From positions 1,922,001-1,986,000 of the forward strand of contig NC_014761.1 in NCBI RefSeq assembly GCF_000183745.1: a stretch of DNA of 64,000 nucleotides, written 5' to 3'. The stretch is from Oceanithermus profundus DSM 14977 (lineage in GTDB: Bacteria > Deinococcota > Deinococci > Deinococcales > Marinithermaceae). A program made the translations under genes and the position numbers. This document shows, piece after piece, positions 1 to 64,000 of the stretch (position 1 is the stretch's first letter; every line of letters starts with the position of its first letter). The notes beneath the pieces are model-generated. The model was not told the DNA's origin. It searched no databases and saw nothing but the letters and a program-made list of their open reading frames with translations.

Positions 1-649
1 CGCCTCCGTCGAGCGCCTGCGCCAGCTTCGCGAAGGCGGGCGGCAGCGGCGGGCGGCCGCCCCCGTCGGCCCAGGCGAAGCGATCGTCGCGCAGGGGACC
101 GCCCTGGCCCACGCCCATGCCCTCGGGAAAGAGGGGGGTGTAGTCGATGCCCGGCTCCAGCTCGAGCTCGGCGGACCAGCCCGCGCGCTCCAGCTCGCGC
201 GGGTGCCCCCAGTGGAAGGCCAGGCGGTCGCCCTCCGCCTCCCAGACGAAGCGCGGGCGTAGCTCTCCCGTGCGCTCGTAGCGCCACAAGGCCGCGGCGC
301 GCGCGGGGCGCAGCCGCAGCACCACCTCGAGCGCCCGCCCCAGCACGCCGAAGCTGCCCACGAAGGGGCGCACCAGGTCGTAACCCTGAACGTTCTTGAC
401 CACCCGCCCCCCGGCGACGATCCGCTGCCCCGACGGGGTCTCGAAGGTCAGGCCCAGCACGTCCGCGGGAAAGAAGAAGGTCTGCGCGAAGCCGCCGCGC
501 TCGACCAACCCGCCCACGCCGCCGGGAAGCTCGACGGGCGGAAAGGGCGGGAAGAGCCTTTCGGGCAGGGCCGCGTACACCTCGAGCAACGGGGTCTCGC
601 CGCTGGCGACCAGGTACTGGTCCTCTTGGTTGAGCTCGAGCACCGGCAT
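1..649 (-). CDS. glcE: FAD-binding oxidoreductase, GlcE-like glycolate oxidase subunit (partial, C-terminus off window)
   Basis: Translation from the ATG at 649 gives a protein starting [14 protein letters not shown] that stays open to the left edge, so only about 216 N-terminal residues are seen. The motif [19 protein letters not shown] followed by [11 protein letters not shown] is the signature of the FAD-binding subunit of glycolate oxidase, which oxidises glycolate to glyoxylate together with GlcD and GlcF. A GGAG lies about 11 nt upstream of the start. The gene follows the carboxylesterase by about 40 nt and could be the last member of the trxA-plsX-mscS run. GlcD and GlcF would be expected further left; they are not in the window. 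The family call is firm, the exact substrate is inferred. Confidence 0.82.
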
Positions 650-690
650 GTTCTCAGCTTACTCCAAGCCCGGAACCCTGTTTTGGTACG

Positions 691-2244
691 CTAACGGTTC
701 GGTATTGGTTCGCCCGCGCCCCAGAGCGCGCAGCGCGCCGCCCAGTCGTCGGCACGCCAGCCCCAACGCGCGTCGAACCCAAGCAGCCAGCCGCTCCCCA
801 GCCGCGGCGCCGGCGCCCAACCCGCCCGCGGCGCCTCGCCCCACGCGAACGCCGTCCAGGCCTGCTGAACCGCCCGGACGAGCCCGCCGCTTTGCTCCTG
901 GACGTCCGTGGACGCGAAGAAGGCCCAGAACGGCCAGACGCCGCGGGTGCCGAAGACGAAGGGCAGCTCCATCCCGTGCATGCTGCCCAGCTCGGGCCAC
1001 AGCGGGCTCGCGTACGCGAACCGGTAGCCAAACACCGGGGCGTGGCGGGCGGCGAGCCGCCCCGCGCGGTAGGTGGGGCAGATCAGGATCCGCTCGCCCA
1101 TGTAGGCGTAGTAGGCGTCGAGCGCGCGGTCGAAGCGCGCGCGGTAGTGCCGGATCACCGCGTCGGCGCGGCCCCCTTCCTTTTCGCGGACGAGGGCTTC
1201 CACCCCCGCCCAGGTCGACTTGGCGGGGTCTTCGGGCGCGGTCACGTCGAGCCGGTACTCGTCCTCGGTCGCGCCCACGAAGAGCGGCACCGCCGCGGCA
1301 CGCCCCGCGGCCAGGGCCCGCTCCGGAGGCTCTTCGAGCACGTAGCCATCGAGTACGGGCTTGAAGGGTACCTTCTCGAAGTCGGTCTCCGAGGGCACCA
1401 GGGCCACCAACCGCTCGGCCGGCAGGGCGCGCCAGCAGGCCAGGTCGCCCGGGTCGCAGCCCACGGCGCGCGCGAAGTCGCGGGCGTGGGCGTAGGCCTC
1501 CTGGGGGGTGTAGACGAAGTTGCAGCCGCCCGACTCGAGCACCGCCCGGTCGAAGGCCCCGCGCGCGAGGGGACTGGCCAGCAACGTACAGATCGACATC
1601 GCCCCCGCCGACTCACCGAAGGCGGTCACGTTCTGCGGGTCGCCCCCGAAGCCCGCGATCTGCCGCCGCACCCAGGCGAAGGCGGCGATCTGGTCGAGCA
1701 GGCCGTAGTTGCCGGTGCTGCCGTGGGGGTCCTCCGCGGCCAGGGACGGCAGCGCCAGGAAGCCGAACGGGCCCAGCCGGTAGTTGAAGGTCACCACGAC
1801 GACGCCGCGCCGCGCCAGCCGCGCGCCGTCGTAGATGGGCTCGGAACCGCTGCCGCCGGTGTAGCTGCCGCCGTGCACGAAGACCATCACCGGCCAGCCC
1901 CCCGGGGGCGGGTCCTCCGCGGGAACCCAGACGTTGAGGTTCAGGCAGTCCTCGTCCGCCGGCGGCAGGTAGCGGCCGGCGAGCCGGCCGAGCCGGACGG
2001 TGATCGACCCCTTCTGGGGGCAGATCGGACCCGGCCGCTCCGCGCGCAGCACCCCGCTCCAGGCGTCCACCCGCTCCGGAGCCCGCCAGCGTTCGGCGCG
2101 GGCGTAGGGGATGCCCTTGAAGACGAGGACGTCCGCCTCCGCATAGCCCTGCACCCAGCCGCCCGGCAGCCGCACCCGCACGGCCCCGCCTCCCGCCTGC
2201 GCCAGGCCGGCGAGCAGGAGCAGCGCGAGCAGGACCCGCTTCAC
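691..2244 (-). CDS. Secreted type B carboxylesterase
   Basis: A 517-residue alpha/beta hydrolase of the carboxylesterase/para-nitrobenzyl esterase family. An N-terminal signal peptide ([17 protein letters not shown]) predicts export. Family marks are visible: [11 protein letters not shown], the oxyanion region [11 protein letters not shown], the nucleophile elbow FGESAGAMS, and the catalytic histidine in [12 protein letters not shown]. The acidic triad member is probably in ATEDEYRLD. The start is the GTG at 2244, which overlaps the mscS stop codon as GTGA, so translation is probably coupled. It should hydrolyse carboxylic esters in the periplasm or outside the cell; the natural substrate cannot be read from the sequence. 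A longer in-frame reading upstream runs antisense-like through mscS and is not coding. Confidence 0.88.
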
Positions 2245-3341
2245 GCCTGCGGTTCCTGGTCCTGGCGCAGCCAGACGGTGCGCTGCGGGAAGGGGATCTC
2301 GATGCCCTCGGCGTCGAGGCGGTTCTTGATGCGCCGTTTGAACTCGCGCCCCACGCCCCACTGCTGCTTGGCCTGCACCGTGAACATCACCCGGATCACC
2401 ACGGCGCTGTCGCCCAGCTCGTTGACCCCCAGCACCTGGGGCCGTTCGTCGGTGAACTTCTCGCGCCACTCCGGGTCGTCGTAGAACTTCTGCGCCTCGT
2501 CCTCGATCACCGCGATCGCCCGGTCCACGTCGGCGCCGTAGGCGACCCCTACGTCGACAACCGCGCGTGCCCAGACGTGGCTGAGCACGGTGACCGTGCT
2601 GATCTGCCCGTGGGGCACGAAGTGGAGCTTGCCCTCCAGGTCGCGCAGCACGCTGAGGCGCAGGTTCATGCGTTCGACCCCGCCGGCGATGTCGCCGACC
2701 TTGATCACGTCGCCCACGCCGTACTGGTCCTCGAGCAGGATGAAGAAGCCGTTGATCACGTCGCGCACCAGGTTCTGGGCGGCGAACGAGATGGCCAGAC
2801 CGGCGATCCCCGCCCCGGCGATCAGCGCCCCGATGTTGAGCCCCATGTTGGCGAGGGCGAGCAGCACCCCGACGCTGATGACCCCGCCCTTGAGGGTGGA
2901 CTCGATCACCGCCATCAGCGTCTGAATGCGCACCTGCTCGCGCTCGAACTCGGGTTTCTGGGGGATCTTGATGCGGCGCACCAGCACCTCGACGAGGCGG
3001 TAGGCGAAGTAGGTGGCCGCCAGGATGAGCAGCACCGCGAGCCCCCGAGAGCCCATCCAGCGCGCCAGCAGCAGGCCCCAGGTGTAGAGCGGCTCGACCT
3101 TGATCTCGAAGAGGAAGTGCCCGAAGGAGACGAGCGCGAAGAGCACGACGGCCCACCACACCCAGCCCACGACCCGCCAGAAGGCGTCGTCGCGGCGGTC
3201 GGGGGTCAGCCGGGCCACCCAGTGGGCCAGCCGCGAACCGGCGCGGCCCACGGTGTAGGCGACGCCGAGGGCGAAAAAAGCCAGCAGGAACTTGATCCAC
3301 TGCTGGGTCCCCTGCAGCTGCACCGGGTTGAAGGGTTCCAT
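2241..3341 (-). CDS. mscS: MscS-family small-conductance mechanosensitive channel
   Basis: A 366-residue membrane protein. Hydrophobic segments lie near residues 15-35, 60-85 and 95-115, with the pore-lining helix in the glycine/alanine-rich stretch around IGALIAGAGIAGLAISFAAQ. This is followed by the MscS beta-domain (VGDVIKVGDIAGGVERMNLRLSVL) and a cytoplasmic alpha/beta domain ending IEIPFPQRTVWL, the classic MscS ending. It releases solutes on hypo-osmotic shock. A TAGAAT hexamer (3348-3353) lies 6 nt upstream of the ATG, overlapping the plsX stop codon, so mscS may have its own leaderless promoter inside the operon. The downstream esterase overlaps it by 4 bp. Confidence 0.92.
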   Translation of the reverse strand: MEPFNPVQLQGTQQWIKFLLAFFALGVAYTVGRAGSRLAHWVARLTPDRRDDAFWRVVGWVWWAVVLFALVSFGHFLFEIKVEPLYTWGLLLARWMGSRGLAVLLILAATYFAYRLVEVLVRRIKIPQKPEFEREQVRIQTLMAVIESTLKGGVISVGVLLALANMGLNIGALIAGAGIAGLAISFAAQNLVRDVINGFFILLEDQYGVGDVIKVGDIAGGVERMNLRLSVLRDLEGKLHFVPHGQISTVTVLSHVWARAVVDVGVAYGADVDRAIAVIEDEAQKFYDDPEWREKFTDERPQVLGVNELGDSAVVIRVMFTVQAKQQWGVGREFKRRIKNRLDAEGIEIPFPQRTVWLRQDQEPQA

Positions 3342-3345
3342 ACGG

Positions 3346-4323
3346 CTATTCTACGGCGGCCAGGGCCTCGACCAGGCCCGAGCGCGCCATCTTGTGGGCG
3401 CGCGCCAGGGCGTTCCTGACGGCACGCCGGTCCGAGGCGCCGTGGCCGATGAAGGCGGGGCCGCGCACCCCCAGAAGCGGCATCGCCCCGTACTCGGCGG
3501 GGTCCATGCGGGCGGCCAGCCTCCGCAGGGCGTCCTTCGCCAGCAGCGCCCCCAGCTTGGCCTTGAAGCTGCTCGCAAGCGCCTCCTTGATCCAGCCGAA
3601 GAGGATCTTAGCCTCGCCTTCGGCCAGCTTGAGCACGACGTTGCCGGTGAAACCGTCGGTCACGATCACGTCGGCGGCGTCGGCCAGGACGTCGCGTCCT
3701 TCGACGTTGCCCACGAAGTGGAGGCCCGCCTCCGCCAGCAGCGGGTGGGCCTCGAGGACGAGCTGGTTGCCCTTGGTGGGCTCCTCGCCGATCGAGAGCA
3801 GCCCCACCCGCGGCCGCGCCACCCCGCTCATGCGCTCGGCGTAGGCCGCGCCCATCCGCGCGAACTGCACCAGGTGAGCCGGACGCACGTCGGCGTTGGC
3901 CCCGGCGTCGATCAGGTGCACCCGGCCCGAAGGGGCCTGGGAGGGGATCTCGGCGAGGATGGCCGGGCGCTCGATGCCGCGGACGCGGCCGAGGGTGAAG
4001 AGGGCCGAGGCCATGGTCGCCCCCGAGTGGCCCATGCTCACCGCCGCCTCGGCCTCGCCCTCCTTGACCAGGCGCATGGCCACGTTGATCGAGGCCTGGC
4101 GCCGCCGGCGCACCTCGGTGGCGTGGGCGTGCATGTCGATGACCTCGGGGGCGTGCACGATCGGCAGCTCGCCGCCCTGGGCGGCCAGCTCCTCACGCAA
4201 GCGCGCCTCGTCGCCCACCAGGACCACGGGCACGCCTGCGGCCGCGGCCGCCAGCGCCCCCGCCACCGTCTCCCGGGGCGCGTGGTCCCCGCCCATGGCG
4301 TCGAGGGCGACGGGCGCGTTCAT
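3346..4323 (-). CDS. plsX: Phosphate acyltransferase PlsX
   Basis: A 325-residue protein that converts acyl-ACP to acyl-phosphate, the first committed donor for PlsY in phospholipid synthesis. The N-terminal APVALDAMGGDHAP is diagnostic, as are VSMGHSGATMASAL and the later IVTDGFTGNVVLK. The ATG at 4323 was chosen because it places LDAMGGDHAP at the usual distance from the N-terminus; a longer frame runs into trxA. It lies 1 nt after the trxA stop, so the two are probably co-transcribed. Length is normal for the family. Confidence 0.95.
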   Translation of the reverse strand: MNAPVALDAMGGDHAPRETVAGALAAAAAGVPVVLVGDEARLREELAAQGGELPIVHAPEVIDMHAHATEVRRRRQASINVAMRLVKEGEAEAAVSMGHSGATMASALFTLGRVRGIERPAILAEIPSQAPSGRVHLIDAGANADVRPAHLVQFARMGAAYAERMSGVARPRVGLLSIGEEPTKGNQLVLEAHPLLAEAGLHFVGNVEGRDVLADAADVIVTDGFTGNVVLKLAEGEAKILFGWIKEALASSFKAKLGALLAKDALRRLAARMDPAEYGAMPLLGVRGPAFIGHGASDRRAVRNALARAHKMARSGLVEALAAVE

Positions 4324-4324
4324 C

Positions 4325-4651
4325 TCAGGCTTTGGGCAGGTGCTTTTCGATGCGGGCCACGAAGTTGCGCTTGGGCTGCGCACCGATGATGACCTCGACC
4401 GGCTCGCCGTTCTTGAAGAGGATGACGGTGGGGATGCTCATCACCCGAAACCGCATCGCGGTCTTGGGGTTCTCGTCGACGTCGAGTTTGAGCACCTTGA
4501 GCTTGCCTTCGTACTCGGCGGCCAGCTCCTCGAGGATCGGTGCGATCATCCGGCACGGTCCGCACCACTCGGCCCAAAAGTCGACGAGGGCGAGGCCGTC
4601 TTTGATTTCCTGGTCGAAGGTACTGTCGGACACCACGATCGGTTTCGCCAT
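4325..4651 (-). CDS. trxA: Thioredoxin
   Basis: A 108-residue thioredoxin with the redox-active WAEWCGPC site and the cis-proline region [13 protein letters not shown]. It reduces cytoplasmic disulfides using thioredoxin reductase. The start at 4651 follows an AAGGGG site; TACAGT about 9 nt upstream is a good -10. The promoter is shared back to back with the DUF309 gene at 4681. It heads the minus-strand run trxA-plsX-mscS-esterase-glcE. An extended N-terminus (about 9 residues) is open but lacks support. Confidence 0.95.
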
Positions 4652-4680
4652 ACGCCCCTTACTGTAGCATCGAGGCAACG

Positions 4681-5040
4681 ATGCGCCAACCGAACCGCGA
4701 AGCCCTCGAGCAAGCCGGCCGCCTTTGGCGGGAGGGGGCCTATTGGGAGGTGCACGAGGTGCTCGAGCCCGCCTGGCTCGCGGCCCGGGGGCCGGAACGC
4801 GACTTCCTGCACGCCCTGATCCTGGCGGCCGCGGCGATGGAGGCGCGGCGGCGCGGCCACGAACGCGGGGCCCGTAGCAACCTGGCCAAGGCGGTGCGCC
4901 GGTGGCGCGCGCTGACGCCCCCCGACGCCCGGCTCGGGGCCTTCCTTGAGGGCGTGGGCCGGGCGCTGGAAGGCGCGCCCCCGCCGCCCTGGCCCCTGGA
5001 CGAAGAGGCGGACCCGGCCCTCGCGGAGGGTCCGGTATAA
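4681..5040 (+). CDS. DUF309 domain protein
   Basis: A 119-residue all-alpha protein. The arrangement [17 protein letters not shown] followed by [18 protein letters not shown] matches the DUF309 family (HEVLE-type core), whose function is not established. It is divergent from trxA; the 29-bp gap holds TAGCAT about 10 nt upstream of the ATG and no good Shine-Dalgarno site. The terminal bases overlap the promoter of the next gene. Confidence 0.8.
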
Positions 5041-5041
5041 T
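5036..5041 (+). promoter_or_regulatory. -10 element TATAAT for the 5050 gene
   Basis: A perfect TATAAT hexamer ends 8 nt before the ATG at 5050 and overlaps the DUF309 stop codon. The spacing predicts an mRNA with almost no 5' leader. Confidence 0.65.
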
Positions 5042-5049
5042 CGCGGAGC

Positions 5050-5367
5050 ATGAGCGACCTTAGCCGCCTCAGCCAGCTCGCCGAAGACTACCTGCGGGAA
5101 CACCGCTTCCAGCGGGGCGATCTGGTCACCTGGAAGCCGGGGCTGCGCAACCGCAAGATGCCCGACTACGGCGAGCCCATGGTCGTGGTCGAGGTGCTCG
5201 ACGAGCCGGTCTACGACCAGACCGCCGACTCGGGTTCGCCCTACTTCCGCGAGCCGCTGACCGTGCGCTGCCTGCTCGTGGACGAGGACGGCGACGCGCT
5301 CGTCTTCTACTACGACGCCCGCCGGCTCATGCCCTACGGCGACTGGCGCAGCAGCGTCGCCAATTGA
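5050..5367 (+). CDS. Hypothetical protein, 105 aa
   Basis: A small acidic protein that I cannot assign to a family. It opens with a short helix ([15 protein letters not shown]), followed by what looks like a compact beta-rich domain: [32 protein letters not shown] and [23 protein letters not shown]. No signal peptide or membrane segment is seen. The pattern (a value setting, then a PYGDW-like ending) recalls small beta-barrel accessory proteins, but that is only an impression. The gene has its own TATAAT element and lies 30 bp before the nitronate monooxygenase gene. Confidence 0.75.
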
Positions 5368-5384
5368 AGCCTCCTTTGACCGGG

Positions 5385-5390
5385 TACAAT
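5385..5390 (+). promoter_or_regulatory. -10 element TACAAT, leaderless nitronate monooxygenase promoter
   Basis: TACAAT is followed by exactly 6 nt and the ATG at 5397. There is no Shine-Dalgarno site, which fits leaderless transcription. Confidence 0.65.
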
Positions 5391-5396
5391 TCAGGC

Positions 5397-6260
5397 ATGG
5401 ACGCGATCGAAACCCGGGTCACCCGCATGCTGGGGATCCGCTACCCCATCGTGGTGGCGCCGATGTTCCTGGTCTCGAACCGGCCGCTGCTCGAGGCCGT
5501 GGCCCGCGCGGGCGCGATCGGGCTCGTGCCCACCCTCAACTTCCGCACCCACGCCGACTACCGCGCCTTCCTGGAGGCCTGGCCCGAGGGGCTCGCCTTC
5601 GGGGTGAACCTGATCCTGAAGGACAACCCCCGGCTGGCCGAGGACCTGGCGGCCACGGTGGAGCACCGGGTGCCCCTCGTGGTCACCAGCCTGGGCGACC
5701 CCACGCCGGTGATCGAGGCGGTGCACGGCTACGGCGGAAAGGTGTGGTGCGACGTGGTGGGGCTGCGCCACGCCAAAAAGGCCGCCGCGGCCGGGGCCGA
5801 CGCGCTGGTGGCGGTGGCCGCGGGGGCGGGCGGCCACGCCGGCACGATCAGCCCCTTCGTGCTCGCGCCCTGGCTGCGCGAGGAAACGGGGTTGCCGGTC
5901 CTCGTGGCCGGAGGGCTTTCCACCGGAGCCCAGCTGCTCGCGGCGCTGGCCCTGGGCGACGGCGGCTACTTCGGCACCCGTTTCATCGCCACCCGGGAGG
6001 CGGGCGCGTCCGAGGCCTACAAACGGGCGCTCGTTCAGGCCCGGCCCGAGGACGTCGTCTACACCCCGGAGGTGACCGGGGTGCCCGCGAACTTCCTGAA
6101 GGGCTCGCTCGAGCGCTTCCGCGCCGACGACTCCAAGGCCTGGAAGGACGTCTGGAGCGCGGGGCACGGGGTCGCGTTCATCCGCGACGTGCCCCCGGCC
6201 GCCGAGCTCGTCGAACGGCTGGTGCGGGAATTCCGCGAGGCCAAGGCGCGCCTGCCCTGA
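5397..6260 (+). CDS. Nitronate monooxygenase family FMN protein
   Basis: A 287-residue TIM-barrel flavoprotein of the nitronate monooxygenase/2-nitropropane dioxygenase family. IRYPIVVAPMFLVSN at the N-terminus, the HAKKAAAAGADALVAVAAGAGGH phosphate/FMN segment and PVLVAGGLSTGAQLLAALALG with the following YFGTRF are typical. It would oxidise alkyl nitronates with FMN and O2, although many family members have other or unknown substrates. The start at 5397 was preferred over an upstream in-frame start because of the TACAAT-N6-ATG arrangement and the alignment of the family N-terminus. Confidence 0.88.
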   Translation: MDAIETRVTRMLGIRYPIVVAPMFLVSNRPLLEAVARAGAIGLVPTLNFRTHADYRAFLEAWPEGLAFGVNLILKDNPRLAEDLAATVEHRVPLVVTSLGDPTPVIEAVHGYGGKVWCDVVGLRHAKKAAAAGADALVAVAAGAGGHAGTISPFVLAPWLREETGLPVLVAGGLSTGAQLLAALALGDGGYFGTRFIATREAGASEAYKRALVQARPEDVVYTPEVTGVPANFLKGSLERFRADDSKAWKDVWSAGHGVAFIRDVPPAAELVERLVREFREAKARLP

Positions 6261-6305
6261 ACGCCGTCCAGGACGCATATTTCATAAGAATTTCAGGTCA
6301 CGTGG

Positions 6306-6311
6306 TATACT
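6306..6311 (+). promoter_or_regulatory. -10 element TATACT of the KamA-like gene
   Basis: TATACT lies about 82 nt upstream of the ATG, so this gene has a real 5' leader, unlike most neighbours. The leader contains a strong GC hairpin closed by a TTCG loop (around 6336-6365) just before the ribosome binding site. No clear -35 is seen. Confidence 0.5.
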
Positions 6312-6379
6312 GATTCGGGAAGAAGCCAACCGGGCCCGCCCGCGCTTCGGCGCGCGCGCCCGTGTCGACCCAGACCACG

Positions 6380-6387
6380 AAAGGAGG
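6380..6387 (+). promoter_or_regulatory. Strong ribosome binding site AAAGGAGG
   Basis: AAAGGAGG, nearly full complementarity to the 16S 3' end, sits 6 nt before the ATG at 6394 and fixes that start. Confidence 0.8.
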
Positions 6388-6393
6388 TCGTAC

Positions 6394-7692
6394 ATGTACC
6401 CCACGCCCGTGGACGCGTACGGACGTTACGAACCGGTAACCCTGAAGAACATCCACCGCCACCCCGCCTACCGCCGGCTCCCGGAAAGCCTGCGTCGCGA
6501 GCTGGAGGTGGCGGCCCAGGTGCTGCCCTTCCGCACCAACCCCTACGTTCTCGACGAGCTGATCGACTGGGACCGGGCCCCCGAGGACCCGATCTTCCAG
6601 CTCGTCTTCCCCCAGCGGGGCATGCTCGATTCCGAGACCTACGCGCGCGTCGAGGCCGCCCTGACCTCGGGCGACCGGGAGGCGCTCGTCGAAGCCGTCT
6701 GGAACGCGCGCCGCGCCATGAACCCGCACCCCGCCGGGCAGCTCACCCACAACGTGCCCGAGCTGGACGGCCGGAAGCTGGACGGCCTGCAGCACAAGTA
6801 CGCCGAGACCGTGCTCTTCTTCCCCGCCGGCGGCCAGACCTGCCACGCCTACTGCACCTACTGCTTCCGCTGGGCCCAGTTCGTGGGCGACCGCGAACTC
6901 AAGTTCGAATCGAGCCAAGTCGACGATCTGGTGCGCTACCTGCGCGCCCACCCCGAGGTGACCGACGTGCTCGTCACCGGCGGCGACCCGATGGTGATGA
7001 AGACCCGGCTGCTCGCGCGCTACCTGGAGCCGCTGCTCGAGGTGGAGACGCTGCGCACGATCCGCATCGGCAGCAAGTCGCTGGCCTACTGGCCGATGCG
7101 CTTCACCACCGACCCCGACGCCGCCGAGGTGCTGCGCCTCTTCGAGCGCGTGGCGGCCGCGGGCAAGCAGCTCGCCTTCATGGCCCACTTCAGCCACCCG
7201 CGCGAGCTCGAGACCGAGCAGGTGCAGGCCGCGATCCAGAACCTACTCGCCACCGGCGCGGTGGTGCGCACCCAGGCGCCGCTGATCCGCCACGTCAACG
7301 ACGACGCCGACGTCTGGGCCGAGAAGTGGCGCCGTGAAGTGCGCCTGGGTCTGATTCCCTACTACATGTTCGTCGAGCGCGACACCGGCCCCAAGCGCTA
7401 CTTCGAGGTGCCGCTGGCCGAGGCGCAGCGCATCTTCGCGGACGCCTACCGCCAGGTCTCGGGCCTCGCCCGCACCGTGCGCGGCCCCAGCATGTCGGCC
7501 TTCCCCGGCAAGGTGCGCGTCGTCGGCACCGCCGAGGTGGCCGGGGAGAAGGTCTTCGTCCTCGAGTTCCTGCAGGCGCGCGACCCCGCCTGGGTGGGCC
7601 GGCCCTTCTTCGCCAAGTTCTCGGAGGAGGCCACCTGGCTCGACGAGCTCGAGCCGGCCCTGGGCGAAAAACGCTTCTTCTTCGAGGGGTAG
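6394..7692 (+). CDS. KamA-family radical SAM protein (lysine 2,3-aminomutase-like)
   Basis: A 432-residue radical SAM enzyme. The 4Fe-4S cluster motif is CHAYCTYCFRW (CxxxCxxC), followed by the GGDPM glycine-rich SAM motif in DVLVTGGDPMVMKT. The conserved region RTQAPLIRHVND and the Y-M-F-x-x-D-x-G segment (YYMFVERDTGPKRYFEVPL) match the lysine 2,3-aminomutase/KamA family, which uses PLP. The typical PLP-lysine region near the C-terminus is replaced by PSMSAFPGKVRVVG, where a lysine is still present. Substrate is uncertain: close relatives of lysine aminomutase include glutamate aminomutases and an EF-P modifying enzyme. The gene is monocistronic, with a strong RBS and its own terminator. Confidence 0.85.
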   Translation: MYPTPVDAYGRYEPVTLKNIHRHPAYRRLPESLRRELEVAAQVLPFRTNPYVLDELIDWDRAPEDPIFQLVFPQRGMLDSETYARVEAALTSGDREALVEAVWNARRAMNPHPAGQLTHNVPELDGRKLDGLQHKYAETVLFFPAGGQTCHAYCTYCFRWAQFVGDRELKFESSQVDDLVRYLRAHPEVTDVLVTGGDPMVMKTRLLARYLEPLLEVETLRTIRIGSKSLAYWPMRFTTDPDAAEVLRLFERVAAAGKQLAFMAHFSHPRELETEQVQAAIQNLLATGAVVRTQAPLIRHVNDDADVWAEKWRREVRLGLIPYYMFVERDTGPKRYFEVPLAEAQRIFADAYRQVSGLARTVRGPSMSAFPGKVRVVGTAEVAGEKVFVLEFLQARDPAWVGRPFFAKFSEEATWLDELEPALGEKRFFFEG

Positions 7693-7710
7693 CCTAGGCG
7701 CCCCGCCGCG

Positions 7711-7738
7711 CCCGCCCGCCTCTGCGCGGGCGGGTTTT
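7711..7738 (+). terminator. Rho-independent terminator after the KamA-like gene
   Basis: A perfect 9-bp stem (CCCGCCCGC / GCGGGCGGG) with a 6-nt loop is followed by TTTT. Confidence 0.85.
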
Positions 7739-7789
7739 CGTGCGCGATTTCCCATCCTTCCCAGGCGCCGGTTGTGCGAAGATGGAGCC

Positions 7790-8338
7790 ATGCGCATCGG
7801 GGTGTTGCTCACCATGGGGTTCCTGGAGGCCGAGGCCGCGCCGGTCCTCGACGCGGTGCGCATCCTGCGCGAGGCGGGGGCCGCGGTCGAGGGCTTCACG
7901 CTGGCCAAGAGCCGGCACGCCCTCGAGGGGGCGGCGGGCACCGTCTGGACGGCCAAGTACGCCCTCACCGCCCGCCCCGAGCTGGACGTGCTCGTCGTCC
8001 CCGGAAGCAAGGGGCTCGCCCGCGCGGCGCGCGACCTGCAGATCGAGCTCTGGCTCGAGGAGGTCTGGCCCCGGCTGGAGGCCGTCTTCCTGGGCGCGAA
8101 CGGCCCGGTCTTCCTGGGCGAGCTGGGGCGCGCCCCCCAGCTCGTGGCCGCGCACCCCGCCTACGCGGACGAGGTGAGGCGCTACGCCAAGCTGGGGCAC
8201 GAGACCGCCTACGCCGTGGGCAAGGTCACCACCACCGCCGGCTACCTCTTCCTGCTCGGGGCGCTGCTGGACCACCTGCAGTCGGCCGGATTCGACATCG
8301 AGCCCGTGCTCGGGCAGATGGCGCTGGCCTTCGACTGA
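7790..8338 (+). CDS. DJ-1/PfpI-like protein lacking the nucleophilic cysteine
   Basis: A 182-residue Rossmann-like protein. MRIGVLLTMGFLEAEAAPVLDAVRILREAGAAVEGFT, ELDVLVVPGSKGLARAARD and TTTAGYLFLLGALLD follow the DJ-1/PfpI (class I amidotransferase-like) fold. In the family, the elbow after strand four carries a reactive cysteine (AxCxG). Here the matching segment reads VFLGANGPVFLGELG, with no cysteine, so protease, deglycase or peroxide sensing chemistry is unlikely. The start at 7790 follows GGAG with a short spacer; an upstream in-frame start adds six unsupported residues. The gene precedes ychF, which has its own -10. Confidence 0.7.
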   Translation: MRIGVLLTMGFLEAEAAPVLDAVRILREAGAAVEGFTLAKSRHALEGAAGTVWTAKYALTARPELDVLVVPGSKGLARAARDLQIELWLEEVWPRLEAVFLGANGPVFLGELGRAPQLVAAHPAYADEVRRYAKLGHETAYAVGKVTTTAGYLFLLGALLDHLQSAGFDIEPVLGQMALAFD

Positions 8339-8347
8339 CCCCGGCCG

Positions 8348-8353
8348 TATACT
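8348..8353 (+). promoter_or_regulatory. -10 element TATACT of ychF
   Basis: TATACT ends 10 nt upstream of the ychF ATG, implying a leader of only a few nucleotides. Confidence 0.55.
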
Positions 8354-8363
8354 GGGCCTTTGT

Positions 8364-9485
<1,122 letters not shown>

Positions 9486-9776
9486 GCCCGTTACGCCGCC
9501 ATCCGTCGGGGAGGCGCCACCGCCCCTTCCCTGCTCGCTTCTGGCGCAACCGCCAGGGAAGGGAGCGGGGACCCCGCGGAACGCGTTGCCGCACTCGCGC
9601 AGGCGGTTTCCAGAAGCGAGAACACCGGAACCCTCCGCCGATCGACGGTTGGCCGGGCCGTGGCCGGGGGCAAACCGGTCTTGCGAGGCGCCCCTCGGCC
9701 GCGGTGGGTATCCTGGTAAAAACGCCGGCCAGCCCGTGGCGTAGCGGGTGCGACCGGGATCGTACCGGAGGTGCTC
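9486..9776 (+). other. Non-coding interval with competing hairpins
   Basis: About 290 bp without a supported gene. It contains CCCTTCCCTG (9524-9533) that can pair with CAGGGAAGGG (9554-9563), and an alternative inner stem CTGGCG/CGCCAG (9541-9546 and 9551-9556) that shares part of the same right arm. No T-tract follows, so this is not a standard terminator. The rest shows no recognisable motif. Confidence 0.4.
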
Positions 9777-10223
9777 ATGGTCCGGCATTCCAGACGAACC
9801 CTGCTCCTGGCCGCGTGGTACGGCCTTTACCAGGCGGTACACGTCCCGGTCAACGTGCGGGGCCTGATCCTGCTTCGGGGCCGGGGCGCCCTCGACTTCC
9901 CGGCGCCACCGCCGCCGGGGGGATGGGACTCCCAGGCGCTGGCCTTCTTTACCGGGATGGCCGCGCTCGACCTGGTCAACGCCCTTTTGAGCCTCGTCTT
10001 CGTCTGGGGTCTTTTCACCGGGCGACGCTGGGCGCTCCCCCTGGGTCTGGTAACGCTCACGGTCTCGGTCTACGCGGCGCTGGTTTTCGACTACGCCACC
10101 TACGCCGCCGGCGCCTGGCAACCCCCGGCGCTCGGCGCTTACCTTTTCATCAACGTCGCCTTCGTCCCCGCACTCTGGCTCTACGGACAGCTCCTCAACA
10201 GGGTCCTGAGGTCGGGATTCTAG
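9777..10223 (+). CDS. Small four-helix membrane protein, unknown function
   Basis: A 148-residue protein with four predicted membrane segments: about residues 8-28 (LLLAAWYGLYQAVHVPV), 53-80 (ALAFFTGMAALDLVNALLSLVFVWGLF), 84-105 (ALPLGLVTLTVSVYAALVFDY) and 117-138. No family is recognised. CCGGAGG ends 5 nt before the ATG at 9777, which therefore beats the GTG at 9771. It stands alone between ychF and the convergent cytochrome gene. Confidence 0.7.
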   Translation: MVRHSRRTLLLAAWYGLYQAVHVPVNVRGLILLRGRGALDFPAPPPPGGWDSQALAFFTGMAALDLVNALLSLVFVWGLFTGRRWALPLGLVTLTVSVYAALVFDYATYAAGAWQPPALGAYLFINVAFVPALWLYGQLLNRVLRSGF

Positions 10224-10510
10224 GGTGGGTGCGCCTGCCGACACCAACGTACGGCGACCCGCCGCGCGGTCCGAATGCGTCGTTCACACAAACCCCCGGC
10301 CGTGAGACCGGCGCCCGGCTGCCTGGGCGGCTATGCGGCGCCCGTAGGTGCAGGAGGCCCGCACGTCCGGAATGACGGGCAACGGCGGTGGACGGTACGT
10401 AGCGGGCGATCGGCTCATCGCCTGGAAACCCCCGCCTCCCGCTGCCTGCCTCCCATCCCGAAGAGGACACGCGGCGCCTCGGGGCGCCGCGTGCGGGGAG
10501 GCAGGGCGTC
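10224..10510. other. Non-coding interval with terminator only
   Basis: Between the membrane protein and the convergent tsdA-like gene. Apart from the hairpin listed separately I see no gene or motif here; short open frames in it have no start signals or plausible composition. Confidence 0.5.
10468..10493 (-). terminator. Terminator hairpin of the tsdA-like gene
   Basis: An 11-bp perfect stem (CACGCGGCGCC / GGCGCCGCGTG) with a TCGG loop, about 18 bp past the minus-strand stop codon. On the minus strand it is followed by TCCTCTT, a weak T-rich tail. It may act in both directions. Confidence 0.65.
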
Positions 10511-11413
10511 CTACTTCTTCTTGGGCGGCCAGGTGGGGGCTTCGATGATCTGCTGCGGCACGTTGCTGTTGTAAACGCCCGCTTCACCGGCCGGGGCCAG
10601 GTGGTCGGTCAGCTTGAAGCTGGGCCGCGGGTGGCTGTTGACGTAGGCCATCACGTCCACCGCGTCCTGGTCGCTCAGGTGGGCGTTGCCCAGGGGCATG
10701 TTGTACTTGACCCAGCTCGCACCCTTGATCACGTTGGCCATGCCCGCGCCGGCGTTGTAGGAGCGGTCGCCCCAGACCGGCGGGAAGGCGCCCACGCCCT
10801 GGCCGTCCGCGCCGTGGCAGGCGGCGCACTGGGCCTCGTAGACCTGCTTGCCGCGGCCTGCGTCCACGCGGCCGGCCTTGACGAGCTTGACGATCGCGGG
10901 GTCGGGCCAGGGGGTGTTGTAGGCCCCGACGGGCTTGTTGGGGTTTTGGTCCACGGGCAGCCCCGTCGAGAGCCAGGTGATGTAGGCGGCCATGGCGATC
11001 GAGGCCTTGGAGCTCACCGGCGGACGGGTGCCGTTCATCGAACGCATGAAGCAGTTGAGGATACGGTCCTCGAGGCTGACCACGGCCTTCTCGCGGGGGC
11101 TGTAGGCGGGGTAGGAGGTGGCCACCCCCACGAAGGTGGCGTAGCGGTTCTTGCCCTTGCCGCCCTGCAGGTGGCAGCTCTTGCACTGCAGGTCGTTGCC
11201 CACGTAGTCCTTGGTGAGCGGGTGGGTGTTGGTGTTCATGACGATGGCCTCGCCCAGCTTGACCATCTCGCCCAGCTCACCGGGCGGGTACGAAGCGGGC
11301 GGATCGGGGACTTCCTTCGGGAAGTTCTGGCTGGGCCAGGGGAAACCGCCGGCCGCGACGACGCCCAAGGCCAGGACGGCCAGCGCCAGCAAACTCAGGT
11401 ACGCTTTTCTCAT
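10511..11413 (-). CDS. tsdA: Dihaem c-type cytochrome, TsdA-like thiosulfate dehydrogenase
   Basis: A 300-residue exported protein with a signal peptide (AYLSLLALAVLALGVVAAGG) and two haem c sites, CKSCH and CAACH. The N-terminal domain carries the blocks VGNDLQCKSCHL, FVGVATSYPAYSPRE and RILNCFMRSMNG. This matches TsdA, in which a cysteine in the last block is an axial ligand of the active-site haem. TsdA joins two thiosulfates to tetrathionate in the periplasm, or runs in reverse. The second domain is a standard class I cytochrome c. Start at 11413 has GAGG 8 nt upstream; another ATG lies two codons earlier. The gene follows the response regulator by 46 bp with no convincing promoter between, so it is probably co-transcribed with or controlled by the sensor module. 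Confidence 0.85.
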   Translation of the reverse strand: MRKAYLSLLALAVLALGVVAAGGFPWPSQNFPKEVPDPPASYPPGELGEMVKLGEAIVMNTNTHPLTKDYVGNDLQCKSCHLQGGKGKNRYATFVGVATSYPAYSPREKAVVSLEDRILNCFMRSMNGTRPPVSSKASIAMAAYITWLSTGLPVDQNPNKPVGAYNTPWPDPAIVKLVKAGRVDAGRGKQVYEAQCAACHGADGQGVGAFPPVWGDRSYNAGAGMANVIKGASWVKYNMPLGNAHLSDQDAVDVMAYVNSHPRPSFKLTDHLAPAGEAGVYNSNVPQQIIEAPTWPPKKK

Positions 11414-11459
11414 CGGCATCACCTCAGGCACATTTCACGCCCAGGCGGCTCAACAAGTC

Positions 11460-12122
11460 CTAAACGTCGAGGCGGTACCCGACGCCGGGAAGGCTCTCGA
11501 TGGCCACGGAGGGGCCCAGCTTGCGCCGCAGGCGGCCCACGTAGACGTGCAGGTAGTGGTCCTCGCCGGCGCCGCGCCCCCAGACCGCGTCGAGCAGCTC
11601 CTCGTGGGTGAGCGTCCGTCCGCGGGCGAGCACGAACTGACGCAAGAGCGCGTACTCCATGGGGGTGAGCCGCACCCGCCGGCCCGCGACGAGGGCGTAG
11701 CCGCCGCCGGGGTCGAGCTCGAGCACCCCCGCCCGCAACCCCTCCGCAGGCCCCAGAACCCCGTAGCGCCGGATCGCCGCGCGCACCCGCGCCAGCAGTT
11801 CGGCCACGCCGAAGGGCTTGACCAGGTAGTCGTCGGCCCCGAGGTCGAGAGCCTCGACCTTGCGCTCCTCTTCGCCGAGTGCGCTCATGACCACGATGGG
11901 CACGTCGCAGAAACCCCGCGCCTCGCGGATCACGGTCATCCCGTCCACGCCCGGAAGCATCAGATCGAGCAGCACGCAGGCGTAGCCGGCCATGCGCAGC
12001 CGCTCGAGCGCCGCCTCCCCGCTCGCGGCCGTGTCCACCGCGTAGCCGCGGGCCCGCAGGTTGGCCTCCACCAGGCGCAGCAGGTTGGGGTCGTCGTCCA
12101 CCACGAGCACCCGTTCAGGCAT
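11460..12122 (-). CDS. OmpR-family response regulator
   Basis: A 220-residue protein. The receiver domain (residues 1-115) has the acidic pair VVDDD, the phosphoacceptor aspartate in LLDLMLPGVDG, the switch threonine/serine position in VVMSAL and lysine in LVKPF. The winged-helix output domain (about 130-220) shows LTPMEYALLRQFV and VYVGRLRRKLG, as in OmpR/PhoB. It overlaps the histidine kinase stop by 8 bp and precedes tsdA. It probably activates transcription in response to its partner kinase; tsdA is the obvious candidate target. Confidence 0.93.
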   Translation of the reverse strand: MPERVLVVDDDPNLLRLVEANLRARGYAVDTAASGEAALERLRMAGYACVLLDLMLPGVDGMTVIREARGFCDVPIVVMSALGEEERKVEALDLGADDYLVKPFGVAELLARVRAAIRRYGVLGPAEGLRAGVLELDPGGGYALVAGRRVRLTPMEYALLRQFVLARGRTLTHEELLDAVWGRGAGEDHYLHVYVGRLRRKLGPSVAIESLPGVGYRLDV

Positions 12123-13884
12123 CCTCGCACCCTCCTTTGGGCAGGGTAAACCAGGCGACGGTTCGCCCGCCCTCGCGGGTCAGCCCGATCGCGCCCCCGT
12201 GGGCTTCGACGATGGTGCGGGCGATGGCCAGCCCCAGGCCGGAGCCGCGGGTGGCGTCGTCGGCCCGGAAGAACGGCTCGAAGACGCGCTCTTCCAGCCC
12301 CTCGGGGACCCCCGGCCCGGCGTCGCTCACGCGAAAGCGCACGGCCTCGGGGAGCTCGTCCAGTTCCACCGCCACCTCGCCGTCCGCGGGGCCGTACTTG
12401 ACGGCGTTCTCCACCAGGTTGACGAGGACGCTGCGGATCCGCTCGGCGTCCAGGCGCACGCAGAGGGGGCCCGTAGGCAGGCGCACGCGGAAGCGGCGGC
12501 CGCGCGCCAGGCGCCGCAGCCGCGGCTCGAGCTCGCGCAGCAGCCGCACCGCGTCGTGGGGCGCGGGCCTGACCGCGAAGGCGCCCCGCTCGCCGCGGGC
12601 CAGGTCGAGCAGGTCGTTGACGAGGTAGTGCATGCGGTCGGCCTCGCTCTCGATGATGCGCAGGAACTCCGCGGCCTCTTCGGGCTTCCAGGCCACGTCG
12701 GGAGCCAGCAGGGTGCTGGCGAACCCTTTGATGCTCGCCAGCGGGGTGCGCAGCTCGTGGGAGACCGAAGCGAGGAAGCGCGTCTTGGCGCGGTCGGCCT
12801 CCAGCGCCCGTTCGAGCGCCAGGCGCAACGCCTCGGTGCGCTCGGCGACGCGGTCTTCCAGGTTCCGGGCGTAGTCCTCGAGCTCGAGGCGGCCCTGCTC
12901 GAGCTCGGCGGCCATACGGTTGAAGGCGCGCACCGCGGCCCGCGCCTCCGGCGGACCCGACTCGGCCAGGGGCCGCTCCAGCCGGCCGCGCTCGAGCTCG
13001 CGCGCGCCCCGCGCCAGCTCGTCGAGCGGCCGGGTCACCGAACGCGCCAGCCGCCAGCCGGGAACGTAGCTGGCCGTCATCGCCAGCAGCAGCGCCGCGA
13101 GCAGCGTCCACAGCGGAACCGAGAGCGGGGCCAGCAGCCCCCGCACCGGGGCCTCCACCACGAGCCGCCCGCCGAGACGGTCCACGTCGCGCGCGACCGC
13201 CAGCCGCCAGGCGCCGCGGTCGTCGCGGTAACGGAAGACCCGCCCGGTCACGCCGTGCCGCACCTCCCGCGGAGCCCGCTCCCCGCGCAGCACCTCGACG
13301 CGGTCGGAGCTGGCGAGGATGCGCCCGGAGCCGTCGGTCAGGTAGGCGTGCAGCTCCGGGTCGCGCAGCTCCACGAGCGCGTCCCAGAGCACCGGCGCGC
13401 GCAGCACGGCCTCCAGGAAGCGCCCGCTCGGCCGCGCGAGGCCCAGGGTCAGCCGGGGCTCGCCCCAGTCGTCGCGGCGCACCGCCCCCCAGGTCTCCGG
13501 CACCCCGGCGCGGGCCAGCGGGGCGAGCGGGGCGGGGTCCACTTCGAACCGCGACCAGAGCGCCCGCACGCCCCCAGCGTCGCGCACCTGCAGGGTCACC
13601 GCCTCGGGCAGCCGCGCCGCGGCGAAGCGCAAAGGCCACGGCCCGCCCGCGGAGGCGTCCAGCGCCTCGCCCAGCACGCCCACGATCGCTTCCAGGCGGC
13701 CGTCGAGGCTGCCCTGCAACCGCGCCGCCTCGCTCTCGATCCGCGCCCCCGCCAGCCCCAGGTAGCTGCGGCTGAGGCCGTACCAGGCCACCGCGCCCAC
13801 CAGCACCAGCGGCAGCAGCCCCGCCGCGGCGGCGGCCAGCGTGAACCGCCCCTCGAGCCGCGCGAGCCAGGGCGCCCGCCTCAC
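12115..13884 (-). CDS. Membrane sensor histidine kinase
   Basis: A 589-residue kinase. A first membrane helix (about 16-36) and a second (about 255-278) bracket a periplasmic sensing region of some 220 residues. A HAMP-like linker follows (RSVTRPLDELARGARELERG), then a coiled coil. The HisKA box is SVSHELRTPLASIKGFAS, the N box NLVENAVKYGP, G1 DAGPGVPEG and G2 GSGLGLAIARTIVEAHGG. Start is the GTG at 13884, overlapping the stop of the binding-protein gene as GTGA. It should autophosphorylate on signal and pass the phosphate to the regulator encoded next. The 4-bp coupling to a periplasmic binding lipoprotein suggests that protein presents the signal. Confidence 0.93.
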   Translation of the reverse strand: MRRAPWLARLEGRFTLAAAAAGLLPLVLVGAVAWYGLSRSYLGLAGARIESEAARLQGSLDGRLEAIVGVLGEALDASAGGPWPLRFAAARLPEAVTLQVRDAGGVRALWSRFEVDPAPLAPLARAGVPETWGAVRRDDWGEPRLTLGLARPSGRFLEAVLRAPVLWDALVELRDPELHAYLTDGSGRILASSDRVEVLRGERAPREVRHGVTGRVFRYRDDRGAWRLAVARDVDRLGGRLVVEAPVRGLLAPLSVPLWTLLAALLLAMTASYVPGWRLARSVTRPLDELARGARELERGRLERPLAESGPPEARAAVRAFNRMAAELEQGRLELEDYARNLEDRVAERTEALRLALERALEADRAKTRFLASVSHELRTPLASIKGFASTLLAPDVAWKPEEAAEFLRIIESEADRMHYLVNDLLDLARGERGAFAVRPAPHDAVRLLRELEPRLRRLARGRRFRVRLPTGPLCVRLDAERIRSVLVNLVENAVKYGPADGEVAVELDELPEAVRFRVSDAGPGVPEGLEERVFEPFFRADDATRGSGLGLAIARTIVEAHGGAIGLTREGGRTVAWFTLPKGGCEDA

Positions 13885-14828
13885 GGCAGCACCTCGTCGG
13901 CGAGGTCGAGCGCGCGCGGATCCGGCTCGAGGCCCAGCCGCCGGGCCACGCCCCGGTGGATCGTCAGGGTCATCTGCTGCGGACGCTCGACCGGCATCTC
14001 GGCGACCGGGTAGCCCAGGAGCAGCTGGCGCGCCATCCGCGCCGCCTGCCGCCCCATGGCCGCGCCGCTCGCGCCGTAGGCAAGGAACGCCCCCGCGCGC
14101 ACCTGGGCGGCGTCGAGCCCCACCAGCGGAACGCCGGCGGCGTTGGTGCGGGCGAGCACGTCATCCAGGTGGTTCTCCAGCACGTAGCTGGGCAAGAGCA
14201 GCACCGCGTCGGCGCCCGTTTCCGCGACCTGCGCGCTCAGGCCCGCGAGGTCGCCGACCGCGCGCACCGGACGGTAGGCCAGCTCGAGCCCCAACCCCTC
14301 CGCGGCCGCGCGCACCGAGGCGAGGCCGCGTGCGGTGGGCACCACCCCGGGCTGGTAGAGCACCAGCACCCGCCGCACCTCGGGCAGCGCAAGCTGCAGG
14401 AGCTGCAGGCGCTTGCCCGAGAGCTCGGCGTAGTTGTTGTCCACCCCGGTGACCCGGCCGCCGGGCCGGCTGAGCCGCTCGACGAAACCCCAGTCCAGCG
14501 AGGCGGCGAGGCCGACGTAGAGCACCGGCGCGTCGCCGCCGCCCTCCACCGCGGTGCGGGTCTCCACCCCGCCGACGGTGACGTAGAGGGCCACGGAGCC
14601 GCCCAGGCAGTCGGCGAGGCGCGCCGCCTCGCCCCCGGCGTCGCAGACCCGCACGCGCACGCCGTCGAGCCCGTAGCTCCGCAGCCGCTCCGCGAAGGCC
14701 TGGGCGCGCGCCAGCCGGCCGGGGCCGGACACCACGACGCGCACCTCGCGCTCCGCGGGCGCCTTGCTGCAGCCCCCCAGGAGGAGGAGCAGGAGCAGCC
14801 AGGCGGTCCACGCCGTACGCGTCTTCAT
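13881..14828 (-). CDS. ABC-type substrate-binding lipoprotein coupled to the sensor kinase
   Basis: A 315-residue lipoprotein (lipobox LLLLGGC at about residues 14-20). The fold is the ABC_sub_bind type (PF04392-like) periplasmic binding protein: two lobes with VRVVVSGPGRLARAQAFAERL, YVGLAASLDWGFVERLSRPGGRVTGVDNN and VLVLYQPGVVPTARGLASVRAAAEGLGLEL. No permease or ATPase gene accompanies it; the next genes are a histidine kinase and a response regulator. I infer a sensory rather than transport role. The ATG at 14828 follows TAAGCT by 6 nt, a leaderless-type promoter, with a possible GGAG within the spacer. Confidence 0.85.
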   Translation of the reverse strand: MKTRTAWTAWLLLLLLLGGCSKAPAEREVRVVVSGPGRLARAQAFAERLRSYGLDGVRVRVCDAGGEAARLADCLGGSVALYVTVGGVETRTAVEGGGDAPVLYVGLAASLDWGFVERLSRPGGRVTGVDNNYAELSGKRLQLLQLALPEVRRVLVLYQPGVVPTARGLASVRAAAEGLGLELAYRPVRAVGDLAGLSAQVAETGADAVLLLPSYVLENHLDDVLARTNAAGVPLVGLDAAQVRAGAFLAYGASGAAMGRQAARMARQLLLGYPVAEMPVERPQQMTLTIHRGVARRLGLEPDPRALDLADEVLP

Positions 14829-14834
14829 GCTCCA

Positions 14835-14855
14835 AGCTTAGCCCCGGATTACGCT
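14835..14855. promoter_or_regulatory. Divergent leaderless promoter pair
   Basis: Minus strand: TAAGCT (14835-14840) then 6 nt then ATG at 14828. Plus strand: TACGCT (14850-14855) then 6 nt then GTG at 14862. The whole intergenic space is 33 bp, so each -35 region must lie over the other gene's start. Confidence 0.6.
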
Positions 14856-14861
14856 AGAGAC

Positions 14862-15992
14862 GTGCGGGTGCCCCGTTCGGTCGCCGTTCTCGGGCTCGTC
14901 AGCTTCTTCATGGACGTCGCCTCCGAAATGGTCTACCCGCTCCTCCCCTTCTTCCTCACCGTGGTGCTGGGCGCGGGCAAGGAGACCGTGGGCCTCATCG
15001 AAGGCCTGGCCGAGGGCACGGCCAGCCTGCTCAAGGTGGTGGGCGGCCGCCTCTCCGACCGCCTGGGGGTGCGCAAACCCTTCCTGATCGCCGGCTACGG
15101 CCTGCCGGCGCTGGTGCGGCCGCTGCTGGCCCTGGCCGCGCACCCCTGGCAGGTGCTGGGCTTCCGCCTGCTCGACCGCACCGGAAAGGGGCTGCGCACC
15201 GCCCCGCGCGACGCCTTGATCGCCGACGTCAGCCAGGAGGCCGACTACGGCAAGGCCTACGGGCTGCACCGCGCCCTCGACACGCTGGGGGCGGCGATCG
15301 GACCGCTGCTCGCCTTCGCCCTGCTGCCGCTGCTCGGCTACCGCGGCGTCTTCTGGCTCTCGCTCCTCCCCGCGGCCGCGGCCGCGGGCGTCGTCGTCTT
15401 CTTCGTGCGCGAGCGCCGCGTTCCGCCGGCCCGCGAACCGCTGCTGGCGGCGGTGCGAAACCCGCCCTACCTGCGCTTCCTGCTGGCTTCGGCCGTCTTC
15501 ACCCTGGGCTACGTCTCCGTCGCCTTCCTGCTGTTGCGCCTGGGGGAGCTGGGCCTCTCGCCGCGGCAGACGACGCTCGCCTACGCCGGGTACAACCTGC
15601 TCTACGCGGCGCTCGCCTACCCGATGGGCACCCTCGCCGACCGGCTGGGCCCCCGCCGCGCCACCGCGCTGGCCATGGGAGCGTACGCCGCCGTCTTCGC
15701 GGGCTGGAGCCTGGCCCCGGGGGCGGCGGCGGGGCTGGCCCTCTTCGCGGCGTACGCGGCCTTCATCGCGCTCTTCGAGCCCGCGCGCCGGGCCTACCTC
15801 GCGCAGGTCGCGCCCGAGCGCGAGCGCGCGGGGGCGATCGGGCTCTTCCACACCGTGGAAGGGGTGCTGCTCTTCCCCGCCAGCGCCGTCTTCGGCTGGC
15901 TCTGGCAGGTGCACGGCCACGTCGCCGCCTTCGGGCTGGCGGCGGGGCTGGCGCTGCTGGGCGCGGCGCTGCTGCTCCGGCCGCCGCGGTAG
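14862..15992 (+). CDS. MFS transporter
   Basis: A 376-residue protein with about 11-12 hydrophobic segments and the MFS loop motif GGRLSDRLGVRKPFLIAGY, repeated in the second half as MGTLADRLGPRRATALAMG. FRLLDRTGKGLRTAPRDALIADVS after helix four is typical of the MFS branch that includes putative drug or sugar exporters. Substrate is unknown. The GTG at 14862 is preceded by TACGCT-N6. It is divergent from the sensor operon and 16 bp upstream of murI, so it may share a transcript with murI-rph-rdgB. Confidence 0.88.
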   Translation: MRVPRSVAVLGLVSFFMDVASEMVYPLLPFFLTVVLGAGKETVGLIEGLAEGTASLLKVVGGRLSDRLGVRKPFLIAGYGLPALVRPLLALAAHPWQVLGFRLLDRTGKGLRTAPRDALIADVSQEADYGKAYGLHRALDTLGAAIGPLLAFALLPLLGYRGVFWLSLLPAAAAAGVVVFFVRERRVPPAREPLLAAVRNPPYLRFLLASAVFTLGYVSVAFLLLRLGELGLSPRQTTLAYAGYNLLYAALAYPMGTLADRLGPRRATALAMGAYAAVFAGWSLAPGAAAGLALFAAYAAFIALFEPARRAYLAQVAPERERAGAIGLFHTVEGVLLFPASAVFGWLWQVHGHVAAFGLAAGLALLGAALLLRPPR

Positions 15993-16008
15993 GATGGTAG
16001 CCGCGACG

Positions 16009-16791
16009 ATGAGCCCAGATGCGCACGCCCCCCTCGAACAACCCATCGGCGTCTTCGACTCCGGCGTCGGCGGCCTGACCGTCCTCGAAGCCCTGCGCCG
16101 GGCCCTGCCCGGGCGCGACTTCCTCTACTTCGGCGACACCGCGCGGGTGCCCTACGGCTCGAAGCCGCCCGAGCTGGTGCGCCGCTTCGCCTGGGAGATC
16201 AGCGGCTTTTTGCTGCGCCAGGGGGCGGTGGCGCTGGTGGTGGCCTGCAACACCGCCTCGAGCGTGGCCCTCGCGGACCTCGCGCGCCTGGGGGTGCCCG
16301 TCACCGGCGTGATCGACCCCGCGGTGGCCGAGGCCGAGCGCTACGGCCACGTGGGCGTGATCGGCACCCGCGCCACGGTGGCCAGCGGCGCCTACCAGAG
16401 CCGGCTCGAGGCACGGGGGAAGCGGGTCTGGTCGCTGGCCACGCCGCTCTTCGTCCCCATCGTGGAGGAGGGGTTGTGGAGCGACGGGGTGGCCGAGCTG
16501 GTGGCGCGGCACTACCTGGAAGGCGCCCCGGACGACCTCGAGGCCCTGATCCTCGGCTGCACCCACTACCCCTACCTGAAGCCCCTGCTCGAGCGCCTGC
16601 GCCCCGGCCTGACGCTCATCGACTCGGCCGAACCCACGGCGCGCGCCGTGGCCCGCAGCCTGCCGGCGGGGCCGGGATCGGGACGGGTGGTCCACTACGT
16701 CACCGGCGACCCCGAGGCCTACCGTGCCCTGGCGGCGCGCCTGGGCGTGCCCGCCGGCGAGGTGCGTAAAGTAGAGTTAGGAGCGCTATGA
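16009..16791 (+). CDS. murI: Glutamate racemase
   Basis: A 260-residue enzyme that makes D-glutamate for peptidoglycan. PIGVFDSGVGGLTVLEAL opens the protein; the two catalytic cysteines are in VVACNTASS and LGCTHYPYL. The start is uncertain: ATG 15994 immediately follows the MFS stop, ATG 16009 lies five codons later. Neither has a clear Shine-Dalgarno site. I prefer 16009 because a TAGGAT (15990-15995) could serve as -10 for it. The end overlaps rph by 4 bp. Confidence 0.93.
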   Translation: MSPDAHAPLEQPIGVFDSGVGGLTVLEALRRALPGRDFLYFGDTARVPYGSKPPELVRRFAWEISGFLLRQGAVALVVACNTASSVALADLARLGVPVTGVIDPAVAEAERYGHVGVIGTRATVASGAYQSRLEARGKRVWSLATPLFVPIVEEGLWSDGVAELVARHYLEGAPDDLEALILGCTHYPYLKPLLERLRPGLTLIDSAEPTARAVARSLPAGPGSGRVVHYVTGDPEAYRALAARLGVPAGEVRKVELGAL

Positions 16792-17510
16792 ATCGACCCG
16801 ACGGCCGCAGCCCCACCGGGCGCCGCCCCCTCAAGATCACCCCCCGCTACCTCGACTACGCCGAGGGGTCGGCCCTCGTCGAACTGGGGCGCACGCGCGT
16901 CCTCGTGGCCGTGAGCCTCACCCCTGGCGTCCCCCGGCACATGCAGGGCAAGCGCAGCGGCTGGTTGATGGCCGAGTACAACCTGCTGCCTCGCAGCACC
17001 GAGAGCCGAACCCAGCGCGAGCGCTTCAAGCTGGGTGGCCGCACCCAGGAGGTGCAGCGCTTTCTGGGCCGCGCCTTCCGCGCGGCGGTGGACCTGGACC
17101 TGCTGCCGAACCAGACGATCGTCGTCGACGCCGACGTGATCCAGGCCGACGGCGGCACCCGGGTGGCCGCCATCCTGGGCGGCTACGCCGCACTGGTGCA
17201 GGCCTTCGACGCGCTGGTGCGTGCGGGCCGGCTCGACGACTGGCCGCTCACCGAGTTCGCTGCGATCAGCCTCGGCTGGGCCGGCGGCGACGAGGTCCTC
17301 GTCGACCTGGACGCCCGCGAGGACGACCGCGTGCACGCCGACCTGACCGTGGTGGGCACGGCCGAGGGCGAGCTGATCGAGATCCACGGCGGCGGCGAGG
17401 GCCGGCCGGTGCCGCGGGCGATCTACGACCGCATGGTGGACGAAGGCCTGCGGCAGATTCCTGGACTCGTCGCCGAGGTGCACAAGCAGCTGGCGGAAGG
17501 GGTATCGTAG
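16788..17510 (+). CDS. rph: Ribonuclease PH
   Basis: A 240-residue phosphorolytic exoribonuclease that trims tRNA 3' ends. The N-terminal RPDGRSPTGRRPLKITP, the RNA-binding GWLMAEYNLLPRST with an arginine-rich continuation, and DADVIQADGGTRVAAILGGY are family signatures. ATG 16788 overlaps the murI stop (ATGA). Normal length. Confidence 0.96.
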   Translation: MNRPDGRSPTGRRPLKITPRYLDYAEGSALVELGRTRVLVAVSLTPGVPRHMQGKRSGWLMAEYNLLPRSTESRTQRERFKLGGRTQEVQRFLGRAFRAAVDLDLLPNQTIVVDADVIQADGGTRVAAILGGYAALVQAFDALVRAGRLDDWPLTEFAAISLGWAGGDEVLVDLDAREDDRVHADLTVVGTAEGELIEIHGGGEGRPVPRAIYDRMVDEGLRQIPGLVAEVHKQLAEGVS

Positions 17511-17515
17511 GAATG

Positions 17516-18127
17516 ATGCAGGTCGTGATCGCCACCTCCAACCCCGGCAAGTACCGCGAGCTGGCTCGGGGTCTGGAACCGCTGGGCTGGGAGCTGCGCC
17601 CGCTGCCCGACTTCGGCGTGGAGCTGCCCGAGGAGACGGGCACCACCTTCGAGGACAACGCGCTCATGAAGGCGGCCACGGTGGCGCAGAAGACGCGGCT
17701 GCCGGCCCTGGCCGACGACTCGGGCCTGGTCGTGGACGCGCTGGGCGGCGAGCCGGGAATCTATTCGGCGCGCTACGGCGGCCGCACCAACGACCGCGAC
17801 CGCAACGTCTACCTGCTCGAGCGCCTGCGCGGGGTGCCTCCCGAGCAGCGCACCGCCCGCTTCGTCGCGGTGCTGGCGCTCGCCTACCCCGACGGCCACG
17901 TGGAGAGCTACCGCGGCGAGGTCGAGGGCGTGATCCTCGAGGCCCCGCGCGGCGAGGGCGGCTTCGGCTACGACCCGCTCTTCTACCTGCCCGAGCTGGA
18001 GCGCACCTTCGCCGAGATGGCCCCCGAGGAGAAGGCGCGGCACTCCCACCGCGCCCGGGCCCTCGCGAAGCTGCTCGAAGCCTGGAAGGACGGCCCGCCC
18101 CCGCGGGAAATCTGGCCCCTGGAGTAA
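17516..18127 (+). CDS. rdgB: dITP/XTP pyrophosphatase (HAM1/RdgB)
   Basis: A 203-residue enzyme removing non-canonical purine nucleoside triphosphates. VVIATSNPGKYRELARGL, TTFEDNALMKAA, ALADDSGLVVDALGG and GGFGYDPLF are all present. Two adjacent ATGs (17513 and 17516) are possible. I chose 17516 because TATCGT (17503-17508) lies 7 nt before it. It follows rph by a few bases; the three genes rph-rdgB and murI look like one operon. Confidence 0.95.
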   Translation: MQVVIATSNPGKYRELARGLEPLGWELRPLPDFGVELPEETGTTFEDNALMKAATVAQKTRLPALADDSGLVVDALGGEPGIYSARYGGRTNDRDRNVYLLERLRGVPPEQRTARFVAVLALAYPDGHVESYRGEVEGVILEAPRGEGGFGYDPLFYLPELERTFAEMAPEEKARHSHRARALAKLLEAWKDGPPPREIWPLE

Positions 18128-18132
18128 GCCCC

Positions 18133-19185
18133 ATGCCCACGGTTCGCGAGCCGCACGTCGCGGTCTGGCGCCTCTTCGACCTGGCCGACGAGATCGACAC
18201 CGACCGGGTCGCGGGGACCCGGTTCGCGCTGCGGCGCGGCCGCAGCGGCGCGGTGCGCCTGGAAGAACCGCCGGTCGAGCTCGACCTGGGCGACCACGGC
18301 TTCGCGGGGCGCGGGGGCCGGCTGCGCGCCCGCGTCTACCCCTTCGGCATCGTCGCGCTGGCCTGGCGGGTGCGCCTCGGGGAGCGGCTGTCCTGGGCCG
18401 AGCTGGAAACCGCGGCGCTCGAGCTGGTGGGCGCCCCCGGCCTCGACGCCTGGATGCGCGAACGGCTGGCGCCGCTGCGCGCCGAGCTGGCGCCAGCCCT
18501 CGCCCGGCCGCTCGCGGCCCCGGGCGAGGAGGGGTTCTACGCCGTCCACGTCCAGGGGTTCGAGCCCGAGCTCTCCGCCGACGCCCTGATGCAAGAACTC
18601 GACTTGGCCCCGCTGGTGCTGGGGGAGCGGGTCGCCGCCTCCGCGCAGCTGCGCGCCGACCTGGCCCGCCACGCCTTCAGCTACTCGACCGGCGACCTGG
18701 CGCTCTTGGGCTTCGACGGGGTCTTCATCTACGACCGCGAGGGCATCTGGGACGTGGCCGACCTGGTCGAATGGGTGCACGCGGAGCTGCTGGAGCTCGA
18801 CTACTACGACGGCGTGCTCGCGCGGGCGCTTGAGGGGGCGCCGCAGGTGCTGCGCGAACTCGGCTGGGGCCGCTACGGCCGCCTGGCGCGGCTGCGGCGC
18901 AGCCTGATGGAGCGCCGCGCCGAGATCACCGAGGTGCAGACGCGGCTGGCCGGGGCCCTGCGCATCACCGAGGACCTCTTCTACGCCCGCATCCACCGCG
19001 ACGCCACCGAGGTCTACGGCGCCGCCGAGCTGGCCGCCGCGGTGCAGGCCAAGCTGCAGGCGCTCACCGCCATCTACCAGATGGTCAGCGAGGAGATGCA
19101 GTTCCGCCGCAGCCAGGCGGTGGAGGTGGCCATCCTGGCGCTGATCGCGCTGGAGGTCGTGTGGGTGCTACTCGGCCGGATGTAG
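18133..19185 (+). CDS. RMD1/Sif2-like (DUF155-type) C-terminally anchored protein
   Basis: A 350-residue protein ending in one membrane helix (VEVAILALIALEVVWVLLG). The segment before it, LFYARIHRDATEVYGAAELAAAVQAKLQALTAIYQMVSEEM, is the pattern seen in the RMD1/DUF155 family, where a helical region precedes a C-terminal anchor. The N-terminal two thirds are soluble and acidic/basic mixed, with YDREGIWDVADLVEWVHAELLELDYY. Function is not known in bacteria. The start is 5 bp after the rdgB stop. Its 3' end overlaps the convergent LOG-family gene by 18 bp. Confidence 0.7.
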   Translation: MPTVREPHVAVWRLFDLADEIDTDRVAGTRFALRRGRSGAVRLEEPPVELDLGDHGFAGRGGRLRARVYPFGIVALAWRVRLGERLSWAELETAALELVGAPGLDAWMRERLAPLRAELAPALARPLAAPGEEGFYAVHVQGFEPELSADALMQELDLAPLVLGERVAASAQLRADLARHAFSYSTGDLALLGFDGVFIYDREGIWDVADLVEWVHAELLELDYYDGVLARALEGAPQVLRELGWGRYGRLARLRRSLMERRAEITEVQTRLAGALRITEDLFYARIHRDATEVYGAAELAAAVQAKLQALTAIYQMVSEEMQFRRSQAVEVAILALIALEVVWVLLGRM

Positions 19186-19710
19186 CCGCGCGAGGAAGGC
19201 GGCGACGTCGCCGGGGCCCTCGAGGAAGGTGAGGAGGTCGAGCTCGCGCGCGGAGAGCTCCAGGTGCGGGCGCAGCAGCGGCCGCCAGGCCGCGTCCACC
19301 CCGATGGGGAAGGGGGGTTCGCCCTGGAGCCGCTGGATGTAGGCGAGGTTCCAGGCGACCAGGATCTCGGTCAAGGTGCCGAGCCCGCCCGGCAGGGCGA
19401 GGGCGGCGCGGCTGACCTCGAGGATGCGTTCGATGCGGCCGGTCAGGGTGGGCGCGGGCAGCTCGAGGTCCACGTGGGCGTTGGCCCCGCTGCGCGACTT
19501 GAACAGGTCGGGCGCGGTCACCCCGATCACCAGCCCGCCCGCGGCCTTGGCCCCGCGGCTCACGGCCTCCATGCTGCCGCCGTAGCCGCCGGTGGCCGCA
19601 GCGAAGCCGTGCCCGGCCACGAGCCGGCCCCATGCTTCCGCCTGCGCCCAGGCCGCGGTGCCGGGCGCGGTGCGCGAGGAGCCGAAGACGGCGACGACGG
19701 GAACGCCCAC
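19168..19710 (-). CDS. LOG-family Rossmann-fold protein
   Basis: A 180-residue protein of the LOG/TIGR00725-like group, related to cytokinin riboside 5'-monophosphate phosphoribohydrolases. VAVFGSSRTAPGTAAWAQAEAWG, ATGGYGGSMEAVSRGA and the signature LPGGLGTLTEILVAW (PGGxGTxxE) are present. In bacteria these release adenine or bind nucleotides; the true substrate is open. The GTG at 19710 is preceded by TACAAT (19717-19722) plus 6 nt. The 3' end overlaps the RMD1-like gene. Confidence 0.88.
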   Translation of the reverse strand: MGVPVVAVFGSSRTAPGTAAWAQAEAWGRLVAGHGFAAATGGYGGSMEAVSRGAKAAGGLVIGVTAPDLFKSRSGANAHVDLELPAPTLTGRIERILEVSRAALALPGGLGTLTEILVAWNLAYIQRLQGEPPFPIGVDAAWRPLLRPHLELSARELDLLTFLEGPGDVAAFLARLHPAE

Positions 19711-19724
19711 GCCGCTATTGTAAA

Positions 19725-19751
19725 CCCGCCCGGGGAGCCTCCCCGGGCGGG
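19725..19751 (-). terminator. Terminator between the lipoprotein gene and the LOG promoter
   Basis: A 12-bp perfect stem (CCCGCCCGGGGA / TCCCCGGGCGGG, 3-nt loop) lies just past the minus-strand lipoprotein stop. It is followed on that strand by TTTACAAT, whose last six bases are the -10 of the LOG gene. Confidence 0.75.
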
Positions 19752-19771
19752 GTGTACCGGTCGCTCCTGTG

Positions 19772-21169
19772 CTACTTTCCGAGTGCGTCGAACGCGAAGC
19801 TGAAGCCGCCCGCGTCGACGAAGAAGAAGTAGCCCGCGCTCCCCTGGGGCGCGCCGTATTCGAGGTAGAAGGGCACGAGCGCCGACCGGGCGGACGCGCT
19901 CGCCAGCTCGTCGACGCTGCCCGGAACCGCCTCGCCGCCCAGCGCCGCGAGGAGCCAGTACCCGCGGAAGGCGCTGTCGATGCGCATGCCCATTCCATTC
20001 AGGTCGGGCAGCTGGAGCTGAGGTTCGGTGGTGACCACCTCAACCGAAACGTCCGGTCTAAGATCAAGGATGAAGACCACGTCGTAGAGCGTCCCTTCGG
20101 GCCCCGCCCAGCGGAAGGTCGTGTCGGGGTCGATCGTCGCGCCGTTGAGGGGGACGATGGGCACCACGGGGTCGGGGAAGCTCAGCGACACGTCGTTCGA
20201 GTCCGCAGCCGCCTGCTGCCACACCCCGGCGTCACCGTAGATGCCTGCGAGGTCGAGCGCGCCGTAGGCGCCGCCCAGGAAAAGGCCGCCGCCCCCGTAG
20301 CTCGCGGTGGCCACGACCAGGGAGCCCAGGCCCTCGCCCACCGGGCCCGCCATGGCGAAGCCGCCGTCCGCACCGGCCTCGTCGGCGTTCATCTGGGCGG
20401 TCGCGAAGGGCAGGGCCACACCGTCGACGGTGACGTGGTGCTCCACCTGATCCAGGTCCATGACGCCGGGGAGCTGCACGCTCACGTTGAGGTCGCGGCT
20501 GCCGATCTCCGTGAGCGCCAGGTCCTGACCGAGCGCGTCGCCGTCGCCAAGGCTGACGGTCAGCTTCTTCGCCGCCAGGAAGGCGGTGGCGTCGTTCGTG
20601 GCGGTGTCGCGCTGCCACTGGATGCCGAAGAGGGTGGCGTTGTTCTCGCCCGCCAGGTCGGGATCGAAGTAGACGCCGACGTCGTAGTTCGGGCTGGCGT
20701 CGTAGGCGAATTCGCCTCCGCCCACGTAGGGGCCGACCACCAGGGCCGCGCCGTTGCGGAAGTCGTCGGTGGTCTGGGCGGGCGTGATCGCCCCGCTGGC
20801 GCTGGCGTGCGCGCAAGTCTCGTTGCGCGGCGCCGCCGCGTCGTTGGCCCAGACCACGGGATCCGGCTTGGTCAGCCCCTTGTAGACCAGGACGGGCACC
20901 TCCTGGACCTCCTCGGGCATCAGGTAGGCGTTGCTGATCACGAGGTCGTAGGGGGCCGCCACGCCGTTGATCGTGAAGCTGCCGTCCTCGGCCGTCAGCA
21001 CCGGGTCGTGCCCGGGCACGAAGACCGTCTTGTAGGGCAGGGGCTGTCCGCAGAGATCGAGCAGCTTGCCCTGCACCTGGAACCCGCCGGCGTTCTGATT
21101 GCCGCAGCCGGCCAACAACAAGAGTCCTGCCGCCAATGTTCCCAGAAACCAACCGCGTTTGCTATTCAT
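19772..21169 (-). CDS. Large lipoprotein with N-terminal carboxypeptidase-regulatory-like domain
   Basis: A 465-residue lipoprotein. The signal peptide ends in a lipobox (LLLLAGCG at about residues 16-23). Residues 28-90 (FQVQGKLLDLCGQPLPYKTVFV ... DGSFTINGVAAPYDLVI) look like a carboxypeptidase-regulatory/SpaA-type beta sandwich. The remainder is acidic, rich in glycine, alanine and aspartate, and probably beta-structured. The function is unknown. AGGAGG lies 7 nt upstream of the ATG at 21169. Long readings upstream of this ATG run through psuG on the wrong strand and are not coding. Confidence 0.82.
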   Translation of the reverse strand: MNSKRGWFLGTLAAGLLLLAGCGNQNAGGFQVQGKLLDLCGQPLPYKTVFVPGHDPVLTAEDGSFTINGVAAPYDLVISNAYLMPEEVQEVPVLVYKGLTKPDPVVWANDAAAPRNETCAHASASGAITPAQTTDDFRNGAALVVGPYVGGGEFAYDASPNYDVGVYFDPDLAGENNATLFGIQWQRDTATNDATAFLAAKKLTVSLGDGDALGQDLALTEIGSRDLNVSVQLPGVMDLDQVEHHVTVDGVALPFATAQMNADEAGADGGFAMAGPVGEGLGSLVVATASYGGGGLFLGGAYGALDLAGIYGDAGVWQQAAADSNDVSLSFPDPVVPIVPLNGATIDPDTTFRWAGPEGTLYDVVFILDLRPDVSVEVVTTEPQLQLPDLNGMGMRIDSAFRGYWLLAALGGEAVPGSVDELASASARSALVPFYLEYGAPQGSAGYFFFVDAGGFSFAFDALGK

Positions 21170-21249
21170 AAATGCCTCCTCGTAGCCGCACGACGAATGC
21201 GAAACGTTCGCTACATCGAGCAGTCTAGGACGGCGCCCGCAGGACAAAC

Positions 21250-21271
21250 TTCCTAGTGTTCCCCTTAGGAA
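21250..21271. repeat. Inverted repeat TTCCTA-N10-TAGGAA, possible operator
   Basis: A perfect 6-bp dyad with a 10-bp spacer in the AT-rich gap between the lipoprotein and psuG. It could be a regulator site for either gene; no assignment can be made. Confidence 0.4.
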
Positions 21272-21316
21272 TGGGTTTTTATATTCATGTTGTATGCATT
21301 CCATTCTCATGTGCGG

Positions 21317-21322
21317 TAGACT
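21317..21322 (+). promoter_or_regulatory. -10 element TAGACT, leaderless psuG promoter
   Basis: TAGACT is followed by 6 nt and the psuG ATG. Confidence 0.6.
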
Positions 21323-21328
21323 TGACGG

Positions 21329-22216
<888 letters not shown>

Positions 22217-22278
22217 GGCGGGCGGCCGGAACCGGCGCCGGAGCGGACCTCCGGCCCGGGGCGGTAAGATGTAGGGGT

Positions 22279-23169
22279 ATGTGCGAGATCGGTGGGATGC
22301 TGCGCGTGGCCCGCGAGGAGAGCGGTCGCTCGATCCGCGACTGGGCCCGCGAGCTGGGCATCAAGAGCGACTACCTGCGCGCCCTCGAGGAATGCCGCTT
22401 CGAGGACCTGCCCGAAGCGGTCCTGGCCAAAGGGCACCTGCGCCGCTACGCCGAGGCGCTGGGCCTCGACCCCGAGCCCCTGCTCGCGCAGTACCCGGTG
22501 CGGCCCACCTTCACCCCCGACGACGTCATCACCCCCGAGCGCCGGCGCGGCCGGCCCTGGCTCTGGATCGTCGGCGTCGCCGTGCTGCTGGCGCTCGCCG
22601 CCGGCGCCTGGCTGGCGCTGCAGAGCCCCCCGCCGCCCGAGCCCGCCGCCATCGAGCTGGAAGCGCCCCCACCCCCGCCGCCGCCCCCGAGCGACGCCGA
22701 GCTCTCGGTGGAGACGGTTCCCCCGGGCGCCACCGTCTGGCTCGACGGCTTCCGCCTGGGCGAGGCGCCGGTGAGCGGCCGCTTCTCGGCCGGCGAGCGC
22801 ACGCTGCGGGTCGAAGCCGAAGGCTACGTCCCCTACGAAGCGCCGCTCCTGCTCGAGCCCGGCGGCACCCGCCGCCTCAAGGTCACGCTGGAACCCCTTC
22901 CCGCCGCCGAAGCCCCCGCGCCCGCGGGCCCGCCCAAGCTGGTGCTGCGCTTCACCGAGCGCGCCTGGGTGCGCGTCACCACCCCCGAAGGCGCCAAGCT
23001 CTACGAGGGCATCCCCAAGGTGGGCAGCGAGCTCGAGTTCCCCCTGCCCGTGGTGGTGCGCACCGGCAACGCCGCAGGGGTTCGGGCGGTCCTGGGCGGC
23101 GAGGACCTGGGCCCCATGGGCGGCGAGGGGCTGGTGGTGGAGCGCCGCTTCGACGCGCCCGCGCCCTAG
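22279..23169 (+). CDS. rodZ: RodZ-like cell-shape protein with inserted PEGA domain
   Basis: A 296-residue bitopic protein. Residues 1-70 form a helix-turn-helix of the RodZ type (MLRVAREESGRSIRDWARELGIKSDYLRALEE). One membrane helix (about 95-115, LWIVGVAVLLALAAGAWLAL) is followed by a proline-rich linker. Residues about 138-205 form a PEGA domain (LSVETVPPGATVWLDGFRLGEAPVSGRFSAG). The last about 80 residues (RFTERAWVRVTTPEGAKLYEGIP ... VRTGNAAGVRAVLGGEDLGPMG) match the RodZ periplasmic DUF4115 domain. RodZ links MreB to the wall machinery. The PEGA insertion is not part of the usual architecture. TAAGAT (22264-22269) lies 9 nt upstream of the ATG. Confidence 0.85.
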   Translation: MCEIGGMLRVAREESGRSIRDWARELGIKSDYLRALEECRFEDLPEAVLAKGHLRRYAEALGLDPEPLLAQYPVRPTFTPDDVITPERRRGRPWLWIVGVAVLLALAAGAWLALQSPPPPEPAAIELEAPPPPPPPPSDAELSVETVPPGATVWLDGFRLGEAPVSGRFSAGERTLRVEAEGYVPYEAPLLLEPGGTRRLKVTLEPLPAAEAPAPAGPPKLVLRFTERAWVRVTTPEGAKLYEGIPKVGSELEFPLPVVVRTGNAAGVRAVLGGEDLGPMGGEGLVVERRFDAPAP

Positions 23170-23173
23170 TGCG

Positions 23174-23179
23174 TATACT
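23174..23179 (+). promoter_or_regulatory. -10 element TATACT of rimO
   Basis: TATACT just past the rodZ stop, 17 nt before the rimO ATG, which also has a GGAGG site; a leadered promoter. Confidence 0.55.
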
Positions 23180-23196
23180 GGTGCGGTTGGAGGTCT

Positions 23197-24528
23197 ATGG
23201 CCGCTAAAGTTGGATTCGTCAGTCTGGGCTGCCCCAAGGCCCTGGTGGACTCGGAACAGATCCTTTCGCGCCTCAAGGCCGCGGGCTACGGCTTCGCCGC
23301 GGACTACGCGGAAGCCGACGTGGTGGTCGTCAACACCTGCGGCTTCATCACCCCTTCGATCGAGGAGAGCCTCGAGGCCATCGGCGAAGCGCTCGGGGCG
23401 AACGGCAAGGTCGTCGTCACCGGCTGCCTGGGGGCGCGTCCCGAGGTGATCCGCAAAAAGTACCCGCAGGTGATCGACGTCAGCGGCCCCGCCGAAACCG
23501 AACGGGTGCTGGCGGCGGTGGCGCAGGTGGCCCCGCCCGAGCGCGACCCCTTTCTGGACCTGGTGCCGCCGCAGGTCAAGCTGACCCCGCGCCACTACGC
23601 CTACCTGAAGATCGCCGAGGGCTGCGACCACAAGTGCAGTTTCTGCATCATCCCGCAGCTGCGCGGCGGTCTGGTGAGCCGCGACGCCGCCGAGGTGCTG
23701 GCCGAGGCCGCGCGCCTGGCCGCGGGCGGCACCCGCGAGCTGCTGGTCATCGCCCAGGACTCGAGCGCCTACGGCGTCGACCTGGGCCACCGCGAAAGCG
23801 ACTGGGCGGGGCGGCCGGTCCGCGCCCACCTGACCGATCTGGTGCGCGAGCTGAGCGGGTTGGTGCCCTGGGTGCGGCTGCACTACGTCTATCCCTACCC
23901 CCACGTGCGCGAGCTGCTGCCCCTGATGGCCGAGGGGCGGCTGCTCCCCTACCTGGACGTGCCGCTGCAGCACGCGAGCCCCCGGGTGCTGCGGGCAATG
24001 CGGCGACCGGGCGGCGCCGAGAGCCACCTGAAGACGATCCGCGAGTGGCGCGCGGTCGTTCCCGAGCTCGCGATCCGCTCGAGCTTCATCGTCGGCTTCC
24101 CCGGCGAGACCGAGGACGACTTCGAGCTGTTGCTGGAATTCCTGGCCGAGGCCCGGCTCGAGCGCGTGGGCGTCTTCACCTACTCGCCCGTGGCCGGAGC
24201 GGCGGCGAACGAGCTGCCGGGGGCGGTGCCGGAAGAGGTCAAGCAGGAGCGGCGGGCCCGGGTCATGGAGCTCGCCCAACGCCTCTCCCTGGAGAAGAAC
24301 CGCGCCAAGGTGGGCCGCGTCCTGGACGTGATCCTCGACGAACCCGCGGACGAGCCCGGCGTCTTCGTGGGGCGCAGCTACGCCGACAGCCCCGGCATCG
24401 ACGGCACGGTGCGGGTCACCAGCGACGGCACCGTGCGGGTCGGCGAGATCGTGCCCGTGCGCATCACGGCCGCGGACGTCTACGACCTCGAGGGCGAGGT
24501 CGTGGCCCGCGTCCCGGCCGGGAGGTGA
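23197..24528 (+). CDS. rimO: Ribosomal protein S12 methylthiotransferase RimO
   Basis: A 443-residue radical SAM methylthiotransferase that modifies an aspartate of S12. The N-terminal MTTase domain has conserved cysteines in [19 protein letters not shown] and VTGCLG. The radical SAM motif is [15 protein letters not shown]; the C-terminal TRAM domain covers roughly residues 375-440. [10 protein letters not shown] at the N-terminus separates RimO from MiaB, which has a GCQMN-type motif. GGAGG precedes the ATG at 23197. Confidence 0.95.
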
Positions 24529-24543
24529 TATGAAGGGAGCGGT

Positions 24544-25887
24544 ATGTACATCGTAATCGCCGGCGGCGGCGACATCGGCACCCTGATCGCCCAGTCGCTG
24601 CACGAAAACCACGACGTCGTCGTCATCGACCGCAACCCGGCCGTGGCCGAGCGCATGGCGGTGCTCGACGTGCGCGTCCTGGCCGGCAACGCCACCGACC
24701 CCGAGTCGCTGCGCGAGGCGGGCGTGGACCACGCCGATGCCTTCATCGCCACCACCAACTCCGACGAGGTGAACCTGATCGCCGCCATGCTGGCCAAGGG
24801 GCTGGGGGCGGCGCAGTCGCTCACCTTCCTGGGCAAGGCCTACTACGTCGAGGTGCTCACCGACCCCCGCACCATGGAGATCCTGGGCACCCGCATCGAC
24901 CGCGTCTTCTGGCCCCAGCGCGCGCTCGCCAAGGAAGTGCTCGAGGTGGTGCTCATCCCCAAGGCGCTCGACACCGAGCTGCTCGCCGGCGGCCGCCTGC
25001 GCCTGATCGAGTACATGATCGACGTCGAGTCGAGCTACGCCCACCGGCTGGTGCCCGACCTCGACTGGCCCCGCGGCGTGAAGCTGCTGGGGGTGCTGCG
25101 CGAGGGGCAGTTCGTCACGCCGCTGGACGAGGACTTCCGCGACCTGGTCATCGAACCCGGCGACCACCTGGTCTTTGTCACCACCCCCGAGGCCTTCCCG
25201 GTGCTGCACGCCCTCTTCGCCGGCCGCGAGCAGGTGCGCCGGGTCTTCATCGTGGGCGGCGGCACCGTGGGCTACATGATCGCCAAGGGGCTGCGCGAGA
25301 CGCGGGTCGAGGTCGTGCTCATCGAGCAGGACCCCGAACGCTGCGAGTTCCTTTCGGAAGAGCTGGGTGGGGTGCTGGTGATCCAGGGCGACGGCACCGA
25401 CCTTTCGCTGCTCGAGCAAGAGGGCATCGAGGACGCCGACGCCATGATCGCGGTCACCGACAACGACGAGAAGAACCTGCTCGTCTCGCTGCTGGCCAAG
25501 CAGCTGGGGGTGGAGAAGGTGGTCACCCGGGTGAGCCGCAGCGAGACCCGCACCCTCTTCGAGCGCGTGGGCGTGGACATCCCCCTCACCCCGCGGCAGG
25601 CCGCGGTGCGCGAGGTGCTCGCCCACCTCAACCCCGAGGGCGTCGAACGCATCGCCCTGATCGAGGACAGCGTCGAGGTGATCGAGGTGCGCGTCCCCCC
25701 CGAGCTCGACGGCCGGCGCGTCGCCGAGCTGGAGCTGCCGCCCCACACCACCGTGGTGGCGGCGATGCGCGGTTGGCGCGTGGTTCTGGCGGCCAGCGAA
25801 CTGCAGCTCAAGGCCGGCGACGAGCTCATCCTGATGGCCGCGCGTGAAGAAGTCGGCCACGTGGCCGAGCTGTTCAAGACGAGCTGA
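24544..25887 (+). CDS. trkA: Trk potassium uptake regulator TrkA
   Basis: A 447-residue cytoplasmic subunit with two tandem RCK units. Each has a nucleotide-binding GxGxxG loop: IVIAGGGDIGTLIAQ at residue 3 and FIVGGGTVGYMIAKG at about 235, each followed by a TrkA-C domain. It gates TrkH in response to NAD(H) or ATP. GGGAGCGG precedes the ATG. trkH follows after 2 bp. Confidence 0.95.
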   Translation: MYIVIAGGGDIGTLIAQSLHENHDVVVIDRNPAVAERMAVLDVRVLAGNATDPESLREAGVDHADAFIATTNSDEVNLIAAMLAKGLGAAQSLTFLGKAYYVEVLTDPRTMEILGTRIDRVFWPQRALAKEVLEVVLIPKALDTELLAGGRLRLIEYMIDVESSYAHRLVPDLDWPRGVKLLGVLREGQFVTPLDEDFRDLVIEPGDHLVFVTTPEAFPVLHALFAGREQVRRVFIVGGGTVGYMIAKGLRETRVEVVLIEQDPERCEFLSEELGGVLVIQGDGTDLSLLEQEGIEDADAMIAVTDNDEKNLLVSLLAKQLGVEKVVTRVSRSETRTLFERVGVDIPLTPRQAAVREVLAHLNPEGVERIALIEDSVEVIEVRVPPELDGRRVAELELPPHTTVVAAMRGWRVVLAASELQLKAGDELILMAAREEVGHVAELFKTS

Positions 25888-25889
25888 CC

Positions 25890-27338
25890 ATGGGAGGCTT
25901 CGTCCGTTACGCCCTGGGCACCGCGCTGCGCGCGGTGGGTTTGGTGATGCTCGCCTTCGTCCTCGTCGCCTGGGCCTGGAGCGAGGACGTGCGCGGCTTC
26001 CTGCTGGGGGCCGGCGTGGGGCTGGCCCTGGGGCAGCTGCTGCGCATGACCGGCACCCCCAAGGCCGAGCCCAGGCGCGCCGAGGGTCTGTTCATCGTCG
26101 CGGTGATCTGGCTGCTCGTCCCCCTGCTGGGGGCGCTGCCCTTCTGGGTCAGCGGCCACGTGGGGCTGCTCGACGCCTACTTCGAGGCCATGAGCGGCTT
26201 CACCACCACCGGGGCCACGATCCTGCCCGACTTCACCTTGTTCAACCGCAGCCTCTTCCTATGGCGGGGGCTGACCCAGTGGTTCGGCGGGGTCGGCATC
26301 ATCGTCTTGTTCGTCGCGGTGCTGCCGCACTTCGCGGTGGCCGGCCGCCAGCTCTTCTTCGCCGAGTCCACCGGGGTGCAGAAGGAAAAGCTGACCCCCA
26401 GGCTGCGCCACACCGCGGAGATGGTGTTGCGCGTCTACGTCCTGCTCACGGGGCTGGCGGTGCTCGGCTACTGGCTCGCCGGCATGCCCCTCTACGACGC
26501 GGTGGCCAACGCCCTCACCACCATGCCCGCGGGCGGCTTCTCCCCCAACCCGCTCAGCTTCGCCGGCTACCCGGCGGCGGCCCAGTGGGTGGCCGTCGTC
26601 TTCATGTTCTTCGCCGGCGCCAACTTCCTGCTCATCGCCAGCGCCCTCTTCGGGCGCGCCTCGCGCACGCCCTGGCGCGACCCCGAGTTCCGCGTTTACA
26701 GCGGCGCCTTCCTCGCGGGCTCGCTGCTGCTCGCGGTCTACCACGTCTACCTGCACGACTACGGGATCGAGGCCGCGCTGCGCCACGCCTTCTTCCAGGT
26801 GGCCTCGCTGCTCACCAGCACCGGCTACGCCTCGGTCGACTACACCCAGTGGGTCGTCCCCGCGCAGGCGATTCTGATCTTCCTGATGTTCGTCAGCGGC
26901 AGCGCCGGCTCGGCGGCGGGCGGGGTCAAGTCGGTGCGCTGGCTGGTGATGACCAACCACGTGCTGCGCGAGCTCAAGCGCACCCTGCACCCCAACGCGG
27001 TGCTGCCGCTGCGGCTGGGCACCAAGGCGGTGGGCGAGGACGTGCTGCGCTCGGTCTCGTCGTTCGTGATCCTCTACCTCTTCGTCTTCGTGCTGGGCAC
27101 GATGGTGATCGTCTTCACCGAGGGCGACCTGGTGGTCGCCTTCACCTCTTCGGCGGCGTTCATCGGCAACGTCGGGCCCGGTCTGGGGGCGGTGGGGCCC
27201 ATGGGCTCGTTCGCCGAGCTGCACCCGCTGGCCAAGCTGGTGGGCATCTTCCAGATGTGGGCGGGCCGCATCGAGCTGATCCCGGTGCTGCTGCTCTTCC
27301 ACCCCGACACCTGGCGGGCGCTGCGGCGGAGCCGGTAA
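25890..27338 (+). CDS. trkH: Trk potassium transporter membrane subunit TrkH
   Basis: A 482-residue membrane protein with four selectivity-filter loops visible: SGFTTTGATI, AGGFSPNPLS, LTSTGYASVDY and AFIGNVGPGLG. It forms the K+ pore with TrkA. It starts 2 bp after trkA and is clearly in the same operon. The stop codon at 27338 lies directly against an AT-rich island. Confidence 0.96.
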   Translation: MGGFVRYALGTALRAVGLVMLAFVLVAWAWSEDVRGFLLGAGVGLALGQLLRMTGTPKAEPRRAEGLFIVAVIWLLVPLLGALPFWVSGHVGLLDAYFEAMSGFTTTGATILPDFTLFNRSLFLWRGLTQWFGGVGIIVLFVAVLPHFAVAGRQLFFAESTGVQKEKLTPRLRHTAEMVLRVYVLLTGLAVLGYWLAGMPLYDAVANALTTMPAGGFSPNPLSFAGYPAAAQWVAVVFMFFAGANFLLIASALFGRASRTPWRDPEFRVYSGAFLAGSLLLAVYHVYLHDYGIEAALRHAFFQVASLLTSTGYASVDYTQWVVPAQAILIFLMFVSGSAGSAAGGVKSVRWLVMTNHVLRELKRTLHPNAVLPLRLGTKAVGEDVLRSVSSFVILYLFVFVLGTMVIVFTEGDLVVAFTSSAAFIGNVGPGLGAVGPMGSFAELHPLAKLVGIFQMWAGRIELIPVLLLFHPDTWRALRRSR

Positions 27339-27341
27339 TGG

Positions 27342-27358
27342 ACTAGTGTTACTGCAAG
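27342..27358 (+). repeat. Left copy of island-flanking repeats (ACTAGTG, TTACTGCAAG)
   Basis: ACTAGTG at 27342-27348 and TTACTGCAAG at 27349-27358 both recur at the other side of the AT-rich segment. Beyond the 10-mer a looser match continues (CCAA...GGCTG in both copies). Confidence 0.5.
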
Positions 27359-27478
27359 ATCAAGGTAAGACCAAGCGGGGCTGCTCTAAAACACAGACGT
27401 TTACTCATAATCGTCGCCGTTGCCGCTCAACAGAAGCGTAGCGGATGGGTGCATATCTTCGGTGAAGCATCTCGATGA

Positions 27479-28549
27479 TCACAGCGGCTCTATCTCCGAA
27501 GGCAGTATCCGCTCAACTGGCAGAAACCCCTTTGTCTTTTGGAACTTCATTCTATGAAGAAAGTTATCCATTGCATCTGAGGGGTCCAGAGCAGCAAAAT
27601 TCAGCCGCTCTAATGTTTTTCTTGGAATTGCCACCGATAGAATAGGGCGGTTTTCTAAATAGCCTGTCTTGGAATTCAAGATTTCACTTACTGCTGTGAC
27701 GATAACCATCTGTATTGGAAGAAGCGCAAATGATTCGCGTGAAACACGGAGTACTGCTCCACACACATAGTCTTGATACAGTTCATAAAACTTAGTTTTA
27801 GGCATTTTCTTCACAGATAATTTTCCGCTCCGTAAGAGCGCTTTGGCCTCGGTGGGCACTACCTCTTCTCCATTTACGTATATAGTCGCCTCCAGTACCT
27901 TACTATCGACTGCATGAAACTCTACTGAGGAACCTAGCTCGCTTATTTCCCTGAAGGGATTGATTCTTGATATAGCTTCGACATAAGCCTCTCTATCGCC
28001 TGATAGAATTCTTACCGCGAGTGAGTGGGTTGCTTCCCAATCAGCATAATTCCTCTCGTACTCTTTCAGTGCCTTTAGGTATAGGTCTTCATCCTTACTT
28101 TTTCCGGCCTCTACCGCCTTGACTAATTTTCGCCTTTTTCCCTCAGCCCTTTGTAAAACTCTATCCATCACACTGGGCCGATACGCCTCAAGTCTATTCA
28201 GAGCTTCCTCTTGAAAAACATCCTGCCGCACTGGCTTTTCAGGTGGTGCCGTAGCACTGATTTCTGCCCAGTCCCATTCTTCACCGCAATCTTTGTGTAC
28301 CGATGTAAGTACTTCTATATAATTCTCGAATACCTGGACGTCGTATGCTGCTTGTTCCAACTCCTGTATTCTTTCGACCTGCTTTCGCTCGCGCTCCAAT
28401 TCTCGCTGCCTTCTTTTTGATTCCCGCTCCATGCGTCGCTGTGCAGCAGCTATAGCTCGCAGTGTGCCCTTCCACCCCATAAGGTCTCTCCCCCTTCTTC
28501 CTCTACGACGTAACTCAACATCACCGTGTTTTATTTCAAAGCTGAACAT
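27479..28549 (-). CDS. Coiled-coil protein of unknown function in the AT-rich island
   Basis: A 356-residue soluble protein. Residues about 25-75 are a highly charged helix (QRRMERESKRRQRELERERKQVERIQELEQ) likely to form a coiled coil. The central part is helical with EYERNYADWEATHSLAVRILSGDREAYVEAI. The C-terminal half is mixed alpha/beta: TIYVNGEEVVPTEAKALL, MPKTKFYELYQDYVCGAVLRVSRE and PILSVAIPRKTLERLNF. No catalytic motif is obvious. I have the impression that it belongs to a widespread uncharacterised family, but cannot name it. Codon use is far less GC-biased than any neighbour. ATG 28549 is preferred; a TTG two codons upstream is possible. No strong RBS is visible. Confidence 0.75.
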   Translation of the reverse strand: MFSFEIKHGDVELRRRGRRGRDLMGWKGTLRAIAAAQRRMERESKRRQRELERERKQVERIQELEQAAYDVQVFENYIEVLTSVHKDCGEEWDWAEISATAPPEKPVRQDVFQEEALNRLEAYRPSVMDRVLQRAEGKRRKLVKAVEAGKSKDEDLYLKALKEYERNYADWEATHSLAVRILSGDREAYVEAISRINPFREISELGSSVEFHAVDSKVLEATIYVNGEEVVPTEAKALLRSGKLSVKKMPKTKFYELYQDYVCGAVLRVSRESFALLPIQMVIVTAVSEILNSKTGYLENRPILSVAIPRKTLERLNFAALDPSDAMDNFLHRMKFQKTKGFLPVERILPSEIEPL

Positions 28550-28784
28550 GCCCAATACCCTTGGCCTTTGTAGATGACACCCAATATATATTTGCTGAGA
28601 GCCATCAGAAAATATGTTTCCCTGTAGTTCTATACACCCACTTTAGTATGTCCGCATTTTACTAGTTGAACATACTATTATATTTATAAACATCCCTATT
28701 CATTTTCTAATAATAAATAGATATTACCTAGCATTTATGAATTGCACTACAACCCCTAGAACTGCCCGTAAAGGCGGTGGAAAC

Positions 28785-28794
28785 TTACTGCAAG
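28785..28794 (+). repeat. Right copy of TTACTGCAAG
   Basis: Identical to 27349-27358 in the same orientation, about 1.43 kb away. Confidence 0.5.
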
Positions 28795-28887
28795 CCTACC
28801 AAACAGGCTGTGGAGCTACGCCCATCCCTACAACTTCCTCACTTAGCCTATTCGCTTTCTGGGTCAGTCTGCGTATTCCACTAGTGA

Positions 28888-28893
28888 TAGGCT
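28888..28893 (+). promoter_or_regulatory. -10 element TAGGCT of the esterase gene
   Basis: TAGGCT is followed by 7 nt and the TTG start at 28901. It lies 1 bp after the right-hand ACTAGTG repeat (28880-28886), so the island edge seems to supply this promoter. Confidence 0.5.
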
Positions 28894-28900
28894 AGAGTCG

Positions 28901-29938
28901 TTGAAACAGGTTCTGTTTCTGCGTCTCTGCGCCGGGATTTTGCTCCGGGCGGCGGGGCTGGTGTTGTGGCTGGGCGCGCTTGCGGCCTGTGCCCAGGCTC
29001 CGCCGCACGAGGGTAAGGCTCAGCCGGAAACGGGGTTGCACATCTTCACCCTGGAGCACGATAGGCAGGAGCGGCGCTACGCGCTCTACGTGCCCGCGCA
29101 GGCGGGCGAGGCTCCACTGCCGCTCGTCTTCTCGCTGCACGGCGGCGGGGTGGTGCTGGAAGACCAGCTGGGCACGCGCTACAAGAGCCCCTTCAAGCTG
29201 TGGATGGACCTCGCCGACCGCGAAGGGTTCTATGTCGTCTACCCCGAGGGGCTGCCCGGGGCCTACGGCAAGCCCACCTGGAACGACTGCCGCGCCGACT
29301 GCACGGTGAGCTCGAGCGCCGACGACGTCGGCTTCCTGCTGCAGATCCTGGAGGAGGTGGCCGCCGAACACCCCACCGACCGCCGCCGCGTCTACGCCTC
29401 GGGGATGTCCAACGGCGGCTTCATGGCCCTGCGCCTGGCGGTAGAGGCGCCGGACACCTTCGCCGCGGTGGCCGCGATCGGCGCGGCCATGCCGGCGGTG
29501 AGCGGCTGCGGCGCGCCCCGGTGCCCGCTGCCGGTGCTCTTCATGAACGGCACCGCCGACCGTTACATGCCCTACGGCGGCGGCACCCTCAGCAACCCGC
29601 CAAAGGCGAGCCACGGCACCGCGATGAGCACCCCCGACTCGGTGGCGCTCTGGGCCGACCTCGCCGGGGCCCGCGCCGAAGCGCCGGTGCATTACCCCGA
29701 CCTCGACCCCGACGACGGCGGGACGGTCACCCGGCGCGACCACACCGCCGGCGGCCGCGTCTGGGTGCGGCTCTACACCGTGGGCGGCGGCGGGCACGCC
29801 GCCCCCAGCCTGCGCGAGCGCTATTCGGCGCTCTTCGAACGCTACTTCGGCCACCAGAACCACGACATCGAGGCGGTGGAAGAGATCTGGCGCTTCTTCC
29901 GGGCGGCGGCGCCGGCTCAGGGCCCCGCGGGCAGATAG
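28901..29938 (+). CDS. Secreted polyhydroxybutyrate depolymerase/feruloyl esterase-like lipoprotein (LpqC family)
   Basis: A 345-residue alpha/beta hydrolase exported as a probable lipoprotein (lipobox LGALAAC at about residues 24-30). PLVFSLHGGG is the oxyanion loop, YASGMSNGGFMAL the nucleophile elbow, MNGTADRYMPY the aspartate and GGGGHAAPS the histidine. This is the LpqC/PHB depolymerase group. It probably cleaves polymer or phenolic esters outside the cell; substrate unknown. The TTG start is supported by TAGGCT-N7 upstream and by the reading of a complete signal peptide. Its 3' end overlaps the convergent lipoprotein gene by 22 bp. Confidence 0.85.
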   Translation: MKQVLFLRLCAGILLRAAGLVLWLGALAACAQAPPHEGKAQPETGLHIFTLEHDRQERRYALYVPAQAGEAPLPLVFSLHGGGVVLEDQLGTRYKSPFKLWMDLADREGFYVVYPEGLPGAYGKPTWNDCRADCTVSSSADDVGFLLQILEEVAAEHPTDRRRVYASGMSNGGFMALRLAVEAPDTFAAVAAIGAAMPAVSGCGAPRCPLPVLFMNGTADRYMPYGGGTLSNPPKASHGTAMSTPDSVALWADLAGARAEAPVHYPDLDPDDGGTVTRRDHTAGGRVWVRLYTVGGGGHAAPSLRERYSALFERYFGHQNHDIEAVEEIWRFFRAAAPAQGPAGR

Positions 29939-30894
29939 GCGATCGCGCGCGCCTGGGCGCCGGCGAGCCGGTAGTGCTCGGCGAGGTTGGGGTCCAGCAG
30001 GTCCAGCACCAGCAGCCGGCCCGGCCCCACCAGGTAGGCGTAGTCGTCGGGGGTGATCACGGCGTCGCGGAAGTCGCCGGAGCGCAGGAGGTCGTCCTGA
30101 CCGCTGCGCCGCAGGGCGTAGCCCGAGTCGGCCGCCACCAGCCAGCCCGCGGGAAGGGGGCGGATCCAGCGCAGGCCCGAGAGGGCGAGCGCGGGCCCGC
30201 GGTAGACCGGAGCGTCGCTGCTGCCGGCCTCCCAGGTGTAGAGCACGACGTCCGAGAGCCGGTCGACGGCGATCCCCAGGCGCTGCTGCCGGTCCCAGTC
30301 CGCCGTGAGCGCCTCCACGGTGACCAGGCCCGCGACCTCGTGTTCGATCGGGTCTCCGGGGGGGTCGGGGTAGACGAGGGTGAACTTCTGCAGCCCCGGC
30401 CGCAGCCGCACCACGCGGTCGTCGGGGCCGAGCAGGTAGCGGGTGCCCTCGGGGTCGCCGCTGCGGTCCACGGGTTCGAGCGCCGGGTTCGCCAGCGCCA
30501 CCGTCCAGACGCCGGAGGCCCCGCAGTCGACGAGCAGGTGGTTCTCGCCGACCCGCAGCCCCCCGTCCGCGCAGACGACGCCCAACGGCAGCTCTACCTC
30601 GGGCGGAGCCGGATCCGGCGCCCGGTCGACCTGTGCCCCGCCCACCGGGTAGGCCCGCAGCGCGTCGGGCGCCAGGACCCAAAGCCGGGTGTCCCCGGGG
30701 GGGCGGGCGAGGTCCTGCACCGTGACGCCCAGATCCCAATCCCCCAGGGCGGCGGCGGGCTCGGTCCCCGCGGGGTAGAAGACGACCCGCTCCCCCTCGC
30801 CCACCGCGAGCAGCAGCTCGAGCGGGGGCTCCTGGGTTCCGGTGCAGGCGGCGATCAGCCACAACAACGCGGCAAGTCCCCAAAGTCGCTTCAT
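29917..30894 (-). CDS. Unknown lipoprotein coupled to lptD
   Basis: A 325-residue lipoprotein (MKRLWGLAALLWLIAACTG, lipobox LIAAC). The mature part shows repeated short beta-strand units with aspartate and glycine turns (TRLWVLAPDALRAYPVGG, ENHLLVDCGASGVWTVAL, DYAYLVGPGRLLVLDLL), suggesting a beta-propeller. The ATG overlaps the lptD stop (ATGA), so it is the fourth gene of the lpt operon. LptD needs a lipoprotein plug, LptE, in proteobacteria. This protein is longer and not similar in sequence, but it occupies the right place for a partner. That role is inference only. Confidence 0.78.
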   Translation of the reverse strand: MKRLWGLAALLWLIAACTGTQEPPLELLLAVGEGERVVFYPAGTEPAAALGDWDLGVTVQDLARPPGDTRLWVLAPDALRAYPVGGAQVDRAPDPAPPEVELPLGVVCADGGLRVGENHLLVDCGASGVWTVALANPALEPVDRSGDPEGTRYLLGPDDRVVRLRPGLQKFTLVYPDPPGDPIEHEVAGLVTVEALTADWDRQQRLGIAVDRLSDVVLYTWEAGSSDAPVYRGPALALSGLRWIRPLPAGWLVAADSGYALRRSGQDDLLRSGDFRDAVITPDDYAYLVGPGRLLVLDLLDPNLAEHYRLAGAQARAIAYLPAGP

Positions 30895-33497
30895 AATCCC
30901 CCCTCCCAGGGCATGCGGATGCCGCTTTCGTCGAAGAGGAAGCGCGCGCTCTGATCGCCGTAGAGGAAGGCGATCCGCGCCGAGGGCGCCGCCGCGTCCA
31001 GGGTGAAGCGCAGCGCCCAGCAGCAGCGGTCGAGGGTGACGACGAAGCGGGGCTGGAGCGGCGGCCAGCCCTCCGAGGTGCGCACCTCCTGGGTCAGCAG
31101 CGCGCTCAGGTAGAGGCGGGTGTTCTCCTCACCGCGCCAGCCCAGGGTGAACCCGAAGTCCTTGAACGAGAGCTTGCGGTCGTCCGCGGCGTACCGGGCG
31201 TACTCGAACCCGCCCTGCACGCTCAGCGCCGGCCAGGTGTCGCCGCCGGACCAGACGTCGAACCCCCCTTTGATCGAGGCCTCTTCGAGGTAGACCTCCT
31301 CGTCGCCGGTCTCGGGGAGGTGCCAGGCGGCGCTCACGTTCCAGGTGCTCCTCAGGTCGGCGAAGCGGGAGCCGAACCGCAGGGAGCCGGGGCCGAAGCG
31401 CCCCTGCGCCCCGTCCCAGCGCTCCAGGAGGGTGAGGCGGTGCTCCTTCCAGGCCGCGGTGAAGGTGAGCTGGTGGTCGCGGAAGTTCGGGTCGCCGGGG
31501 TCGTCGGTGAAGAACGAGGTGTGGTCGAGCCGCACCGAGAAGGGCCCCCACCCGGCGCCGATCCGCCCGTTCAGGCGCCGGCCGTCGTGGTCGTAGGTCT
31601 CGCTCAGGCTGTAGCGCGCGCCTCCGGGGCGCAGCTCGAAGGCGGCGCGGGTCTCCCGCGGCCGGCCCTGGTTGAGGTCGCGTTTGTGGGTCAGGCTCAG
31701 GTTGCCGCCGGGGAGCGCGTAGCTCGCCCGCAGCAGCAGGTCGTCGTAGGCCGCGTCCGGGTAACGGTAGCCGCTCTGGGCGCTCGCCGCGAGGTCGCCC
31801 AGGCGCAGGCTTAGCCGGCCGGTGGTGGCCTGGTGCCGCCCCGCCTGCGGGTCGTAGAGGTGGTCGAGCTTCAGGGTCAGCGGCCCCGGCCGCGCCTCGA
31901 GCCCGGCCTTGAGGGGCGCGTAGACGGCCTGCTCGAGGTCGCGCCCTCCCGAAGCGGTGAGCACGAGCCCGGGCAGCACGCTCCAGCGCGAGCTGGCCTT
32001 GAAGTCGAGCTTGCGTTCGGGGCGGATGTAGTCGCGGGCGAAGAAGGCCTCGCCCTCCGCCACCCGCCGTTCGAGCCGCGCCTCCACCCGCAGCCCCCCG
32101 AGCGTCTGCGACGCCCGCAGGGTGCTGCGCCAGTCGACCTGGCGTTCGCCGGTGTCGTAGTACCAGCCCTTGAAGCGGTTTTCCGCGCTCAGGCGGAACC
32201 CCTTCCACGGCGGTGAGGGCCGGAAGACGTCGAGGTGGTCTACGTAGATCCGCCCGGCGCTGGCCCAGACCCCGGCGGCGCGCGCCGAGCGGTTGAGCTC
32301 GTTGGTGCGGTCGAAGTACCCGCCCGCGTAGAGGCTGCCCTTGACGCTGAATCCGCCGCCGCTCCAGCCCCGCGTCCAGCGCAGCACCATCTCGGGGACG
32401 GTCCGCGCCGCCGGCGGCCCCGCCTCGCCCAGGTCGAGGTAGGTCTGCAGCCGGAACTCGGCGCGCGGCTCCTCCCGCCCCAGGGCGCGGCTGCTCAGCT
32501 TGAGGCGCACCCGCCCCGAGGCGGTGTTCTCGCGCCGCTCCAGGCTGAGCTCGTGCCGCCAGCCGTCCTCCTTGAGCCGGTACTCGGCCTTGAGGCTCCA
32601 TCGCGGCGGCTCCGCGGCCTGGTCGGCGCTCGTCCACTTGAAGGCGGTGGCCTGGTAGAAGGGCAGGTCGCGCAGGTTCTTGTCGCCCATGCGGTAGTCG
32701 AGCTGGGCTTCGAGGGTGCCGCGGTCGGCGCCCACCTCGGGCGGCAGGTAGAGGGCGCGGTAGTGCTCATACGCCGCGCCCGCCCCCCAGTGGTCCACCC
32801 CCAGACCCCAACCGCGGTTCTGGAACCAGCGCAGCAGCGTGAACCCCAGGCCGCCGCGCGTCACGTAGGGCAGGTCGGCGCTCACGAACCAGCCGTCGGT
32901 GGGGTCGCTGCCCACCTCGACCCGCGGCCGCCGTTCGGAGAAGTGCAACAGCAGCACCGGCCAGTAGAAGGTCACCTCGCCCCGGGTGTAGACGGTCACG
33001 TCGTAGGCCACCAGGCGGTCGCCGGGGTAGAGGATCACCTTGCGCGCCTTGAAGCTGTAGTCGTAGGGGTCCTGGCCGCAGCGCGCGCAGGGGGTGAACT
33101 CCCCCTGGGTCAGGAGGATCTGGCCCATCACGCGGGTCGCCTCGGGGCCCCACAGGTCGATGCCGCCGCTTTGGATGTGCACCTCCAGGGCGTCGAGGCT
33201 CTCGTCGTCGAGGTAGAGCTCCAGGTAATCGGCCTCGGTGACCCGCCCCTCTGCGTCCTGGTAGTAGACCTGGCCGATCAGGATCAGGCGCCGTGCCGAA
33301 CGGTCGTACTCCACCCGGTCGGCGCGCACCTCCTCGCCCTTCTCCAGTTCGAGGATGACCGGAGCGCCCACCAGCACCACCAGCTCGCTGTCGCCCACCT
33401 TGCGCAGCTCGAGCCGGTCGGCCTGGGTCACCTCGATCCGCCCCGCCAGCGCCCACCCCGCCAGCAGCACGACCAGCGCCCAGACCCCCGCCCTCAC
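30891..33497 (-). CDS. lptD: LptD/OstA-like outer membrane assembly protein
   Basis: An 868-residue exported protein. After a signal peptide (GVWALVVLLAGWALAG) comes an OstA/LptA-like beta-jellyroll (about residues 20-180: VTQADRLELRK, GAPVILELEKGEEVRADRVEYD, GRVTEADYLELYLDDE). The remaining roughly 680 residues alternate short amphipathic strands and turns, as in a large beta-barrel. The GTG at 33497 overlaps the stop of the upstream permease gene (GTGA). In proteobacteria LptD inserts lipopolysaccharide into the outer membrane. Thermaceae are reported to lack lipid A, so the cargo here is open. A longer upstream frame is rejected because it runs through lptG. Confidence 0.85.
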   Translation of the reverse strand: MRAGVWALVVLLAGWALAGRIEVTQADRLELRKVGDSELVVLVGAPVILELEKGEEVRADRVEYDRSARRLILIGQVYYQDAEGRVTEADYLELYLDDESLDALEVHIQSGGIDLWGPEATRVMGQILLTQGEFTPCARCGQDPYDYSFKARKVILYPGDRLVAYDVTVYTRGEVTFYWPVLLLHFSERRPRVEVGSDPTDGWFVSADLPYVTRGGLGFTLLRWFQNRGWGLGVDHWGAGAAYEHYRALYLPPEVGADRGTLEAQLDYRMGDKNLRDLPFYQATAFKWTSADQAAEPPRWSLKAEYRLKEDGWRHELSLERRENTASGRVRLKLSSRALGREEPRAEFRLQTYLDLGEAGPPAARTVPEMVLRWTRGWSGGGFSVKGSLYAGGYFDRTNELNRSARAAGVWASAGRIYVDHLDVFRPSPPWKGFRLSAENRFKGWYYDTGERQVDWRSTLRASQTLGGLRVEARLERRVAEGEAFFARDYIRPERKLDFKASSRWSVLPGLVLTASGGRDLEQAVYAPLKAGLEARPGPLTLKLDHLYDPQAGRHQATTGRLSLRLGDLAASAQSGYRYPDAAYDDLLLRASYALPGGNLSLTHKRDLNQGRPRETRAAFELRPGGARYSLSETYDHDGRRLNGRIGAGWGPFSVRLDHTSFFTDDPGDPNFRDHQLTFTAAWKEHRLTLLERWDGAQGRFGPGSLRFGSRFADLRSTWNVSAAWHLPETGDEEVYLEEASIKGGFDVWSGGDTWPALSVQGGFEYARYAADDRKLSFKDFGFTLGWRGEENTRLYLSALLTQEVRTSEGWPPLQPRFVVTLDRCCWALRFTLDAAAPSARIAFLYGDQSARFLFDESGIRMPWEGGL

Positions 33498-34534
33498 CGC
33501 TTGCCCCCAAGCAGGAGCAGGCCCGCCACCCCCGCGTAGAGCAGGTCCGGCCCCCAGGCGGCGAACCATGGGGCGAGCACCCCCTGTTCGCCCATGATCC
33601 GGAAGACGCTCCAGGTCGCGTAGTAGAAGAAGGTCAGCGTCACCACGCCCACCATGCCCAGGCTGCGGCTGCCGCCCAGCATCCAAAACGCCAGGGCCAC
33701 CGCGAAGAGCGCGAAGGCCACGCTCGCCGCCGGCTCGGCCCACTTGCGCCAGTAGGCCGTGGCCTCGGCGTGGTAGGGCCGGCCGAACTTCTTGTACTCG
33801 GCGATGCGGCGGCGCAGTTCGGCCAGCGGCAGGTCCGCGGGTTTGGTCGGCGGGCTCACCGCCAGGTCCTCGAGCGGCAGCAGCCCCCGCTCGAACTCGG
33901 TGATCGTGCGCGGGCGGGAACCGTCGAAGGTCACGCGCATTCCTGCGTCGAGCACCAACCGCCCCGGCTCGAAGCGTCCGCGCTTGGCCGTCAGCACCTC
34001 GCCTTCCGAGAGCACCCGCACGTCGCCGAACCCCTGCCCGTCCACCTGCCCCACGTAGATCGTGCGGCCGTAGGCGTCGCGGAAGAAGGTCCCCGGCTGC
34101 AGCAACGCCCGCGGCTTGGCCAGGATCGCCTCCCGCAGCACCTGGTTGGCCCGCTGCAACTCGCGCGGCACCCAGCTCTCCCCGGCCACGAAGCCCACGA
34201 GCGCCAGCAGCGCTCCAAAACCGACGAGTACCCCCAGCACCCGCTCCCGGGGGATCCCCGAAGCGAGCAGCACCTTGAGCTCCGAGTCCTCGGCCATGCG
34301 GCTGAGCGCCAGCAGCAACGCGAACAGGTAGGCGATGGGCAGGCCCCGCACCAGCGCCTCGGGCACCCGGTGGGCCAGGTACTGCCCGATCGAAAGGGGG
34401 TCGGCGCCGCGCGCCAAGAGCGGAGCCAGCACCTCGAAGAGCACCCCGCCGAGCAACAGGAGGACGACCACGGCCAGCCCCCCGAGCAGGTAGGCCCCCA
34501 CCTCGCGCAGCAGGTAGCGGCTCAGGGTGTTCAC
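33494..34534 (-). CDS. lptG: LptF/LptG-family permease
   Basis: A 346-residue protein of the YjgP/YjgQ family: two membrane helices at the N-terminus (LLREVGAYLLGGLAVVVLLLLGG; a second at about 55-75), the coupling region ALSRMAEDSELKVLLASGIP, a periplasmic beta-jellyroll (about 130-240) and three C-terminal helices. It should work with the second permease and an LptB ATPase encoded elsewhere to extract a lipid from the inner membrane. ATGA overlap with the upstream gene and GTGA overlap with lptD. Whether it is LptG or LptF is by order only. Confidence 0.9.
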   Translation of the reverse strand: MNTLSRYLLREVGAYLLGGLAVVVLLLLGGVLFEVLAPLLARGADPLSIGQYLAHRVPEALVRGLPIAYLFALLLALSRMAEDSELKVLLASGIPRERVLGVLVGFGALLALVGFVAGESWVPRELQRANQVLREAILAKPRALLQPGTFFRDAYGRTIYVGQVDGQGFGDVRVLSEGEVLTAKRGRFEPGRLVLDAGMRVTFDGSRPRTITEFERGLLPLEDLAVSPPTKPADLPLAELRRRIAEYKKFGRPYHAEATAYWRKWAEPAASVAFALFAVALAFWMLGGSRSLGMVGVVTLTFFYYATWSVFRIMGEQGVLAPWFAAWGPDLLYAGVAGLLLLGGKR

Positions 34535-35538
34535 AGCAGCCTCCGTGTGCCCGCGAGGGCCAGCGCGAAGTAGACCACGTCGGCCAGCCAGGCGCCGTAG
34601 GGCCCCACCACCGCGAACCGCGCCAGCTGCGCCGCCAGCGTCCAGAGCACGTAGTAGCCGAAGATCAGCAGCACCACGGCCACGAAGGCCCAGGCGGCCT
34701 CACGCAGCGAAAGCCCCACCACCGCCGCCAGCCAGGCGAGCGCGATCACCCCCACGGCGTCGGCGTGCCGGCGCTGCAGCGGGAAACGGGCCTGGGGGTC
34801 CACCTTGGCGAGCTCGCGCAGCTCGGCCATGGGCAGCGACTCGTAGGTCGTCTTCTTCTCGACGAAGCGGGAGGGGAAGGGCAGCGGGATCGTCTCCCAA
34901 AACTCGGGGCGCGCCCCCGGCGCCGTCTTCCAGGCGTTCTTGAGCACCCAGTTGGCGTCCTTCCAGACCCCCTCGTCGGCGCTCCAGACCGCGCCGTCGG
35001 GGGTGACCACGCGCACCCCCTGAAGGCGGCCGCCCCCGGCGTCGTCGGGGTAGACGCGGCGCGCGTAGTAGACCCCGAGCCCCTGAGGGGCGTAAGCGGC
35101 GTTGGTGAGCACGCCGCTGGGGGCGTGCCCGTAGTAGATCTCGTAGATCAGGTCGTCGTAGCGCGCCTGGGCCTCGGGTTTGACCCAGCCGGCGTTGACC
35201 CAGGCGACTGCCGCCACGAAGGCCGCCAGGCCCAACACCGGTGCGAGCAGCCGCACGGGTGCGATGCCCGCGGCGTAGACGGCCTTGAGCTCGGAGTCGC
35301 GGATCCAGCGGGCCAGCGCCACCAGCACCGCGAAGACGAGGCCCAGCGGCAGCGCCACCCCCAGGGTGTAGGGCATGCGGTAGAGCACCAGCTCCCCGAC
35401 CTGGGTCCAGGTCGTGCCGCGGCTGAGGAAGACCCCCGAGAGCGACGAGAGCAGGTCGGTGGTCACGAGCCCGATGAAGAGCAGGGTTCCCAGCAGGTAG
35501 GGCGTCAGGATCTCGCGCAGCAGGTAGCGCTGGAGCAC
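34531..35538 (-). CDS. lptF: LptF/LptG-family permease, first gene of the lpt operon
   Basis: A 335-residue paralogue of the next gene, with the same layout: MLQRYLLREILTPYLLGTLLFIGL, VALARWIRDSELKAVYAAGIAP, a periplasmic domain containing GVYYARRVYPDDAGGGRLQGV, and C-terminal helices. The GTG at 35538 follows TATAAT (35545-35550) by exactly 6 nt, the clearest leaderless promoter in the window. It starts a four-gene operon in which each junction is a 4-bp overlap. Confidence 0.9.
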   Translation of the reverse strand: MLQRYLLREILTPYLLGTLLFIGLVTTDLLSSLSGVFLSRGTTWTQVGELVLYRMPYTLGVALPLGLVFAVLVALARWIRDSELKAVYAAGIAPVRLLAPVLGLAAFVAAVAWVNAGWVKPEAQARYDDLIYEIYYGHAPSGVLTNAAYAPQGLGVYYARRVYPDDAGGGRLQGVRVVTPDGAVWSADEGVWKDANWVLKNAWKTAPGARPEFWETIPLPFPSRFVEKKTTYESLPMAELRELAKVDPQARFPLQRRHADAVGVIALAWLAAVVGLSLREAAWAFVAVVLLIFGYYVLWTLAAQLARFAVVGPYGAWLADVVYFALALAGTRRLL

Positions 35539-35544
35539 GAAAAA

Positions 35545-35550
35545 ATTATA
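35545..35550 (-). promoter_or_regulatory. Leaderless promoter of the lpt operon (TATAAT-N6-GTG)
   Basis: A consensus TATAAT followed by TTTTTC and the GTG start of lptF. No -35 of standard sequence is seen. Confidence 0.7.
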
Positions 35551-35594
35551 GGCAGCCGGGGCATGAGAAAGCGCCGGAACCGCCCTGGGGAGGA

Positions 35595-35623
35595 TAAAAA
35601 CAAAAAGCGGGCCGCAGCCCGCT
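35595..35623 (-). terminator. tRNA-Arg terminator
   Basis: On the minus strand a 7-bp stem (AGCGGGC / GCCCGCT, 4-nt loop) is followed by TTTTTGTTTTT. It lies just past the tRNA 3' end and before the lptF promoter. Confidence 0.9.
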
Positions 35624-35626
35624 CGC

Positions 35627-35703
35627 TGGTGCGCCCGGCAGGAATCGAACCTGCGACCTAGCGCTTAGGAGGCGCTTGCTCTATCCGACTGAGCTACGGG
35701 CGC
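35627..35703 (-). tRNA. tRNA-Arg (anticodon CCT)
   Basis: Minus-strand cloverleaf of 77 nt with encoded CCA. Acceptor GCGCCCG pairs with CGGGCGC; the D arm carries AGCTCAGTCGGATAGAGC; the anticodon loop CTCCTAA sits on a GCGC stem; the T arm is GCAGGTTCGATTCCTGC. It reads AGG codons. TAGAAT at 35715-35720 is the probable -10, 11 nt upstream. Confidence 0.95.
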
Positions 35704-35746
35704 CCGCGAGGGAAATTCTAGCACGGCAGCGCATAGGGCGCCTTGT

Positions 35747-36235
35747 CATCCCGGACGGGCCCTGCTTTTTCCCGTCTCCCCGGACGAGCCCCGCCACGTT
35801 TCGTCACCCCGGACGAGTCTGCATTTTTCCCGTCATCCCGGACGAGCCCCGGAGGGGCGAGATCCGGGATCTCGGAGGTGCTGTTTACGAAACGTGCTCG
35901 GTTGCCCCTGCACGTACGGAAGTTCCGGGGGCCCGCCCTATTTCTTCACCCCGAACGAGCCCCCCTGTTTCGTCACCCCGGACGAGCGAAGCAGGATCCG
36001 GGGCCTGCCCTGGACGAGATCCGGGGCCTGCCCTGGACGAGATTCAAGGTCTCGCCATTGCCGACAACGAAGGCGTCCGGTGACCCCTGCCCGCCGCGAG
36101 GTTCCGGATCGCGGGAGCCTCGCGGCTCCCTTGTCCGGAACGACGAAATGTTTTCTTGCCCACCTTCGTCGCCCCGGACGAGCGGGGCGAGATCCGGGGC
36201 CTGTCCCGGACTTGATCCGGGATCTCGCGGTGGCC
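35747..36235. repeat. Field of degenerate palindromic repeats with CCCGGACGAG core
   Basis: About ten copies of a core related to CCCCGGACGAG occur in some 490 bp, starting near 35750, 35778, 35807, 35837, 35948, 35976, 36008, 36031, 36172 and 36204. Fuller copies (for example 35834-35875) are palindromic: ATCCCGGACGAG pairs with an inverted AGATCCGGGAT after a GC-rich loop. Spacing is irregular and some copies are truncated, so this is not a CRISPR array. It resembles REP-type intergenic palindromes. All long open frames here are repeat artefacts. Confidence 0.75.
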
Positions 36236-36293
36236 CGCCGCCCGAACGGCGAAGGCCGGAGCCCGCAGGGGCCGCAGCCGGACCGCGGCCGGC

Positions 36294-36992
36294 TCACGCC
36301 CGGCGAAAGCGGCGTTGCCGCTCCGGGTCCAGTTTCTCGGTGGCGTAACGGAGCATCGTCCGCGGCATGCGGGCGGCGTTTTCCTCGAGAAACGCGAGCA
36401 GGGTCTCCTCGTCGCGCTTCCCTACCTCGCGCAGCATCCAACCCGCCGCCTTGTGGATCAGGTCTTCCGGATCGTCCAGCAGCCGCCGGACCAGGCGCAG
36501 GGTGGGCGCGTACGCGCCCCGGCGGATGAAGTGAAAGGTGGCCATCACCGCGACCCGGCGTTCCCAAAGCGAGGGCGAGGCGGCCAGCCGGTCGAGCAGC
36601 GAGCGGTCGCGGCCTTCCAGGTACGGCCCCAGGATGTGCGGGGCGCTGGCGTCGACAAGGTCCCAGTGGTTGACGCGGTCCAGGTTCCGCAGGTACATCT
36701 CCGCAACCGCCGCGCGCGCCGCCGGGTCACCGCGGCGGAAACGGTCCACGAGCAACAACAGGGCCAGCAGGCGCGCCTCGTGGAAGGGCGAGCCGAGCAG
36801 GTGCTCGACCTCGGAAAGGGGGAGTTCGCGGAAGCGCCGCACCCGCCCGCGCAGCACCGGAACGCGGATCCCCAGGAAGCGGTCGCCCTCGGCGTACTGC
36901 CCCGGGCCCGCCTTGAAGTAGCGCCGGGCGTGGGCGGCGGCACCGGGGTCGCCCAACGCTTCCAGCTCGCGCGCTACGTCCGCGGCGCGCAC
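36294..36992 (-). CDS. AlkD-like DNA alkylation repair protein
   Basis: A 232-residue all-helical HEAT-like repeat protein. RYFKAGPGQYAEGDRFLGIRVPVLR, VNHWDLVDASAPHILG, SPSLWERRVAVMATFHFIRRG and LIHKAAGWMLREVGKRD are typical of the AlkD DNA glycosylase family, which removes bulky or N3/N7-alkylated bases without base flipping. The GTG at 36992 lies 2 bp past the DsrE-like stop, so the two genes are co-transcribed. An upstream extension fuses it falsely with the DsrE frame. Confidence 0.9.
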   Translation of the reverse strand: MRAADVARELEALGDPGAAAHARRYFKAGPGQYAEGDRFLGIRVPVLRGRVRRFRELPLSEVEHLLGSPFHEARLLALLLLVDRFRRGDPAARAAVAEMYLRNLDRVNHWDLVDASAPHILGPYLEGRDRSLLDRLAASPSLWERRVAVMATFHFIRRGAYAPTLRLVRRLLDDPEDLIHKAAGWMLREVGKRDEETLLAFLEENAARMPRTMLRYATEKLDPERQRRFRRA

Positions 36993-36994
36993 GG

Positions 36995-37324
36995 CTAGAA
37001 GCTGATGACCTGGAAGCCTTCGTCCACGGCTCCGACCAGGTCGGCGCCGATGTAGGTCACCTCGAAACCCGGGAGCTCGAGCGGCCCCCCGGTGGTCTCC
37101 AGAATCCGCCGGCAGACGAGGGGCACGATCCCGCGTTCGGACAGCGCGCTCAGGGCTTCGCCGAAGTCGGGGTCCCGAGTAAGCGGCACCCGCACCCCGT
37201 CGGCGAAGAAGATCACCCGCACCTCCGCTCCGCGGTCGTGGGCGACCCGGGCGAAGGTCAGGCCCGAACGCACCTTGAGCGCTTCGGTCGGTCCGCTGTT
37301 GATGAGCACCAGGATCTTGGCCAT
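36995..37324 (-). CDS. DsrE-family protein
   Basis: A 109-residue Rossmann-like protein: [39 protein letters not shown] and [15 protein letters not shown]. DsrE/TusD family members handle sulfur or have unknown small roles; a cysteine is present in PLVCRR. TAAAGT lies 5 nt upstream of the ATG at 37324. It leads the alkD-like gene. Confidence 0.82.
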
Positions 37325-37353
37325 ATCCGACTTTAGCACCCGCACGAAACGAA

Positions 37354-37373
37354 GCAGGCCCCAAAGGGCCTGC
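37354..37373 (-). terminator. tRNA-Pro terminator
   Basis: An 8-bp stem (GCAGGCCC / GGGCCTGC, 4-nt loop) lies 6 bp beyond the tRNA 3' end; on the minus strand TTCGTTTCG follows. Confidence 0.75.
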
Positions 37374-37379
37374 TTCTTC

Positions 37380-37456
<77 letters not shown>

Positions 37457-37467
37457 CAGCGTCCCTT

Positions 37468-37496
37468 AGTTTAGCCGGGGGCCAAACCCTTGTCAA
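37468..37496 (-). promoter_or_regulatory. Canonical sigma-70-type promoter of tRNA-Pro
   Basis: TTGACA (37491-37496), a 17-bp spacer and TAAACT (37468-37473), 11 nt upstream of the tRNA. It is one of the few full -35/-10 promoters in the window. Confidence 0.85.
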
Positions 37497-37514
37497 CGAA
37501 GCCCCCGCCGCGGT

Positions 37515-38870
37515 TCAGTTGAGCAGCCGCCCCTTGAGCGCCAGCTCGCGGGCGCGGTCGGCGTAGCCGCGCAGCGTCTCGCGCCACTCGTCGGAGGGCG
37601 GCAGGTAGGGCAGGAGCCGCTCGGCCAGCTCGGCCACCTCGGCGGGGTTGGGGTAGCCCGTCTGGGCCAGCACGTCCACGATCATTTCGGTGGCCGTCAC
37701 CCAGTCGCGGTCGCCCTCGCGCGCCGCTGCGGCGGCGGCGCGGTAGTGCGCCAGCGCCTCGTCCCACGCCCCCACGTCGTAGGCGCGGTTGCCCAGGATC
37801 AGGTGGGCCGCCGGCACCGTGCCCAGCTCGAGCGCCCGCCGCGCCGCGTCGTCGGCCGCGGCGCCGTCGCCCAGCCGGTAGTAGGCCTCGGCCAGGTCGG
37901 CGAGGGCGTGCGCCCGGTGGGGGTAGGCTTCGTCGCTCGCGACCTTGCGCAGCAGCGCCTCGGCGCGGATCAGGTCCCCGTGGTCGAGCTCGAACAGCCC
38001 CCACTCGTGCCAGACGAAGGGCAGGTCCCCGGCCGCAGCGCGCTTCTCGGCGTCCTGGTAGGCCGCGCGCGCCGCTTCGAGGCGGCCGAAGCGCTGGTGC
38101 ACCTGGGCCCGCACCATCGCCGTGCCGTGGCTCAGCCCGGCGCCCGCCGCCTCCAGCCCTTCGGCCTGCACGATCTCCTCGGCGGCACGCTCGGGGTTCC
38201 CCAGCAAGAGCTCGACCCGCGCCCGCAGGTAGCGGTAGGTCGCGCGGTCGGAGAGCTCCCCCTCCCCGAGCAGGGGCTCCGCCTCGGCCAGCAGCGTCTG
38301 CGCCTGCTCCGCGGCCTCGGTTTCCAGCCACAGCGCCGCGGCGTCGAGCAGGCTCCACAAGCGCTCCTTGCCGTGGGAACGCCCCGCCGCCCGCTCGTGA
38401 GCCCGGGCCGCGGCGTCGAGGTGCCCCAGCGACTCGTGCACCCGGCCGGAAAGCGCCCAGGCGCGCGCCTCCAGGAAGGGGGGCAGGACCTCCGGATCGG
38501 GCAGGGCCTCCAGCGCCGCCTCCATCCGCCCCAGGTAGGCCAGCCCCTGGGCCACGTGGTAGGCCGCGCGCGGCTGCTCCACGGGCGGCGGCTCCAGCGT
38601 CTGGCCGGCCAGCGCCTCCAGCTCGAACCGCAGCGCGGCGTAGCGTTCGTTGCGCTCGACGCCGGGCCAGCGCGCCCCCGCTTCGTCGAGGGCCGCGCGC
38701 CAGGCCTCGGCTTCGGCCTCGCCGTAGAGGCTGTAGAACTCGGCGAGGTCCACGAGGGCCTCGGCGGCGCGTGCGGAGGTGGTGAAGCGGCGCTCGGCCG
38801 CCGCAACGAGGGCGTCGTAGGCGCGGTCGTACTCGCCCTGGTGTAACCATTCCTCGATACGGGGCGTCAC
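37515..38870 (-). CDS. TPR-repeat protein
   Basis: A 451-residue soluble protein made almost wholly of helical hairpins with the tetratricopeptide pattern (for example ALADLAEAYYRLGDGAAADDAARRALELG, HLILGNRAYDVGAWDEALAHYRAA). No catalytic domain is seen; a scaffolding role is likely. The GTG at 38870 is chosen over an upstream start because TATGCT (38877-38882) lies 6 nt before it. It is divergent from ftsH. Confidence 0.82.
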   Translation of the reverse strand: MTPRIEEWLHQGEYDRAYDALVAAAERRFTTSARAAEALVDLAEFYSLYGEAEAEAWRAALDEAGARWPGVERNERYAALRFELEALAGQTLEPPPVEQPRAAYHVAQGLAYLGRMEAALEALPDPEVLPPFLEARAWALSGRVHESLGHLDAAARAHERAAGRSHGKERLWSLLDAAALWLETEAAEQAQTLLAEAEPLLGEGELSDRATYRYLRARVELLLGNPERAAEEIVQAEGLEAAGAGLSHGTAMVRAQVHQRFGRLEAARAAYQDAEKRAAAGDLPFVWHEWGLFELDHGDLIRAEALLRKVASDEAYPHRAHALADLAEAYYRLGDGAAADDAARRALELGTVPAAHLILGNRAYDVGAWDEALAHYRAAAAAAREGDRDWVTATEMIVDVLAQTGYPNPAEVAELAERLLPYLPPSDEWRETLRGYADRARELALKGRLLN

Positions 38871-38920
38871 GCCCAAAGCATAGCACGCCCGCCTCAAGAC
38901 CCTCTCAGCCGCCGTTCGTA

Positions 38921-38926
38921 TAAACT
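38921..38926 (+). promoter_or_regulatory. -10 element TAAACT (within TATAAACT) of ftsH
   Basis: Lies 42 nt upstream of the ftsH start, leaving a short leader with a GGAGG site at 38959-38963. Confidence 0.55.
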
Positions 38927-38968
38927 GTTAGGGCTCAGGGCGCATGCCGCCCGGAAGCGGAGGTCGCT

Positions 38969-40825
<1,857 letters not shown>

Positions 40826-40835
40826 GCCGCTGCAC

Positions 40836-40867
40836 GAAGGGCCGCGCCCCTCGGGGCGCGGCCCTTC
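40836..40867. terminator. Bidirectional terminator between ftsH and the ankyrin gene
   Basis: A 15-bp near-perfect stem (GAAGGGCCGCGCCCC / GGGGCGCGGCCCTTC) between convergent genes. Only short T runs flank it. Confidence 0.75.
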
Positions 40868-40878
40868 GCCGTTTCCGC

Positions 40879-42483
40879 CTAGCGGTCTTCCGGGTGCATC
40901 CCGATCGGGTAAAGCCCCACGGTCAGGTCGGTTTCGGCCAGTTGAGGGTTCTTCATCAGCAGGTTCCAGGGGTAGGCGCCCGCCGCGTCCTGCACCACGG
41001 CCGCGACGTCCAGCTCGATGAGCAGGGTCGGCACCGCCTCGTCTTCGGCGAACAGCGCCGCCAGGTGCAGGGCGTTGCGCCCCAGCTTGCTGCGGGCGTT
41101 CACGTCGGCGCCGAGCTCCGCCAGCGCCCGCAGGGCGGCGCCGTTACCGGCGCGCGCGGCTGCGAGGAAGGGCGTCCAGCCGTCGCCGTCCCTGGCTTCC
41201 AGATCGGCCCCCAGGAGCACCAGTTCGCGCAGGGTCCCGGAGTCGTCGCCCAGGCGGGCGGCCACGTGCAGCGGGGTTTCGCCGAGGTCGTTGCGGGCGG
41301 CCGGATCGAGCCCCAGGCGCACCCAGGCCTTCAGGTCGGGGCTTCCCTGGGCGGCTGCGAAATGAAGCGCGCTCCAGTTCCAACGGCCGCGGGCGGCGGG
41401 ATCGGCCCCCAGCTCCACCAACAGGCGAGCGACCTCTATCGAACCGCCCCAGTCGGCCAGCAGCAGGAGCGGGGTCTTCTGCTCGAGGTCGCGTGCATTC
41501 ACGTCGGCGCCCGCCCGGGCGAGCAGACGCACGACGGCGGTGGAGTCGGCCGTGGCCGCTCCGTGCAGGGGCGTCCAGCCGTCCTCGTCGCGGGCGGCCA
41601 CGTCGGCGCCGCGGTCGAGCAGCAACGCCACCGCCTTGGGGCGGCCGCCCACCCGGGCCGCCAGGTGCAGCGGCGTTTCACCGATTCCGCTGCGGGCCTC
41701 CAGCGACCCGCCCGCGTCGAGCAGGGCCGCAAGCACGTCCGCCACCCCCTCCCCCTCGTTCAGCGCCGCCGCCGCGTGCACCGGGGTCCAGCCGTCGCCG
41801 TCGGTCGCTTTCGGATCCAACCCCGCGCCCAGCAGCCGGCGCACCGCCTCGGCGTCGGGAGCCGCGGCCGCGGCCAGATGCAGCGCGGTCGCGCCGTCGT
41901 CCGCGCGCACGCCGGTGCGGGCCCCGGCCTCGAGCAGCACGGCAATCTTGTCGGCCCGCCCCGAGGAGGCCGCGCTCAAGAACGGGGTCCAGCCGTCGGC
42001 GTCCACCGCTTCCAGGTCCGCGCCCAGGCGCACGAGCTCCCGGACCGCCTCCGGTTCGGGGTTGAGCCGCGCCGCCAGGTGCAGCGGCGTCTCGTCCAGC
42101 CCGTTGGTCAGGCGAACGTCGGCCCCGGCGGCGACCAACAGGCGGAGCGCTCCGGGGTCGGGGTTGTCGGCCGCCGCACGCATCAACGGGGTGAACGCCT
42201 CGCCGTCGCGCGGATCGAGGGAACGGCCCGCCGCGCGCCAACCGTCGATCACGACCTCCAGCACCGCCGGATTCGCGAACCGGGCCGCCAGGTGCAGCGG
42301 CGTCTCGCCCTCGTCGTCCACGAGGTCGGGCCAGCCCGCCGTTTCCCGCAGCAACGGCTCGAGCCGGTCCGGGGACGCGGTGCGCCAGAATCCGGGCTCG
42401 AGCAGGCGGCCTCCGGAGCCGGCCGCAGAGATGGAAACCGATACCAAGAAAAAGAGAACTACGGTAAATGCAAGCCGTTTCAC
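40879..42483 (-). CDS. Exported ankyrin-repeat protein, 534 aa
   Basis: A signal peptide (KRLAFTVVLFFLVSVSISAAG) is followed by a continuous array of about 13 ankyrin repeats, with the consensus GETPLHLAAR and LLVELGAD. The repeats give a solenoid for protein binding in the periplasm or on the surface. The GTG at 42483 follows TAGCGT (42490-42495) by 6 nt. A shorter paralogue lies directly upstream. No partner can be inferred from the neighbours. Confidence 0.88.
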   Translation of the reverse strand: MKRLAFTVVLFFLVSVSISAAGSGGRLLEPGFWRTASPDRLEPLLRETAGWPDLVDDEGETPLHLAARFANPAVLEVVIDGWRAAGRSLDPRDGEAFTPLMRAAADNPDPGALRLLVAAGADVRLTNGLDETPLHLAARLNPEPEAVRELVRLGADLEAVDADGWTPFLSAASSGRADKIAVLLEAGARTGVRADDGATALHLAAAAAPDAEAVRRLLGAGLDPKATDGDGWTPVHAAAALNEGEGVADVLAALLDAGGSLEARSGIGETPLHLAARVGGRPKAVALLLDRGADVAARDEDGWTPLHGAATADSTAVVRLLARAGADVNARDLEQKTPLLLLADWGGSIEVARLLVELGADPAARGRWNWSALHFAAAQGSPDLKAWVRLGLDPAARNDLGETPLHVAARLGDDSGTLRELVLLGADLEARDGDGWTPFLAAARAGNGAALRALAELGADVNARSKLGRNALHLAALFAEDEAVPTLLIELDVAAVVQDAAGAYPWNLLMKNPQLAETDLTVGLYPIGMHPEDR

Positions 42484-42519
42484 TCCGTTACGCTAGCATG
42501 ATGCCGCGGCGGGGACGGT

Positions 42520-43599
42520 TCAGCGACCAGTGGCCCTCCGCAGCGCGGCCTCGGCTTCGCTGCCCTGCAGCCTGACGTTGTGCATGAGCAGGTAGTCGAG
42601 CGCGGTCATCCCCGCGGCGTCCTGCAACCGCGGGTTGGCGCCCAACCGAAGGAGGGTCAGCACCACTTCGGGGTTGGGGTTCTTCCAGGCGGCGTAGATC
42701 AGCGGCGTCTTCCACAGCGGATCGGTGGCGTTGACGCGGGCCCCCGCGTCGATCAGCGCCTCGATCACCGCGGGCTCCGGGTTGTCGCGCGCGGCGATGT
42801 GCAACGGCCGGGTGCCGGTGGCCGTCCGCCGGTTCACGTCCAACCCCCGGCGGACCAGCACCCGAACCACCTCGGGTTCGCGGGTGGCCTGGGCGGCCAG
42901 GTACAGCGCCGAGCGGTCCAGCCGGTCGCCCAGCGTCGGGTCCGCGCCCAGCTTCAAGAGGACCTCGACTCCGGGCGCGTTGCCGGCGACGACCGCGGTG
43001 GCCAGCGGCGGCAGCCCCTGGGCGTCGGGCTCCTCGATCCGCGCCCCCATGCGCAGCAGCTCGCGAAAGACGCCGACGTCGGCATTGCTCGCCGCCGCCG
43101 CGTGCAACGGGGTACGTCCGCTTTGGTCGCGGGCGCCGACGTCGGCCCCGAAGTAGGCCAGCACCTGCAGGACCCCCGGCGTGCGCGAGAGCGCCGCCGC
43201 GTAGTGCAGCGGGGTGCGCCCCCGGTCGTCGCTCAGGTCCAGCCGCGCCCCCGACTCGATCAACGCCTGCACCGCCGCCGGAGCGGTGCTCCTGGCCGCG
43301 GCCCACATCAGCGGGGTCTGCCGCTTCGCGTTGGCGCGGTTCGGGTCGGCGCCTCGCTGCACCAGGTAGCGGATCACCCGCGGATCGCGGGAAAAGGCCG
43401 CGGCGTAGTGCAGCGCGGTGTTGCCGCCCGGGAAGAGCGCCTGCACCTTGGCCCGGGTGTCGAAGTCGCGCGCGACCCGCGGGTAGTCCGCCGCCGCCCA
43501 GTAAGCCTCACCGAACCGCGCGCCCTGCGCCCCCGCCGCCAGCGCCAAGAGCAGGAGCCAGGGCGCGCTGATGCGCGCAATCATCCCAGCCTTGTTCAT
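42520..43599 (-). CDS. Exported ankyrin-repeat protein, 359 aa
   Basis: A paralogue of the next gene. The signal peptide (APWLLLLALAAGAQGARFG) follows a positively charged N-terminus. About nine ankyrin repeats follow (GNTALHYAAAFSRDPRVIRYLVQRGADPN, GRTPLHAAAASN). The ATG at 43599 is 6 nt after TATAAA. A longer frame upstream passes through the HerA-like gene and is not coding. Gap of 36 bp to the next gene; each has its own promoter-like hexamer. Confidence 0.88.
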   Translation of the reverse strand: MNKAGMIARISAPWLLLLALAAGAQGARFGEAYWAAADYPRVARDFDTRAKVQALFPGGNTALHYAAAFSRDPRVIRYLVQRGADPNRANAKRQTPLMWAAARSTAPAAVQALIESGARLDLSDDRGRTPLHYAAALSRTPGVLQVLAYFGADVGARDQSGRTPLHAAAASNADVGVFRELLRMGARIEEPDAQGLPPLATAVVAGNAPGVEVLLKLGADPTLGDRLDRSALYLAAQATREPEVVRVLVRRGLDVNRRTATGTRPLHIAARDNPEPAVIEALIDAGARVNATDPLWKTPLIYAAWKNPNPEVVLTLLRLGANPRLQDAAGMTALDYLLMHNVRLQGSEAEAALRRATGR

Positions 43600-43649
43600 A
43601 CCGGCTTTATACCACGCGGTGATGCCTCCACAGAAACCGCCGGCGCGGC

Positions 43650-47324
<3,675 letters not shown>

Positions 47325-47359
47325 GGGCGCTTAGCTAACCACGCACCGCGCACTATCGA

Positions 47360-48019
47360 CTAGCTGCCGCTTTCCCGCAAATCCAGCCCGTTGAAGCGCT
47401 GCTGGGCGGCCTCGAGCCCCTGGTCGCGCCAGGTTCGCACCGCCTCCGCCGCCGCCGCCGCCACCCGGTCGGCGACGCCGCGCTCGTCGGGCGAGAACTT
47501 CGAGAGCACCCAGCTCGCCGCGTCCCAACCGGCCGGCGGCCGGCCGATGCCCAGGCGCAGGCGGTCGAAGCGGTCGGTGCCCAGCTGCTCGATGATCGAG
47601 CGCACCCCCTTCTGCCCCCCGGCGCTGCCGCCGCGGCGCAGGCGCAGCCGCCCCAGGGGCAGGTCCATGTCGTCGTGCACCACCAGCAGGCGCTCGGGCG
47701 CGATCTTGTAGTAGCGCACGAAGGGCGCGACCGCCTCGCCCGAGGCGTTCATGAAGGTCGTGGGCTTCATCAGCCAGCCGCTCCCCCAGCGGGTGGTGAA
47801 GGCCCGGCCCTGCTGCTTCCAGGCGAGGCGCTCCTCCCGGGCGATGCGGTCGACCACCCAGAACCCCAGGTTGTGGCGGGTCTCCGCGTAACGCGGGCCG
47901 GGGTTGCCCAGCCCCACCACCAGAAAGCGCGCGCTCACGTCAGGATCCCCCTCGTCCAACTCCACGTCGGGCCGCATGGCGAACCCGGCCAGCCAGCGTT
48001 TCAGCTTCCCCCAGTCCAC
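47360..48019 (-). CDS. pth: Peptidyl-tRNA hydrolase with N-terminal extension
   Basis: A 219-residue enzyme that frees tRNA from dropped peptidyl-tRNA. FLVVGLGNPGPRYAETRHNLGF carries the catalytic histidine region; MKPTTFMNASGEAV, VVHDDMDLPLGRLRLRRGGSAGGQKG are the other blocks. About 30 residues precede the usual start (MDWGKLKRWLAGFAMRPDVEL). The GTG at 48019 is supported by TAGACT (48026-48031) plus 6 nt; the extension therefore looks real. Just downstream of the rplY terminator. Confidence 0.93.
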   Translation of the reverse strand: MDWGKLKRWLAGFAMRPDVELDEGDPDVSARFLVVGLGNPGPRYAETRHNLGFWVVDRIAREERLAWKQQGRAFTTRWGSGWLMKPTTFMNASGEAVAPFVRYYKIAPERLLVVHDDMDLPLGRLRLRRGGSAGGQKGVRSIIEQLGTDRFDRLRLGIGRPPAGWDAASWVLSKFSPDERGVADRVAAAAAEAVRTWRDQGLEAAQQRFNGLDLRESGS

Positions 48020-48033
48020 CCGCCCAGTCTACG

Positions 48034-48056
48034 AAAAAGGGAGGCCGCAGCCTCCC
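48034..48056 (-). terminator. rplY terminator
   Basis: A 7-bp stem GGGAGGC/GCCTCCC with a 4-nt loop, followed on the minus strand by TTTTT, 20 bp past the rplY stop. Confidence 0.88.
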
Positions 48057-48075
48057 CGTGGGTGCAGGCTTCGGG

Positions 48076-48714
48076 TTACTCGGCCTCTTCCTCTTCCGCC
48101 TTGCCGCGCTTGATCAGCTCGGGCTCGGCTTCCATTCCTTCGGCTTCGGCGGCCTCGGCCTCGAGCTTCTCGATGTCTTCGGGCGGCACCACCGTGGCGA
48201 CCACGGCCTCGGGGTCGGTGAGCAGCTCGACCCCCTCGGGCAGGGCCAGGTCGGAGGCGTGGAGCACGTCGCCGATCTCCAGCTCCGAGACGTCCACCTC
48301 GATGAAGCCGGGGATGTTGCGCGGCAGCACCCGCACCTCCAGGTCGGTGAGCGGCGTCGAAAGCACGCCCCCCAGCTTGACGCCCTTGGCCTCGCCCACG
48401 AACTTGAGGTTGACGTACATGTCCAGGGTCTGGCCCTTGGTGAGGACGTAGAAGTCCACGTGCTCGGGGCGGCGGCGGCGCTTGTCGAGCTGCACCTGGC
48501 GGACCACGGTGTCGACGGTCTCGCCGTCGGGCAGCTCGAGCGTGATCACGTGGTGCACCCCGGCGTTGCGGAAGACCTTGTCGAACTCGCCCAGGTGGAC
48601 GTAGAGCTTCTTGTTGACGTTCTTGTTGTACATGATGCCGGGCAGCTTGCCTTCACGCCGCAGCACCTTGGGTTTTTCCGACTCGCGGTAATAGGCTTTG
48701 AGCTTGTACTCCAT
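48076..48714 (-). CDS. rplY: Ribosomal protein L25 (Ctc/TL5 form)
   Basis: A 212-residue 5S rRNA-binding protein with the N-terminal L25 domain (MEYKLKAYYRESEKPKVLRREGKLPG) and the C-terminal Ctc beta domain (about 100-190). The acidic tail (EAEAAEAEGMEAEPELI) is usual. It corresponds to TL5 of Thermus. GGAGGAAGC precedes the ATG at 48714; an upstream frame is rejected. Confidence 0.96.
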   Translation of the reverse strand: MEYKLKAYYRESEKPKVLRREGKLPGIMYNKNVNKKLYVHLGEFDKVFRNAGVHHVITLELPDGETVDTVVRQVQLDKRRRRPEHVDFYVLTKGQTLDMYVNLKFVGEAKGVKLGGVLSTPLTDLEVRVLPRNIPGFIEVDVSELEIGDVLHASDLALPEGVELLTDPEAVVATVVPPEDIEKLEAEAAEAEGMEAEPELIKRGKAEEEEAE

Positions 48715-48778
48715 GCTTCCTCCTAGGCCGCGTGCGCGGCGGGGGCACACGGCGCCGGCACTCCGGCACGCAAACCCG

Positions 48779-48808
48779 ATTGTACGCGGACGGTGGGCCC
48801 GGGGTCAA
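48779..48808 (-). promoter_or_regulatory. rplY promoter TTGACC-18-TACAAT
   Basis: -35 TTGACC (48803-48808), 18-bp spacer, -10 TACAAT (48779-48784), with a leader of about 60 nt that can fold into GC-rich hairpins. Confidence 0.75.
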
Positions 48809-48850
48809 CCGTTCGCGGCCGGGAAGCGGGGCCGCCCCACCACCCGCTTC

Positions 48851-49771
48851 CTAGATCAACGCCGAAACCGACTGGTGCGTGTGCACCGCCCGGATCGCCT
48901 GCGCCAGCAGCGGCGCGGTCGAGAGGATCTCGTACCCTTCGCCGGCGTCCAGGGCGATGGTGTCGGTGAAGACGACCCGTTCGATGCCCATGTGCGAGAG
49001 GTTGCTGCGCGCCGGCCCCACGAGCACCGCGTGGGTGGCCATCACCACCGCCTCGGGCTTGGCCCCCGCGGCCACCAGCGCGTCCACCCCGCGGCGGATC
49101 GTGCCGCCGGTCGAGACGATGTCGTCGATGATGAGGGGCCGGAGCCCCTCCACGTCGCCGATCACGTAGGTCACCTCGGTCTCGGTGGGGCCGGTGCGGC
49201 GCTTGGCCAGCATGGCCATGGGCAGGCCCAACAGGTTGGACAGCCGCCGCGCCTCCTCGGCGCGGCCGGCGTCGGGGCTGACGACGACCGAACCGTCCAC
49301 GAGCCCTTCGCGCTCGATGTACTCGGCGAAGAGGCGCACCGAGCGCAGGTGGTCGACCGGAATGTTGAAGAAGCCCTGGATCTGCGGGGCGTGCAGGTCG
49401 ATGGCGATCACCCGGTGGTACCCCGCCCGTTCGATCAGGTCGGCCACCAGCTTGGCGCTGATGGGCTCGCGGCCGATGCTCTGCTTGTCCTGGCGCGCAT
49501 AGCCGAAGTAGGGCACCACGGCGTTGATGCGGCCGGCGCTCGAGCGCCGGAGCGCGTCGGCGTAGAGCAGGAGTTCCATCAAGTTCTCGTTGACCGGCGG
49601 CGCGGTGGGCTGGATGACGTAGACGTCGTTGCCGCGCACGCTCTCCCCCAGCTGCAGCCGCACCTCACCGTCGGGAAAGCGCTGAACCAGCGACTCCCCC
49701 AGCGGCAACCCCAGATAACCGGCGATCTTCTCGGCCAGCGCCCGGTTGGCGTTCCCCGAAAACAGCTTCAT
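48851..49771 (-). CDS. prs: Ribose-phosphate pyrophosphokinase
   Basis: A 306-residue PRPP synthase: MKLFSGNANRALAEKIAGYLG, RFPDGEVRLQL, VVPYFGYARQDKQ, the signature DLHAPQIQGFF and the PRPP loop VVSPDAGRAEEARRLS. It feeds purine, pyrimidine, His and Trp synthesis. GAGGGG precedes the ATG and TAGATT (49792-49797) is a possible -10 overlapping the mtnN stop. It is the third gene of luxS-mtnN-prs. Confidence 0.96.
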   Translation of the reverse strand: MKLFSGNANRALAEKIAGYLGLPLGESLVQRFPDGEVRLQLGESVRGNDVYVIQPTAPPVNENLMELLLYADALRRSSAGRINAVVPYFGYARQDKQSIGREPISAKLVADLIERAGYHRVIAIDLHAPQIQGFFNIPVDHLRSVRLFAEYIEREGLVDGSVVVSPDAGRAEEARRLSNLLGLPMAMLAKRRTGPTETEVTYVIGDVEGLRPLIIDDIVSTGGTIRRGVDALVAAGAKPEAVVMATHAVLVGPARSNLSHMGIERVVFTDTIALDAGEGYEILSTAPLLAQAIRAVHTHQSVSALI

Positions 49772-49789
49772 AGCCCCACCCCTCGTACC

Positions 49790-50491
49790 TCAATCTACCC
49801 GGTCGAGGTGGGCCAGGGTGTCCTCGACGAGCGCGGCCAGCTTCTGCGAGACCTCCACCAAGAAGGCCTCGAACGCCCCCGGCGCGGCGGTGTCGGCGGC
49901 GTCGGTGACGGCCCGCACCAGCGCCATCGGCACCCCCAGCTTGCGCGCCGCCCACAGCGCCGCCGCCCCTTCCATCTCCACCGCGTCGGCGGCGAAGGTC
50001 GCGCGGATCCAGCGGGCGGTCTCGGGGTCGGCCACGAACTTGTCGCCGCTGGCGACCCGGCCGCGCACGTGGTGGTAGCCGAGCCGCTGGGCGCTGGCGT
50101 GCAGCGCGCCCGCGAGGGCGGGGTCGGCGGGTATGAAGCGCTCGCCGCTGTCCAGCTCGCCCGGCTCGCGGCCCAGCGGGGTCAGGTCCATGTCCCACTG
50201 CACCGCGTCGTCGGCGATCAGCACGTCGCCGGTGGAAAGCTCGGGGTTGAGGGAACCCGCCACCCCCAGCCAGACGGCCCGCGACGGCGCGTAGCGGGCC
50301 ACCGCCCAGCCAACCACGGCGCCGGCGGCCGCCTTGCCGATGCCGCTTTCCAAGAGCCGCACCTCGTGCCCGCCCAGCTCGCCAGCAAACGCCGGCCAGG
50401 GGGCCTCGAGCTTCTCGGCGCGCCCCATGCGCGCCAGCACCGCCTCGGCCTCTTCGCCCTCGGCGGCCAGGAGCAGGATCGGGCCTTCCAT
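49790..50491 (-). CDS. mtnN: 5'-methylthioadenosine/S-adenosylhomocysteine nucleosidase (MTAN/Pfs)
   Basis: A 233-residue nucleoside phosphorylase-type protein: LLAAEGEEAEAVLARM, LLESGIGKAAAGAVVGWAV, GVAGSLNPELSTGDVLI, DAVEMEGAAALWAARKLGVPMALVRAVTDAAD. The VEMEGAA and TDAAD pieces are the substrate and catalytic motifs. It starts 1 bp after the luxS stop, so it cleaves S-adenosylhomocysteine to feed LuxS. A futalosine hydrolase is the main alternative in this phylum, but the luxS neighbour argues for MTAN. Confidence 0.88.
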   Translation of the reverse strand: MEGPILLLAAEGEEAEAVLARMGRAEKLEAPWPAFAGELGGHEVRLLESGIGKAAAGAVVGWAVARYAPSRAVWLGVAGSLNPELSTGDVLIADDAVQWDMDLTPLGREPGELDSGERFIPADPALAGALHASAQRLGYHHVRGRVASGDKFVADPETARWIRATFAADAVEMEGAAALWAARKLGVPMALVRAVTDAADTAAPGAFEAFLVEVSQKLAALVEDTLAHLDRVD

Positions 50492-50492
50492 C

Positions 50493-50963
50493 TCAGCGCC
50501 CCTCGATAAGAATCGTCTCTTGTACGTGCAACCCCTTCTCGAGCACGCGACGCGACCAGTACTTGGCCTCTTCCAGATCGTGGTCGCGGTAGTTGCCGCA
50601 CTCGAGCGGGTTGGCCGCCGGCACCGGCCCCTCGTGGGCGACGATGTCGGCCAGGGCCCCCGCGAAGGCCTCCATTACCGCCTCGGGCGCGGGCTGGCCG
50701 ATGATCACCGCGTAGAAGCCGGTGCGGCAGCCCATCGGGCTCACGTCCACGATGCCCTCCAGGTGGTCGCGCATCTTCATGGCGAGCAGGTGCTCGAAGG
50801 TGTGCATCGCCCCGGTGCCGATGACCTCGCGGTTGGGCTGGCCCACCCGCAGGTCCCACTTGCTGATCACCTCCCCGCCGGGGGTGTACTTCAGGTCGGC
50901 CAGGCGCACGTACGGCGCCCGCACTTTGGTGTGATCCAGATCGAACGAGGCAACCTTGGCCAT
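50493..50963 (-). CDS. luxS: S-ribosylhomocysteine lyase LuxS
   Basis: A 156-residue enzyme that makes homocysteine and the AI-2 precursor. Metal ligands are in GTGAMHTFEHLLA and LECGNYRDHDL; the catalytic cysteine is in PMGCRTGFY. The ATG at 50963 follows TACAAT (50970-50975) by 6 nt. Heads luxS-mtnN-prs. Confidence 0.97.
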   Translation of the reverse strand: MAKVASFDLDHTKVRAPYVRLADLKYTPGGEVISKWDLRVGQPNREVIGTGAMHTFEHLLAMKMRDHLEGIVDVSPMGCRTGFYAVIIGQPAPEAVMEAFAGALADIVAHEGPVPAANPLECGNYRDHDLEEAKYWSRRVLEKGLHVQETILIEGR

Positions 50964-50969
50964 GGGTCC

Positions 50970-50975
50970 ATTGTA
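50970..50975 (-). promoter_or_regulatory. Leaderless luxS promoter TACAAT
   Basis: TACAAT then GGACCC then ATG. Confidence 0.65.
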
Positions 50976-51062
50976 GTGGCGTGGCGGACGCGGGGAACCC
51001 CAGGGGCAACCGGCTCGCCTCTCTCACGCTGCAATGGGCGCACCCACTCTATGATGTGAGCG

Positions 51063-51410
51063 ATGCCCCTATTGCCCGACGAAGACCTGGAGGCCGTCGT
51101 GCGGCTCATGCCCGAGGCGTTCACCGTCCTCGAGTTCGCGGACCGGCTGGCCGAGGTGCGGCCCGAGCGCTGGGCCGAGCTGGTGGAACGTTACGGTCTC
51201 TACGGATCGGTCACCCGCTACTCGGCGCTCACCTATCTGGGCAACCGCCTTGGCGCCTACTCCCGCCGCAAGGGACGGCCGCTCTTGCTGCCGACGCCGC
51301 GCGGCTGGAAGCCCGAAGAAAGCCCGTTCCTGCGGCGCGCCACGCCGGAGGAGCGCAAACGCTTCGGCAGCCCCTGGATCGTCGTCTACCGCCGCCGCCC
51401 GGAAGGCTGA
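51063..51410 (+). CDS. Hypothetical protein, 115 aa
   Basis: A small basic protein with no recognised family. Helical N-terminal half (LEAVVRLMPEAFTVLEFADRLAEV, WAELVERYGLYG) and a basic segment (NRLGAYSRRKGRPLLLP) could be a winged-helix or nucleic-acid-binding fold, which is only a guess. TATGAT lies 7 nt upstream of the ATG, so it has its own leaderless promoter. Divergent from luxS. Confidence 0.72.
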   Translation: MPLLPDEDLEAVVRLMPEAFTVLEFADRLAEVRPERWAELVERYGLYGSVTRYSALTYLGNRLGAYSRRKGRPLLLPTPRGWKPEESPFLRRATPEERKRFGSPWIVVYRRRPEG

Positions 51411-51549
51411 ACCGCCGCGACGGCCTGGAACGCGCGCCCGCCCGGTCGGTGCGCGTGGGCCTTTCTCCGCGGAACGCGCGACGGCCCTCGCGCCGTGGGA
51501 CGTGCGTCCGCCGGGGTCGGTGCTAGCCTGAACGTGAAGGTTCGGCGCG

Positions 51550-53304
51550 ATGAACGAACGTTCTCTCCACCCGCTGGCCATGGCCCTGACCTCCATTGCC
51601 ATCGGCGTGGTGGCCGGGCTGGGGGCCGTCGTCTTCCGCGCCCTCATCGCCCTGATCCACAACCTCGTCTTCCTCGGCCGGTTCTCCACCTACTACGACG
51701 CCAACCAGCACACCGCCCTGAGCCCGCTGGGCTTCGGCGTCGTGGCCCTGGTGGTGATGGCGGCCCTGCTCGTCGTCTTCCTCACCCAGAACTACGCACC
51801 CGAGGCCCGCGGCCACGGGGTGCCCGAGGTGATGGACGCCATCTACTACCACCGCGGCCGGATCCGGCCCATCGTGGCCGTCGTCAAGTCGCTGGCGTCG
51901 GCGCTCTCGATCGGCAGCGGCGGGTCGGTGGGCCGGGAGGGGCCGATCATCCAGATCGGGGCCGCCTTTGGTTCGATCGCCTCGGCCTACCTGCGGCTGC
52001 CGCTGCCCCAGCGGATCACCCTGATCGCGGCGGGCGCCGGTGGGGGGATCGCCGCGACGTTCAACACCCCGGTCGGCGGGGTGCTCTTCGCGTTGGAAAT
52101 CCTGCTGCACGAGGTCAGCGTGCGCACCCTGGTCCCGGTCGCGCTGGCCACGGCCACGGCCACCTACCTGGGCCAGCTCTTCTTCGGGCCCCACCCTTCC
52201 TTCGTCATCCCCAGCTTCGAGACCCCCTACTTCGAGCTCGCCAACCCCTGGGTGCTCTTCGCCTACCTGGGGCTGGGGCTGCTCGCGGGCGCCGCCGCCG
52301 CGCTCTACATCCGGACGATCTACGGCTTCGAGGACTTCTTCAACCGCCGCTTCCGCCGCCGCCCCTACCTGCGCCACGCGCTGGGGATGGCGCTGGTGGG
52401 CGCGATCTTCGTGTTGCTGGCGCAGTACAGCGGCCACTACTACACCCAGGGCGTGGGGTACGCGACCGTGCAGGACGTGCTGATGGGGCGTCTGAACGGC
52501 TGGGGCTTCCTGCTGCTGCTCTTCGTCCTCAAGCTCGTCTCCACCGGCCTGACCCTGGGCTCGGGCGCCTCGGGCGGGATCTTCTCGCCCGGGCTCTTCA
52601 TGGGGGCCACCCTCGGCGGCGCTTACGGCCTGATCCTGGGGCAGGTCTTCCCGGCCCTGAACATCAGCCCGCCGGCCTTCGCGGTGGCCGGCATGGCCGG
52701 GGTCATCGGCGGCGCCACCGGCGCCGCGGTGACCGCGATCGTGATCATCTTCGAGATGACGCTCGACTACAGCGCCGTGCTGCCCATGGCCATCACCGTG
52801 GCCGCCAGCTACGGGCTGCGCAAGGCGCTCCTGGCCGAGAGCATCTACACGATGAAGCTCGAGCGCCGCGGCCACCCCATGCCCGACGCGCTGCAGACCA
52901 ACTTCGCCTACATGCAGCCGGTCGCCCAGATCATGGAGCGGCGGGTCGTGCGGGTCCAGGCCGACGTTCCGGTCGCGACGTTCCTGGAGACGCACCGCGG
53001 CCGGTTGGCGACGCACTGGTTCGTGGCCTACGAAGGCGGGCGGCCGCAGGGCTACCTGCGCCCGCAGGACGCGCTGGGGCTGGCGCTCGAGGCCGACCCC
53101 GGGCAGCCGGTCGCCGCCTACCTGGCGCGGGACTTCGTGCTGGTGGGCGAGCGCCGCCGGCTGTTCAACCTCGTGCCCACGATGCGCCGCCACGGCGCTG
53201 CGGCGGCGCTCGTGCTGGGGGGTACGAACGGCGGCGTGGTGGGGGTGGTCTCCGCCGCGGAGCTGGGCCGCCTGACGCTCGACGTCAGCGAGCTCTACGT
53301 TTGA
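51550..53304 (+). CDS. ClC-type chloride channel/antiporter with CBS domains
   Basis: A 584-residue protein. The ClC core has SIGSGGSVGREGPIIQIGAAFG (selectivity loop with gating glutamate), GASGGIFSPGLFMGA (GxFxP motif) and AGMAGVIGGATGAAVTAIVIIFEMTLDYS. A C-terminal cytosolic region (about 450-584) with MERRVVRVQADVPVATFLETHRGR is a CBS pair. Whether it is a channel or a Cl-/H+ exchanger depends on residues I did not align. TAGCCT about 26 nt upstream is the likely -10; 51411-51549 is otherwise empty. Confidence 0.92.
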   Translation: MNERSLHPLAMALTSIAIGVVAGLGAVVFRALIALIHNLVFLGRFSTYYDANQHTALSPLGFGVVALVVMAALLVVFLTQNYAPEARGHGVPEVMDAIYYHRGRIRPIVAVVKSLASALSIGSGGSVGREGPIIQIGAAFGSIASAYLRLPLPQRITLIAAGAGGGIAATFNTPVGGVLFALEILLHEVSVRTLVPVALATATATYLGQLFFGPHPSFVIPSFETPYFELANPWVLFAYLGLGLLAGAAAALYIRTIYGFEDFFNRRFRRRPYLRHALGMALVGAIFVLLAQYSGHYYTQGVGYATVQDVLMGRLNGWGFLLLLFVLKLVSTGLTLGSGASGGIFSPGLFMGATLGGAYGLILGQVFPALNISPPAFAVAGMAGVIGGATGAAVTAIVIIFEMTLDYSAVLPMAITVAASYGLRKALLAESIYTMKLERRGHPMPDALQTNFAYMQPVAQIMERRVVRVQADVPVATFLETHRGRLATHWFVAYEGGRPQGYLRPQDALGLALEADPGQPVAAYLARDFVLVGERRRLFNLVPTMRRHGAAAALVLGGTNGGVVGVVSAAELGRLTLDVSELYV

Positions 53305-53322
53305 CGGGGGCCGCGGCCGCGG

Positions 53323-53595
53323 TCACGCCCGCGGCCGGCGCTCGAGCTCGTCGACGAGCTGCCAGAGGAAGCGTTCGAAGTCCTCCGGCAGCAGGGTAAC
53401 GCCGTAGGCGCGCCGCACCCGCTCCACGAGCTCCTCGCGCCCGGTCGCGTCGTTGACGAAGTCGCGCAAACGGCTCCGGTCGCTCACCCAAGCCACCGGG
53501 TACCCGATGGCCTCCAGCAGACGGCCGATCCGCTCGGCCCGCGCCTCCACCTCGAAGGTTTCGGCCGGAACCAAGGATCCCTCGAACGTTTCCAT
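53323..53595 (-). CDS. Hypothetical protein, 90 aa
   Basis: A small charged protein of unknown family: METFEGSLVPAETFEVEARAERIGRLLE, SRLRDFVNDATGREELVERVRRAYGV, LPEDFERFLWQLVDELERRP. It looks all-helical. TATCGT (53603-53608) lies 7 nt upstream and overlaps the ribokinase stop region. Convergent with the ClC gene. Confidence 0.65.
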   Translation of the reverse strand: METFEGSLVPAETFEVEARAERIGRLLEAIGYPVAWVSDRSRLRDFVNDATGREELVERVRRAYGVTLLPEDFERFLWQLVDELERRPRA

Positions 53596-53600
53596 GAACC

Positions 53601-54509
53601 CTACGATAGCAACGAACGAACGGCCTCCGCGGTCGGCAGCGACGGCTGCGCCCCCGGCCGCGTGGCCGCGAGCGCCCCGGCGGCGCTGCCGAAGCGCAGC
53701 GCCCGCACCAGGGGTTCGCCGGCGGCCAGCGCCGCCGCCAGCCCGCCCACGAAGGCGTCGCCGGCGGCGGTGGTGTCCACCGCCCGGACTTCGAAGGCCG
53801 GCAGGGTGCCCGCGCCCTCGGCCCCGGCCCAGACCAGGCCGCGCGCGCCCAGGGTGACGACCGCGACCGGAACCCGGCGCGCCAGCACGCGGGCCAGGGC
53901 GAGCGCCTCCTCCGGCCCTGCGGGTTCCCGCGCGCCGGCCACCCGGGCCGCCTCGAACTCGTTGACCACCAGCACGCCGAGCGCCCCCAAGAGCCCTTCC
54001 GGTAGCGGCTGCGCCGGCGCGGCGTTGAGCAGCACCCGCGCCCCCGCCGCCCGCCCCAGCTCGGCGGCCCGCTGGACCGTTTCGAGCGGCGTTTCCAGCT
54101 GCAAGACGACGACCCCGGCCGCCGCGAACCGCTCGGGGCTGAGGTCATCCGGCCACAGGCGGGCGTTGGCCCCGGGCGAGACGACGATGGCGTTCTGGCC
54201 GTCCTCACCCACGCTGATCAGGGCCACGCCGGTGGGCACGTCCAGCTCGGCCACGTCCTCGGTCGCGATGCCCTCGGCTTCCAGGCCGCGCTTCAGCTCG
54301 GCGCCGTAGGCGTCGGCCCCGACGCGGCCGATCATCCGCACCCGCGCCCCCAGCCGGGCCGCGGCCACCGCCTGGTTGGCCCCCTTGCCGCCGGGGAAGC
54401 GCCGCAGGTCGCCGCCGACGACGGTCTCCCCGGGTTTGGGGTGGCGCGGCACCGGCACCACCAGGTCCATGTTGAGGCTGCCGACCACCAGCACGCTCGC
54501 GGATTCCAT
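53601..54509 (-). CDS. rbsK: Ribokinase (PfkB family)
   Basis: A 302-residue sugar kinase: VLVVGSLNMDLVVPVPRHPKPGETVVGG, FPGGKGANQAVAAARLGA and the C-terminal anion hole AVDTTAAGDAFVGGLAAALA. These are the RbsK signatures. It may also phosphorylate ribose released by nucleoside hydrolases; a relative with pseudouridine specificity cannot be excluded since psuG is present in the window without psuK. TACCAT lies 5 nt upstream of the ATG at 54509. Confidence 0.88.
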   Translation of the reverse strand: MESASVLVVGSLNMDLVVPVPRHPKPGETVVGGDLRRFPGGKGANQAVAAARLGARVRMIGRVGADAYGAELKRGLEAEGIATEDVAELDVPTGVALISVGEDGQNAIVVSPGANARLWPDDLSPERFAAAGVVVLQLETPLETVQRAAELGRAAGARVLLNAAPAQPLPEGLLGALGVLVVNEFEAARVAGAREPAGPEEALALARVLARRVPVAVVTLGARGLVWAGAEGAGTLPAFEVRAVDTTAAGDAFVGGLAAALAAGEPLVRALRFGSAAGALAATRPGAQPSLPTAEAVRSLLS

Positions 54510-54524
54510 GCCCCATGGTACGCA

Positions 54525-54550
54525 GAAACGGCCCCCGCAGGGGCCGTTTC
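54525..54550. terminator. Hairpin between katG and ribokinase
   Basis: An 11-bp perfect stem (GAAACGGCCCC / GGGGCCGTTTC) with a CGCA loop, just past the katG stop. T-tract weak. Confidence 0.7.
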
Positions 54551-54562
54551 GAATGGTGCGGC

Positions 54563-56810
<2,248 letters not shown>

Positions 56811-56815
56811 GCTAC

Positions 56816-56821
56816 ACTATA
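56816..56821 (-). promoter_or_regulatory. -10 element TATAGT of katG
   Basis: TATAGT upstream of the dyad, 48 nt before the ATG; katG has a leader with an AAGGAGG site. Confidence 0.65.
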
Positions 56822-56868
56822 GCCCCCGCCCGAGCCCTCGAGTGTGAGCGGGGACCCTTTTGCTCCGG

Positions 56869-58119
56869 CTACGCCCGGCGCGCGGCGGGCCCGCCGCCCG
56901 TGCGCCAGAGCACGGCGACCCCCAGGACCGCCGCGGTGACCGAGGCGGAGAGGATGCCCAGCTTGGCCTCGTCCAGCAGCGCCGCGTCGAAGGCGAGGCC
57001 GGCGATGAAGAGGGCCATGGTGAAGCCGATGCCCGCGACCAGCCCGACGCCCCCGATCGCCCGCCAGCTCACCCCCTCGGGCAGCTTGGCCAGGCCCAGG
57101 CGCACCGCCAGGAAGGCGAAGAGCAGGATGCCCAGCGGCTTGCCGAGCAGCAGCCCCAGGAAGATGCCGAGGGCTACGGCCCCCACCTGGGTGCCCTCGA
57201 GCGCCACCCCGGCGTTGAAGAAGGCGAAGACGGGCATGATGAAGTAGGCCACGTAGGGGTGGAGCATGTGTTCCAGCCGGTGCAGCGGCGACTGGGCCTC
57301 GCGCGCCGCGTCCTCGAGGTGCTCGAGCCGCGCCTCTTGCAGCTCCGGGTCGGCGGCCGCCGCGTCGCTGTGGTCGGGAAGCGGCCGCGCCTTGCCGATC
57401 GGAACCGCGAACGCGAGCAGCACCCCGGCGATGGTGGCGTGCACCCCCGAAAGCAGCACGAAGTACCAGAGCACCAGGCCGACGAGCAGGTACGCCGGCA
57501 GCGAGCGCACCCGCAGCGCCCCCAGCAGCAGGGCGAAACCGAAGACCAGCGCGGCCACGCCCAGCGCCCCGGGGTCGAGGTTGCTCGTGTAGAAGAGCGC
57601 GATCACCAGCACCGCCCCCAGGTCGTCGACGATGGCCAGCGCGGTGAGGAAGACCTTGAGCGAGAGCGGCACCCGCTTGCCCAAAAGCGAGAGCACCCCC
57701 AGGGCGAAGGCGATGTCGGTGGCCATGGGCACGCCCCAGCCCGCCGCCCCCGCGCCCCCGTAGTTGAGCGCGGTGTAGATGAGCGCGGGGGTGACCATCC
57801 CCCCCAGCGCCGCGGCGACGGCGAGGCCCGCCTGCTTGGGGTTCTTGAGCTCGCCCTGCAACAGCTCGCGCTTGAGCTCGAGCCCCACCAGCAGGAAGAA
57901 GAAGGCCATGAGGAAGTCGTTGACGAAGTGGAGCAGGCTCTTCTTCAGCACCCAGTCGCCCACCTGCAGCTTGAGGTAGACGTCGCGCAGGTCGAAGTAG
58001 GCCTGGGCCCAGGGGGAGTTGCTCAGCAGAAAAGCGATCAGGGCGGTGGTGAACAGCAGGATCCCGCCCTTGGCCTCGCTTTCCAGGAATTGTTCAACCA
58101 GTCGTTTGATTGGGCGCAT
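56869..58119 (-). CDS. nhaA: Na+/H+ antiporter NhaA
   Basis: A 416-residue transporter: [53 protein letters not shown] and [20 protein letters not shown] with the paired aspartates that bind Na+/H+. A cytosolic insert (about 230-275) is rather long. ATG 58119 follows TAATCT (58126-58131) by 6 nt, a leaderless promoter. It excretes sodium and regulates pH. Confidence 0.95.
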
Positions 58120-58166
58120 AGGTATAGATTACCCCGCAGGTCGACGGAAACCGGACGTCGCCGGGC

Positions 58167-58640
58167 TCACGCGGTGCGTTTTTCTTCGTGGGCCATCTTG
58201 GCCCGGCAAGCGGGGCAGACCCCGTGGAACTCGAGGTGCACGTCGCCCACGCTCCAGGCCGCGACCTCGTCTTCTTCTTCCTCGAAGAGCGCCGTGGGCC
58301 GCAGCCGCTCGAGCGGCCCCTCGACCCCCACGTCGACCATGCGCCCGCAGATCTTGCAGACCAGGTGGTGGTGGGGCTCGGTGTTGACGTCGTAGCGGGT
58401 ATGGCCGTCGGGCCCCACGAAGCGGGAGATCAGGCCCGCCTCGGCCAGCTTGGCCAGGTTCTGGTAGAGGGTCGCGATCGAGAGCGGCTTGCCGCGCTCG
58501 CGCAGCGCCTCCAGCATCTCCTCGGGGGTGTAGTGCTCGTGGGTTTCGTGCAGGAGCTCGAGGATGCGGCAACGCGCCTCGGTGGCCCGAAGGTGCCTCT
58601 GCTCGATGAGTTGGGTCAACTGCTCGCGGTTACAGGCCAT
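58167..58640 (-). CDS. Fur/PerR-family metalloregulator
   Basis: A 157-residue repressor. The winged helix is in residues 1-80 (LTQLIEQRHLRATEARCRILELLHE, YTPEEMLEALRERGKPLSIATLYQNLAKL). The metal sites are EPHHHLVCKICGRMVDV and HGVCPACRAKM: two CxxC pairs for structural zinc and a histidine-rich regulatory site, as in PerR and Fur. An insert EEEEDEVAAW before the last CxxC is unusual. ATG 58640 was chosen over 58652 because the CATAAT -10 overlaps the upstream ATG. Lies between nhaA and the ferritin gene, with katG nearby; PerR role inferred. Confidence 0.88.
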   Translation of the reverse strand: MACNREQLTQLIEQRHLRATEARCRILELLHETHEHYTPEEMLEALRERGKPLSIATLYQNLAKLAEAGLISRFVGPDGHTRYDVNTEPHHHLVCKICGRMVDVGVEGPLERLRPTALFEEEEDEVAAWSVGDVHLEFHGVCPACRAKMAHEEKRTA

Positions 58641-58663
58641 AAACACTTCCATTATGACAAAAC

Positions 58664-58687
58664 GGGGGCCTCACAATGGAAGCCCCC
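58664..58687 (-). terminator. Terminator of the ferritin-like gene
   Basis: GGGGGC/GCCCCC stem with a 12-nt loop, followed on the minus strand by GTTTTGT. It directly abuts the fur -10. Confidence 0.75.
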
Positions 58688-58703
58688 TTTCTTTTCACGT
58701 CCC

Positions 58704-59132
58704 TTACTCCGGGAAGCCCTCGAGCAGCTTGGCGACCTCTTCCTTGTGGTGGGTCTCGTCCACGATCATGTCGTGCAGCTGCGCCACCAGGGCCAGCTCC
58801 CCGGCCTCCTCAGCCTGGGCCATGCGGCGGGTGTAGCGCTCGATCGTCTCGGTCTCGGCGGCGAGCACCGCCTCCAGCATCGCGCGCGGGGTCGTGGCCT
58901 TGGCCACCGGGGCCGGCTCGGCCGTGGGCACCCCGCCAAGGGCCGAGATCTTGTCGGCCAGCACCTGGGCGTGCTTCAACTCGTCGGCCGCCTCCGCGAG
59001 GAAGAAGTCGCGCAGCGCGGGGCGGAAGGGGCCCGCCACCTCGGCGGCGTAGACCGTGTAGGCGATCACGGCTTGGTACTCGTGGGCCAGGTCCTGGTTG
59101 AGTCCGTCGATAAGTTCTTGCTTCGTGGTCAT
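58704..59132 (-). CDS. Ferritin-like (bacterioferritin/Dps-type) di-iron protein
   Basis: A 142-residue four-helix protein: LIDGLNQDLAHEYQAVIAYTVYAAEV, EAADELKHAQVLADKISALGG, LEAVLAAETETIERYTRRMAQAEE and LVAQLHDMIVDETHHKEEVAKLL. The E, ExxH, E and ExxH-like residues (HEYQ, DELKH, AETET, DETHH) give a di-iron site. It stores iron or removes peroxide. Two ATGs are possible; 59132 has GAGG 8 nt upstream. The promoter is overlapped by a dyad similar to that at katG. Confidence 0.9.
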   Translation of the reverse strand: MTTKQELIDGLNQDLAHEYQAVIAYTVYAAEVAGPFRPALRDFFLAEAADELKHAQVLADKISALGGVPTAEPAPVAKATTPRAMLEAVLAAETETIERYTRRMAQAEEAGELALVAQLHDMIVDETHHKEEVAKLLEGFPE

Positions 59133-59144
59133 CCTCATCACCTC

Positions 59145-59180
59145 GAATATAATCATAACGGTTATGCATATGTTTTGCAA
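59145..59180 (-). promoter_or_regulatory. Ferritin-gene promoter TTGCAA-17-TATGAT
   Basis: A -35 TTGCAA, a 17-bp spacer and TATGAT can be read on the minus strand; the dyad lies between and over the -10, so bound repressor would block polymerase. Confidence 0.65.
59154..59166. promoter_or_regulatory. Ferritin-gene operator: CATAAC-G-GTTATG dyad
   Basis: A perfect 6-1-6 inverted repeat inside the promoter. It shares CAT-AC-G features and AT-rich flanks with the katG dyad, whose central 13 bp are CATTACCGCTATG. Confidence 0.65.
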
Positions 59181-59181
59181 C

Positions 59182-59204
59182 CCCCCGGTCCCGCCGCCCG
59201 GGGG
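59182..59204 (-). terminator. Possible terminator of the SARP-like gene cluster
   Basis: CCCCCGG / CCGGGGG stem with a 9-nt loop just past the 59-aa gene; no long T-tract. Confidence 0.45.
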
Positions 59205-59220
59205 CCGCCCGCCCCGCTCG

Positions 59221-59400
59221 TCAAGAGGGGTCCGCGGCCTCCGGATCGCGCTCCGCCGCGCTGCGGCTCCGCAGGTGCTCGACCAGCCGTTCGAGGTTGG
59301 GGAAGTAGCGCACGCCTTCCGCGGCGTCCCGGACCTCGATGCGCACGCCCTCCTCGTCGCGCCACAACCTGAGCACGAAGACCTGCACGCGCCGTTCCAT
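59221..59400 (-). CDS. Small protein of 59 aa downstream of the SARP-like regulator
   Basis: Reads MERRVQVFVLRLWRDEEGVR, then IEVRDAAEGVRYFPNLERLVEHLRSR and a charged tail. A strand-strand-helix pattern is apparent. GGGAGG lies 4 nt upstream of the ATG. It begins 34 bp after the SARP-like gene and is probably co-transcribed with it. Not a fragment of any recognised domain. The RBS and the YFPNLERLVEHL block argue that it is real. Confidence 0.65.
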   Translation of the reverse strand: MERRVQVFVLRLWRDEEGVRIEVRDAAEGVRYFPNLERLVEHLRSRSAAERDPEAADPS

Positions 59401-59434
59401 AGCGCCTCCCGAAACCAGGCTGGCACGGCGGGCG

Positions 59435-62098
59435 TTACAGCAGCGTTTCAGGTCGGAGCGGGGGCTCGAGCCGCAGGCGCCACAGATCGCCGCGCTCGAG
59501 GCGGAACCCCCGCCGCTCGGCCTCGGCGGTCAGCGCGCGCACCCGCGCCTCGTCGCCGAGCGCGCGGTAGAGGCCCACGGCGGTGTCGAGGGCCATGAAG
59601 ACGATGGTGCGGAAGTCCGCCTTGCGCGCCAGCTCCAGCGCCCGTTCGGCGGCCGCGGCGGCCGCTTCGGCGTCGCCCCGCCACCAGGCGACCAGGGCGC
59701 GGGTGCGTTGCACCGTGGCCAGCCCGGCGAGGTCGTCCGCGGCCGCGAAATGGGCCTCGGCCTTGGCGCACCAGCCCTCCGCCTCCTCGAGCCCGCCCCC
59801 CTTGATGCAGCACAGGGCCAGGGTGGTGAACGGCCAGCCCCACATGTACCAGTCCTCGTCGGTAAGCTCGAGGGCGCGGCGGCAAAGGCGGGCCACCTCG
59901 GGATGGGTGTCGGGATCGCGGAAGAGGAGGGCCTGGGCCAGCGCGTAGGTCGCCATCGCCTCCTGGTCCGGCGTCAGGCCGCCCTCCGCGAGCAGCTGCC
60001 GGCCCAGCCGCACCGCCCGGTCGAGGTCGAGCCGGCGGAAGTTGAGGTCCACCCGTCCGACCTGCACGTTCTTGAGGGTGTAGGCGTCGCCCAGCTCGCG
60101 CGCCGCCGCCTCCGTCAGGTCGAGTTCGCGCTCCAGCCGCGGCCAGTCGCCGGTGGCCACGCCGATGCGGTAGCGGGTGATCAGCGTCTGGGCGATCAGG
60201 CGGGCGCGCGCCTCCCCCTGCGACAACTCGAAGGCGCGGTGGAACTGCTCGAAGGCCTCCAGGTAGGCGAAACCGCGGATCGCCCCCGCGGCCGCCTTGA
60301 GGCGCAGCGGCACCGCGCGCTCGGGCATCCCCGCCCGCTCGTAGTGGGCCGCCACCAGGCCGGGGGCGGCCCGGTCCTTGATCTGCTCGGCCACCTGAGC
60401 GTGCAGCGCCCGGACCGTCTCGGGGTCGAGGTCGCGCAGGGTGGCCTCGCGCACCAGGTCGTGGGCGAGCCGGCCCCGGCGGAACAGCCCCTGGTATTCG
60501 AGGACGTCGGCCGCCTCGGCCACTTCCAGCGGCGCCAGCCCCATCACCGCGCCCGCGAGCTGCGGCGAGTAGGCCTCCCCCGCCACCGCCGCCAGCCGCA
60601 GGAGGCTGCGCGCACGCGCCGGAACGGCGCCGATGCGCTGCCGCAGCAACGCGTGCAGGCGGTCGCTCAGTGCGGGGCTGGCCCCCTCGGGGGGCTCCCC
60701 CCGGGCCCGCCACGACTCCGAGAGCTGCACGATGAAGAAGGGGTTGCCGCCGGTGAAGCGGTGCAGCGCACGCACCCAGGCGTCCTCGGGCTTCGCGCCG
60801 TCGCCGAACATGCGGGCGACCGCGTCCGGCGGCAGGGGCTCGAGCTCAACGAGCTCCGCCCCCTGCCGCTCCACCAGCGACTGGATCCAGGTCTGCGCCC
60901 GGGGGCTCAGGGTGCCGCTGCGGTAGGCCACGGCCAGGGGGCGCGTGAGCCCCAGCGAGCGCAGCTGCATCAGCAGCTCCAGGCTGCCCTCGTCGAAGAA
61001 CTGCAGGTCGTCGACCCCCCAGAACCAGTCCGCGTCGTCGAATGGGGCGAGCAGCTCGCCGATCGCGGCCAGGAAGCGCTGCGGCGAGGGGGCGGAAGGC
61101 GGCTCGCCCAGTTCGGGCAGCACCCGCGCCAGCTCCCGCCGCGCCCAGTCCGGCAGCGGCTCGCGCTGCTCCAGCACCACGCGCAGGCCGCGCGCGACCG
61201 TGGCCAGCGGGACCGCGTGGTCCTCGGGCCGGCCCCGCAGGAGCAGCGGCCGCCGCCCCAGGGCGCGGGCGAACTCGTGCAGGAGGCGGGTCTTGCCGAT
61301 CCCCGGCTCGCCCAGCAGGATCACGTGCCGCCCCTCGCGCCACGCCCGTTCCATGCGCTCGAGCTCGTGCTCGCGGCCGGCCAGCGGAGTGCGCTTCCAG
61401 CGGCGCACCTGGGCCTTGCCGGTGCGCAGCTCCTCGGCGAGGCGGCGCGTCGCCTGCACCGGGGGCAGCTGCAGCTCCCGGTCCAGAAAGTCGGCGTACC
61501 CCTCGTAGAACTCCAGCGCCTTGCGCACCTCCCCCAGCTGGGCGTAGAGGCGCATGATCGCCCGGCAGGAAGCCTCGCGCAGGGGGTCGCGCTCGAGCAC
61601 CCTGCGCTGCAGGGCCAGTGCCGCGCGCGGGTCGCGGCCCGCCAGCCGCTCGGCCTGCGCCACCAGGGCGTCGACGTAGCGTTCCTCAAAGCGCTCGCGC
61701 ACGATCAGCAGCCAGTCTTCGAACGCCGGCGGCACCCCGGCGGCCGCCCCCTCGAGCAGGCGGCCGCGGTAGAGGTCGAGCGCCCGGGCGAAGTCGGCGC
61801 GCTCGAGGGCCTCTTCGAAGGCGCGAACGTCGGCGTCGACCCCCAGCTCGAGCAGCGAGCCGCGGCGCACGACCAGCCCCGGGAACCGCTGCTCGAGCCG
61901 GTGCAGCTCCACGCGCAGGTTGCGCATGGCGTGCTCGGTTCCCCACAACATCTCGGCCAGTAGGGTTCGCTCGCTGGGGCCCTCGACCGCCAGGTAGGCC
62001 AGAATCGCGGCGCGCCGGCGCCCCGCCAGGGGCAGCCAGCCGCCGCCCACACGCACCTCCGGCGGCCCCAGCAAGCGCACTTCGCCCGGTTGGCTCAC
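59435..62098 (-). CDS. SARP-like transcriptional regulator with STAND ATPase and TPR region
   Basis: An 887-residue AfsR/SARP-type protein. Residues 1-90 are a winged-helix-like domain (VRLLGPPEVRVGGGWLPLAGRRRAAILAYLAVEG) and 95-230 a bacterial transcriptional activator domain (VRAFEEALERADFARALDLYRGRLLEG). The P-loop is GEPGIGKT at 263-270 with Walker B near DWFWGVDDLQFFDEG. Helical repeats fill the C-terminal half (GGLEEAEGWCAKAEAHFAAADDL). The GTG at 62098 follows TAGAAT by 8 nt. Such proteins bind tandem direct repeats near a -10; one lies at 62737-62754. The ligand is not known. Confidence 0.85.
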   Translation of the reverse strand: MSQPGEVRLLGPPEVRVGGGWLPLAGRRRAAILAYLAVEGPSERTLLAEMLWGTEHAMRNLRVELHRLEQRFPGLVVRRGSLLELGVDADVRAFEEALERADFARALDLYRGRLLEGAAAGVPPAFEDWLLIVRERFEERYVDALVAQAERLAGRDPRAALALQRRVLERDPLREASCRAIMRLYAQLGEVRKALEFYEGYADFLDRELQLPPVQATRRLAEELRTGKAQVRRWKRTPLAGREHELERMERAWREGRHVILLGEPGIGKTRLLHEFARALGRRPLLLRGRPEDHAVPLATVARGLRVVLEQREPLPDWARRELARVLPELGEPPSAPSPQRFLAAIGELLAPFDDADWFWGVDDLQFFDEGSLELLMQLRSLGLTRPLAVAYRSGTLSPRAQTWIQSLVERQGAELVELEPLPPDAVARMFGDGAKPEDAWVRALHRFTGGNPFFIVQLSESWRARGEPPEGASPALSDRLHALLRQRIGAVPARARSLLRLAAVAGEAYSPQLAGAVMGLAPLEVAEAADVLEYQGLFRRGRLAHDLVREATLRDLDPETVRALHAQVAEQIKDRAAPGLVAAHYERAGMPERAVPLRLKAAAGAIRGFAYLEAFEQFHRAFELSQGEARARLIAQTLITRYRIGVATGDWPRLERELDLTEAAARELGDAYTLKNVQVGRVDLNFRRLDLDRAVRLGRQLLAEGGLTPDQEAMATYALAQALLFRDPDTHPEVARLCRRALELTDEDWYMWGWPFTTLALCCIKGGGLEEAEGWCAKAEAHFAAADDLAGLATVQRTRALVAWWRGDAEAAAAAAERALELARKADFRTIVFMALDTAVGLYRALGDEARVRALTAEAERRGFRLERGDLWRLRLEPPLRPETLL

Positions 62099-62154
62099 CT
62101 TGCCTGATTCTACGGACGCGGCCCCGCCCGGGTCAAACGTCCCTTCCTCCAGCT

Positions 62155-62613
62155 CTAGCGCAGGGAGACGCCCAGGCGGAACCCCAGGTAGGGCCGGGTC
62201 GAGAGCGGCGCGAACCAGAAGCGCTGGCCCAGCTGCATCTCCGCGAACAGCCCCACGCTCTTCATCGCGGTGAAGTAGGCCTCGAGCCCCAGCATCGCGT
62301 GCCCGTTCACCTCGGGGTCGGCCCTCAGGAGGCTGCCGGTCGCGCCCGCCCCCGCGTAGTAGGCGAGGTCGACCGCCTCGCCGCCGTCGGAGTAGAGCGT
62401 ACCCGCGGCCAGCACCAGATCCAGCGAGACGGCCACCGAATAGCGTGTGGGGTCGGCCCGTTCGGGTGCGAGGCCGACGCTCATGCGCCAGCCCTCGGGG
62501 GTCACGAACTGGATGCCGAAGACCTCGGGCCAGCCGCCGTACAGCCCCGCGCCGCCGATGGCCCAGGCTCCGCCGGCAATGGCCAGGAACAGCGTCCAAA
62601 CGATGCGTCGCAT
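62155..62613 (-). CDS. Exported small beta-barrel-like protein, 152 aa
   Basis: A signal peptide (MRRIVWTLFLAIAGGAWA) and alternating strands (GLYGGWPEVFGIQFVTPEGWRMSVGL, YSVAVSLDLVLAAGTLY, LGFRLGVSL) suggest a small outer membrane barrel; the family is not recognised. A TACACT element about 19 nt upstream and a GAGG site support the ATG at 62613. It precedes the SARP-like gene by 56 bp and is divergent from the small lipoprotein. Confidence 0.72.
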   Translation of the reverse strand: MRRIVWTLFLAIAGGAWAIGGAGLYGGWPEVFGIQFVTPEGWRMSVGLAPERADPTRYSVAVSLDLVLAAGTLYSDGGEAVDLAYYAGAGATGSLLRADPEVNGHAMLGLEAYFTAMKSVGLFAEMQLGQRFWFAPLSTRPYLGFRLGVSLR

Positions 62614-62736
62614 ACGGCCTCTTTTCCAAACCAGTGTAAAACGTCCGCTCCGCCTTCCTGGTGAGATACCCCGTGAAGGTACCCATCCGTCTGTGGCGGC
62701 GGTGCCCGTTCGCCCCGTCGCCATCGGCGCTGCGGC

Positions 62737-62754
62737 TTGTGACGGTCTTGTGAC
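62737..62754 (+). promoter_or_regulatory. Tandem direct repeat TTGTGAC-N4-TTGTGAC
   Basis: Two identical heptamers with an 11-bp period end 11 bp upstream of the TAGCGT element (62766-62771). SARP proteins use heptameric direct repeats with 11-bp period just upstream of the -10, so the neighbouring regulator is a candidate binder. Confidence 0.5.
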
Positions 62755-62765
62755 CCTGCGCCGCC

Positions 62766-62771
62766 TAGCGT
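62766..62771 (+). promoter_or_regulatory. -10 element TAGCGT of the small lipoprotein gene
   Basis: TAGCGT 22 nt upstream of the ATG at 62794, with GAGGGGG between. Confidence 0.5.
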
Positions 62772-62793
62772 AACGGACGAGGGGGTGAGAACG

Positions 62794-62940
62794 ATGCGGA
62801 GGTGGCTGGTCTGGCTGGCCCTGGCGATCGTGCTCGCCGCCTGCGGCGGGCCGGCGACGACCAAGGGGTGCCCGCAACCCGCCGAGTTCGACCATCCAAG
62901 CTGCGTCTTCGACGATCCCGGCACCGTCTTCGGACCCTGA
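62794..62940 (+). CDS. Small lipoprotein, 48 aa
   Basis: MRRWLVWLALAIVLAACGGP has a complete lipoprotein signal (lipobox LAAC) and only about 31 mature residues, including two cysteines in KGCPQPAEFDHPSC. GAGGGGG lies about 8 nt upstream. The gene shares a promoter with the surface protein gene 30 bp later. Function unknown. Confidence 0.72.
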   Translation: MRRWLVWLALAIVLAACGGPATTKGCPQPAEFDHPSCVFDDPGTVFGP

Positions 62941-62970
62941 ACCCGCAAGGAGGAAAAGGGGAGGTGAAGC

Positions 62971-63486
62971 ATGAAACAGGTGAAGTACGTGTTTCTTGGG
63001 GCCTTCGTCGTGCTCCTCGGCCTCTGGGCCGTGGCGGTGACGGTTCCCCACACCTTCCACGAGGGGGACGTGGTCAGCTCGAGCAAGGTCAACGTGAACT
63101 TCCAGACCCTGGCCGAGGCGGTGACCGCGCTCGAGGCCAAGCTCTCGGAGGTGCAGGCCGCGCAGAAGGCGCTGCCCTCGAGCGCCGGCGTGCTCGCCTA
63201 CGCCTACGTCGACAACAACGCCCCGGCGGACAACCTCTACTACGCCTTCAACTCCACGGGCGGCGCCGTGAGCGTCACCTACGAGGCGACCGGGAAGTAC
63301 ACGGTCACCTTCGAGAACCTCGACCTGAGCCAAAGCGGGCTGATGCTCGCCGTCGTCGACTCGACGAAGCCCCAGATCTGCACCAACACCCCCATTTCGA
63401 GCGGCGCCGACACCGTTACGATCAACTGCTTCAACTACGACGGCACCGCGGTGGCCACCGCCTTCTACATCACCGTCGTGCGCTGA
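62971..63486 (+). CDS. Membrane-anchored extracellular protein, 171 aa
   Basis: An N-terminal signal-anchor (VFLGAFVVLLGLWAVAVTV), then TFHEGDVVSSSKVNVNFQTLAEAVTALEAKLSEVQ, the anchor-and-coiled-coil pattern often seen in tail-fibre-like or surface proteins. A beta domain follows (VLAYAYVDNNAPADNLYYAFNS ... TVTFENLDLSQ) with two cysteines (QICTN, INCFN) that may pair. A purine-rich RBS (GGGGAGGTG) fixes the ATG at 62971. Function unknown. Confidence 0.75.
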   Translation: MKQVKYVFLGAFVVLLGLWAVAVTVPHTFHEGDVVSSSKVNVNFQTLAEAVTALEAKLSEVQAAQKALPSSAGVLAYAYVDNNAPADNLYYAFNSTGGAVSVTYEATGKYTVTFENLDLSQSGLMLAVVDSTKPQICTNTPISSGADTVTINCFNYDGTAVATAFYITVVR

Positions 63487-63501
63487 GCTTCCGCCGCGCG
63501 C

Positions 63502-63530
63502 GGCCCCCGCGGGCCGGGTCCGCGGGGGCC
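63502..63530. terminator. Bidirectional terminator
   Basis: An 11-bp perfect stem (GGCCCCCGCGG / CCGCGGGGGCC) with a 7-nt loop between convergent genes; no long T-tract. Confidence 0.7.
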
Positions 63531-63535
63531 GGCGC

Positions 63536-64000
63536 TCACACCATCCGCGTGCGCCAGTACCCCCAGGCCAGCGTGGCCGCGCGCACCGCGTTGATCAGGA
63601 TCATCCCCCACCACACGCCCGCGAGCCCCCACCCCAAGGGCACGACGAGCAGCATCTCCACCGCGCCCGCGCCCGCGGCCAGCAGCATCGCCGCGGCGAG
63701 GAAGCGAAAGCGCTCGGCGGCCATGAAGATGCCGTCCCAGACGAAGACCAGGGCGTTGAGGGGCTGGGGCGCCCAGAGCAGCACCCAGATCGCCCCCACC
63801 GCGGACAGCACCTCGGCGTCGTCGGTGAAGATGCGCGGGATCCAGGGGCGGCCCAGCGCCAGCAGCGCCGCGATCAGCACGCCCACCGCCAGCCCCCAGG
63901 CGAGCAGGCGGTCGGCCACGGCGCGCACCCGCGCCGGGTCCTCGCCGCGAAAGCGCGCCACCAGCGCTTGGGCGGCGATGGCCAGTGCGTCCACCGACAT
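63536..64000 (-). CDS. MATE-family efflux transporter (partial, N-terminus off window)
   Basis: The C-terminal 154 residues of a multidrug and toxin extrusion protein: SVDALAIAAQALVARFRGEDP at the window edge, then four or five membrane helices ending LINAVRAATLAWGYWRTRMV. The DALAIAAQALVARF block is the conserved core of the second half of MATE/DinF-like exporters. Substrate unknown. Confidence 0.85.
   Translation of the reverse strand: MSVDALAIAAQALVARFRGEDPARVRAVADRLLAWGLAVGVLIAALLALGRPWIPRIFTDDAEVLSAVGAIWVLLWAPQPLNALVFVWDGIFMAAERFRFLAAAMLLAAGAGAVEMLLVVPLGWGLAGVWWGMILINAVRAATLAWGYWRTRMV

Follow-up and report, generated by a model that had tools for sequence, protein, structure and literature searches.

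A predicted beta-propeller lipoprotein encoded beside a divergent LptD in Oceanithermus profundus and nearly all sampled Deinococcota

The lpt operon and its boundaries

The window analyzed here is a stretch of 64,000 nucleotides from Oceanithermus profundus DSM 14977 (contig NC_014761.1, positions 1,922,001 to 1,986,000), and the positions of the features below are counted from its first nucleotide. The operon lies on the reverse strand and is listed in the direction of transcription, beginning with the features at its 5' boundary.

35627..35703 (-), tRNA-Arg (CCT), the 5' boundary of the lpt operon
35605..35624 (-), terminator-like hairpin that ends the upstream tRNA-Arg unit
35539..35550 (-), leaderless promoter: TATAAT, 6 nt and the lptF GTG; -10 and spacing kept in two close relatives
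34531..35538 (-), lptF-like permease gene; GTG start, 335 aa; Pfam PF03739 (LptF_LptG), E 9e-55
33494..34534 (-), lptG-like permease gene; GTG start, 346 aa; PF03739, E 2.7e-72
30891..33497 (-), divergent lptD gene; GTG start, 868 aa; Cys137/Cys140 and Cys825/Cys826
29917..30894 (-), lipoprotein gene; ATG start, 325 aa; lipid-bearing Cys17; predicted seven-bladed beta-propeller

The four genes were found to be joined by 4-bp overlaps, as the sequence-only reading of this DNA had stated, but the first overlap, between lptF and lptG, is GTGA (34534-34531) and not the ATGA that was given there. The second, between lptG and lptD, is also GTGA (33497-33494), and that between lptD and the lipoprotein gene is ATGA (30894-30891). 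The reading frames of lptD and the lipoprotein gene could not be joined into a single frame. For the lptF product, the top NCBIfam model was LptF, with a score under the equivalog cut-off. The TATAAT at 35550-35545, 6 nt ahead of the lptF GTG, had been proposed to be a leaderless promoter, and this proposal was strengthened by two close relatives in which the hexamer and its spacing were identical and the flanking sequence was different. A generic sigma-70 scan detected no promoter with a -35 box upstream of lptF, which would be expected of a leaderless, -10-only start.

The divergent LptD and its lipoprotein neighbor

The 868-aa protein was matched by no NCBIfam model, and the Pfam LptD profile (PF04453) matched neither this protein nor anything else in the genome. 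When its own profile was compared to PDB sequences, only marginal matches to LptA/LptD were obtained (E 0.07-0.18), and an hhalign comparison with the single E. coli LptD sequence was weak (probability 7.8%, E 0.0045); these matches alone would not prove that the protein is LptD. An AlphaFold2 model was then made from 52 relatives and had a mean pLDDT of 87.6 and a pTM of 0.49, a value at which the global shape is unreliable. The best 33 matches in a Foldseek search of the PDB with this model were all LptD, the top one at an E of 7e-18 over approximately 770 columns, and the TM-scores of the model against solved LptD structures were only 0.2 to 0.3. The cysteines settle the identity better than these fold matches do. 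E. coli LptD has C173 within GSFTSC and C724/C725 within SSCCYAIR, and the O. profundus protein has C137 within GEFTPC, then C140, followed by C825/C826 within DRCCWALR; GEFTPC137 aligns to GSFTSC173, and CC825/826 correspond to CC724/725. The protein thus retains cysteines that are joined during LptE-assisted maturation in E. coli (PMC12644819, PMC10353723). Across 57 LptD loci, the CC[WY] motif near the C terminus was present in 56, the exception being ACW in genome G013, and CxxC was present in nearly all of those having a complete N-terminal half. The gene order lptF-lptG-lptD was found in all families except one (f2). On the basis of the fold search, the cysteine pattern, and the gene order, we regard the 868-aa protein as a divergent LptD. 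Since the PF04453 profile misses this divergent branch, the protein is classed as a divergent homologue outside that Pfam family. The plasmids carried no LptD homologue.

The LptD model contained about 39 to 40 strands, compared to 26 in the E. coli barrel, at the pTM of 0.49 given above; from the beta-taco to the CC turn there were approximately 38, compared to 24 in E. coli, and the loop lengths showed a short/long alternation that was roughly meander-like. A simple predictor based on alternation, for which the tuning set was six E. coli barrels (14 to 22 strands, LptD excluded), returned 21 to 27 strands for E. coli LptD (true value, 26), 32 to 36 for O. profundus LptD, and a mean of 37 (s.d. 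4) for the 52 LptD relatives. These values suggest, as a working hypothesis, that Deinococcota LptD has a larger barrel of about 37 to 40 strands. To our knowledge, the largest single-chain barrel is that of SprA, which has 36 strands.

The product of the last gene has a canonical lipobox (LIAA followed by the lipid-bearing Cys17) and a mature N terminus of CTGTQEP. The mature protein of 309 residues was predicted to fold into a beta-propeller of approximately 27 strands with a mean pLDDT of 94.9 and a pTM of 0.92. Foldseek returned 505 PDB chains at E<=0.001, of which the top-ranked were propellers with seven blades (best TM-score, 0.73, at 11% identity); the best fold matches were the mLST8 and 1ri6 propellers. 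The earlier claim that this lipoprotein is unlike LptE was borne out: no Pfam model, including those for LptE (PF04390) and PQQ/BamB, matched any of 55 family members, the predicted fold is a propeller and not that of LptE, and LptE was detected in 0 of 61 genomes, with E. coli, Caulobacter, and Bacteroides controls giving positive results. The LptM motif (PF13627) also gave no match in the family at an E of 0.1, and the lipoprotein profile gave none among PDB sequences.

The Thermaceae/Marinithermaceae-like and Trueperaceae-like lipoprotein sets aligned with each other over most of their length (hhalign probability 97.6%, E 3.3e-12), and by this profile comparison the lipoprotein is one homologous family phylum-wide. 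The body of the protein is fast evolving and showed no recognizable ligand or interface surface. Conservation of mature residues 1 to 6 was 0.81 per column, compared to 0.37 for the remainder, so that, judged from the alignment, the most conserved part is the lipidated N terminus, C-T-G-[TS]-x-E. A general lipoprotein sorting signal was considered as an explanation for CTG[TS] and rejected, since a C[TS]G[ST] start was carried by 0 of 26 other lipoproteins in a small background set drawn from three genomes and the lpt loci.

Linkage to lptD and the distribution of lipid A genes

We examined the linkage of the two genes in 111 Deinococcota genomes, a sample in which Deinococcus itself was not confirmed. 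LptD was found in 106 of these, and the lipoprotein was found in 99 of the 106 and in none of the genomes without LptD. In 95 genomes, both genes were on one contig, and in all 95 the lipoprotein gene was directly after lptD in the same orientation, usually abutting or overlapping it; the remaining 4 of the 99 pairs were on different contigs. Several of the genomes with LptD only had an LptD fragment at a contig end. This layout is far beyond chance. A scan for lipoprotein starts by the lptD stop codon found them in 55 of 57 LptD loci; the scan demanded the motif C[TSE]G[TS], and a motif-free scan gave the same proteins. Of the other two loci, that of G022 had a divergent homologue in place after lptD (E 1.6e-9), and in G021 the gene had moved to another contig and retained its CTGS anchor. 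In two genomes of family f2, lptFG were not beside lptD and the lipoprotein gene still followed it, and the same arrangement was seen in a third f2 genome, G022, which has little sequence upstream before the contig ends. The lipoprotein therefore travels with lptD and not with the permeases. The sequence-only reading, which had linked the lipoprotein to LptD and had predicted that a spurious link would appear as the absence of the gene next to lptD in relatives, is upheld in this respect by these results. Nearly all of the sampled Deinococcota thus carry a divergent LptD together with its own unrelated partner candidate. A conserved order of genes and their co-occurrence may also stem from a shared pathway and not from contact.

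Other components of the bridge were located elsewhere. LptB was identified on the contig that holds the window, at G000:C2:1325736-1326449, with 327.7 bits, compared to a cut-off of 240 bits. Two LptA-like genes were found at G000:C2 near 1,070.7-1,073.2 kb, overlapping with a small gene that resembles LptC by eye, has no Pfam match, and is a possible LptC.

LpxC and LpxB were absent from the O. profundus genome and from its genus (6 of 6 genomes). LpxC was likewise missing in family f2 and in two further genera, g2 and the Thermus-like g6. It was present in a Marinithermus-like genome from a sister genus in the family of O. profundus (G007), the Meiothermus-like genus g12, most of family f3, and all 4 genomes of family f5, and its carriers include Truepera-like genomes. 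LpxB-like matches showed much the same split, although they were weak and missed G007 at the genome level. By inspection of the locus, G007 has a cluster of lpxD, lpxC, an oxidoreductase gene, fabZ, and lpxA, followed by an LpxB-like gene; an ABC exporter was recognized by eye. The description of this lineage as one without lipid A therefore applies to the genus of O. profundus and to the Thermus-like genus and fails for the phylum, in agreement with a report that lipopolysaccharide (LPS) is ancestral in the phylum and was lost in some members (PMC5007114). The lptFGD genes and the lipoprotein gene were retained in both lpx-positive and lpx-negative genomes, and this persistence on both sides of the split means that the Lpt machine does not depend on lipid A. 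The idea that the partner compensates for the loss of lipid A was rejected, since lpx-positive genomes carry it too.

Possible roles of the lipoprotein and the nature of the cargo

Like the proteobacterial LptD-LptE system, the Deinococcota system has LptF, LptG, and LptD homologues, a beta-taco and barrel, FTxC and CC[YW] cysteines, and a presumed lipoprotein partner. It differs in that the partner is a predicted propeller, the barrel appears larger, and the N-terminal cysteines are CxxC, compared to C31/C173 in E. coli; in O. profundus, lptFGD and the partner form one operon, and there are no lipid A genes. An Lpt system in the absence of LPS has already been described for Borrelia, and Thermus has been mentioned in this connection (PMC10353723); the finding of Lpt without lipid A is therefore not novel by itself. 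Borrelia burgdorferi, a diderm that lacks LPS, has an Lpt bridge that includes LptD and no identified LptE, and a glycolipid is its proposed cargo; unlike Deinococcota, in which four cysteines are kept, its LptD has none, and no partner lipoprotein was reported (PMC10353723). In a survey of atypical diderms, lptD and lptE were never found (PMC8871954). Our literature search, which covered sources outside subscription journals, found no description of a Deinococcota LptD or of a propeller partner. The identification of both in this phylum, the latter as a candidate, closes a gap in how lipid export could finish.

Since the lipoprotein is kept by lptD in nearly the whole sampled phylum, it is probably the missing partner of LptD. 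That it is a specific partner of LptD we consider very probable, with contact between the two being expected from the linkage. The operon would then encode the inner-membrane permeases LptF and LptG, the outer-membrane exit LptD, and a dedicated LptD lipoprotein, which the gene order and 4-bp overlaps would cause to be made together with LptD. Its acylated N terminus would anchor it, and the C-T-G-[TS]-x-E segment would probably dock at the lateral gate of LptD and the hinge between beta-taco and barrel, as the conserved N terminus of LptM does at the LptD lateral gate/hinge in E. coli (PMC12644819). The propeller may cap or plug an enlarged barrel where it opens to the periplasm, or support the beta-taco, and may help LptD to fold and its four cysteines to become oxidized; the lipid delivered would be one other than lipid A. 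We lean, if only slightly, toward an LptE-like role for the lipoprotein in assembly, as a plug, or both. The explanation as a whole, a dedicated partner that replaces LptE in a Deinococcota Lpt bridge that does not depend on lipid A, appears reasonably likely.

A more specific form of this explanation is a barrel-and-plug exit of a second kind, in which an LptD of approximately 38 to 40 strands is sealed by a seven-bladed propeller lipoprotein and exports a cargo other than lipid A where lpx genes were lost; we regard this design as speculative and rather unlikely. By our own estimate from standard barrel geometry, 38 to 40 strands would hypothetically give a backbone diameter of approximately 70 A, with room in principle for a propeller of approximately 45 to 50 A, whereas a 26-strand barrel, approximately 46 A if circular, is too narrow for one. 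An enlarged LptD barrel would explain a partner so much bigger than LptE. The propeller is so much larger than LptE that a literal plug in the lumen is doubtful unless the barrel is truly enlarged.

The alternative that survives best, which we consider somewhat improbable, is that the lipoprotein assists LptD from the periplasmic side as an accessory of the LptY or BamB kind, which serves assembly or bridge stability and does not replace LptE, LptD needing no plug. The absence of an identifiable LptE for Borrelia LptD (PMC10353723) is consistent with this, as is the example of BamB, which is likewise an outer-membrane lipoprotein with a beta-propeller fold and works for a beta-barrel machine; BamB has eight blades and acts with BamA, whereas the protein described here has approximately seven, lacks a PQQ/BamB Pfam match, and is linked to LptD. 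The E. coli LptDE accessories LptM and LptY (YedD) are outer-membrane lipoproteins of LptD as well (PMC12644819). LptY contacts the beta-taco next to the interdomain disulfides, and two cysteines of its own are conserved as a pair (PMC12644819); the lipoprotein described here likewise has such a pair (Cys108/Cys124 of the precursor, 98% conserved in each column). However, LptY is dispensable in E. coli (PMC12644819), whereas the lipoprotein is near-universal beside lptD, and the position of its highest conservation, directly after the lipid-bearing cysteine, is more LptM- than LptY-like. No sequence relation to either accessory was found; these are a short protein and a lipocalin-like barrel, respectively, compared to a propeller of approximately 310 aa, and no LptE is encoded beside the Deinococcota lipoprotein.

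It is quite unlikely that the lipoprotein, instead of being a translocon subunit, is simply co-transcribed and acts on the cargo as a protein that binds, modifies, or senses the exported lipid. Its Foldseek neighbors do include 1ri6, which has an enzyme-like fold, and propellers that bind ligands, one of them being the vitamin B12 lipoprotein BT2095, but its identity to any solved propeller is approximately 11%, it belongs to no Pfam enzyme family, its few invariant polar residues make no obvious active site, and it is kept in lpx-positive and lpx-negative genomes, whose cargo should differ. A role as a lactonase or other enzyme was set aside, given fold matches of approximately 11 to 13% identity and no family match. 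Phylogenetic inertia, with a fast-evolving lipoprotein of unrelated function held in a conserved operon, would fit the low conservation of the body but is very unlikely, given that the pair is intact where lptFG are not adjacent, that the lipoprotein never occurs without LptD and is retained even after relocation (G021), and that its anchor motif is nearly invariant.

For the favored reading, a dedicated LptD partner, the cargo can be narrowed in O. profundus. Ordinary lipid A is excluded as the cargo because neither LpxC nor LpxB is present in this organism. Its polar lipids were described, in an old study that relied on chromatographic mobility and staining, as three phospholipids with no glycolipids, the major one resembling the GlcNAc phosphoglycolipid of Thermus and Meiothermus (PMC3111992). 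By elimination, the GlcNAc-phosphoglycolipid is the best candidate, an assignment that we make tentatively and that falls a little short of probable. A single family that contains lpx-positive and lpx-negative species with the same exit machine offers a natural contrast, and this shared exit, together with the three polar lipids of O. profundus, makes the cargo of an Lpt system without lipid A directly testable.

Occurrence of LptD and the lipoprotein

In one Deinococcota genome (G021), the lipoprotein gene was found unlinked from lptD, on another contig (L145:3144-4457), with its CTGS anchor intact, and this gene provides a natural test of function when the linkage to lptD is lost. Neither LptD nor the lipoprotein was detected in the near-complete whole genomes of two other Deinococcota, G025 (91%) and G106 (96%); LpxC is still present in the former.

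Surroundings of the operon

The lipoprotein gene shares 22 bp with the 3' end of a convergent gene, the product of which reads, from its sequence, like a poly(hydroxyalkanoate)/feruloyl esterase:

28901-29938, + strand, putative poly(hydroxyalkanoate)/feruloyl esterase with its own lipobox (LAAC|AQAPP)

Beside the tRNA-Arg locus, motifs like RTSPP and PGLDPGSR recur in spurious translations of the intergenic stretch 35740-36350, suggesting that dispersed short repeats lie there.

Related genes at other loci

Close to the N-terminus of the second LptA-like protein (L134:6754-7746) lies a CVNC motif. Such a motif seemed atypical of LptA, and it is possibly related to the CxxC of LptD. The Marinithermus-like genome G007, from the same family as O. 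profundus, contains an lpx cluster adjoined by mreB:

L152:8414-15147, lpxD-lpxC-Gfo/Idh oxidoreductase-fabZ-lpxA-LpxB-like-ABC exporter

The Gfo/Idh oxidoreductase of this cluster may be a sign of a 2,3-diamino sugar variant of lipid A.

DdrB on the plasmid

The O. profundus plasmid carries a DdrB homologue (G000:C1:41100-41477; 172 bits), but none was detected in the remaining genomes of this genus.
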